Part shown: in pieces, positions 1-64,000 of the stretch
Layout of the letters: the number at the start of each line of letters is the position of its first letter
Position numbering within the stretch: position 1 is the stretch's first letter
Source of the DNA: Mytilus galloprovincialis
Lineage: Eukaryota; Mollusca; Bivalvia; Mytilida; Mytilidae
Direction of reading: 5' to 3'
Length of the DNA: 64,000 nt
Assembly: GCF_965363235.1 (NCBI RefSeq)
Contig: NC_134840.1
Coordinates: 58,646,793-58,710,792, forward strand
The notes under the pieces: model-generated
What the model was told of the DNA's origin: nothing
The model's input: only the letters and a program-made list of their open reading frames with translations
Databases searched by the model: none
Position numbers and translations under genes: made by a program

Positions 1-430
1 ATCATGATTTTCTTGATATCCGTTTGCTGCTCACAAGGAAGCTATTAAACTATGAATTTCCAAGCGGTGGAATTGAAATCATCCCTTCATTCGTTTTACG
101 AACGCAATCACGAGTTGTTTGACTGCTGTTATGGAATATCCGTTCCACAAATGATAACGGATAATAATGTTTCAAATGTCGTAACCGTGACCTACCGAAT
201 TAGACGGGTTTGTACTAAAATGAACAACACGAAAGGTGCCACATTTAGGCAGGATCAACTTACCCTTCCGAAGCACGCGAGGTTTTTTTTGGGGGGGGGG
301 GGGGTCGTGTTGCTCATGTTTTAGTTATCTATACTGTGTTTTTGGCACTTTTGTTTGTCTATTGGTTTCTTTTTTCTATTTTAGACATGTGTTTGAATGT
401 CCCACGTGTATCTTTCGCCTCTCTTTTATA
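1..430 (+). repeat. 3' end of a reverse-transcriptase-type retroelement (fragment)
   Basis: The first 180 bases, read with one frame change, give a Leu/Lys-rich peptide resembling the C-terminal tail of RT-type proteins common in bivalve repeats (LLLTRKLLN, then LKSSLHSFY, then YGISVPQMI). A G-rich trailer follows at about 290-303. A second copy of the first part lies in inverted orientation at 4838-5007, so this is repetitive. No catalytic RT motif is present, and the class (LINE or Penelope-like) cannot be decided. The identification rests on remembered similarity to mussel repeats. Confidence 0.4.
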
Positions 431-3400
431 ATGTCATGAAGGGAAAATGCATCTCACTGCACAATTAACTGTCCTTTTCCTTTCCCTATTGACCCATGTT
501 GTATTGCATACCTTAAAGAGTTATACCTTAATTTGTTCCTGTCTGAGTATGTATCATATTTTGGCACTGAATGTAAAGCAAGATACAATCAAATATATTA
601 TTAGATTTTGTTAAAACTGTGTTGTGAGTAGTTGATACGTGATTCACTGTTGACATACTTTTTACCCAATTATCATTGACATATATCTGAGACTACTATT
701 CCATACAATTAGTTTTATCATATATGCATGCTCACCTAGTATTTGTAACCTGACTCCGAACTCATTTCATAGTTCATTGATCAAAATTATAGTTGTGATT
801 AGAGATGACATCTTCATTTTCAATATTATTGATGATCCTAGATTTCAACGAGTTATTCAAGCGTCACTGGTGATTCTTTTGTAGACGAAACAAGTGTCTG
901 GCTTAAATACAAAATTTTAATCCTGGTATCTATATAAGAGGAACAACTGAATCGACACTAAATCACGAACGTTGATCGATAAGATGTATCGGTGTCTCAA
1001 ATTACTAACAACATGTGTTCGCAATCTTAGTTTTCAAAAGCTGGTATTGTTGTCTAAGCTGTAATTTTACCGATTGTGACATCTTGATTGAGTATGATAC
1101 ATACTTAGTAAATTAACAAAAATACCAAATTCTGAGGAAAATTCAAAACGGACTGTAGTCAAATGGAAAAATCGAAAGCTCAAAGACATTAAACGATAGA
1201 TATCAACTGTCATAGTCCAGACTTGTAACATACATTTTTTATGTAGACATCGTTGGAGTAAACCTGGTTATATAGCTAGCTAAACCTCTCATATCTGATG
1301 CTAGGAACGCGGTTCTCGATCCCTTATTTTTGTTTGCTACCTTGATTTGTCCGTTTCTAATCGATTGACGAGATTTAAACATTGGTAAACTGCTATCGTC
1401 TTAGTGTACTATAATTAATTGAGCACATACTAATGTTAACGGTGTTTAATAGGCGACGCCACAATTCGTTTGTTTTGTTTTTTAAACGTTAAACCTGTTT
1501 CTCTGATTAAGTCAGTTTCGTATCTACAATAAGCAAAACATTGACTATATTTGACATCTGAATTTTTCAAAGACGTATATAGGTTCGTCTCGAGTTAACT
1601 GACTAATATTTTGGGTAACCTCAGTTCTGTAGTCGATTTGTTTTGTTTAACGTACTTTTTGGTTATAAAGCTCGTCAACTGTTTCGGTTCTCACACAGCC
1701 TTGGCTTTCAAATATTTGGCTCAGTTGAGCGTTCCCGATGAAGGCAAATCTAGAAAAGCACTTCGAACGCATGAAACATATAACGTGTTGGTTTGATTTT
1801 ATATGTGTTTATTAGTCCTTATTAGTGTAGATGATTCGCTTATATCTGGGCAAATAATTATGTCAGTTTATTAATACTTTGTATGTTTGATATCCAAATT
1901 GTAAGTTGATACATGTTGTTTGACTTTAATCTCATCACCAACATTCATCCCGATTTTTTAGTCCTAATAAATAACACAATCGAGGTTATTCAACGTTTTG
2001 ACCTTTTTTGTCTAACTTGTTTGGGTGTACCATAATACTTAAAGAAAAATAAAAAAGACATTTGGGGAGTTAAAATACTGTATACAACGTGGTAGCAACA
2101 ACAGAAACATACAACTTTCTGGAATACCCATATGAAAACAATAACATGGAAATTCAAACAATTTTATTACTGTATTTTCTTTATCTGTATTGATTCTGCT
2201 TCAATTTATAGGTACGGGTTTTAGTGATTTCTTTTATTTCATTGTTCCAGGCAGTTTAAATAGTTTGTTTGATAAGATAAGCCAGAAAATGCCGATTATA
2301 CTAACAGAGATTCACTTTAAGCACAACAAATAAGTATTCCACCAAAATTGTGAGGACGAATGAATGATATCACCACGACACACAAGTATTTCAGTAGTTT
2401 TTATAAAATGTTTATTACTAAAAGTAAATGCTTTGTCTTAGTTTCTCAACTTTTATAAAGAAAACTTTCGTTTGTAGATCTAACATTCTCACTATTGTTT
2501 ATTTGACATTATTACCACTTTTGCAATCTTCTTGCTTCAAACCTTAGTACTGGATATGACTTTAGAATTATATGACATGTGATACATGCACATAGAGACC
2601 CTCAGCCTCCGATTTCAATCTGTTTGAAATTGATGGGATTACAATTTATTTTTACTCCCAACTTTATCCATTTTATACAAAATTGCATATTGATCTTGTA
2701 ATCCCTTAAAATATTTGCTTTGTTATTTATCAACTATTCATACTATGTCATTTTATTGTATTAAAAAAAGGAAGAAAAGATACAAAGGGGTTAACCTAAA
2801 GAATAAGTTGAAAAATCAGAACTACGACCAAAAGCGAAAACGTGGACATAGGAGATAAACACCGCATAAACTTCTTTAAAAATAAAACAAAGCCCGTAAA
2901 ATGTTGAATGATCATGCATGGTAGGCAGTATCTGCATCAGTTGTGTTATTCGTGACACGTATTAATGTCGCATATGTTGCAACGTCCATGAAGAAGGGAG
3001 AGAGAACTTGATCATGGCTACGACAAGTGGACGATATCTTATCATTCACATCACTAGGTTCAGTTTGTTCAGTATCATCAGCAATATTCTTTATCGAGGA
3101 ATAGTGAATCTGAGGGGTAAATATATGTATACTTTGTATGCAGGTGCTGGAATGTTGCTGCGTATAAATGAACATGTCAACAAAAAATGAAGTCATTTTT
3201 TATAGAACGATCCCTACTCAGATTTTCTTTGTTCAAGTCAATGTCACAATCAGACCTGAATTTTTAATGGAAAAGACAATGGTCATCAAACTGTAAAATA
3301 GAGGCGAAAAGTACAAAAGTGTCATTTAAAGTCGAAAATGAACTACAAGGCAAAAACGAAAAGACAAAATTGACAAACAATTGTATTCAAAGCACAAATA

Positions 3401-4269
3401 AAGGCAACAGTAGTATAGGCTGTTCAAGCAATGTACTAGTAGACAACTAAAGACTGAGCAACACGAATCCCATCAAAAACCGGGGATGATCTCAGATGAT
3501 CCTTAAAGGTAAGCAGATACTGATCCACAGGTGACAACCGTCATGTTGCTCATATAAGTACAAATCCGGTTTCAAGTCTAATTAGGTAGGTCACATTCAG
3601 GGAAAAGAGAACAGGACTGATCTTTTTATTACCGAACGTGACTTATTCCCGAAAGTGACTGTTTTGCTAAGTGTGAATTCGTATTGCTTCAAGACGTGGC
3701 ACACTTATTTATCCCAAATTAATGTGTTGGGTTTTGATGTTCTGTTTGTTGTTGTCATCGGATTTTTTCAAATGTTTTAACGTTTGTAGTTGTAAATCGG
3801 ATTTTTTTTTCTGTAGTATTATTGTGTTGTATTGGGGGATAACTACTCATCCAGTTCATTTGGTAGATTTAATTTTGGCTCAACGAAATTTACACTATAT
3901 ATTTGGTTTGCAGTTTGATCAAAGAAACAACCACAAAGCTAGATAATACAATTAATTATCTAATTACTACGTCAATTAAATATCAATTAGTATTATGATT
4001 TTTTATAATTTTCACTGTTATTGATATAAGTTAGATGAGTCATACAAATCTAATCTTGAATTTCATCCAAATTCTCTTAATTTTCGGAACACGTTTTAGA
4101 AATTTATATGTGACGTCCCTTTGGGCGTTGCATTGACTCTGGCTATCAGGGCTGTGATTTTGTAATGTATTCGTTTTTTTATTCTATAGCAAGTCACCAC
4201 TTCAGTTTAATCATGTATATATATTACATAGTCATTTGATAAAATTTACTGTTTGCAAAACTATGTATT
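431..4269. other. gene-free AT-rich stretch with repeat scraps
   Basis: No open frame here resembles a known protein, and the small frames of 60-94 codons lack domains. The stretch holds a decayed retrozyme-like fragment at 845-930 and a short piece of dispersed family B near 3400-3425. The rest is AT-rich sequence in which I see no structure. Confidence 0.5.
845..930 (+). repeat. decayed retrozyme-like fragment with hammerhead remnant
   Basis: The piece matches the conserved core of the element at 5684-6139: a stem I half at 861-866, a core changed from CTGATGA to CTGGTGA, a stem II region, GACGAAAC, and the trailer TTAATCCTGGTA. The core change and a poor stem III suggest it is no longer an active ribozyme. 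Confidence 0.5.
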
Positions 4270-4460
4270 ATTCTTGATAATAATGATGTTTTTGTCACAG
4301 GCAGATAACCCTGGCCTCACAACTTTTTGGAACTTTTGGTCCTCGGCAATCTTCAACTTGGTAGTTGTTATGGCTTTCAAACTTTTTACATCTGAGCATA
4401 GTTTTGTTTGGACGTAGCGCACGTCTGGGTATCAACATATTTTTAACCCGTTACCTTTTG
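4270..4460 (+). repeat. strongly decayed retrozyme-like fragment
   Basis: The phrases ACAACTTTTTGGAA, CAATCTTCAACTT and CGCACGTCTGG occur in the same order as in the 355-bp unit at 5707-6061. The hammerhead core itself is not recognisable. Confidence 0.4.
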
Positions 4461-4529
4461 ATGGCTATTGTTCGTTTGTTTCTCTGTCCTATATATTCTC
4501 CCATTTATCTGTTTATTTATTGTAACCCT

Positions 4530-4835
4530 GTCGTGTAATGTTGTCATTTTAATGTTATAATTAACACTGTGGGAGGTTTGGCATGCCAAAAGAACAGGTT
4601 CAACCCACCATTTTTTCATAAAATGCCCTTTACCAAGTCAGGAAAATGGTCATTGTTACATTATAGTTCGTTTCTGTGCGTGTTACGTTTCGGTGTTGTG
4701 TCTCTGTTGTGTCGTAGTTCTAATATGTTTGATACGTTTCCCTCAGATTTAGTTTGTAACCCGGATTTTATTTTCTATCGATTTATGAATTTTGAACAGC
4801 GGTATACTACTGTTGCCTTTATTTATGGTAACGAT
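4530..4835 (+). repeat. dispersed mussel repeat, family B
   Basis: This copy shares ordered phrases with 15230-15585 and, inverted, with 54055-54425: GGAGGTTTGGC, CCAAGTCAGGAAAATGG, TTATAGTTCGTTTCTG, TGTTTCCCTCA, and a terminal GGTATACTACTGTTGCCTTT. An open frame of about 100 codons across it is made of repeat sequence and is not a gene. I could not place the family in a transposon class. Confidence 0.6.
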
Positions 4836-4837
4836 AA

Positions 4838-5007
4838 TTGTAACATATCCGTCGTTATTTGTGAAACAGATATTCCATAACGGTCAACCAAGCCAGTCGT
4901 AATGGCGTCCGTTAAATTTCCACATGTAGGATTTTAACTTCACCTCTTGAAATTCTTGGTTTAATAGCTTCCCTTGTATGAGCAACCCTCTATCAAGGAA
5001 ATCATGA
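4838..5007 (-). repeat. inverted copy of the retroelement 3' fragment at 1-180
   Basis: The reverse complement begins ATCATGATTTCCTTGATA and continues with AAGCTATTAAACCAAGAATT and TTATGGAATATCTGTTTCAC, closely matching 1-180. It abuts family B at its left edge, so it was truncated on insertion or later cut. Confidence 0.5.
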
Positions 5008-5683
5008 TAGGAAATGCAAGCCCTGCAATATCGTATCACCTTGAGATATATATTCCATTAGCAAGCTCTGTTGGAATGTTGCTGCATAGAAATTGAAAGT
5101 TCATATTTGGGAAGCTAAAATCATCTCCTTTTTCGTGAAAGTTTTGTTTCCAATTGACCCTCATTGTCAATTTCTAGATGCAAGTCAAGATATGAGGCTG
5201 TTTAATTATTCGATGAGAAAACATCATCATTACAGTTGAATGTGAACTAAACAGACTTTTAAAATTCCTACTTCTCGGCAGTGTGGCTCACATACAGTAG
5301 GATACTAGTACTCACTTACATAACTTAGATATCTAAAAGAAATACCAAGGAAGTCTAAAGCAAGGCACAACGAATACACATATATAGATAAATACACTTT
5401 ATTTAGTATACAATAGTTCGCTATCTATTTAAACACGTCTAAAAATGAAGTAATTATATGTTTTGAAAAGAAACACGTATCCTTTAAGACTCATATAATG
5501 ATCGTCATATAGGCTATTCAATTTTCTGTTTCTTTTCTGTAATATCAAAAAATTCTTATGGTAATTTTGTGTTATATTATTTACATGAGTACCCTGCACA
5601 AAATCGTACTTGTATGAGTTTTCCCTCATTTTTTTTTAAAGATTTCCAAACACACACATTTTTTTATTTCTTTTTCAGCTTTA
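5008..5683. other. gene-free stretch
   Basis: AT-rich sequence with no credible coding region. I see no repeat structure apart from short T-rich runs near 5630-5680. Confidence 0.4.
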
Positions 5684-5706
5684 GCTTTTTAACTATTTTG
5701 ATCTGA

Positions 5707-5750
5707 GCGTCACTGATGAGTCTTATGTAGACGAAACGTGCGTCTGGCGT
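5707..5750 (+). ncRNA. type I hammerhead ribozyme, copy 1
   Basis: Stem I is GCGTCA (5707-5712) pairing with TGGCGT (5745-5750), six pairs including G-U wobbles. The core CTGATGA is at 5713-5719. Stem II is GTC/GAC closing a 7-nt loop (5720-5732), followed by GAA at 5733-5735. Stem III, ACGTGCGT (5736-5743), is only 3 bp as a monomer but self-pairs over all 8 positions between two molecules (with two wobbles), as expected for ribozymes that act as dimers. Predicted cleavage follows C5744. All canonical core bases are present. Activity is inferred. Confidence 0.75.
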
Positions 5751-6061
5751 ATAAAATTATAATCCTGGTACTTTTGATAACTATTTACACCACTGGGTCG
5801 ATGCCACTGCTGGTGGACGTTTCGTCCCCGAGGGTATCACCAGCCCAGTAGTCAGCACTTCGGTGTTGACATGAATATCAATTATATGGTCATTTTTATA
5901 AATTTTCTGTTTACAAAACTTTGAATTTTTCGAAAAACTAAGGATTTTCTTACCCCAGGAGTAGATTACCTTAGCCGTATTTGGCACAACTTTTTGGAAT
6001 TTTGGGTCCTCAATGCTCTTCAACTTTGTATTTGTTTGGCTTTTTAACTATTTTGATCTGA

Positions 6062-6105
6062 GCGTCACTGATGAGTCTTATGTAGACGAAACGTGCGTCT
6101 GGCGT
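6062..6105 (+). ncRNA. type I hammerhead ribozyme, copy 2
   Basis: Identical across all 44 bases to the motif at 5707-5750: stem I 6062-6067 with 6100-6105, core CTGATGA 6068-6074, stem II 6075-6087, GAA 6088-6090, stem III 6091-6098, predicted cleavage after C6099. Cleavage at both copies of one transcript would release a 355-nt monomer. Confidence 0.75.
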
Positions 6106-6139
6106 ATAAAATTATAATCCTGGTACTTTTGATAACTAT

Positions 6140-7674
6140 CAGCACTGTACCCGTCCGCTTTGAACAAAGTACAATGAAGTCCTTTATAATGATGATGGAT
6201 ATTTTATCTTTCAGATGATTCCAACTAAATAGATTTTTTCGTTTCCAAATCAATATTTTTATTGCTGGACGTTTTCACAATATATATCGTCAGATCTGTA
6301 TAACATTATGAAATGATTTTTCAATCAGATGAGTTTTAAATAATAAAACAAAACTCCTAACAATATTAAACAATGTATATAAAATATATGTTTGTGAAAT
6401 ATGCAGATATATGAACTGTGTAAGGTAATTCTGGGAACAGTATATCTAACGTCAGTATGTATGTTCCTGGGTAATTGTCAGTGCAAGCAGTTGTTTAAGA
6501 TTATTAACAAAAAATTCTTGTGTATAAAATCATGTTAGGTGAAATACCTATTTTTACAATTAATTTCGTATTCAAAAGAATATCCTCTTATTTTCCTAAT
6601 TCACACACTAAATTTTTGTCCTGTTCAATTTTATTATTGATTTTTTTTTGATTTTTCCATTTTTTTTAAATCCTTGATCTTTTACATCTGGTTTCATTTT
6701 TTTAGAATCTTTTCCCGATGCTAGGCATATATTAGGACATAACTTTTTTAATTAATGTTTTATGATGTTTTTCTTTGCCTTTTTTCATTCCTTAGTCTTG
6801 AACTTCTTGTTCTCTTTTTCGTTTTTTTTTAAATCTTCTCTCGCCGTTATGCAAGTATTGGCTATCACTTTCCTTCTGTGATTTATGTTAAATTTAAAAA
6901 CACGAACTATCCATTGCATCAACCATACATGTTATTTTATGGAAAATGGAATAACGCTTGATGTATTCTAATTGGATTTTTTTGGGGGGAATGCAGGATA
7001 TTTTTTTGTACATTTAGCATCTTGAAGATGAAAATGCATTTTTTTTTAATTCTTTGTACTTTCTCTGAAATTCTCGGCATAGACAATAATCCGTTCAACT
7101 GTTTTCACTCTGCCTTATAACTGTATATCAAAGTTGGACGCAAAGCTATCATTACTTATACAGCGGTGGCAACTGCAGCCAAATTAAAATGTAAACAAGA
7201 ACACTTTCGATGATGATCATTATAGGAAATACATGTCAATACACAAATTCACTAATAAAAGAACACCTATCTTTTTGTTCGCTAATGATACTAAAAAAAA
7301 CAACATTATCCGACAAGTGAAGCGAAACATAATTAAACTTTCTTAACACTTTTCAAAGTCGTTGGTTTATCAATGTTGTAAAATTAAACTTCTCTTAAAT
7401 ATTGAGAAAGGAAATGGGGAATGTGTCAAAGCGACAACAACCAGACAACAGCCGACAACAGCCGAAAATCTATAAACAAAAATAATAAAATTTTCGTTGG
7501 ATGAAAGGAATTTTCATATTTGATCAAGTAAACAATGGTCAATGACAAAATGTGTTTGCAATAACATTAAAAAAGATATACATTGACAATGCACATTTTC
7601 AATGTAAAAGTGAAACATTTCTTCACAATCATATGTACACATACACTACTGAAAATGACAATTTTCAACCATTT
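6140..7674. other. gene-free stretch downstream of the first ZAP-like gene
   Basis: Lies beyond the stop of the minus-strand gene ending at 7675, so part is probably its 3' UTR. A short dispersed repeat occurs at about 7399-7475 (GAAAGGAAATGGGGAATGTG, then repeated GACAACAGCC). A short piece of the same repeat occurs near 45559-45583. No other structure was seen. Confidence 0.4.
7399..7475 (+). repeat. short dispersed mussel repeat
   Basis: Contains ATTGAGAAAGGAAATGGGGA, which recurs near 45559, followed by CAACAGCCGACAACAGCCGA, a short direct repeat. This looks like the start of a common mussel interspersed repeat, truncated here. Confidence 0.45.
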
Positions 7675-7906
7675 TCAAATCTTTATGAACTCAGCATCTT
7701 TGACCTTTTCAAATGGGCCACCCCATACGGATACGTCGGAACTGGTTGATGAGTACCCATCTTCTGATGTAGTTGTTTCTAACTGGTCTGACGATGTATC
7801 TTTTTTTTCGTCCGAATGCTTCTTGTTCAAAATATTTCTGTGTATTTTCACCTCTGACGTGCTTCCATCAAACCGGCCTTTTAGTGTCTCAAAATCAACC
7901 ATTAAA
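7675..7906 (-). CDS. gene A coding exon 2 (end of WWE and acidic tail)
   Basis: With the two bases left by exon 1 the junction codon is AGT, followed by LMVDFETLKGRFDGSTSEVK. This aligns with FTVDFNKLSGCYSGSAAIVK, encoded by the second exon of gene B in the same phase. Both look like the YxVDFxxL strand of a WWE domain. A Ser/Thr/Asp-rich tail of about 50 residues follows and ends at TGA 7675-7677; gene B lacks this tail. Confidence 0.78.
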
Positions 7907-10343
7907 CTGAAAAGGTGAAAAAAAAGTTGAAGCCCATAGACAATGAACATTCTTTAAAGAGCGCATCTTTAATGCACAACTACTTAATTAGGTAATAAAG
8001 GTTCATAACTGCTTAAACAAATGTTTGAAAAATGAATTCAAATCCGCAAAACCGATTTCGATTTGCATAGTTTAATTCGTTACATTGTGTAAATATAACA
8101 CACTTGACTATGGGGCAACTTCTAAGACCCTGGAAAGAAACCAAATGTACGACAAACAGACAACAGTCCATGATTATCACTATACATAAAAACTAGTTGT
8201 TTGGAATATTCATTCACGGTAAACCTAACTAGTAAATAGTTTTTTCTTGTTTTAAAGCATTGATACTGTATATGTAAGCGGAAGAACTAAGTTATAAAAA
8301 TATTGCCCAGGTTACAATACGAAAATAAGAAGACATGGTATGTTTACCAACTCTCCACTAGAGACCAAATGACGTAGAATTAACAAACTATATTGTGTAA
8401 CAGAATAACATACAAACTTATAAAAATCAGTAACTTATCAGATTGATACATATCACAAAAAAAAAGTTATACCGTCTAAAGCTTCTAAACAACACTTTTT
8501 ACAGATATTAAATAGAAATATCAATCAAGATGTCCCTAAATAACATTCAATAATATAATCAAAATATCTGTTTGACATACCTTTTCCCTTTAAGGTTGAC
8601 TGTTGTCGTCTTTGCAAGCAAGTATTTTCGGTGCTTATCTTCAAGATATTTGACGATATCTTCTGGTATGTCTTCATTTGAATTACCATCAGAAATAGAC
8701 CAGGAACAACTTTTATTTACATCTTGACTTGAAAAGGATCTCGCATCTGAAATTTTCGGCATTTTGACTGCTAAGTTGACAGTTTTTTCCTCGCCGAACA
8801 ACTTTCTTTTTCTCGTAATTTTTTCTTTAGATAGGTCATTGTAACTTTTTTTGACTTTATATGAAATTGACCAATTCTTTTTATTCTCTTTAAAATCATT
8901 TGAAGACCAACGTAATAAAGACATTATTCTTGTCTTGCCTTGGTTCCATTCTCTCGGATCCAGATTATACTTGATCAGTATTTCAAGCACAGGTCCTTCT
9001 AGTAAACTGTGGTTTTGACGACACAAACCACCAGCGTAACACTGTCCATCAACGTATTTGCTGCACAGATGCAAATATGGACATTTCCGCGGCGACTGTT
9101 GCATCCTACCACTGTCGCCACTCCTGCATCCATTAGTATTATAGTATCGACAGATAACAGGGACTGTTACTCTACATCTGTTAGCATCATGCTGAAGTAA
9201 TCGGCATATATTTTGTAACTTAACTCGATGAAGAAAATACTTACATTTTGCTTTTCTATTGTGCTCATTTTCAAAGTCATGAATAAATTTACAGTTAGTC
9301 ATTCCACAGGAGCTAAGAATATAAAATTTACAAATATGAAGAGCATCGCATCCTCCTTTGCATGAATTTGGAACATTTGCGTGAGCTTGGCATAATGTGG
9401 CCTCTGTTTTGGCACGAACGTTTCCAGTTTCCTCGGGTGATTCTCCCTCTTCTGCCTCTTCAACAGTTTCAGTAGCAAATTCAAAGACCTTTGGATAATG
9501 CTCTAAGAAAGTTTTCAAATCTCCATTGTCTTCATCTGTACTTTGCCCAATTTCAATCCAATGGTTTTGAAGCTCCTCAATTTCAATTTCTCCTCCATTT
9601 TCTAAAATGATATTAAGTAAAATAGAAACTTTATCTTCAACGGAATATTCTTCAATGGGTTCAGATGACACTGGTGATAATTCACACTCTAATTGATTAT
9701 CTCCGTATCTACCTGGTAACATCTGATGGCTCAAATATGAATCATAATTACCTTCTGTGTCCCAATTTTCCTCTTGACATCTTTCACTAAGAAAAGCATT
9801 AGAATTGCCCCTTTCAAAATTTGTTCCGGTTTTTGCTCTTTTAGTGTTCAAATGTTTATTAAAATAATGTGACGATCCCTCGGCATTTTGTCTACCCCTG
9901 TTTTCGAAGTCAGGAGAACGTGTATTCCTATATTCTCTCTGCTCTTGAAAATCTTCTTTTATTTCAAGCAAACTGTGTCTTGCATTCTGTTCATTTCTCC
10001 TCTTATGGCTATCTCGTTCTCTATTTTCGTCATAGGAAACATTTCTGCTGTAACCCCTGTCATTTCCATTATTAAACAGGGGGCTACGACGTCCAGTATT
10101 TTCCCTTCTATTACGATCAATAAGTCTTGGTTCCATTCCTAGCCGACCTCTGTTATAATGCATCGACGTGTTCCTGCGATCCGGCCGTGTTTGTCCAAAG
10201 TGTTCGAAATCATTATGAACACGAGAACGTCCTTCTTCTTTTAATTCGAAATCTCTTGTATCATCATGGAAATTGTGAGGCTTATTATATTTACCGTTTT
10301 TTCCATTGAATTTCATTGATCTTCTGTGTGTTTGGTGGTTCAT
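7675..10343 (-). CDS. ZAP/PARP12-like CCCH zinc-finger protein with WWE-like domain, no PARP domain (gene A)
   Basis: Two coding exons, 10343-8581 and 7906-7675, join at a phase-2 intron to give about 664 residues. Residues 1-225 are disordered and rich in Arg, Asn and Asp. Residues 234-292 form a winged-helix-like segment (LLNIILENGGEIEIEELQ, YPKVFEF). Residues about 318-445 hold the ZAP-type CCCH block: CDALHICKFYILSSC, a CX7C finger from VICRYY, and a CX7CX5CX3H finger LCSKYVDGQC...CRQNH. A WWE-like domain begins near 546 and crosses the splice. Vertebrate ZAP and PARP12 have the same N-terminal order and restrict viral RNA (established). Here the PARP domain is absent. The start is the first in-frame ATG after an upstream stop, though an upstream coding exon cannot be excluded. 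A paralogue lies at 20177-23354. Antiviral function is inference. Confidence 0.82.
7907..8580 (-). other. intron of gene A
   Basis: A 674-bp GT-AG intron: donor GTATGT at 8580, acceptor TTTTCAG at 7907-7910 after a pyrimidine-rich tract. It contains two short pieces of dispersed family A, near 8130-8200 and 8330-8400 (CTCCACTAGAGACCAAATGA). Confidence 0.75.
8581..10343 (-). CDS. gene A coding exon 1 (disordered region, winged helix, CCCH fingers, first half of WWE)
   Basis: Ends in AAAAG|GTATGT, a good splice donor, with 2 bases of the next codon. Reading on through the donor gives only RYVKQIF and a stop, which shows the open frame was running into an intron. The frame also extends upstream of the ATG to a TTG codon at 10367, preceded by a stop. 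Confidence 0.82.
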
Positions 10344-13300
10344 GATTGATCCGAAACTTTTTTCCAATTTCCTCTACCTTCAATATTTTTTCCCCAATAT
10401 CCTATGAATGTCTCAATGTAGACCTTCTTATGACCTTTGCAGCAATTTCTTGTGTAGCTTAAATATTCCAACAAAATTAATATGATAAATTGTCATTTCT
10501 TATACATCATTCGAAAGAAACTTTATATTTAAAGTAGATAGGGGTCTTAGACTAACTTAAAATCCATAGTATTTTTTAATAATTTATCAAGATGTAGTTT
10601 ATATCATGCTTTTTCCCCAAAAAATTATTATAAAAGTATCGGTCACGGGCTTTTTTCGTGATACGGGTTGTTCAAAATTATCATATTTTGTATAGATTAT
10701 GAATGGACAATCTGTGATAAAAATAAAACTTCACAATAAAATTTTTAAAATAAAAGATAGCTCTAATAATATGCATTCAGATAAGAAAAAATGGGGTCAC
10801 CGGACTCGTTTTCTAGCGATACAATAAAATAGGTAAATTCAACATATTCTATTATAAAACTTGCTTTATTTGAGTTATCTTCCTTATATCTGAATTACTT
10901 CCTCTAATATGGCAAAGTTGAAAAAAAGTTAATCAAACACAAAAGTCACCTTTTTTGTTAAATACAACGGTTACCGTAAATATGATAAATCACAAACTTT
11001 GCTACATTAATACAAAAAGTTTAACACATGAATTACTAACTGCTCTCGACACTTACACATTTTTTAAAGTTCTAGACCAACTATTATCTGCTTTTTCAAA
11101 ATCAAAGATTTTTTTTTATCATTATGGAGGAAGACACCATATAGACACTTAAAAGAGGTTTAAAAACGTTCACCATCTTAAATCGCACAAACAGCACATG
11201 ATCGGTCAAGACTATTAATGAATTTGACAAATTTTGATTTACCGATATTAAATTTGTTAGACTATTTATGTAAACGAAGAAATTAAGTGATTCTATTTCA
11301 TGATAACACTTGTTTTTTTTCACAAATAGGGCCTACAGTTTTTATGAATTTCTAGAAAATGTTTAGAATTGAAATATAAGGGAGAGAAACTCAGATAATT
11401 CATTTTCATTAAGGATTGTATAGCTAATTGATTTACTTTGCTATTAAACAACTCAAATGATGATGAACCTATCTTACTTTTTAATTTCTTTAAAAAAAAC
11501 TTGTAAAAGCATTCTCATCTTTTTAAAATAATGTCATTTAGTTTTCTTTCTAAATACATCATAATGAATTTTCCTTGTTTAATCCTAATAAAACGTGTTA
11601 TTCATTCACGACCTTATACAATTCAGTAAATAGCACGATATAGACAACAAGTTTGTCAAGTTTTAACTTAATCAGGTTTTCCTCAGCAAACTCATGATAG
11701 TGGACAAATAATCTGAAAAATGGACTGCGGAACATAAATCTGCATCTACATGCACTCTCAAATCCATAGTCATTTTAGGACTTGATTGGGACATATTCAT
11801 TTTGAAATTTGAGAACTTACAGCAAAATGCCTGGAGTGTGTAAGTAAAGTTAATATATGTTTGGTTAGCTTGCTTCGAAAGAAAACATTCAGAAAGTATT
11901 CAAGGGAATGGCTTTCATTTACTTAAGTTTCCAAAATTTTGGAGCGACCGAATCCGGAGAGCTAGGAATCAATTTGGAGTGGCCTGCAGGACGCTGATTG
12001 TATCATACGTTAGATCCAAGCAAAAGCTTTGTATATATTTATCAAACCAGAGTATTGCCAGATCGTCCAATGTAAGTTAACTGTTGGATCGTGAAGGTGG
12101 TGGTTAATAAAGCACAAAGTTCATACGATCGGGAATTTAAAATATAAAAAGCATTTTAAGGCTGAAATAAATTACTTTTTGTTGCTTTTCCATAGATAAC
12201 TGTGTCGAACATACAAAACCTGATACCAGGATTTTTGGAAATAACTTTATATTCTAGTCTGGCAAGAACAGAATGAAAATATCTATTTTAACCAAAATAC
12301 GAACAAATTAATGTTTACAAAAGTGAAAATAAATGTTCGCGGGCATAAACATAATTGAGATTCGCAAGGCTGAAAATGATTATTCCGTCAGAAAAAAAGC
12401 CCCCTGAATCCCTCTTCTTACCAAGAATATCAAATGATCGCCGCCTGAGATCTAGGAATTCAACGGCGTACTACTCTATCATGTAGCCGACAATGATAAA
12501 ATATAAATGAACTTACTTTCCAATAGATTTTACATTGAAATAACTATCTGCTTATCCAAATTAACTAGATTTTCCCTCTAACTACTATATTCACAATATT
12601 TCCTTGTCGCTCTTTAGAAATGAACTTGGATCAAATTTCACAATCCGAATACATATTACGTCATTTGTTTAAATGGAAATGTGTTTCCCCAAAGTCATAC
12701 AAACCTACTTTCACTTTCAATACTGTAGTTATTTTTTTTCTTCCAAAATAACAATTGTGTTGTCCGAGAAACAGATCGTCTATTCTTTTGGTGTTCTAAA
12801 AAAAGTCACATAAAAGAGCTATTGTCGTGAACAATAATTACACATTGATGCAGAGAATCTACCTAATGCCTGAAGAAAACATCAAAAATAATTTTATTAA
12901 AATAGTCTGACTGACGGTGATGTTTTAAGTTAAGTTAAATCGACCTTTCATACACTCCTAGATAAAAAAAATAATCAGAACGCTAACATGTCCAAGACAT
13001 CATCTGTATAAGGAATGTAACCAATAACGTAAAAATGCATATCATAATACCGCAAATGGTTTAAATTCCTATTTCAGAAAAAAAGATGTTCATCGGATAG
13101 CAAACATTTGAAATACATACACCAATTTTTTAGAATAAAATTTACATTTTCCTTTATCTAATCCATTTGTAAAAAATATGTAAAATACAGCTATTGATTT
13201 CTGAAAATGATAACACAGAAATTTTCTGGTTTGAAGATCTGAACGTTTGTTAGTGGATATACTTGATATGTATGTATATAATTACTTGGGTGCGTACCAA

Positions 13301-14390
13301 GCCCATTTAAAGTCCAAATACTTGAAAAACAGAAAAACAAATTTTCTAAAAATCTGATCGTTCGATATCTTTACCTATATATAGTATTCATTTATCTGGA
13401 TTATTACTTGCTTGTTGATAGGGTATATATACATCGATAGTAATTAGTGCCAAAAAATGAATAGAAATTTTCAATGTTTGGCACGCTTTCAATATATAAG
13501 GAAGCTATTAATATCAATTATACGAGGCAACATTTTGGTAAAAAGTTAAAACAACACTATAATGTAGAGCGATAATATAACAAATGATAATCATTGTTCT
13601 CTGATGTGAAAAGGAGGAGAGCTGTACCTTATAATAGTTGAGCATAAAACTAATCTTAAATGCGTTTATGCAAACTAATTCATAAACAAATCAGTTTTTC
13701 TATTGGCTGTTACAGTTAGGGAGCAATTATTCAACTTCGAAAGGGGGTGGGGGGATTTTTTTTGTCCGAACAAGGATTTGTATAGTAATATACAAATCCT
13801 TGGTCCGAGTAATTTTTTATTTTTTCAACGCTTTCAATCAAAATAATATTTTTTTAAATATTTATGGGGGTAGCCTGGATTAAGAATGTTTTTTTTTGTC
13901 ATCTGCATCCTTTAATTAAAATATTCCATTGCAAGAACAATAAACAACAAGTGTCATAACTTTTATATATATATATATAAAAAGAATATATAATACTTAC
14001 ACTGTAAAACAGAACATATAATTACAAATAAAGCATCTTTTAAAACTAAATATATTATTTCATTTGTTTTCCAGCTGGAAATAACAGGAATACTGCACAT
14101 CCGCCCTTTTTTGATGATATTTTGCAGTGGAGGGATTCAAATCACTTTGGGAGATTTAAATTAAAAAAAAACACAATCTGGGGAACCATAAAAAGCTACA
14201 TACTTAAAAACGGTCAATTTGCTATTCATTTAATTTTTTTTTATAGTAAAACGTTTTGAAATTTCAGTTTATACTTATTCGCATCGATCATGGTAATATA
14301 CCTCGTGAGATAACCAAAACTGAATAACCAAGGCTTTTTCCTCAATAATTATATATCAATACATGTAAATAAACTCATCATAGTAAAGTA
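10344..14390. other. gene-free stretch upstream of gene A
   Basis: Presumably holds the promoter and 5' UTR of gene A near its left end, but no TATA box or other element could be identified with confidence. Open frames of 60-70 codons show no similarity. A low-complexity AT stretch (TATATATATATA) lies near 13965-13980. Confidence 0.4.
13717..13900 (+). repeat. partial MITE-like repeat with perfect short hairpin
   Basis: Starts TTAGGGAGCAATTATTCAAC, related to the terminus GGGAGCTACCATTTGA of the element at 24057-24338 and to a scrap at 25648-25680. Inside, CAAGGATTTGTATA and TATACAAATCCTTG (13771-13802) form a near-perfect 14-bp hairpin. Confidence 0.45.
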
Positions 14391-14570
14391 ACCAGGATTA
14401 AATTTTGTATTTACGCCAGACGCGCGTTACGTCTTCAAAAGACTTATCAGTATACCGCTCAAATCCAAAGAAAGTTAAAAAGGCCAAATAAAGTACAAAG
14501 GTGAAGAGCATAGAGGACCAAAACTCCCAAATATTTTGCCACATACAACTGAGGTTTCAATAAGTGATAT
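14391..14570 (-). repeat. decayed retrozyme-like fragment, minus strand
   Basis: The reverse complement reads CTGATAAGTCTTTTGAAGAC, then ACGCGCGTCTGGCGTAAAT and TTAATCCTGGTTAC, the hammerhead-bearing core of the element at 5684. It has core changes (CTGATAA, GTAA) that should abolish cleavage. Confidence 0.55.
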
Positions 14571-15229
14571 GGTTTAGGATGAGTTGTGGATAAAGATGCG
14601 TACCTGGATAAAGAAATGGCAATTCCATAATGATATGGAAAGAAAAAACAAACAGACCAAAATATAAAATAGGTACACAATGGCGTTATAAGGATCAGAT
14701 TCCTAGAAAGCGCCATTAATTATGATGTGTAGGAGGAAAATTTGATACACATTTGAACTATATAGTGTGCAGATATGCTGTAAAGATCGTCTAATCCTTT
14801 CGAAGTCAAACCTCAAAATCATTAACATGAAGAAGTGAAATAGAAGATCGAAAAAATGTAAAATTGTTCAGGTTAGTAAGGTTCTTTATGGTTTTCAAAA
14901 AACGTTGATGGTTCAGAGTAGTTGCAGATACAAAAGTGTCAGGACATGCGAACAGGCGGGTTTACTAATGAACAGACAAAATAACCTCCGCCCCTTAAAA
15001 GATACCTTTGGGTATATAAAAAAAGCACACATGCAATCATAAAATACACAACAAAGGAGACGAGAGAAAGAATTGTTCATTCAAGTTTGAGGAACGCATC
15101 TGCCTCGAGAATATAATGTCCTGTTGCTATTTCACTATCCATCAATTTAAGCCTGGTACCTTAATTGGATAACCATTACCATGTCGGTATGTTCTGTCGT
15201 AGTGTGTATTTCTCTATCAAGAATGTTGT

Positions 15230-15585
15230 TGCATTTAATATTTGTACTGTAGTCCTAACATGTAATGTTGTCATTTTAGTGTTATATTTAACATTGTCAT
15301 AAAAGTGGAGGTTTGGCTAGCCGCAAAACCAGGTTAAACTCACCTTTTTTTTAAATGTTCTGTACCAAGTCAGGAAAATGGGAGTTGTTATCTTATAGTT
15401 CGTTTCTGTTGGTGTTGCAGTTTCGTTTGGTTTTTTGTTTCACTTCAGTGTTTCTGCTGTTTTCCAGGTTTGCCTCTTAATTATAGTTGATGTGTTTCCC
15501 TCATTTTAAGTTTGTAACACTAATTTGTTTTCTCTCAATCGATTTACGACTTTCGAACAGCGGTATACTACTGTTGCCTTTATTT
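15230..15585 (+). repeat. dispersed mussel repeat, family B
   Basis: Shares the whole phrase order of the copy at 4530-4835, from ATGTAATGTTGTCATTTTAG through GGAGGTTTGGCTAG and CCAAGTCAGGAAAATGG to GAACAGCGGTATACTACTGT. Not coding. Confidence 0.6.
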
Positions 15586-15699
15586 AATCAGTATACCATG
15601 GGTGGTATCTTTATACAAGAGATCTCTTTTGTCGAATATATTGTCTTCATATGAATCTGTAAATATCTGCCGGGTAATTATCCATAAGGCTTCAACATA

Positions 15700-16580
15700 T
15701 CGAATATTCTGCTACAACCGAAAGTTTTTGACCGCATTTGGCACAACTTTTTGGAATTTTGGATCCTCAATGCTCTTCAATTTTATACTTGTTTGGCTTT
15801 ATAAATATTTTGATATGAGCGTCACTGATTATTCTTATGTAGACTAAACTCGCGTCTGGCGTACTAAATTATAATCCTGGTACCTTTGATAACTATTTTA
15901 ACCACTGGGTCTATGCCACTGCTGGTGGACGTTTCGTTCCCGAGGGTATCACCAGCTCAGTAGCAAACACTTCGGTGTTGACATGAATATCAATATCAAT
16001 GCTCTTCAACTTTGTATTTGTTTGGCTTTATAAATATTTTGATATGAACGTCACTGATGAGCTTTATGTAGACGAAACTCGCGTCTTGCGTACTAAACAA
16101 GTGAAACTGAGCTTCTGCTCACTGATGATACCCCCGTCCAAATGTGTTCGGTAAACAGGAAGTTGTCGAGTGATGAATCTGAAAACGCATCACACGGTAT
16201 AGCTGACTTATATCAAGTCTGAAACCAAATATCAGAAATCCTGGTAGTGCAGTTCCTGAGAAAAATGCGACGAAAAAATTTCGACTTGGCTATCAGGTGT
16301 AAAAATGATACAAGTGTTCGGTAAACAGGAAGTTGTCGAGTGATGAATCTGAAAACGCATCACACAGTATAGCTGACTTATATCAAGCCTGAAACCAAAT
16401 TTCAGAAATCCTGGTAGTGTAGTTCCTGAGAAAAATGTGACGAAAAATATTCATGGGACGGACGGACTGACTGACAGACTGACGGAAGGACAGACAGAGG
16501 TAAAACAGTATACCCCCCTTTTTTTCAAAGCGGGGGGTATAATTATAATCCTGGTACCTTCGATAAGTATTTTGACAAGT
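15700..16580 (+). repeat. retrozyme-like element, decayed and interrupted
   Basis: Two hammerhead remnants, 15819-15868 (core CTGATTA, TAAAC in place of GAAAC) and 16048-16091 (core CTGATGA intact, stem II weakened), lie 229 bp apart, so the unit has lost sequence relative to the 355-bp unit. The trailer TTATAATCCTGGTAC of the second copy is displaced to 16543 by an insertion at 16098-16542. Confidence 0.6.
16098..16542 (+). mobile_element. pearl/Helentron-like non-autonomous element inserted in a retrozyme copy
   Basis: Left end has GATGATACCCCCGTCC. The core is a 170-bp direct repeat (16144 and about 16314, both starting GTGTTCGGTAAACAGG). A GACGGACGGACTGACTGACA tetranucleotide tract follows near 16456-16495, and the right end is a C-run/G-run hairpin, TACCCCCC...GGGGGGTATA. 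Left end, tandem core, ACGG/ACTG tract and right end is the plan of bivalve pearl elements (Helentron-related). It splits the retrozyme between CTAAA and TTATAATCC. Confidence 0.6.
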
Positions 16581-19500
16581 TCCTAATCGACCCTAGACGA
16601 TGTTGGTGAGATTCTGAGTTTTCTCTACAATAATCCATATATTAAGCTCTGTTAAATATCAGTTGTAACCTTTCAACATGTTTTGAAGTTTTGTTAGTAA
16701 ATATTTGACTGCTGGTAGCTCTCCTAGATTATAGCAATGGAGAAGACAGTTTTAATCAGTCTTCTTGTTTTTAGCCTTATGTTGTAATTGTAGAGATGAT
16801 TTTAATGGATTGCACCAAAGTTTTTTCTGAACCTTCTAGTTTTATAAATATCGCCTAGTCTTAGTTTTCCACGTGTTCAAGTTTGGAAGTGCGCACACAA
16901 TACGTACCAATATTTATGGAGTTTCCATTTACAATGTTTACAAACAAAAAGAAAACTACAGGGCTCTAATATTCTCAAGGCGAGCCCTAAATTTTCTAAT
17001 AAATTATGCGTGTGCACGATCTTATTTATAAGCCTCTCTTGTTTCAAATTAGGTACCAGACTTTTTCCTGGAAAGTCGTACCTAGAGTAGGGAATAACAT
17101 GTGGCTCACACCTGAAATGGTATCAGCTATTCATATTTCATGTGAAGGTCAAGGTTTTTGAAAAGGGGAAGAAAACACGCCAATGGTCGAGGAGATACTT
17201 GTAAAATATTTTTATATAAAATTGTACTTCATCAGCTATGATTGCTATGTGCTTTGTCTGTATGCCTTTCTGTGATTCTTTGTTAACAGTATTGATTGTT
17301 TTTATAGTGATTAAGATTGTGACTATAACACAATGTGAACTGCTGTATCCATATTTTTTTAATTAATTTTTTTTACCTATTATGTCTGCTTGTTATGTTC
17401 ACACATCGTTGTCAATAAAATGGAATTTAAAGCTACTGATATACAAGTGAGAGGTTTAGCTAGCTATAAAACCAGGTTTAATCCATCAATTTCTAAATAA
17501 GAAAAATGCCTGTACCAAGTCAGGAATATAACATTGTTATCCATTCCGATTCGTTTGATGTGTTTTGAGCTTTTTATTTTGTCTTTTGATTACGGACTTG
17601 TCGTTTTTAATTTTCCTCGGAGTTCGGTATTTTACTTTTTCCTTCAAACAAAGTTGGCCTTATTAGATCGTAGTTTAGGCTTTTACAAGCTTTGGTTTCT
17701 ACCTAACCTGATGAATGCATTCCATAAAGTTGTCAAGTTCATTGCAATGATGTCAATACGTTAATCATGATGCTTGCGAATACACCATAGAGGGCACCTG
17801 TTGCGGGATATTCAAGATACGTTCAGGTTTGTCTCCAGCTGACTCAATAGTTATTCATGCAACATGTTTTTGTCATTTTAAAATAACCACTGAATCAGTA
17901 CAGTTCACTGTGCATAATGATATAGCAGCCCAGTAATCATGGCCTTAAACACTTGTTTCACATAAATAGTACGTTTATAAAGAATATTACTTGACAGAAA
18001 AGGATGTATCTCCCGCAGCTAGTATGACCTTCGAAACATAAAACTATTCTTTCTGTTCCATTTGTTTGATCTTTTGATTTGGTCATTGTTAAATGACTTT
18101 CCATTTTGAATTTTTCCTTGGAGTTCGATATTTTTTTGTTATTTTACTTCAAACATGCCATGAGCAATGCTGATGTTGGTATTTATTATTTTAGGGAGAT
18201 ATTTTTGATTGTGAACAATGAAAGTAGTATTATTCTTATATATTGAAATACATGTCATTAGCATATCATGTAACCATGATAACCCTCCTATAATATTCGT
18301 TGAAGACTTTCAGTCAGTATTAAAGCAGTTTAAAAGATGAGGTTTTTTTTGGAATGACATACATACATAAAACACAAAGTGTGATCAACATTTTAATATG
18401 AATATAAGAGTAATAGTTATACTAGATTAACATAAACATCTGTTCAACAGAGGATTGATCAATAATGGTGGATTTCAAGTTGTTAAAAATTACACAAAAA
18501 AAAAATGACTTTTAACATTCAAATATAGTAAAATCTCAGGAAATAGAAAATTGGTAAATGACCTTAAATGTCAACTTGTTCTTTTTGATAAAAGTGTCAA
18601 ACTGGTATAAAAATAGTTTCTTACAAAAAAAAATGTTTAACAAATTTCTGTGCATCAGTAGTTAAGAAGACACAATCAGACATTTTATATCCAATGTAAC
18701 ATATTTCTATCTCCCTCTCCTATATTATTTCCTTTTGTTTTACATAGCGTTTTAAATTTCGAACACATCAGTTTTTCATTCAATATAATACTTTTAAGAC
18801 TTCTTCTTGTCCTCAGTTCCAATTTTACCATATTCAATGCATTTGCTTTCCATGTCTTTTTCACCAAATCATTATTTTACACTTGATGCATCATTCCTTT
18901 TTTTCAATTTCAACATCATGAACATATATCACTTTAAAAAATCTAACACCTGCCTTGCAGACACATTTAATTGTAATTGTTCAAGAATCTTGTTTCACTC
19001 CTTCATTTTGTTTTCTATCTTTGTATACATTTGATTGTGCTTTGAATCCTCCATGACATACATTTTTCTGTATGCTAGTCTACATAATGTTGTATCAAGT
19101 TATTATTTTTATTTTCAGAAATTTATTTACAAATAATGTACATAAATACACAAGTATATAATATGTATACTTTGTAAAATTGAGAAACTGTTACTAAATA
19201 TCAGCGATTGGATTTTTCTAATATTACAGTAAATTTTCTTTCACCTTCCTCCTCTCAGTTTACAAATGTTCACTGATCATTTTTCCACAGAATAGGCAGC
19301 TTTTTCACACTTGTTATAGTGTTTATCTCCAGTGTTAGAGCCCTTTATATTTTCGATCAAAGGAAGGCACTGAAGAGCATTTATTTTTGAAATCACATGG
19401 ACATCACAATTTTTACTATTATATGATATTGTACTGAACAGTTCAATGAAAAATGCCGTTTTCTCCAATGAATTTATGTTCATTGCACACATTTTTTTAG

Positions 19501-20176
19501 TAATAAAGCATGATTTTCAATTCCTACTTCTAAAGCACATTATCTTCTTTAGGGTTATCATGACCTTTTTTCGCAGCACTTTTGTTTTACTACAGCTAGC
19601 AATTGGATGCCTTTCAAAATATATATCTTAAATATAATTCGTTGATATTTTTTCACATACAGGTTCTTTGCATGAGAACAAGTATATACACACAGTTTTT
19701 TTGTTATAACATAAACATATTTTTTCTTAGTTATAATTATAATGTTGAAATAGCTCTTTTTCTGTCCTGCATTTTTTGGAAGGTCATTATTGTTGTTAGA
19801 TCAGAAAAAAGTTGATCTCCACAAATTTACTTCAAAATCAAACTTTTCTCAATTCAGAATTCATTCCAAACAGCAGATAATGTTGATGATGACAAGATAA
19901 ACAAATGAAATATTTCAAACCTAATATTATACCTTTGGCAATGTTTTGTAATACTGTTCTGGTAATTTCTTAATGCTATAATATACTTTCATATTCATTA
20001 AGTACATTTAAAAAAATACTTTCCTGTTTTGGGTTCAAAACATAAAAATCCTGTATACATGTATCCTTTCTTTGTAGAAGGTATTACCATTTGTTCCAAT
20101 GTCACATTATTCTAGGATTTCTCATTTACTTCTTTCAATTATTTAAGAATTTTGCTTTAAATTCTTCTTCAATAAA
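16581..20176. other. gene-free stretch, probably including the 3' UTR of gene B
   Basis: AT-rich. Contains partial family B copies at about 17440-17650 (CCAAGTCAGGAATATAACA, TTCGTTTGATGTGTTTTGAG) and 18055-18140. Small open frames on both strands lack recognisable domains. The 3' UTR of the minus-strand gene ending at 20177 should extend into this region, but I could not fix a poly(A) signal. Confidence 0.4.
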
Positions 20177-20276
20177 CTATGGTTTATTGGGCTCTTCTAA
20201 CATTGCTCTTTTTAGTTTGACAATAGCTGCACTTCCAGAATAGCAGCCTGATAGTTTGTTAAAATCAACTGTAAAG
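20177..20276 (-). CDS. gene B coding exon 2 (end of WWE-like domain)
   Basis: One base completes the Tyr codon, then 32 codons encode FTVDFNKLSGCYSGSAAIVK, a basic stretch and a short end, with stop TAG at 20177-20179. This exon is too small for most gene finders. It is supported by its acceptor, the matching phase and clear similarity to gene A exon 2. Confidence 0.78.
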
Positions 20277-23200
20277 CTGAAACATAATAAAAATGGTTAT
20301 CAGTAAAACTTTCAACAACAACAAAGTGTCTATCATGCTCATACACTATTGCTATGTATGTCAAGCTCTTAACCAAGTGTTTATCATTTCTTTACCTGAG
20401 TTTAGATACATTTAAAATAGACAACCAAAGGAAGATACCACCAATACTCTTCAATAGAGGACTAATTAAAGACGCTGATGGGGGATATTTTGTCATTCAC
20501 ATATTTTGCAATCTGATAATTGAAATGCCAATCAAATTTACATCTAATATTCTTAAACCAGAATTTAGGTTTAATATTTTTATTTTGGAATGTATCCTGT
20601 ATTGCTTATTGTACCTTTTCTTGAAGTTGATGATTTCTTGCTAATGTTGAAACATTTTAGTGACCTGTCTTTTATGAATCGTTTGATTAATTGTAGTTTG
20701 CTTTGTGTCCTGTCGTGCCTGTGGCAAATTACACCATAGGAAAATTTCTTGCTTCTCTTTATATAGTAAATAAATATAATCTTATAAGGAAGAGAGTTGA
20801 GCAATATTGAATTGCACTGACCAGTCACAAGGATGAACTATAGCCAAAAAAATCATACTATGTACTGCACAAAAGATTGCTAAATCAGTACATGTAAAAA
20901 GATTGCTGATATGTAGCTTATTACTACTTTCATTACTCCCCCCCCCCTGAAACATATTTTATACAAAATGACTTACTATTTTCCATCAACTAGCACTGTT
21001 GCTGTTTTTGCTGCCAGAAAGTTTTGATATCTAGTTTCCAAATCTTGGATGGTATTCTGTGAAATTTCTGTCCATTTATTGTTGTCAGCAATAGACCAGC
21101 ATGGAATCTGATTAGTTGCATTATCATCATTATCTGGTACCTGATTGGTTGTAGTCTCACCCTTTAATGATACCTGATTGGTCGTGGCCTCATTCTTTCT
21201 TTGTACCTTATTGGTTGTTATCTCATTATTTAAAACTGCAGAAGATTTTGAATTTTTCTTAGGATAAGATTGTTTTCCTGCAGGAGTAGCACCATCCTTT
21301 TCTAATTTCAATGCTGTATCCTCTATCAAATCTTTTGCTGCCATACACACATTTCTCTTCTCATCTATACTTGTTTCCTGTGAGTTGGTCTCACTTGATA
21401 TTGAACTCAGGCTTGTATCCATTACTTTCTGAATTTTGACTGAAATAACATCATCACCACCAACTTGTACCTTTCTTTTCAGCCTTTCTTTCGTATGGTC
21501 AGGTTTTTCATCATCCATCCCCAATTGATTTGACGAGCACTTTCTTCCAGTCTTTACAAGTTCATCTTTAAAATCATTTAATGACCATTTCAATAATGCT
21601 AAAACTCTGGTCAATCCATCAACTAAAACTCTTGGATCTAAACCATATTTGCAAAGGATTTCATACACATTTCCCTGTAGTAAACTATGATTTCGACGAC
21701 ATGAGGACCATATATTACAGCGACCTTCAACAAAACTGCGACAAATATGAAGGAATGGACATTTTTGCTGCTGTTGTTGATTTCCTACTTTCTCTTTAGT
21801 CCTACACCCTTTTAAACTGTTGTAGAAATGACATATGATAGGGACAGTCACCCTGCATCTGTTTGCATCATGTTGGAGTAAAAGACACAAGTTTGGTAAT
21901 TCTACTCTATGAAGGTAAAACTTTTGTTGTACCTCTATATTGTGATCATCACTCAAGTTGTGGCCAAATTTACATTTCATCATGTCACAAGAACTCAGAA
22001 CATAGAATTTACAAATATGAAGTGCATCACAGTCACCCTGGCAAGATTTTGGATGATTTGAATGAGCCTGGCACAGTTTCACATCTGATTTTGCACGAAC
22101 TAATTCAGTTCCCTCAGTGCTCAATCCACCCTCTTCATTATTTGCAATTTCCATATCAAATTCAAACACTTTTGGGTATTTCTGTAAAAAAGGTTTCAAA
22201 ACTTTATCATCTTTAAATCGATGCTTGACAGTACTTACAAATTCTTTTTCTAAACCTGCTACTGTATATTCTCCACCGTTTTTTAGCAGTAAATTCAGTA
22301 AATCGGATATTAAATCTTCAACTGCCTCTTTTCCTAACAACTCTGGTTTAATTACAGGCAAATTTTTCAGTTCTTCCGCAAAATCTGGATCTTTAACTGA
22401 CTCTTCTTCTTTACTTTCAGAGTCAACATCTGTAGGTTTATTTTTCAAGAATTCTATAGCCATTTTGATACCAGATTCATTTGTTGGCCAATCATAACTA
22501 CTTTGGTTTGATTGAGAGCTTACAACACTTTCTTCTAAAGGTTTATAAGTATCAGTTCTCTCATTTTTATCTTCAGATTTTTTATTCCAGTTTCTCTCTT
22601 TGTATCTTTCTTGTTTTGGATTACTGAAATGGAGGTTCTCATATCCTGCTCTTTTAAAATTCCTTCTTCTATCTCTAGCATCATGAACTCTTGCCTCATT
22701 ATAAAACTGACGTTCATTGTCAAGTGTTTCTCGGTTATGATAATCATGTAAATCCCTTCGATCATAATCATTGCGATGCTGAAATTCAAAGTTATCTCCC
22801 ATATCATAACTCCTGGCATCATATGGGTCTCTTAAATCTTTATTATAACTTCTATTTTCATAAGTATCATTGTCTTGGCTATAACTGCCTCTATTACCTT
22901 CAGCAAAGTTAATGTCTCTGTCTCTACGTTCATTTATATTGTCTCTCTCATAAAACCGATCATATTCTTTGTCAGCAAATTCAGCATTATCTCTACTGTA
23001 ACGATCCCTATCTAAATATTCAAATGTATCACTAGCATGCCTTTCCCTACCTACAAAACTATAATCATCTCTATCATAACATTGCTCCAGACTTCCTGTA
23101 TTTTTCTCAAAATTCCTGTGACAATAGCTACTTGTTTCATCTGACGTTTCATATGGTTTTGATCGTTGGGAATTTCTAAAATGACTTTTATCAAATATTT

Positions 23201-23354
23201 CTTGTGTATCCTTAAACCCTACATGTATATCATCAGTATTCCATCCTGGCCTATCTCTCTGAGATTCTCTAGTCTTTGCCCTGCCACGTCCTCTGAAACT
23301 GTTGCCGCCAAACTTACTACGAGCACGCCCTCTGCCTCTCTGGTAGGGTCTCAT
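20177..23354 (-). CDS. ZAP/PARP12-like CCCH zinc-finger protein with WWE-like domain, no PARP domain (gene B)
   Basis: Exons 23354-20977 and 20276-20177 join in phase 2 (TA+C gives Tyr) to make 825 residues. Residues 1-30 are RG-rich (RGRGRARSKFGG), and 100-260 are an Arg/Asp/Tyr-rich disordered region. A winged-helix-like segment is at 342-400 (LLNLLLKNGGEYTVAGLE, YPKVFEF). ZAP-type CCCH fingers are at about 428-556 (CDALHICKFYVLSSC, ICRSFVEGRC...CRRNH), and four degenerate TTNQV-type repeats at about 712-749. A WWE-like domain runs from CWSIADNNKW (752) to VKLKR at the end. The start ATG has a good context (ACCATGA) just after a likely 5' UTR splice acceptor. It shares fold order and intron phase with gene A and differs in the tail. 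The family senses viral or foreign RNA in vertebrates; the role here is inferred. Confidence 0.85.
20277..20976 (-). other. intron of gene B
   Basis: A 700-bp GT-AG intron with donor GTAAGT at 20976 and acceptor TTTCAG at 20277-20282. A poly(C) run lies at 20937-20947. It sits at the same codon phase and the same domain position as the 674-bp intron of gene A. Confidence 0.78.
20977..23354 (-). CDS. gene B coding exon 1
   Basis: Open for 792 codons. Ends GGAAAATA|GTAAGT, a strong donor in phase 2; reading through gives an immediate stop. Antisense open frames inside it are shadows of this exon. Confidence 0.86.
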
Positions 23355-23377
23355 GGTTACTTGACTTGTCTTTTAAT

Positions 23378-23383
23378 CTGAAA
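23378..23383 (-). other. probable 5' UTR splice acceptor of gene B
   Basis: The reverse strand reads ACATTTCAG about 23 bases before the ATG, preceded by a T-rich tract. This suggests that a non-coding first exon and the promoter lie further upstream (higher coordinates). Not proven. Confidence 0.45.
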
Positions 23384-23719
23384 TGTTTTTGTATAAAAAA
23401 AATTTCATTAATAATTATAAAATGTAGGGTGCGATCTGTTTCTGAAGGTAAAAGAGAATTACTGCAAATTGTGTAAAATGAATAATTCTGAAGACTAATG
23501 TTGAAATGGGGTTGGGAATAATATTGAGGTACATGCAGTTCATCAATAAATAAATTGCTTTGCCAAGAACAGCTGGATACAGCCGCAGAGGTCCAACCCT
23601 GAACAGTTGGGACAAAAATGGACACCATATTCGCCCTTGATACAGGTCTAAATTTTTGACACATAATAGGTTTCTGAAACAGTATTACTGCAGTCATGGA
23701 ACTTAGAATTGGTTATATG

Positions 23720-23945
23720 ATTTAAATTTTATATTTTTTGCTTTTGTGCAATTCACTATGCTGTTGTGAATTGACCCCCCCCCTTTCCCTTCCTAAAAAA
23801 AGGGTAACCTACCATTTTTTGCAATACACTATTCTGTTGAGAATTAACCCTCTCCCCAACCCACCCCTACAAAAACCTGTTTACCCCACTTTTTAGCTTT
23901 TGTGCATTACACAAGGCTGTTGCCTATTGACCCCCCCTTTTTTTG
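23720..23945 (+). repeat. three-copy imperfect tandem repeat
   Basis: The phrase TTTGTGCAATTCACTATGCT and variants (TTTTGCAATACACTATTCTG, TTTTGTGCATTACACAAGGC) recur about every 80 bases, each followed by GTTG.GAATTGACCC-like sequence and a C-run. Non-coding, in the region upstream of gene B. Confidence 0.5.
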
Positions 23946-24056
23946 GCAAATAGTTCAAAACCTGACAATTCTTTATACATAATTTACAAGTTATAAGTAG
24001 TGTAGGGAGGTAAATCCAAACATACACAACATTGTATTTCAAATGTATTAGAGTTA

Positions 24057-24338
24057 GGGAGCTACCATTTGATTTTTATGGGGGGGCTAGGATGAAAAAT
24101 TTTGTCCTGCATTTTTTTTTAGCTGTAATCTCTGTCCTGCCTTTTTATTTTTCACTCTGTTCGGTCCTGCCTTTTTTTTTTTAGTTTATCCTGACTTTTT
24201 TTTACCTAAATTGTCGTCCTGACTTTTTTTTTTTGCAAGTGTCTCATCCTGCCTTTTTTTTTACTCAAAACTCCTGTCCTGCCTATTTTTTTCAAATTTC
24301 ATCCTAGCCCCCCCATAAAAATCAAATGGTAGCTCCCT
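24057..24338. mobile_element. MITE with ~40-bp terminal inverted repeats and TTA target duplication
   Basis: The left end GGGAGCTACCATTTGATTTT continues to GGGGGGGCTAGGATGAAA and is repeated inverted at the right end (from TTTCATCCTAGCCCCCCC to AATGGTAGCTCCC). TTA flanks both sides (24054-24056, 24339-24341). The interior is a degenerate tandem array of GTCCTGCCTTTTTTT. A 3-bp TTA duplication fits the PIF/Harbinger group, but no transposase is present to confirm this. Confidence 0.65.
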
Positions 24339-24345
24339 TACCTCC

Positions 24346-26347
24346 CTTACACTGTTTCTTTAATTGTCTTAATTGTCCATTAACCAGAAAAACCTAGTTC
24401 CCCCTCCCCTTTTCTCCCCCCCTAATTCCTAAATGGTTTGAGCCAGAACCCCCTAAAAGTTAATCAGAAACCATCCCTTTGTGGTATGGAAACTGGTAAA
24501 ATTTCAGAGATATTTATAATTTATACACTTAAACACAAGTTTTTGTCTGGAAACTATAAAAATGCTTATTGGGCCCCTTTATCCAAAACTGTTGGGACCA
24601 TAACCCCCAAAATCAATCCCAACCTTCCTTTAGTGGTATCTCAGAGTGGTATTGAACCATCTTGTAAAAATTTATAGAGATCCATATACTTAAAGTAAAG
24701 TTATTGTCTGGACACTAAATGCGTCTTCGGACAACGACATGATTGCGTTATGCATGTACGACGCAAACAAATTTTTGCAGTCCTATAAGAATTAGTTACC
24801 TTTTATGATTTTCATTTTCTTGTATATATAAATATATTAAATTATCTGCCTTAAAATGATGATCTAAAATTCTATGGAAAGAAATATGATTTAAATTTAT
24901 TTCAAATCCTCTAAAATCATGAAAACGTTAAAACTTAGTTTAAAAAAAAAATCAGATATTTCTTCTTTTCTTCTTTAATTTTCCAGTTTTCCATCTGAAT
25001 AAAGATGATTAATAACTGGTGCATACATGGCCTATTTATTTAAAACTATCCCTTTTCACTTTGCTATATAGACACATGTACATCATGTACATGTACAAGA
25101 TTTATTGAACATGGTGTGGAACATCTGAAAAAATCCACTAAAGCCTTATATTTTGAAAACAATATATGGTAAATTTTAATCAACCATTCATTTTGAGGGA
25201 CTTACATGTATACTCAGTGGCACCTTGATTACAATTCTACTCGCAAACATAGATTGACAAAATTTATTGATACTTAACAGGGACTGTCTATACTAGCCAA
25301 GCTGGTCTCTTATAACAATGTCTATACAAATTTTAAGACAGAACTGTGTGGTCGCTGATGTCGCATGTCTTCATAGCAAATCTTTTTATATTTACGATGT
25401 GTTCATGTGTTCTTCATAATTACTTGTAACATGAATGGTAAATTTTCCTTTGATCTTCTGGTGAGTTAACTCGGTTATTTTTAGTAGAGTGCGTTAACTG
25501 AATGATTTTTTTAGTTATTTCACTCTCCAATCCTGCCGTAGAGAACTTCTCGTTTGAAAAGCAAAGAATGGGAGGAGCTTAAACCAGTGCATTAACTTCC
25601 ATCTCAAAAGTTGTTAATGCAGTCTAGCTCCGCCTCCTTGGGGTAGTAATTAGGGAGCACCATTTGAACTTCAAGGGGGCTATAAGGTATGGGGAATATC
25701 TGGATTCAGAATTTATTATTTTGTCATCTGTTTATCCAGAATAAAAAAAAACTTTTCATAAAATTGGTGATCAGATATATCTTTTTAGAAGAATAGAAAA
25801 CATACCCCCCCCCCCCCCCCCCCACATAAAGTTCTATTTTCGTGTATCGAACAAGCTTCAAACATTTGTCCCTGGACCTTACATGAATTCAGCACCCAGT
25901 CAATTAACCGATTTTTCCCAGTTTTGGGGAATGAAAGAACATTTTGATTTACCTTCATAATTGGTATAAGGGATATGTTTCTTTTTTATCACAACGCCCT
26001 TCGAAACTACAAGTCTTCCCCTATGTTTTGATGGCAAATAATCATAGAATAAATTTTTGCATTACCCTCCCCTTTTTTTTCTTTCTCTCCCAACCACACA
26101 CCCTTTTTCAAGAAAATTTTTGGGGAAAAAAATTAATGACTTTCGAGTATGAATCAAATGGCAACAATTCTTTGAATTTTAAACGTACCTTTATCGGACA
26201 AACAAATCCAACTGACATTAATTTTCTGAAATCAGATATAGTATCACGTCACTATTTGATTGACGTATCTAAAAGTGCAGAAAAGTTTTATAGGTTAGGG
26301 TTTAACCTTTAATATGTGTCATAGCCCATTAATGTTACAAATCATAT
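24346..26347. other. gene-free stretch
   Basis: No credible coding region. Contains a scrap of the 24057-type terminus at about 25648-25680 (TTAGGGAGCACCATTTGA) and a run of 18 C at about 25806-25823. A 122-codon open frame at 25944-26312 has no recognisable domain and low-complexity composition. Confidence 0.4.
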
Positions 26348-26457
26348 ACATGTATAGACACGCCTTACTCATTAACATATTTAATCCACTCAAAGCTACG
26401 CTTTTCGTGAATTAAATAAGTTAATTCGTAAAAGGCGTGCTACACAAATGTATATAT
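26348..26457. repeat. palindromic MITE-like element
   Basis: ACATGTATAGACACGCCTTA with ATATTTAAT on the left is matched by the inverted AAAAGGCGTGCTACACAAAT and ATTAAATAAG on the right, giving an imperfect hairpin of about 110 bp. Confidence 0.5.
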
Positions 26458-26867
26458 ATAACATGAATATGTTTAAGTTGAACTGGAAATTGTTTTTATA
26501 GAATCAAAATTTTATACATTTTGTCATTGCAATGTGCTGCTTTTAAAAAGATTCCCCGAGATAGTTTTATGGAGATAGTTCTTTGAGAATATAAATATTT
26601 GACACTTTATAACACATAATATTCAATGAATTAAACGATAGAGTTTACTTCTTGGCTATGTTGAGAAATGTATACAATTAGGTTGGTCTAATTAAATGGG
26701 GAGTGTGTTCATAGGACACAGATGATGCCACCACTTGCATATAACATTATAAAGGGACATAACTCAAGAACTGTAAAAGTGACAATACCCAAATTTGTAC
26801 TTAATCTAAGTTGTGATGTGTGGTAATAACTAATAAGCATTGTTTATAAGTTTCATAACATTTGGTT

Positions 26868-27110
26868 GAGGAAAACTAAAGATAGATTGATTGATTGTTT
26901 TAGGCGTTTTAAGTTACTTTTAAAACCACTTTCAAGCCCCCCTTTTGCGCTATTTCGGGACAGTTTTTGTTGGTGGAGGAAGACTAGTGAATTCAGATTG
27001 GAGTGGAGTGCACCTGTACAAGCAGTGTTCGAACTCACAACATCAGTTTTGATTTGCTAGTGATTACAGTAGTAACTTCTTAGACAACTTGGCCACTGAG
27101 GCCCCAACTA
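26868..27110 (-). repeat. tRNA-derived SINE
   Basis: On the minus strand a tRNA-like head reads GGCCTCAGTGGCCAAGTTGT with a B-box-like GTGAGTTCGAACAC about 40 bases later. A body with AATAGCGCAAAAGGGGGGCT and GAAAGTGGTTTTAAAAGTAA follows. The A-box/B-box pair followed by a non-tRNA body is a SINE plan. It may belong to the molluscan V-SINE group (RUDI-like), but I cannot confirm that. Confidence 0.55.
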
Positions 27111-27505
27111 AAGTTATACATGTAGAATAGAAACGAAAAAATTCAGCAATTTTCCATTTGTTAATGCTAGAACAGTAAAAGTGAAGTTGCCAAAATCCCA
27201 TCTTGATTCTTGCATGCGCGTAGCTACGTTTACGTCAAAACACCCGGGCGTACACTTGAATTTTAAAAATAAAACAAATAATCGACATAGAATAAGAAAA
27301 ACTGGTCAAAAGCACATCATCCTTGTGCTTCTTTTTTCAATGGATTGTAATTTTGAATAAAAAGGGACTAAATTTACTCAAATAGATCATTTAATATATT
27401 TGTTCGAATCTTTTGTAACAGTCTGAATCTACTATGAATTTTACGTACTTTTCTTATATTTAAAGCAATTCACTATCTGCTCAGATTCGATATGCTGTTT
27501 TTATT

Positions 27506-28060
27506 TTTGTCGAGCCTGTGATTTATGTCCTAAAAGCGAGACAAAGAGGCGTCAATATTTAGGTTCCGAATGTGGATAAAGTCTTTTGAATGACTCTCCG
27601 TGAAATTTTACGAAAGTTGGACAGAAACTTACTGTTTATGATCAAAAGAGTATTCAGAGCAATATAATAATGCAATTATATCTTTAATTTTCCCGCATTT
27701 TAAGGACAAAATGTATTTCTTTCTGCAATTAATAAGTGGTCGCAATTTCGGCTTACATTTTGTTATTTCTCAATAACATTAACTACTTGTCCAACCTTCA
27801 TCGAATTTTATGAAAATGCAGAAGAAGATTTTTCTATGACTAATGTCTAAAGCTAAAATTTTGAAAGCATTTGTTTTCGTTCATTTTTCTGTTCTTTTCT
27901 GATAGACAGATAGCCGGGCTCTTCTTTACGCAATTAATTGTTTTACATGCTCAATTTATAAACCTTCATAGATTGTCGTGAAATATTCCAGATCAAGAAA
28001 AAAATATCAAAAGAAAATCTTAGATTTTTAAAAAAATCCCTTTAAAGGAATGATAAATTG
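27506..28060 (+). mobile_element. pearl-like element, decayed, different family
   Basis: Begins TTTTGTCGAGCCTGTG with a following AAAAGCGAGAC, resembling the end of the element at 57424. It continues with two or three degenerate repeats sharing TTACGAAAGTTGGACAGAA-like and TCGAATTTTATGAAAATGCA-like phrases. Boundaries on the right are uncertain. Confidence 0.4.
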
Positions 28061-28382
28061 ATTCACTTTTTGTGGGAAGAAATCCTAGGTGTTCCAGATT
28101 TTTTTTTATATTGCACCTCTTCGAAATATTTTTTTTTCGTATTCATTAAAAGGTGCTTTTGTCGATTGTATGCTCACTGACGGCACCCTTTAAACTTATT
28201 TAAAAGTAATATTGGTTTGGACGTTTTCTCTAAAACCAATGTCCATTAGGCTAGCTTCCAGTTTAACACGATGAATAAGTTAACATATTACACAATTTAA
28301 CCAAAACAAACAAACCATTTAGATTCAAAAGTATGTTGCTATCAATGATTTTTTACTGACAGAAATCATTACGGTATCTCAT

Positions 28383-29155
28383 CAGTCAGGGGACTTACTT
28401 AAACAAGTGATTTTCTGAATCACTGATTCAAGTAACATTATTTCCATAAAGGTTGGAAGTTAGAGTTGTCTTTCTTTAATAATCACCTATTTAAGTAGTA
28501 CAAATTAATCACTAGAAGAAGTGATTTAATATTAGTGTAGCTTTAAATATAGAATACTAATGATCCAGGGACTAATTATGTTTCTAAACTTATCAGAACC
28601 AACATCTGTGTTGTCTAGGATGACCAGGTCATTTCAGGTGATGACCTTGTACTGAATCTAGGATAATGACATAAAAATCACTTGTTTAAGTATCAGACCT
28701 CAATTTCCTTCCCAAAAATCACTTCTTTAAGTATCATTCTTTTAATAACCCCCACTAATTTCAACACCCCCGAACAGTGAAATTTTTATCGCGAACAGTA
28801 GAATTTTATTACATAATCTGAAAGATGAAACCTTGAATTTCACAGGAAAAATACTCCCACTGCTGTGAAAAATCTTTTAAGAAAGTATCAGTTCATTATG
28901 TAAAGCCATTATTATAGCATTTTTACATCTAAAATAGAATTTTCAGGTAAATGATAGCATCAAAGGCATAAACCTTGCTACTTAAAAGAAGCAAAAAGTT
29001 CATATTTTTTAATTTTACTAATTAAAAGATGTTATTTAAACCTATATGTTTAAAATTTTGAAAAAACTACAAAATCCCAATTTGTGACAAAACCTCGAAT
29101 TTGCTACTCAAATAAGTGATTTAAAAATCACTTATTTCAGTAAGTCCCCTGACTG
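28383..29155. mobile_element. 773-bp non-autonomous DNA transposon with terminal inverted repeats
   Basis: Ends CAGTCAGGGGACTTACTTAA and, inverted at the right, TTTCAGTAAGTCCCCTGACTG, with about 32-40 bp of inverted repeat. CTCAT occurs immediately outside each end (28378-28382 and 29156-29160), a likely 5-bp target duplication. The motif AAGTGATTT or its complement AAATCACTT recurs through the interior, probably as subterminal repeats. No transposase is encoded; the superfamily is unresolved. Confidence 0.7.
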
Positions 29156-29160
29156 CTCAT

Positions 29161-30381
29161 TCTCGATAGCTTTTGGGGGCTTTGTTCCTTTCAAACCCAC
29201 TACCAGCAGGTGCTTTAACATTGAGCGGTTGGCACCCCTCATATCCCTCGCCAAGGTTCGGGCGTACACGTAAAAATGACCCAGCTACGCCACTGTCTTG
29301 TTCTGTGTAATGTGGGAATAATCATTGAGTATAAGTTTAATAACATTGAGTCAAACTAAAGTCGAATGAAAACCAACTTTGGGACATATGGACAGACGTA
29401 GGGTAAAAATTAATGCCCCATCAGCTATGGCGGGGACATAAAAGTTCTTATCTGATGTTCCACCATGTGCATTGTTCAAGGTGTGGGAGGTTTAAGTGCT
29501 CAAAAACATGTTTATCCCTGAGTGACACATTCTTCATGTGCCTGTTTCAAGTCAGGAGCTTGTAGTTCAGTAGTTGTTGTTGTTTGACGACTATCATATT
29601 TGATTTTTGTAAAATATTTTGTTATAAATTATGCCAATACATGTAGTATTCTCAGTTGAATTGTTTAAAATTTTCATGCCTGGGCCTTTCATAGCTGACT
29701 TTGCAGTAAGGGTTTTTCTCATTGTTAAAGGCTGTACCTATGCATATACATTGTAGATCTATTTTGCTTACATCTAATTTATTTGGTTGATAGTACAGTT
29801 CAGTCTCATTGGTAATACCTCATCTCCTTATTTTTATATTAACAACTGTGTAAAGTCACAAGTACATTGTTCCAATCATACCTGCTCAATCTCAATCGCT
29901 TATGTTAGTGATATGTTTGATGAAAAATAAAAATAACATGCTGATAATTCAAATCCGTCACGAGACATTACGCAACTCTCCCGCCATACATAATTATTTT
30001 TATACGGTTGTGGTGTTTACATATGTTTTTCTAAGCTAAGGAAAGTATAACTAACTAATTGTGACTGATGACAGAAAATAAATTAACAATAACCTGATAT
30101 TTATCTAAAAATGAAGCTCACCTTACCTTTTAAAATATTAAATGAAAAATCAAGCTCGGGACGACAACGAAAAAACAAATTTTAGTGCTATTTTAAATCT
30201 ATCGATTCCGTTCTATAACCGTAATTGTCGGGATCAGGGGATTTCTTTAATAAAATTGTATAAATTAAACTACAAAAAAATATATCAATTTTATGGTCCA
30301 TGAGACCCCATCTCAGCAGGAACGTACCGGTATATTCTATTCCCTGATCACTAGTATTTCTATTGAATTCCAAGGATATTA
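29161..30381. other. gene-free stretch
   Basis: No coding region recognised. Contains partial pieces of dispersed families (GTGTGGGAGGTTTAAGTGCT near 29480, GGGCCTTTCATAGCTGACTT near 29680). A 61-codon minus-strand frame at 30188-30373 has no known domain. Confidence 0.35.
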
Positions 30382-30473
30382 TTGTGAAAATCTATGGATG
30401 GTACCAGCGGGATTCGAACCCTCAATCTCGGGATCTACAGGCAGCGTTGTCTAACCAATTGACCAATTGACAG
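30382..30473 (-). repeat. tRNA-derived repeat, copy 1
   Basis: The reverse complement has a D-arm/A-box-like TCAATTGGTTAGACAACGCT, then GATCCCGAGATTGAGGGTTC and a B box GGTTCGAATCCCGC, then GGTACCATCCATAGATTTTC. It shares the non-tRNA tail with copies 2 and 3. The anticodon stem does not pair and there is no matching acceptor stem, so it is not a working tRNA. Confidence 0.6.
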
Positions 30474-30714
30474 TCAGGAGTCTACTTCGTCAAAATTATC
30501 TCCCCATTACGCCAGTTCATTTTCACAATCGTAGAAATGGAAGCCATTGTAGGGATGACGCGCTACCAATATTGCTCTTGGAAACCGATAAATTTATCCA
30601 CATTGCACCATTACGATCCTTATATGTCAGTTGTATTTTAAAAGACAAACGTATCAACTAGCTAATGAGGATCAGGTAATAATCTTGTCTGCATTGATTC
30701 AACTTAAAACTATT

Positions 30715-30910
30715 GTCTGATCGGTTGTCAGGTGGAATTTTTGAAAATTCATAAACATTTAAAAAAAATTCTAATTAAATATTTCGTGGAAGGGCAGACT
30801 ATTTTAGTGTATGAAGACTATAAACCCTAGTAATCACACACAAAAAAATAGAATTTTTCGAAGATATGCATTTTCATCATCCAACTTGAAAGACTGTCGT
30901 CAAGTACTTT
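30715..30910 (+). repeat. direct-repeat pair, left member
   Basis: GGAAGGGCAGAC near 30727 and TATGCATTTTCATCATCCAA near 30866 recur in the same order at 31268 and 31351, with AACTTGAAAGA following both times. The unit is about 150 bp with a diverged middle. Class unknown. Confidence 0.45.
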
Positions 30911-31254
30911 CAGTAAAAAAAATAGCTATTCGAACACACCTTCTCTGTTTTTGTGACTCATTAGATCTTCTTTGAAAAATAAAGCGGCTGGATGATTGAG
31001 ACTAGTGACTCATTAGATAGGTATTTCAATTGACCCATATATTTCATCTTTTAGTACTGTGATTTTTTTGTGTTATAAAGTCAACCTGTAGCTTTAATAT
31101 ATAAAAATGATAGAATCTGAAGCGAGACGATGCATGAAATATTCTTACTTTGTACGATATCAAGACAAAATACTCAAACACGCCCTAACATAAAAAAGGT
31201 GCACTCGATTTTCTCTTTTCGATACAATTGTTACCCATTTTTTGGATTTTTTTC

Positions 31255-31400
31255 TTCAGTCACATAATGGAAGGGCAGACACGAAAATTACTGAACTAAT
31301 AGATTGATATGTTTTCCGTCCGTGGTAATTTTTTCATAAAAATCGGAGGTTATGCATTTTCTTCATCCAACTTGAAAGATACCCATGTCGTCGACTTGAT
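31255..31400 (+). repeat. direct-repeat pair, right member
   Basis: Matches 30715-30910 at both ends (GGAAGGGCAGAC and TATGCATTTTCTTCATCCAA). The two copies lie about 500 bp apart in the same orientation between tRNA-derived repeats. Confidence 0.45.
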
Positions 31401-31624
31401 ATCTAATTGTTTTGCTTAACTATGTACTAGATAAATTGAAAACTTATGCAAATGGTGTTTTAAAAAAAAAACACCTCGTAATTGAGAACAAAATTGCAAT
31501 TTTGTTTGTTTCTATTAACTTTTAAAATTTTTGTCACTATAGTAAACAATACAGTAAACATTTATCGCCTTCTCTAACAAAGAGCTTCGATTCTTTTGTT
31601 CTATTTCAACCTGGTTTCCGACTG

Positions 31625-31709
31625 TTGACTCAATTGGTTAGAGCGCTGCCTTTTAATCCCGAGATAGAGGGTTCGAATCCAGCTGGTACCATCCATAGAT
31701 TTTCACAAC
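31625..31709 (+). repeat. tRNA-derived repeat, copy 2
   Basis: Reads GACTCAATTGGTTAGAGCGC, CCCGAGATAGAGGGTTCGAA, then GGTACCATCCATAGATTTTC. The D arm and T arm are tRNA-like and the rest is not. Confidence 0.6.
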
Positions 31710-31985
31710 GCATCTGCTACTGGTACAAAAATTGTATATAGAATATTGCCTGGCAGTGAGATGTTAGAATTGGTCATGAGGTTTCATGTGACATCTATGG
31801 ATCTGGCCAGAGGGTTTCCGAGTAGAAGTCTCGGGGTTGTACAGTAGTGGACCTGGTAGTTGCTCGGATGGATGGTACGCAGCCCGAAAAAAGAAAAGGG
31901 GGGAGTCCGAGAGTGTTGTAAACCTGGAAATATAAAGGTAGTCTCACTAGTTGAGTTAGGGAAGATCTTCTATGAAGATCTCTTT

Positions 31986-32070
31986 TGGCTCAATTGGTCA
32001 GAGCGCTGCCTTTAGATCCCGAGATTGAGGGTTCGAATCCCGCTGGTACCATCCATAGAGTTTTCACAAC
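31986..32070 (+). repeat. tRNA-derived repeat, copy 3
   Basis: Reads GGCTCAATTGGTCAGAGCGC, GATCCCGAGATTGAGGGTTC, then GGTACCATCCATAGAGTTTT. This is the closest of the three to a tRNA (D stem GCTC/GAGC pairs, T loop TTCGAAT), but no acceptor stem pairs. Confidence 0.6.
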
Positions 32071-33039
32071 AATATTCAGGATAGTCAGTTGTGTGACAAA
32101 TCCTTGAAAGTTCAAATATAAAGTTTTTTTTAACTCCGGTTGACGATACTCATGGACTACAAGACAACTGATGAATAGAATAACACCAATATAAACATGT
32201 AGATATCGAGTTAAATTGCTGTTAAAAGATTACAAATTGATATTACAAAAAACTCAATTGCGTTTACCTTCTAAACTCGGATACAATATTGCATTAAAAT
32301 AAAGTATTGAGGTAGGTGTTGCTTGTTTTCTGTTCTATTGCATAACTTTCGCATATTTACTGATTTCAGCAAGTCAACATGGCGGCTCCTTTGTTGCAAC
32401 ATGTCAACAGTGAATTTGACGGTAGCTTACGATACAAAATGTAAATTTAAAATTGCAAATGTTGGGTTTACTGAAAAGTAAAAAAAGTAATCACATTTTT
32501 TTTTCTAGCGTTTAGTTAAGAAATCATTCGTGCAGGTTTATTAGATTTGTTTTCCTTTTATCGAACAGTGGGTAAAATAGAACAGCCACACACACAGTAT
32601 ACCCATCATCGCTTCAGTTTTTTAATGATCTTATTTGTCCTATTAGAATCGAAATAATTCATGGCATAAAATTCGAATATCACGGCCCAGGCCATGTGTA
32701 AATTTCCAACAAATCTATGGCTTCCATGAATTATTTCTTAATAATTATATCCCCCCCCCTTCCCCCCCCCCCCCCCCACCACCACCACCACCATGTGATG
32801 GCATGTTGATCATATCATTACTTTAATATTACTTAATTATTTCGGAATGACAGTAATAATTCTCTGAAATGCGATATCAGCTTCCGGGTTTTTAAATACA
32901 AAGTTTAAAAGTTCTCACAGACGAAGAGTTTTGTTATAAATAAGGCCGTTAGTTTTCCCGTTTGATTTGTTTTACATTTTTCATGACGTGGAATTTAAAA
33001 TAACCGACTATACGGTATATATTTTTCATTGCTGAAGGA
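32071..33039. other. gene-free stretch with poly(C)/CAC low complexity
   Basis: Contains C-runs and (CCA)n at about 32750-32793, which could form non-B DNA. Nothing else recognised. Confidence 0.4.
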
Positions 33040-33560
33040 TGTAAGGAGGTTTATAATTATAAGAATAAGAAGATATGTTATGATTTCCACCAGACACCCA
33101 CTTGATGACATAGAAAATAGGCCACCATACGGTATCAACAATGAGCAAAAAGCATACCACATAGTCAGCTATAAAAGGCCCCGAAATAATAAATGTAAAA
33201 CAATTCAAACGAGAAAACTAACAACCTGATTTATATACAAAACCATGAGGACGAAAACAAATGTAATACACAGTAACAAATAACAAACATTAAAATAAAA
33301 GTACCTGGCTTGGGACAGCATATACAGAAGGAAATTAAGGGTTAAACATGTTTGTGGGCGGCCATCACTTCCCCTAACCTGGGACGTTGGTGTATCTGCA
33401 CAATATAAGAACAAAAATCCGTTGAAAAGGACTTTTACTCACCAGACTGATACAAAGAAGAAAAACAAGAAACAAAAGCACAGACCGGGTGTGGCAGGAT
33501 AGTAATACATCCCAACTCTGTTGGATAGTTGTCTCATAGGCAATCATACCACATCTCATA
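33040..33560 (+). repeat. dispersed mussel repeat, family A, long copy
   Basis: Ordered phrases CAATGAGCAAAAAGCATACC, TAGTCAGCTATAAAAGGCCC, AATTCAAACGAGAAAACTAAC, GGCTTGGGACAG and GGTTAAACATG recur in 52013-52570. Small open frames in it are repeat-derived. Class unknown. Confidence 0.6.
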
Positions 33561-34616
33561 ATAACATTAATGTCAGAAAAATATGTCTGTGTTAGGATGA
33601 CGGGTCTTCCTGTGGACTGTCACCTAATGAACTAGCATATTCAAAATCTGGTTCATGGTGCATATGTAAGGGGTTGTTAAAAGAGTGGGACAAGGGGGTC
33701 CCAATAACAGCAAAACCGTGAATTGATTTGGCGTAAAACAGATGACAGCAAATGAAATATTAGAATAATTAGTCCGGTACAGGACCAATCCAGGTACAGG
33801 ACTCGTAGATCTTATTATATAACTGGTGGTGTGTGCCTATATAACTGTAATTTGTGTAAACAAGACATTTCGACCATGAAGGAAGTTTGCCCTTGGTTGA
33901 TCATTTTTTTCTGTTACTTGTACAAAAAGTTATAGTATGGATGTCAATTTTTTCTGAACACAATTGATAGTTTCGGTTTTTGTCATAGGAATATTTTTAA
34001 TCAAGGGCATTTGATGAATCAATTTTTTATGGTTTATTTTTTTAATTTAATTTTTCAAGAAAATGCTGTCAGTGACACTTTATATCAATTTGATCTTTAG
34101 AACATTTTTTTTCTTTCTGAAAAGCAGTTTATAGTATAGTTTGTATTAAAAAAACCATTGATGCACACTATAGAATTTTAATCTAATTACCACATAATAA
34201 ACCTTACTTATAAAATACAAAAATACCCATGCAGATGGAGACAGGAAATGTAATTGAAACATGCATGTCATTTACGGTTATTCTGATAATATAATAGAAA
34301 CTACATCAAGTGACAATTCTGATATTATAAAAGAAATTGGCTAGAGTAACAATTTGGATGACACCAAGTGAAACACCAATCATATATCTTATGTGAAATT
34401 ATAGAATATGGAGAATTTTGGTACAGCATTGGAGTAGCTGTAGGATTTTTAAAAGGATTTTGACGAGAAATCAAATTGAAGACACAGCTTTATTTGAAGC
34501 TATGGTTGCTGAGCTTCAACTTTTGCTATGCGAAGCAGTTAAAAAGCTTTAAGGAAAATTGGTTGTCAGGGTTCTCTTTCATGTTAATGCAAATAAATTA
34601 TTGTATAAGTTATAAG
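33561..34616. other. gene-free stretch
   Basis: AT-rich, no coding signal and no clear repeat structure seen. Confidence 0.35.
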
Positions 34617-34780
34617 TGATTTTTCGTCAAATTTTGTACAAAACATAAATTGCACAAAAATTGTGTACAAAGTCAAAATACAAATTATAACTTGTACAAC
34701 GAATGTGTACAAAGTCAAAATACAAATTATAATTTGTACAATTTTTTTGTGCAAATAACAATGAAATTTGTAGAAAATGA
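34617..34780. repeat. palindromic element with internal 48-bp duplication
   Basis: GTGTACAAAGTCAAAATACA with AAATTATAA.TTGTACAA is present twice in tandem (about 34662 and 34710). The outer parts TTGCACAAAAATTGTGTACA and TTGTACAATTTTTTTGTGCA are inverted copies of each other, so the whole can fold back. Confidence 0.5.
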
Positions 34781-34929
34781 TACATGTTCACAGACAATGG
34801 AATTGATTACAAAGGATAATAATAATTTATACTGGAATTGTCCTAGGTCCAACTGATGTTTAAAATATGTTTATGTGGCATATTACTTCCTTCTGCAAAT
34901 ACAGGACCACCATATTACTAGTAGGAAGA

Positions 34930-35010
34930 CCCCAAACAGATATTCATTGTTAGAAGATGTGGTATGCGTGCCAATGAGACAACTATCCACAATGTTCAAT
35001 TATCTTCAAT
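34930..35010 (+). repeat. family A fragment
   Basis: Contains GATGTGGTATGCGTGCCAAT followed by GAGACAACTATCCACA, the 5' phrase of dispersed family A. Confidence 0.5.
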
Positions 35011-35054
35011 TTCTACTGATGATTGGCTCTCAAAATGCTAACATTCCAATTTCA

Positions 35055-35220
35055 ATAACAGTTAACATAAAATACATTCTTACAATAACAGATTACAAAA
35101 TAAATAATAGTCCTATAACAGCTAACAAAGAGTAAGATAATAACAGCTAACAGTAAATATATTTTTCAGAATAACAGATAACAAAGAATTAAATTGCCTC
35201 ATAACAGCATAACAGTTAAA
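35055..35220 (+). repeat. degenerate minisatellite with ATAACAGNTAACA motif
   Basis: The motif ATAACAG[AT/CT]TAACA occurs at least six times at 10- to 45-bp spacing between about 35055 and 35220. The array is irregular. Confidence 0.45.
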
Positions 35221-35249
35221 CCCCTTGCCCCCCTCTTAAAAGCAGAGAT

Positions 35250-35411
35250 AAAGTCATATGAAACGAGTGACTGGTGAAAAATAATGTTTATCCAATTCTT
35301 GAACCCCATGCATGTATATATCATAAACTTAAAGTCATATGAAACAAGTGACCGGTGAAAAATACTGTGATTCCAATTCTCGAACCAATGCATACAAACA
35401 TTATACACTTA
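35250..35411 (+). repeat. two-copy tandem repeat, 81 bp
   Basis: AAAGTCATATGAAACGAGTG with ACTGGTGAAAAATA begins at 35250 and recurs at 35331 as AAAGTCATATGAAACAAGTG with ACCGGTGAAAAATA. Each continues with TCCAATTCT.GAACC and ATGCAT. The antisense open frame here simply spells the duplication twice. Confidence 0.6.
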
Positions 35412-37254
35412 GTCTTCTGTGCACGATTTTATCTTTTTTTACGCAAACATTTCGTATCATTTTATCGTCTGCCTGTTATTGTGTGAACATATGACAGCTA
35501 CTTAATATCGTGTTTTAAGTTTACCTATTGTTAACTTATAGTAAACAATCAACAAAGAAGCATGGATATTGAGCACGTGTATAACATGTACAATCAGATA
35601 ATAAGTTATTAAAATGACAGATCCATGCGTATTGCGATCACCGGGTTTTTACGAGAAGGGTCACGCTGAGGTCACTTGCATACCGAAAATATGTCGTGCG
35701 AATTGCTTCTTAGAAGCAAGCAATCAAAAAAGCTAAACTTCTTCTAAATGTGGACAAATTAAAGAATTTTCTTCAGAAAAATGTATACGTACATAAGTTT
35801 TATAATGAAAATTATCCATTTAGTTATAAAAAAAAATATGCATAATTTTTTTTTAATTTGAGGTTTCGTATGACTTTAATAAATATCCATATCATGAGTA
35901 ACATGTATCCGTCATGATATGTACATGTATGTAATATTTTCCACTGAACTCAACCATCGTCATCATGGACTTTTCATTTTCATACCGTATTCATCTAATA
36001 CAGAGCTGTTAAAACCTGTTGCACGCCAGGCAAATCTATAATTTCGTTGTTTATTGTAATGCTGCATGTATCTTGATTCTCTGCTCAACATTTCTAAAAT
36101 TTCATTGTATTCGAAACTACTCATCTTTAAAATCATATATCTGACCTTCGAAATTTTGCATCATAAACAAGGTTGTCAGTTATGATAAATTCATGCTGTT
36201 TTTTTCTTTTCACTGTAACAATGTGTAATTTTCTTCATGTTTATGTTCGAGAAAACTTTAAATGCATATCAAAAGATCAGTTCTTTCTGTTTCTGCGTAG
36301 GCTTTGTTATATCCACGAAGACATTAATTAATTTTTCCATTTTTGTATCTGACAAGTAAATTTACTATTTTAAAATACAATTATTAATCGTGTTTGATTT
36401 CATAGATAATGCTTTGTTAAAAAATCTTTCATTATGGACATTTTACAGTTAAAAGGTTGTTATCTACTATTTCAGCTAATTCATAAATAAATTTCCTTTT
36501 TTCACGAACTAATTTTGAAAGCTAAGCAACAGGGATTTTACTGCTTTTTTCCACCCCAGAGTCACAGCGAGGCCTTCAACACGGAGAAACGGCTTGAATG
36601 GAATTCCTTGCTAGATGCCGGTACCCAAAATCTTTGCATGGAGAAGTTACGCACATGCAGGCCAGAAATCCAGCAGATAAGACTACAATAGTAAAACAAC
36701 AAGCTTTTCTACATTCGAGGCAATTTGAATTAAATCTAAGATTGTCATTATTATTCAACAAGATCTAGTGAATACATTTTTCAACCACCTATAATTCTGC
36801 AACATGCTTTAACATTTTATTACAATGCTATTTACAGGTTGGAACTTGTTGCAAAATGATTTAAAGATTTGGGATCTTGTGGATATTAGATTTTCCGCCA
36901 GGAAAGTCAAGCAAATATTTCAAAAACATTTTTTTTATTTTATTGAATGTTCTAATCAATGTCAACGTAAATTAATTTAAGCACAATCATTATAAAACCT
37001 GATAAGTAATGATTACTTATAACTATATTTCTTTGCTTTTTTTTGCTTTTGTGCCAATTATCATTTCATTTGCACCAAAACAGTACATTGTATTTGAGCC
37101 AACAATACAGGAAAATGGTTAAATAATAGATCTATATTGGAAAGATTAGTTTTCTCGTTTGAAGTTTTTTACATTTGTCATTCCGGGGCCTTTAATAGCT
37201 GATTATGCAATTTGAGCTTTTGTAATTTTCAAAGGCCATCCAGTGACATATAAG
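35412..37254. other. gene-free stretch
   Basis: No coding region recognised. A partial family A scrap lies at about 37150-37230 (TTCCGGGGCCTTTAATAGCT). Otherwise featureless AT-rich sequence. Confidence 0.35.
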
Positions 37255-37428
37255 TGTTCAGTGACGGATCCAGAACTTTTCCTAAGTGGGGCCCGCTGAC
37301 TGACCTAAGGGGGGACCCTCTCCAGTCATGCTTCAGTGATTCCCTATATAATCAACCAAATTTTTCGCACGAAGGGGGGGGGGGGGCCCGCCCCCCCCCC
37401 AGGCCCCCCCCCTGGATCCGACTATGGT
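37255..37428. repeat. short element with inverted GGATCC-containing ends and G/C runs
   Basis: The left end GTGACGGATCCAGAACTTTT and the right end CCCCTGGATCCGACTATGG are inverted with respect to each other, and the interior ends in G13/C11 runs (about 37375-37400). A related element is at 39444-39600. MITE-like. Confidence 0.5.
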
Positions 37429-38080
37429 GTTTATTTCTTTGTCATTGGCAATCATACCACATCTTCTTATTTTATAGTGTAATAATCATGTAAAAACACA
37501 ATTGTGATTACAGAGTATAACATATTGCTAATAAATTATGGTATATTCACCAATAAACCAAAATTATAACATTAAATCCTTTTGAGTTTTTTTAATACGG
37601 GGATTGTAGATTTTGCTTCTCTATTTGACAGTGGTTGACTGTATCATTTAACAATGTTGCTGTGCTACATTTGTTGTGATTCTGACTTTGCACCTTACAA
37701 CTCTATCTATACGTTTTGTTTCTTTTTTTAATACATCAGATTTCCTTCATTTCATGTCTTTAAAAATCACAAATGCATTTCCTCCGATATTTTTATCCGA
37801 ATTAACTATGTCCATTTGTCACCTAGAACATATAAAAAAAGTTTTATACGAGAAATCAGTATGAACTCACTTACTTACCCAATGAGGAATGTGTGATTCT
37901 CTAAAACATTTCTTATACTAGCCTCGCATTCAGGATGCATCTTGCATCAAATTAGTTATATTCAACCTTTAAATTGGCGCAAAAGTCATACTTATTCAGT
38001 TTAGCGCAAAAGAAATACGATCCTGTGGCGACAATGACATTTTACTGCATTTTTCAATAAACAGCTACGCCATGAGCGCA
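37429..38080. other. gene-free stretch
   Basis: Begins with a family A scrap (TTGGCAATCATACCACATCT at about 37444). Nothing else recognised. Confidence 0.35.
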
Positions 38081-38082
38081 TG

Positions 38083-38921
38083 ATACGCCCGTCGTCTTGT
38101 GAAGTTTTAAGTAATAATCATAAATAGTTCCTGAGACACGGCGCGACATGAAGTGAACCCCCCCTTCTTTTTTTACAACACTCAATAACTCTAAAATTAA
38201 ATTTTGAACCATCACCAAAAAGTATACAGATCTTTAGATTAATATAACTAAGAAGTGTGTAAAGTTTTAAACAATAATCATAAATTGTTTGGAGATACGG
38301 CGCGACATATTAAATCACCACTTTTTTTACAAAAAAAAAAAACCAAATTACTCTAAAATGAAATTTTGAATCATCACCAAAAATTATACAGATCTTTAGA
38401 TTAATATAGCTAAGAAGTGTGTAAAGTTTTAAGCAATAAACATAAATGGTTTTTGAGATATCATACGGCGCGACGTGTGAACCCCTCTCCACCTTTAGTT
38501 TTTTTAAACAAAAAACTCAATAACTCTATGATAAAATTTTGAATCATCACCAAAAAGTATACAGATCTTTGAATTAATATAACTAAGAAGTGTGTAAAGT
38601 TTTAAGCAATAATCATAGATAGTTTTTGAGATACGAAGCGACATGTGAAAAAAAACCACACCCATGTTTTAGTTACAAAGTCCCGTAAATTAAAAAAGTT
38701 TTAATATTATTTTCACCAAAAGAATACAGATCGTTTGATCATCATAAGAAATAATTATGTTAAGTTTCATGATTTCATGAAATTTGATTAAGTCGTTCTC
38801 AAGTTATGCCGGATGCGACATGTTTTCCGTCGGACAGACAGACGGTACGACGGACGGACAGACGGATATTTGTATACCATCATACGTCCCGTCAAAATTT
38901 TGAAAATTTTGACGGGCGTAT
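38083..38921 (+). mobile_element. pearl/Helentron-like non-autonomous element with tandem core
   Basis: The ends ATACGCCCGTC (38083-38093) and GACGGGCGTAT (38911-38921) are inverted repeats. The core repeats about every 162-173 bp: GTTTTAA.CAATAATCATAAAT appears near 38105, 38262, 38424 and 38600, each with a GAGATACGGCGCGACATG-type phrase. A GGACAGACAGACGG tract follows at about 38830-38866. The right end is preceded by a hairpin, CCGTCAAAATTTT/AAAATTTTGACGG. The plan matches the element at 16098-16542 although the sequence differs. Confidence 0.65.
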
Positions 38922-39443
38922 AAAAATTTGCGCAAATGCAATGTGCTCATCAAAATTTTATAATATTTCAGTTTATAACATTCTGATATTGTTGTATATT
39001 ATTTTTGTAATGTTCTATGTTAATATTTGATCAAATATATATATATATATATATATCTACCAATCCAAAAAATCAAAAAATACTGTCATGAATTGCCCGT
39101 CAACAAATGTTTTAATTGGATATGAAAGTAATGTTTGCATATAGTGGTTTTAAATACATCTGAATTATGTACTGATTAATATCTGATTCCTTGATTCTTT
39201 TGACAAAAAAATCTGAATTAGTTTAGTCTGGTAGAGTCTGAAACTTCTTTCAGCAAGATAAAAATCAGACAACTTCAAGCTGGCTTTTCTGATTATATAG
39301 TAATATTATCCAATGGAATTCAACGCTAAGTATCTACATAAACTATTTTTTAATCTGAAATCTCCATCACTTTTTTTTTAGACAAACAAGGAAATAATTG
39401 CATTTTCGTTGATATAATATTACTAGATATATATCACACTTAT
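38922..39443. other. gene-free stretch with AT microsatellite
   Basis: Contains (AT)n at about 39036-39056. No coding signal. Confidence 0.4.
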
Positions 39444-39600
39444 GAGTGGCGGATCCAGGGGGGGGGGATCCGGGGGTTGAAACCCCCCTTTTTTTGGACG
39501 ATCAATGCATTTGAATGGGAGCATATACTTGGAACCCCCCCTTTTTTACTCTGGGTTGGGAACCCCCCCTTTTTAAAATGGCTGGACCCGTCCCTGCTTA
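39444..39600. repeat. GGATCC-type short element
   Basis: Starts AGTGGCGGATCCAGGGGGGG and ends AAAATGGCTGGACCCGTCCC, with repeated AACCCCCC(T)TTTTT inside. Related in ends and composition to 37255-37428. An open frame across it is an artefact of the repeat. Confidence 0.45.
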
Positions 39601-39904
39601 TTGTATTACAAAGATATATAGATTGTTACGAGTCTACTTATGTCAACTATATATCAATAGTGTGGAATCTTAGAGACGACAAAACATTAGAAAAAAATTT
39701 GTTGTCACTGATATTCCCACATATGTTTAAACTTCCCGTGGTTTCGAACAAACAAGTCTATTTTTATTGATCATTTATTGTAAGTAAACAATTTACCTGT
39801 GTATATGTCCATATCATACGGTTACATGTGAGTTGTGTAAAACGTAGGTGATTCACATAATTACCGGTTAAAACACTTAGCATCCGTAGTTACTTGTTAA
39901 AAAA

Positions 39905-50907
<11,003 letters not shown>

Positions 50908-51189
50908 CGACTGTTCGATAGGAACATCAACATTTAGACAAAGAATGGTCTATATTTGATACTTCTCTAACCAGTAGGGACGGCGATATACCAGTTGATG
51001 AGATTTGTAGAGCAACAGCTAGATGAAGTGAATAATATTTACCTCATCCTCGATCGAAATGTATATTATATAGGAATTATTCATGTCTGTCCATCTTTCA
51101 ATTTATGTCTTGCTCATAGTTTGTCAATACAATGAAGGATATAATGATATGCATTAAATACCTGTTTCCTAACATCAGACTGTATCATA

Positions 51190-51195
51190 AATAAA
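51190..51195 (+). terminator. possible poly(A) signal of the calcyphosin-like gene
   Basis: AATAAA about 283 bases after the stop codon. It is the first perfect hexamer I noticed; in such AT-rich DNA it may be chance. Confidence 0.35.
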
Positions 51196-52012
51196 GGATA
51201 TTTAAATAATGGTAAAGGTAACAAGCTTTGATGAATTTGCAACAATAATAGATGTGTATACCTCATCTCTAAATATGAATAGTGTAGTTCAGCTAAAATC
51301 TTCATGTATTTCAAACTATAAATCAAAATTAAATGACTAGTCACTTACCTAATTACCTTTTACACAACCAACACTCAAACATGCCTTGTTGTTTCCCATT
51401 CACAAATTTTGAAATTAGTGGAAGCATATATATAGTATTTTGTAGCTTCTTATGTCATTAATAAGGCTGAAATGTTTTTTCAGAAGGTCATTTTCACCGA
51501 TTTTGTTTGTCTGTCTCAGAACTTTTTAAATGAAATATATGTGAATGATACTTTTTATAACTGTTTCCATCCCTGAAATTACTGTCATTAATGTTCATAT
51601 ATGAGGTTAAAATGTCTGATAATTCAAATTTACTACTATAAATGCTAGGGTTTAATTGTATGAACCGTTCTATTGATAAAACAGGGTCAGCAACCCAAAA
51701 CTGACACAATTAGTCAACGTGACAATAATGGCGAGCCAGCAGCCAAACATATGTTAATTGCAGATATACAACACAACTTTCTTAAGAATCTACCACCAAA
51801 CGTCCAAATAAATCTGAAAAAAACGCCATATTTCTTTTCTATTGGAATATATTTTATAATACCGCGCTAGCATCAAATTAGTTATCTGTTTCTTTGTTGC
51901 GTGAATATTTTTTAAGAAACTTTTAATTCTCCCTCATCAAAATATTGTATTCCTCCAAGTTTGAATTTAGAAAATAACATAAATCCCCTCAGGGCTGACA
52001 GAGTTGAATTTA
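51196..52012. other. gene-free stretch
   Basis: No coding region or repeat recognised. A 65-codon frame at 51673-51870 has no domain. Confidence 0.35.
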
Positions 52013-52570
52013 AAAATAAAGAGATGTAGTATGATTGCCAGCGAGATAACTATCCACCGCATATCAAATGAAGTGGTTGTAAGCTATTATAGGAAACCTT
52101 ATGACATTCAACAATGAGGTAAACTCACACCGCATAGTCGGCTATAAAAGGCCCCAACATAAAAAAAATATGAACCATTTGGAATGAGAAAACTTACTGC
52201 CTTATTCACATTAAAAATAAGAAGAATGTGGTATGATTGTCAATGAGACAACTTTACCGAAGACCGAATGGCATAACAGTTAACTACTATAGTTCACTGT
52301 ACGACCTTCAACAATAAACAAACCCCTTTAACTATAGTCAGCTAAACAATTAACAAATGTATAACAAGTCAAACGAGAAAAGTAATATATATGAATATAT
52401 GAAATACAGCAACAAACTACAACCGCTGCATTACAGGTACATAGAGAATGTGGCGGGGTTAAACATTTTGGCGAGTGCCCATCCCTTCTCACCTTTGACA
52501 GGTGTAACAGCACATCATATGAACAAACTATACAAATCATTGGATAGCACTTTACACGTCAAATCGTTAC
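52013..52570 (+). repeat. dispersed mussel repeat, family A, with a tandem 5' part
   Basis: The 5' unit occurs twice: GATGTAGTATGATTGCCAGC at about 52023 and GAATGTGGTATGATTGTCAA at about 52223. Each is followed by CAACAATGA/CAACAATAA, a TAGTC.GCTA phrase and GAGAAAA. The second copy continues to GAATGTGGCGGGGTTAAACA and GGTGTAACAGCACA, as in other long copies. Repeat-derived open frames only. Confidence 0.6.
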
Positions 52571-52624
52571 CAATAAATGCAACAGTAGTATACCGCTGTT
52601 CAAAACAGAAAAAAAAAAAACATT

Positions 52625-53030
52625 TAACGAAAACACTGATCAGTTTTCATGGTTAAGTTTCTTTCTTATATACTATACGTAATATATCAACTATATTTAA
52701 TGCATATATTGATTGCAGGGTATACATGTCTGTCTAACATGGCTCCTCTGACCTTGAACTCGTCATTAGTTCGTTAGTCAATGTGTTTCATTTCCTGATC
52801 AAGTTCGTTTCTAAGAAACAATAAGCAAAAGAATAACTATGTTTGGTGTATAAATTTATTGTAAGGTATACATGTATTTTTGGTTAAGATTATCTGACCT
52901 TGACCTAATTTTCTGGGATCAAGTTAATTGTATGTGATACTTGTTATTAGAACTATTAACAGTATATCAGTAAATCAGGCGAGACATTTCAACGTGAGAA
53001 TGCACTCAAGGTTGCATCTCTGTTAATATT
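52625..53030 (+). repeat. fragment of the 143-bp tandem family of 57424-58590
   Basis: Phrases TTAAGTTTCTTTCTTATATA, ATATATCAACTATATTTAAT, GTATACATGTCTGTCT and TGACCTTGACC, and the end phrase CAGGCGAGACATTTCA, match the last two or three units and the far end of the larger element. Confidence 0.55.
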
Positions 53031-54054
53031 GACAATGCGATTTCCCATAGGAACTTTTACGGCTAAAACTGTACCACTTTTACTATGAAAATTTGAAAAA
53101 AAATCTTATCCTATAATTGAAAGTTCATATGCACCACAATTTTGTTCAAAGGTCAAAATATAGGGCTGTGCGGCATATTTTCAACGTTTATATACCCTGA
53201 ACTTCTTAAAGTTTAAACTAACACTAGTTTTCTTAACTACCCCTACCTCGAATGAAAGGTTACCACAGATTTGTACATGTTTATTCACTGGTAACATTCC
53301 CATGTTATGTCTCTGTGAGATGGAACACAGAGAGCATAACTGGGAACCAGTATGTAAACAAAATTAATTTTCTATGAATACTCAAGATCTCCCCAAATGA
53401 GGCGTGTTTTGAGAAACAGGTGTATTTACAAAGTGCAACCTCAAATTATTGACTGATAACACAATCAATATTTTACCAATACAAACAATATACAAATATC
53501 TAATTACAGTTTAAAGAATAAGATTATTTAAAGGACGAATTTGGTCAAGGCAATTTACGAAAAACAAATATGACGTTTTCTTATTTTAAAGCAAATACTA
53601 AAATCATCACATGATCTACAATAGCAACCAATCTAGTTGTTTTTCAAGATTCACCAATGTATTTGATAACATTTACAGATATGTTCACTTGTTGAATCTC
53701 ACATGTTCAATTAACTTCAATTTGACACCATAGCATGCTTTGTTATGTTTTGGACATTGTTCACTGTAATTAAATTTAGAGTTGTAAGACTAATAATGTA
53801 CCCATATGTCGAACAGCGTCTTCTGTCATGGTCGTGCGCCATTATTCAAACGAAAGCTATTTTTCAGAACATCACAAAAAAGTATACCTATGGTCATTTT
53901 CACACACATATATATGAATATGCTGTATGCTGAATTGATAAATCCTTTTAACTATACTTTTAGAATTTTAAAACTGAATTAAAAAAAAGTGTCTGGTTTC
54001 ATCAAAATGATAAGATTCAAACAGTCAAACGAAATTTCGAAATAAAGGAAACAG
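53031..54054. other. gene-free stretch
   Basis: AT-rich, no coding signal and no repeat structure seen. Confidence 0.35.
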
Positions 54055-54425
54055 TTGTATACATAAAGGCAACAGTAGTATATCGCTGTTCGAAAGTCAT
54101 AAATCCCGTGTTCAAAAGTCATAAATCGATTGAGAGAAAACAAATCCAGTTACAAACCAAAACGGTTTCCAATGGAAACGCATCAACTATAAGAGGATAA
54201 CAAAGGAACACCAAAGTGCAAAAAAAAAAACAAAAACGCCAAGACATACAGAAAAGAACATTTTGTTAACAAATATCATATATAAAGGCAAAAGTAGTAT
54301 AGCGCTACTCGAAAGTCATAAATCGATCGAGAGAAAACAAATCCGGGTTACAAACTAAAACGGAGGAAACACACCAACCACAAGTCAGGAATATTATTTT
54401 CTGACTTGGTACAGGACATTTTAAG
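54055..54425 (-). repeat. dispersed mussel repeat, family B, inverted, partly duplicated
   Basis: AAAGGCAACAGTAGTATATC and TCATAAATCGATTGAGAGAA occur at about 54065, and again as AAAGGCAAAAGTAGTATAGC and TCATAAATCGATCGAGAGAA at about 54293. The stretch ends in TTCTGACTTGGTACAGGAC, the inverse of CCAAGTCAG phrases in 4530-4835. Confidence 0.6.
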
Positions 54426-55071
54426 GTACTGTTACAGTTTTAAAATAAAAAATTATTCTCTACAAATGTTTAACTAAAAGTAACATCTTTCCTATACCAA
54501 TATCCTGTAATAAAGTTCGTTTTAGCTTGTTTTAAGTTCGTTTTTAGTCACATATGCAGACCGTGCAGTTGCCTATAATTAATTACACCAACTTCTTTTG
54601 AACTCCGGGAATAGGTGTCACATAGGCACTTATACCACATGTACATCTTATTTTAATTTAAAAAAAAGTCTAAAACCCATACACATAATAGTATATACGA
54701 TTTTTTGAATAAGTAAATACTTTTCCATTCTGTTTTCTTCTGAATTTGAGACGTATTTATTACAAACCAAGTTTTTGAAACCAGGTATACAGATAGAGAC
54801 ACATATAATGTTATTAACCAATCAAGCTGCCCTATGTCTATATACATATAACTTTGTATTTAACAAAAACTTTGAATCAAATTATGTAATAAGAAGATGT
54901 CTCATCTTTTAATTAATTTTCAAGTCATTTGTTTCATTTAAGGGCACCGCTGACTAGTCGGCGGAATCCTACAGTTATCGTACGGTTTTGTATGTCTGTC
55001 TGTTTGCACTTCTATATCGCAGAATAAATCACGATTGCATTAACTGGTTTCCATTATTTTCATATACGTAC
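54426..55071. other. gene-free stretch
   Basis: Nothing recognised beyond the phrase GGGCACCGCTGACTAGTCGG near 54941, whose origin is unknown. Confidence 0.35.
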
Positions 55072-55590
55072 ACGGGTTTTCTTATCAGGATTTTCTTAAC
55101 CCAGGCATAGATTACCTTAGCTGTATTTGGCACAACTTTTTGGAATTTTAGGTACTAAATACTCTCCAACTTTGTATTTGTTTGGCTCTATAATATAACT
55201 ATTTTGATCTGAGCGTCATTGGTGAGTCTTATGTAGACGAAACGCGCGTCTGGCGTATCAAATTATAAGCCTGGTACCTTTGATAACTATTAAGTACAAC
55301 ACTGGGTCGATGCCACTGCTGGTGGACGTTTCGTCCCCGAGGGTATCACCGGCCCAGTAGTCCGCACTTCGGTGTTGACATGAATATCAATGATATGGTC
55401 ATTTATAAATATCCTGTTTACTAAATTTTGAAATTTTCGAAATACTTAGGATTATCTTATCCTAGGCATAGATTACCTAACCCTTATTTGGCACAACTTT
55501 TTGGAATTTAGGGTTCTCAATGCTCTTCAACTTTGTATTTGTTTGGCTGGTACCTATTTACACCACTGGGTCGATGCCACTGCTGACGTT
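55072..55590 (+). repeat. retrozyme-like element, more than one unit, decayed
   Basis: TTTGGCACAACTTTTTGGAA occurs at about 55126 and 55487, 361 bp apart, and TTGTATTTGTTTGGCT follows both. One hammerhead copy remains (55213-55256). The second unit jumps from TTTGGCT to GGTACC, losing its ribozyme, and ends near 55590. Confidence 0.62.
55213..55256 (+). ncRNA. hammerhead ribozyme remnant with changed core
   Basis: Stem I (GCGTCA with TGGCGT), stem II (GTC/GAC), GAA and the fully self-complementary stem III ACGCGCGT are intact. The core reads TTGGTGA instead of CTGATGA, which should strongly impair cleavage. Confidence 0.55.
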
Positions 55591-57259
55591 TTCTTGATAT
55601 CAATTAATTTCCATTTTTTAACTGAACTATTTGACCTGTCAGTGTATATGTTAAGTTTATTTGGGATGTTCATTCATAGTAAAAAGATCTAATATAACGG
55701 TCCAGTGCTTATTTAGAAAAATTACAATTACACACACAGACTTAATTTGTAATGAAGTATACACTTTTTGATGTAATGGCTCATCAACTAACATTTAAAC
55801 TATATCATAATGGTAAAATGCGTGCAATCATAATCGAAAGAGAAAATTTGACATTGGAAACAGGCTCAGAATGTTTATATCAACAAGCTAAGTAAGGAAA
55901 ATAAATTCAAATAATCGAACGATTCCTTGTATGGGATATTGACATTATGACAATTTATCATTTCTGTCTGCTTTCTCGAGACTTTAATAGATAGAAACTT
56001 TAATAGCGAAACTGACCATTAATATAAGATCTGTAATAATGCTAATAATGACAGAAACCGTTAAGAAGTTACGGCCAATAAACGATTATTTCGATTTAGA
56101 TAAATGCGCTTTTACATACTTTATTGAAAAGCATTGTAAAAGACAGACATGGTAAATGGCTAAACGATCATCAATTCGTTAATGGCCATTGTTCTAAGGT
56201 GAGCCGGTCATTAAAGAATTTATGAACAAAAAGTGGACCCTTGTTTTAACGTTAATAACTAACGTGATCAAGATACTGAAGTTTTAATCGAGAAGACATT
56301 ACGCTATGATAATCATATATTTTTATCTTCAAACTGATTTACATATATGTGATTACATATACAACTTGTTAATCTGATGTTTAAAAAAAAATGCGTTTTT
56401 CAATTATAATGTTTTTAAAAAAGTTAGTCATACTTATTGCATGTCTCAATATAGCTTGATATGAATTGTCTTAACATGAATCATAGTGTGAAGAAATAAT
56501 ATATATGTGAAAGAATTGATTTGTCATGAGTACAAATGCATAAGCAATTTGTATATCCTTTTATAAATCACGTCGTTTCACATTATTATTTTATTGATCT
56601 TAGTAATTTATATCAAGAAAACAACTTTTACATATGTGTTTATCTATGGGTGAGCTCGGTTGGCGTGTTCCGAACACGAGACATCTGTTTCTCCATTTTT
56701 ATTGTGTCATGGGATTGTATTTTGACAAATGAGCAACAAGGCATTATTGAAACTGCCCCCTTGTTTTTAGGCTGCATCTATTTGCTTTAGCGAGAGAGAA
56801 AAACAGACCACGTTTAAGGTACAAACAAAAATAACCTACTTAAATTAACGAACACACATGGGACAATTACTGTTAAGTGTTAGTCTGATAGAAAGATGTA
56901 GTTTTATTTGCGTATTTCCCTTAAAATAATGCTTTATATGATCAAATACGTAAACATATAGTTAACCAAAGATGTGTGTAGTTAGCCTTCATTTAAATGA
57001 TCATCAATTTGTAGTTTTCATTTCCCTGACTTTCAGTTCCCTGCTGCGCCATTTTGTATTCTGTTTACAACTTATTTCTTTTCGGAGCGGTTGGAAGGCA
57101 TTCAAAGCACATTTTGCCATTTTGTATTTAACCTCTAGTTGATTTCGTGCATTCCGATCATCTTTAATTCACCAATCGAGCGCCAGCTGTATACTTGAGA
57201 CGTCGATACATTGCAGAATTTCCGGTTAAAACACCTGCCAACCGTAGTTACATGTGAAA
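55591..57259. other. gene-free stretch before exon-1 copy B
   Basis: No coding region recognised. The last 45 bases (TCCGGTTAAAACACCTGCCA and following) match the 5' flank of calcyphosin-like exon 1 at 39905 and may hold promoter or 5' UTR sequence. Confidence 0.4.
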
Positions 57260-57333
57260 ATGGCTGACATACTCATAGATTTGAGGGCCAAAATTCTAGA
57301 ACGCGGACCAAATGGTATAAAATGCATAAGCAG
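57260..57333 (+). CDS. calcyphosin-like exon 1, copy B
   Basis: ATG at 57260 opens MADILIDLRAKILERGPNGI, 74 bp like copy A, with donor AG|GTAAAA in phase 2. The intron start (ACACATTTTCCTAGTTTAAC) also resembles copy A. It is intact as an exon and could splice to 63517, but Cys12 and Ala17 of copy A are changed. It may be the first exon of the next gene or an alternative first exon. Confidence 0.7.
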
Positions 57334-57423
57334 GTAAAAGTTTTGAAATGATACACATTTTCCTAGTTTAACAACATATTTAAGTTTATTTTTAAATTTA
57401 CATCTCTGTTGCAAGTCGATTTT

Positions 57424-58590
57424 TGTCGAGCCTGTGCCTTCTGTAACAGAAAGCTCGACACAGGGATAGTGATCTAGCGATGACGGCGGCAGAGGTGGCG
57501 TTAATTAACTTAAAAGCTTTATATTCTATAAGGTGTAAGACCTTAATGCTTTATACTTATATACATATGCCTTATATTATGAAGCTTCCGTCTGTCATGT
57601 AAACTGTCTTTGACCTCATTTTCATGGTTCAGTGGCTAATTGATAAAAAAATGTTTTGTTATGTTTTTATGAGTAATAGGATAACAACATGTAGTATGTG
57701 CGTACCTTGCAAGGTCTCATGCCTGTCAGACAGTTTTCGCCTGACCTCGACCTCATTTTATGGATCAGTGAACAAGGTAAATTTTTCGTGGTCAAGTCCA
57801 TATCTCAGATACTATTAACAATAGGTCTACTATATTTAATGAGTGTAATGATTGTAAGATGTATATGTCCAACTGGCAGGTGTAATATGACCATGACCTC
57901 TTTTTTTATGGTTGAGAGGTTTAGTTAAGTTTTGTGGTTTTGTTCTTTTTTCTTATACTGTATACAAAGGTTCAATCGTATTTGGTGTATGGGATTATTT
58001 AACGATGTACATGTCAGTCTGGCAGTTTTTATTTTACCTTGACCTCATTTTCACGGTTCTTTCCTAAGTTTTTAGTATTTATGCTTTGGTCTATGTTTCT
58101 TAAACTATAACAATATGTCAACTATATTTGGTGTATGGAATGATTGTAATGTTTATATGTCTGTCTGGCTATCATTATCTATTATTGACCTTATTTCATG
58201 GCTCATTGGTAATGGTAAGTTTTCATGGTTAAGTTTGTTTCTTAGATACTATAAACAATATATGAACTATTCTTAATGCATATATTGATTGGAAGGCATA
58301 CATGTCTTTCTGGCATTGGTTATCTCACTTGACCCTATTTTCATTTTTCATTGGACAATGTTTTAATTTTCTGAATAAGTTCTTTTCTAAGAAACTATAA
58401 ACTATATTTGTTGAATTGAATCGGTAGTTTGTGAATATGTATTTCCGGTTTGATTCACCTGACCTTGACCTTATTTTCTTAAGTTTATGTGATACTTATA
58501 GTAAAGCTTTATACTAAGGACTATCAACATAAAAAACAATAATCATTGAAGCAGGCGAGAAACTTCAGCAATTACACTCTTGTATTACAC
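57424..58590 (-). mobile_element. pearl-like element with seven degenerate 143-bp tandem units
   Basis: Starts TGTCGAGCCTGTGCCTTCTG, which with CAGAAAGCTCGACA forms a hairpin, followed by a short GGCGGC-type tract near 57484-57500. The phrase TTGACCTCATTTTCATGG or variants recurs near 57610, 57743, 57893, 58040, 58182, 58330 and 58467 (spacings 133-150). It ends near CAGGCGAGAAACTTCAG. Hairpin end, short-motif tract and tandem core is the pearl/Helentron plan, inverted here. The element lies between exon-1 copies. Confidence 0.6.
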
Positions 58591-59907
58591 CTATATAAAC
58601 AATCAAATACAGTAGCATTCCATACCTTTTTGCGTTATAGACACGTTAACGTTTATAATGAACACATAGTCTACTTTAAGTCAATGCAAAACTGTTTTAT
58701 CTATTGCATTAGCTTATGCTTTTTGAAATGATGGTGTATAAAAACTAGACAGTGTAGTCTATGTCATCGGGACCGGCCAATGACCTTGAATTTTGTCCTC
58801 AAAATACTTGATTCATTTCACATTTTCGTATCTGGAACACAACTGTTTTCTTATTTTGTATGTTCTGTTGATATTTGATTAATAAATGCTACACTTCAAT
58901 ATAACGTGTCGCGTACCATGGATAATGAGAATGACTTTTTCAAGGTCAAATAAAAAGTTAACCTAAAATATTTTCATTTTTTATATGTCCATCCTTAAAC
59001 CATACATATTCTTCTTTGCATTTGCAAAACCTTTTCAGTGCAGCTGACATAATAAGATAAACTTATAGATTTTATAATTATATAATATTTACATAAACAT
59101 CTTATTAAGTGAGTACTTACATTATTGCATTTACTTTATCGTTTAAAGTTTACGTCGTTTTGAACGAAACGGTCTTTTTTTAACGACCAAAGTTGTTTAT
59201 TATGGAACTAATTTACTTTTGAAAGCCTGTATCTTTGAAACGTGGTCAATTCAAAGAATTTTCAGTATAAAAACATAAACTTTTTGTAGTTGCATGTTAA
59301 AATGAATGCCCAACTCATGGAGCAAGTTGGAAAACGCGTATTTAATATTTCATATTCAAAGGACAAAGGTAAATATATATTTTTTCATCCTGGTATCTAT
59401 GATGAGTTTATTATTATTATTATAAATCAATGTAAAAAAAAAAGAAATTTAAGTAGACTAATAATAGTTAAAAATAATAAAATTGAGAATGTATGTTGTT
59501 AATTTAGATATCAGCATACATGTACTTCTTATTCGTAACATTTGACATACATCTGATGAGTCCATGAACAAATTATACTGTATTTGATTTTAGTCCAACG
59601 TTTCTTATCCTTTAATAACAAAGTTTATATTAAGGGCATAAGAATGAGTGATAAAATGAACCCTGTTTATCTCGACTACACACTTTTACATCTGATGATT
59701 CCGACACCATTTTGATAATTTTGTTATACTAAACTCTGTATTCCAGAAGAAATAACAATCAACTGACAATTTATGAAACGCTGTATTATTCCTCCATAGC
59801 AAACTCAACTGTTGTCCCAATTTAATCCTTCCAGTCGATTCTGTACATTAACAATTACAAATAATCGGTATATTATACGTAAATAACAGAACAAGAAGTT
59901 TCAAATG

Positions 59908-59966
<59 letters not shown>

Positions 59967-60547
59967 TTAACTTTTTCTATTTGATCTGTTTCTATTTTAA
60001 TTGAAAAGTATTTAAAGGTCTGTTTATATATGCATATTTTGAATTCTATGCCATTCTACTGAGTGCGTCATATAGTATTTCTTGCCATTGAATGTATCAA
60101 ACAAAGAAGGGTTTTTAAAATCAATTTGTTTGTAATGTTTCGCTAATTTTATCTCATAAATAGACATATGAATATGAATGCAATATGCAAAAAAATCAAA
60201 TAAAACAGATAATTCAAAAATAAAGTAACTGTGTAAACCTAGTAATTTTATGTTTAACAAATAATCACAACAATACTATCGAAAATAAAAGACATTTCAT
60301 CGAAACAAACTTGTCTATTTGTATTGTTAATACGCATTTCTTTCAAGGAAGTAATTTGTATATTTACCTACATATGTATGTTTCTCGGAAATGTGGGTGG
60401 CTCCCATGCTAACCGATATTAATCACATTTTATCCGTAGTCGGCTGATTGTTCGAGGTTGTAAGGTGACCATTCGTTTCTCAAATCAACATGACTTGGAC
60501 GAAGTTGTCTCATTGGTAACGACACCACATATCCTTAATTTATACAA
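58591..60547. other. gene-free stretch with 52-base poly(T)
   Basis: Contains an uninterrupted T-run at 59909-59960, which could be the tail of an inverted retroposed sequence or a collapsed homopolymer. No adjacent body was recognised. The rest is AT-rich with no coding signal. Confidence 0.45.
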
Positions 60548-60621
60548 ATGGATATCCAATTTACTGATCTAAGGGCAAACTATTTAGAACTAGGAGCCAG
60601 TGGTAAAAACGGTATCAGCAA
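60548..60621 (+). pseudogene. calcyphosin-like exon 1, copy C, splice donor lost
   Basis: Encodes MDIQFTDLRANYLELGASGK and NGIS, clearly related to copy A, but the donor AG|GT has become AA|AC. Reading on gives KQSF and a stop. The 5' flank (TTAATTTATACAAATGG) resembles that of copy D. Probably a dead exon. Confidence 0.65.
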
Positions 60622-61123
60622 ACAAAGTTTTTAAACATTTTTCGAGGGTGACACCAAAATCTTAAATTGATGCATCTGCTAAAAGTCTAAGTTTTATATC
60701 CATATGTACATTCGATTCTATATAAGGCAATGCCATTTGTTTCCTTTAGGAGAACTGAGCAGTATTCAGGAAGTGTAACATTTCAAGCGTATTGTACACC
60801 GTAAGCCGAATTACATGTATAAAAGAATTCTGAATATATATAATTTTAGTAAATTAGTAAATTAGTACCTTCAGATGAGCAAAAAATACATGTTTCTGTG
60901 GTATACTATATTTGCGTTACGGATTTAATATAAGTTGTCACATATCCGTGTGGTAGAGTTGTTATACGGACATCAAAAATATGAAGGCGGAAAACCTCAT
61001 TGACCGACTTCAAATACTCTGAATTAAAAAAGGTGACATAAAGTTGCTTATATAAATGTTTTTTGGACTCGGTTGTTTAGTTGTTGCGTTGGTATTTACA
61101 TCGTTTCTCCTTATCTTATACAA

Positions 61124-61197
61124 ATGGCTGACCATATAACAGATTTAAGGGCGAAATGTTTAGAAAAAGGCGCAAGTTGTTTTCACGGCATAAGCAG
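61124..61197 (+). CDS. calcyphosin-like exon 1, copy D
   Basis: ATG at 61124 opens MADHITDLRAKCLEKGASCF then HGISR. It is 74 bp with donor AG|GTACTA in phase 2. It is the best preserved copy nearest to the paralogous exon 2 at 63517, so it is the likeliest first exon of the second gene; joining them keeps frame and restores Arg at the junction. Confidence 0.72.
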
Positions 61198-62164
61198 GTA
61201 CTAGTAATCAAGTATTGAATTATTAAATATTTTACAAAATATGAATTTGATTCATCTATTGCAAGTCTAGGTGTTATATCTATAATGGAAACTGAGAAGA
61301 GTAGTTTATGTAAACTTTCGTATTTGAGACAAATTTAACAATTTTATTTTGTCAATGGTTACAAAGTATGCATGTGACTTATCCTAATGTAATGCATAGT
61401 GGTTCATTTCGAAGAAATAAGTAATTATCCGGAAATGCAACCTTTCATTCGGTTTGAAAATCATACGCCAAAGGACAAGGATGAGGTAACTTAGACAAAC
61501 TTAGATTTAAGGATGTATTTAGGTGAGGTTTTGGAATAAGTGTCAAATGGTCGGACATGGTCGGACTCCTTGGTGATTTTCCATACAATACAAGGTAAAA
61601 TATTTTGTCCCATAACACCTATTTATCTGTTAACATAAGACTTAATGGCTCATAAGAGGTCATTTGACAAAATTTAAGCAGATACTTGATTTTCTTCCTT
61701 TGATTTCAGACCCAAATAATACCAATGCAAATATAAGGTAAAAGTCCGAGGCAACCTAATCCCGTTATATTTTATAAATAAAAAATCTCGAAAAGGAGCT
61801 CCATGACCTATCAATATTTTTAGATTATTTTGATCCTTTACTTATACGTTATCAGCTTAAAGTATCAATTTTGAATTCTTGATTTATTTAATTTTACCTT
61901 AAATCACCTAAGTATTTTCTTAAGTAAATTTATACCAGTAAACAGCTGTTTGTAAGAAATCAGTTATGAACAATTAATACAGGTTTTTGTACCAAGTCAG
62001 CAACATGACAGTTGTTGTCCATTCGTTTGATGTGTTTTATCTTTTGATTTTGCCATTTGATTAGTCACTTTCCGTTTTGAATTTTCTATGTTTAATATAA
62101 GTAATGTTTATATAAACAATACTTCTGTTTGAATTTTCCTTGGGGTTCAGTATTTTGTGAAGTT
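61198..62164. other. gene-free stretch (probable intron of the second calcyphosin-like gene)
   Basis: Contains a family B fragment at about 61985-62165 (GTACCAAGTCAGCAACATGA, TTCGTTTGATGTGTTTTATC). No coding signal. Confidence 0.4.
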
Positions 62165-62500
62165 ACTTTTTTCTGTAATCTACTTTATTTGCTAAGGGAG
62201 TTGATAGACGCACATTTTGTTTACAAAAGACTGATAAGTGGCACTCGAATCAACAATTTTAAAAAGTCCAAATAAAGTACGAAGTTAAAGAGCATTGAGT
62301 ACCAAAAATTCCTGAAAGTTTTGCCAAATACAGCTATGGTAATGTAATGCTGAGGTAGAAAAAGCCTTAATATTTAAAAAAAAGAAGTTTGGAATCAAGT
62401 AATTTATAATTATGACCATATCAATAGAAATTCATGTCTTGGCTACTGGGCTGATGATACCCTCTTGGGAAAAAACTCCACCAGCAGTAGTATCGACCAC
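62165..62500 (-). repeat. strongly decayed retrozyme-like fragment, minus strand
   Basis: The reverse complement has TTTGGCAAAACTTTCAGGAA, ACTCAATGCTCTTTAACTTC and GTGCGTCTATC in retrozyme order, and a TGGTGGAG...GGGTATCATCAGCCCAGTAG phrase from the unit interior. The ribozyme core is lost. Confidence 0.5.
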
Positions 62501-62688
62501 GTGGTTGCAACGCTTATAATCAAAACTTCACCTTAAATTTCCATGTTTTGAAAGAAATGTTAAGTGTATCTTTTGTTCATAGTCATTTAGTGTAAGTAAA
62601 ATATGACCTATAGATATCTATATCTCGAAAAAGGGTGCTCTATATCATCAGCGGATAAAATGCATATCATTCATAGTTTTGTTAAAAA

Positions 62689-62790
62689 ATGGCTGACTTA
62701 GTCAAAAACTATAGACGAAATTTAACACAGTTTATAACAAGGAGGCAGTTGTATTCACGGCATACGAATACACTTAAGTATTTAATTGTC
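62689..62790 (+). pseudogene. calcyphosin-like exon 1, copy E, degenerate
   Basis: Begins GTTAAAAAATGGCTGACTTA like copy A, and later has GTTGTATTCACGGCATA as in copies A and D (TTTTCACGGCATAAGCAG). Small length changes in between shift the frame, and the splice donor is gone. The open frame running on for 62 codons is therefore not the ancestral protein. Confidence 0.6.
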
Positions 62791-63039
62791 CGTTTTGGTA
62801 ATTTTTTTCTGATATTGTATGATATCATAAATAAAGAGACAGACACATATAAAGCAGCTTTGCAAATTATAATGTAAATAGATTTATGCTAGAATACGGC
62901 AATTTTTAGTTTAAAATTGACATTAATCTGATGTTTCCCTGAACACATATATACACAGATTTCTATTGGCTTTTTAAACTTTATTTTGACGATACAAAAT
63001 GTTAATCTTGGTATCTTTGATGAGTTTATTTCTAACATA

Positions 63040-63265
63040 CACCATGGTTCGGGAGTAAGGGGCGCACAACCCTTTCCGAACATGGAACAGTGGTGCAGCA
63101 ACGCATCACAAGAACAAGTTGAAAAAAAAAAATCAACGAAAAATGACATACAATAACAAATGAAAACCAGTGAATTAAAGGCGTCTGATTAAGGACACGA
63201 ATATACCGAATGCTAGTTGGATAATGTTGTAACAGTACAACATAAGAAAAATATGTAAAATCAAT
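63040..63265 (+). repeat. family A fragment
   Basis: Contains ACAGTGGTGCAGCAACGCAT, AATGACATACAATAACAAAT, GAAAACCAGTGAATTAAAGG and GTTGTAACAGTACAACATAA, phrases of the long family A copies, partly rearranged. Confidence 0.45.
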
Positions 63266-63516
63266 ATATATCGTTTAATTGTCACATATTAAAACCTGTC
63301 TGGTTATCTTGAGTGGCAAGAAATGAAAAACAAATACAAAAGCAGAAATGCTTTGTTAACCTTGTTTCATACAGTTGATATATACAAATCATAATGTATA
63401 TTTTAGTCGTCGAAAAGATGAAAACCTGCAGTCAAGTTGATGTAAGATTTGACTTAATTTAAGGAACAGGATACTATTCACTATATTGTCTTTAATTTAT
63501 ATTGATTAATTTCTAG

Positions 63517-63694
63517 AATATTTCGACATATGAACGTTGGTCATAGTGAACGGCTAAGTCTCAAGAAATTCAGTGATAGCCTAAAGGCCTTTGGTCTAAG
63601 CCTACCAGAAAGTTCCGTAGAAGAGTTGTTTAAATACATTGACAAGAATGGAAAGAATGAAATTCTTTTTGAGGAATTTCTACAAGCACTAAGG
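63517..63694 (+). CDS. calcyphosin-like exon 2, paralogous copy
   Basis: Acceptor TTAATTTCTAG|A and donor AGG|GTAACT; 178 bp with the same phases as 48711-48888. It encodes IFRHMNVGHSERLSLKKF to EEFLQALR. The second EF loop (DKNGKNEILFEE) is near canonical. The first has lost its acidic ligands (NVGHSERLSLKK), so it should not bind calcium. Exons 3 and 4 would lie beyond the window. Divergent gene or early pseudogene; the intact frame and splice sites favour a gene. Confidence 0.78.
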
Positions 63695-63933
63695 GTAACT
63701 ATCGTTCAGGAAGAACACTTAAGGAAAATGGCTTTCTTGGTTTTTCTGTTTTCAAGAGCTTGATGAGTTGCCATACAAAATAAAAAAGACATCGGAAAAT
63801 ACTTTCAACGTGAATCTTCAAACACAGTGAGAGAAATCATTTAAAGATAATCGTATGTGGTTAATCTCTGTGTCATTTTGGTCGCTTGTGGAGAGTTGTC
63901 TCATTGGCAATCATACCATATCTTCTTTTTATG
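63695..63933. other. intron sequence with family A scrap
   Basis: Contains GGAGAGTTGTCTCATTGGCA followed by ATCATACCATATCTTC at about 63888-63924, the inverse of the family A 5' phrase. Confidence 0.45.
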
Positions 63934-64000
63934 CCCCACCTACGGTAGTAGGGGGGCATTATGTTTTCTGGTCTGTGCGTCCGTTCGTCTGTTCGTCCGT
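63934..64000 (-). mobile_element. pearl-like element end, cut by the window edge
   Basis: The hairpin GCCCCACCTACGGTAGTAGG with GGGGGCAT is followed by GTCCGTTCGTCTGTTCGTCC, the inverse of an ACGG/ACGA tract plus hairpin end, as in the elements at 16098 and 38083. Only the terminal 67 bp is visible. Confidence 0.5.

Follow-up and report, generated by a model that had tools for sequence, protein, structure and literature searches.

Most of the copies examined of a hammerhead-bearing repeat in the genome of Mytilus galloprovincialis end at a common 3' point about 40 nt beyond the predicted cleavage site of the ribozyme, and their 5' ends are scattered, which hints at how retrozyme RNA is copied back into DNA and is the part worth following. 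From this anatomy, observed directly in the genomic copies, we infer a retrozyme circle that is copied from a fixed internal start with the copying running round it, which is the best explanation and to which we give a probability of roughly 55%. The copy described here lies in the window, that is the whole 64-kb stretch of DNA analysed, and is very probably a metazoan non-LTR retrozyme; it is by itself ordinary, and its sequence indicates an element of the published kind with both ribozyme cores intact.

Table 1. Features of the retrozyme copy in the window
Feature	Position	Strand	Remarks
Retrozyme copy	5680..6139	+	460 bp, 1.3 units of 355; 5'-truncated
Type I hammerhead ribozyme 1	5707..5750	+	RF00163, 30.3 bits; predicted cleavage after C5744
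Type I hammerhead ribozyme 2	6062..6105	+	RF00163, 30.3 bits; predicted cleavage after C6099
355-nt RNA, predicted release by two cleavages	5745..6099	+	GC 0.386; release inferred
Direct repeat, first arm	5680..5784	+	105 nt
Direct repeat, second arm	6035..6139	+	105 nt; 1 mismatch to first arm, at 5683
Two predicted hairpins	5792..5870	+	just 3' of the genomic end point (UUUACACC follows)
CAGC, candidate 4-bp target-site duplication, left	5676..5679		weak; TCAGC if the shared T is counted
CAGC, candidate target-site duplication, right	6140..6143		weak

Two identical type I hammerheads were expected from the original prediction, and they are found at the places given for them, 355 nt apart from start to start. 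Both match RF00163 with an E-value of 1.9e-5 for the 651 bases searched (0.0019 for 64 kb), and cmscan aligned model positions 1–45 of 45 in each with no pair flagged as broken, in agreement with the earlier reading of the core. The score is below the gathering score of 34, and for this reason a window-wide Rfam scan at the gathering score gave 0 matches, while RF00163 at E 0.05 over the whole window finds only the two hammerheads of this copy. The model alignment puts the predicted cleavage at the same two positions as before, and a retrozyme-like repeat with a layout that would release a 355-nt RNA is likewise supported. The tandem element is slightly larger than the 5684–6139 first proposed, and stem III (ACGUGCGU), proposed to be self-complementary, is so only if two G-U pairs are allowed; the majority sequence among the copies, ACGCGCGU, is a perfect palindrome. 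Cleavage as dimers, which had also been suggested, is not supported, as the abstract of PMC7229834 ties the need for dimers to vertebrate retrozymes and the paper reports cleavage in vitro of a cloned mussel repeat with a kobs of about 0.1 per min, slower than that of coral. The 3' end of the window copy, ...GATAACTAT at position 6139, is the common end point of the family and is located 40 nt beyond the second predicted cleavage site.

Read as a circle, the 355-nt unit has a longest stop-free stretch of 50 aa on the plus strand and 88 aa on the minus strand. Folded alone, the 52-nt ribozyme segment has a minimum-energy structure other than the hammerhead (z 0.38 against shuffles), and when the linear 355-nt RNA is folded, parts of the hammerhead pair otherwise. 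Several candidates were rejected, namely a minus-strand hammerhead suspected by eye at about 5811–5845 (no match on that strand up to E 10), Rfam matches to SCARNA7, RAGATH-30, sraA, MIR161, ilvH, bxd_5 and CRISPR-DR31, all below their gathering scores, and Pol III A and B boxes in the unit, which show 5 mismatches in all to the consensus, a fit equalled by 31.7% of 300 shuffles. Other blocks of the family are located in the window at 860–928, 4192–4469, 15732–16097, 16538–16572 and 55087–55585 on the plus strand, and at 14385–14555 and 62206–62505 on the minus strand.

Copies in the genome were counted by pattern matching. The exact core CTGATGAGTCN7GACGAAACGNGCGTC has 17,279 matches (8485 forward and 8794 reverse) in the 1.385-Gb genome of 331 contigs, and the reversed-pattern control has 0 matches in the genome, indicating that the hammerheads are not due to chance. 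The seemingly anonymous repeat is one member of a very abundant family, and its kind has been described before. The sites listed in two of the genome searches are all on contigs C1–C14, which fits a mussel of the genus Mytilus, with its 14 chromosome pairs. A neighbour 320–400 bp away is present for 27 of 100 core sites among the matches listed (17,279 in all), and one array (G000, C1:56126972-56133755) contains at least 20 exact matches to a 58-base tail in steps of 354 bp. The family combines the features of a retrozyme, with a complete type I core (though scoring under the gathering score), a short tandem unit of 355 bp where about 170–400 nt in dimers to multimers is expected, a low GC content (<45%) without a protein-coding region, and many dispersed copies. 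Two subfamilies can be distinguished, A ending in ...GATAACTAT and B in ...GATGAGTTTA. The median identity of the window copy to the 71 loci with a match (81 loci sampled) is 90.4%, and its closest relatives among these loci are 97.7–98.5% identical over 129–197 nt, which suggests that its subfamily is rather young.

The family is most likely the Mytilus family already published, since by description the unit length, the two subfamilies and the copy number agree. For M. galloprovincialis about 5000 type I hammerheads in two similar families with repeats of 350–390 bp have been reported (Cervera & de la Pena 2020, PMC7229834), to be compared with 355 bp, 17,279 core matches and subfamilies A and B here; five pieces of 18–20 letters of the repeat had no match in the literature text. 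The circular RNA of the mussel retrozyme is described as abundant in several tissues and as the main form in tissue, the circle was proposed as template, and Penelope-like elements were put forward as a strong candidate for the mobiliser (PMC7229834). A review from 2020 states that metazoan retrozymes could count as a novel family of SINEs, and that retrozyme repeats lack a conserved motif that would reveal the mobiliser (PMC7761336). The common 3' end and the graded 5' loss found here are not described in the passages of PMC7229834 consulted, and no description of fixed 3' ends of animal retrozymes was found in those of PMC7229834 and PMC7761336 or in related titles and the beginnings of abstracts. 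The plant LTR retrozymes are alike in that hammerheads flank a unit released as circular RNA, but they have type III hammerheads, LTRs of about 350 bp, a tRNA primer site, a polypurine tract and 4-bp target duplications of their own (PMC7761336, PMC7229834).

The present genome also contains a further hammerhead-like type, CTGAAGA..GAA-ATCCGGAT-C with a palindromic stem III, at 2198 sites with up to 3 mismatches (control 0). It was seen on the minus strand of L074 at about 3291–3240, where similarity stops 92 nt past the predicted cleavage site, and on the minus strand of L079, where two lie 545 bp apart, a unit larger than the 350–390 bp in the account of the mussel retrozymes in PMC7229834; the type in L079 had no Rfam match up to E 1.

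The copies were compared at 81 loci, of which 61 were taken by the hammerhead pattern from the first 9 Mb of contig C1, 8 were the best covariance-model matches, 8 were stretches at GIY-YIG matches and 4 were small ones. The sample is small, is anchored on the hammerhead and comes largely from that one 9-Mb segment. Four loci that overlap others (L010, L011, L015 and L020, overlapping L009, L014 and L019) were left out of the coverage, stem-pairing, block-end, hairpin and tight target-duplication analyses, L031 and L032 also of the hairpin-pairing and tight duplication analyses, L078–L079 of the block-end analysis, and L078–L081 of the tight duplication test. Blocks near a locus end were dropped (within 15 nt for block ends, 30–40 nt for the tight and 40 nt for the loose duplication test), as were repeated identical ends or segments before ends, junctions, duplications and stem and hairpin pairs were counted. 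The junction count was made without 28 family-A and 8 family-B ends with a continuing unit, the tight duplication test without blocks lacking a recognised end motif, and the loose test on the 77 of 99 blocks with a 3' phase of 85–110. Because most copies were chosen by the exact hammerhead pattern, the conservation seen in stems II and III carries no weight; the selection left stem I free, and its pairs 1–6 are formed in 79–85 of 86 copies, which is little evidence of covariation because compensating changes are nearly absent.

In this hammerhead-anchored sample 76 of 98 distinct blocks have their 3' end at unit phase 85–110, with the common point about 40 nt beyond the cleavage site, and 22 end elsewhere. 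Coverage of the unit in the same sample falls from 129 at phase 91 to 109 at phase 101 and to 58 at phase 111, then rises little by little through the remainder. Together with the variable 5' truncation this is the pattern expected of target-primed insertion in the style of LINE or Penelope elements. The 5' ends of the blocks are scattered and the block lengths pass one unit without a step. Among the 76 common-end blocks 65 are at least 105 nt long, with a mean excess of 293 nt, and a single fitted exponential gives 27.7 blocks longer than 355 nt where 25 were observed, and 8.4 longer than 705 nt where 10 were observed; the largest gap is found just below one unit, beyond 305 nt (27 observed, 32.8 fitted), the closeness being judged from these counts. 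There is no pile-up of 5' ends at the cleavage site, with 3 of the 65 within 6 nt and 2.4 expected if uniform. Genome-wide counts of the tail with up to 3 mismatches, extended in 9-nt steps, are 29,597, 21,001, 17,295 and 14,992 with controls of 0, giving retentions of 0.71, 0.82 and 0.87, where the step crossing the cleavage site (0.82) is not lower than the preceding one; these counts speak only against a large loss at the cleavage site, since truncation, mutation and subfamily differences are mixed in them.

The unit runs on beyond the end point into an AC-rich stretch and the two predicted hairpins. The fold of segment 5784–5870 has a z of -3.71 against shuffles, and among 51 copies each hairpin pair persists in 40 to 51. 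Pairs in which both partners have changed are the two inner ones of the first hairpin and two of the second (for example C-G to G-U, G-C to A-U and A-U to G-C); these changes should represent few independent events, as several look like subfamily differences.

At the junctions the bases that come directly after the end motif match the unit as it would continue (UUUACACC) above background. After ...AACTA in family A a T is present at +1 in 41 of 51 ends and at +2 in 39 of 51 (background 0.34), and after ...GAGTTTA in family B in 22 of 25 and 19 of 25 ends respectively (background 0.37). The matching T may come from a nicked target annealing to a template that continues beyond the end, from a slight raggedness of the start, or, by analogy, from a preference for targets such as the ATT cut by the Anolis enzyme described below. 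Flanking repeats are in slight excess by the tight test, with at least 4 bp in 28 of 74 blocks (17.0 expected) and at least 5 bp in 11 of 74 (5.0 expected), while the loose test gives no clear excess of target duplications, with at least 5 bp in 39 of 77 (29.7 expected) and at least 6 bp in 15 of 77 (11.1 expected). No A-run follows the end point in 25 flanks.

In the proposed mechanism transcripts of the repeat would self-cleave at both hammerheads, as published for mussel, and yield the 355-nt RNA, which a host ligase would close into a circle according to the published model. A reverse transcriptase from another element, most likely a Penelope-like enzyme, would then be primed at the target DNA and begin copying at one fixed position inside the RNA, located about 40 nt beyond the joined cleavage site and just 5' of the conserved hairpin. 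It would go round the circle until it dissociates, which would account for the common 3' end, the scattered 5' ends and the range of copy lengths, from 0.1 to more than 4 units. An internal start, on a circle or multimer, would fit two observations: the 3' end lies 40 nt beyond the point where a self-cleaved RNA would end, and copies exceed one unit, which a linear template of unit length could not give.

The blocks that end away from the common point count against this mechanism, and the anatomy could be fitted as well by a long uncleaved transcript of tandem copies, with the same internal start and a dispensable ribozyme. This template predicts identical copies, the arrays to transcribe do exist, as seen from the 27 of 100 listed sites with a near neighbour, and hammerhead mutants of a Penelope-like element inserted normally in vitro (PMC11167929); we nevertheless consider it rather unlikely, given that circular RNA is reported as the main form in mussel tissue (PMC7229834) and that the hammerhead core is exact at 17,279 places. 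Linear, SINE-like retrotransposition of an RNA that truly ends at ...GATAACUAU, with unequal exchange building the arrays afterwards, is improbable. A fixed 3' end with 5' truncation is LINE- and SINE-like, and the review mentioned above would allow metazoan retrozymes as a novel SINE family (PMC7761336), but self-cleavage would place the RNA end about 40 nt upstream, the lengths exceed one unit with no excess at full length, and the A-run is lacking in the 25 flanks. The long near-perfect arrays, such as the one with 354-bp steps at C1:56126972-56133755, might speak for a sequence in which the hammerhead is a passive relic, either a satellite DNA that has multiplied through unequal exchange or DNA circles, or a DNA element of the Helitron type. 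With thousands of scattered copies, and in the sampled ones a single common 3' end with graded 5' loss, such an origin seems very improbable.

Under the preferred reading of a circle copied from a fixed internal start, a Penelope-like enzyme would recognise the RNA 3' of the hammerhead and insert circles starting about 40 nt past the closed site, which we hold as tentative, at somewhat less than even odds. Mobilisation by Penelope-like elements was already proposed in PMC7229834, and what is new here is the fixed start site. For a Penelope-like element of Anolis (Poseidon), reverse transcription by the purified protein begins at internal positions of the RNA, most often 111–118 bp into the ORF in an AC-rich stem loop. 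The hammerhead of this element cuts at 26 bp, and its optional tail of 30–40 bp covers the interval from one of the two starts to the other (PMC11167929). By our own arithmetic the main Anolis start follows the cut by 85–92 nt and the second one, should it lie upstream, by about 45–62 nt, compared with 40 nt in the retrozyme. The two have in common a type I hammerhead followed some tens of nucleotides on by an internal start and an AC-rich stem loop, as well as partial tandem copies with a common genomic end (PMC11167929). The hammerhead mutants of the Anolis element, inserting normally, indicate that the ribozyme need not be part of insertion. Penelope-like elements encode a reverse transcriptase and a GIY-YIG endonuclease, whereas the 355-nt unit has no long open frame. 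The Anolis start site is reported not to be homologous to the cut DNA, the enzyme cutting ATT (PMC11167929), whereas the retrozyme ends show a few matching T. The parallel is one of layout and is suggestive, the start sites being likened by description; the word 'retrozyme' does not occur in the text of PMC11167929. If a Penelope-like enzyme is the mobiliser, the retrozyme would be a stripped-down Penelope template for which the hammerhead makes an endless track, the genomic copies would record where the enzyme starts and how far it runs (a mean of 293 nt beyond the first 105), and start sites would be expected at ...GAUAACUAU. In the search for the mobiliser of animal retrozymes, the fixed internal end beside a conserved hairpin offers a defined place on the template to examine, and one that can be compared with the Penelope enzyme whose in vitro assays date from 2024.

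The seven 3' flanks of GIY-YIG elements (L070–L073 and L075–L077, with Rfam run on four) have neither a hammerhead nor a retrozyme tail that could be called theirs, which counts against the proposed mechanism. The one retrozyme block, in L072 (1611–1778), was rejected as a shared tail, being a separate insertion that starts about 0.8 kb after the end of the last segment common to L072 and its relatives. A dinucleotide run of at least 12 nt begins 0.5–0.8 kb into 7 of 7 of these flanks. No hammerhead was found upstream of one GIY-YIG element (L078, L080, L081), but the stretch ends in an inverted partial copy and is thus uninformative. The GIY-YIG (Penelope-like) element seen in L081, L071, L073 and L074 carries on its 5' side, fused to it in inverted orientation, a partial copy of its own 3' part, and has dinucleotide runs past its open frame.

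Elsewhere in the window two open frames on the minus strand, of 604 aa at 8559–10373 and 798 aa at 20976–23372, have matches to a PARP12-like CCCH zinc finger (PF25261, E 3e-10 and 2.2e-13 respectively), and at 41789–44285 short repeats around AACGGACGCCTAACGGA occur many times in either orientation and may be the ends of a further mobile element.
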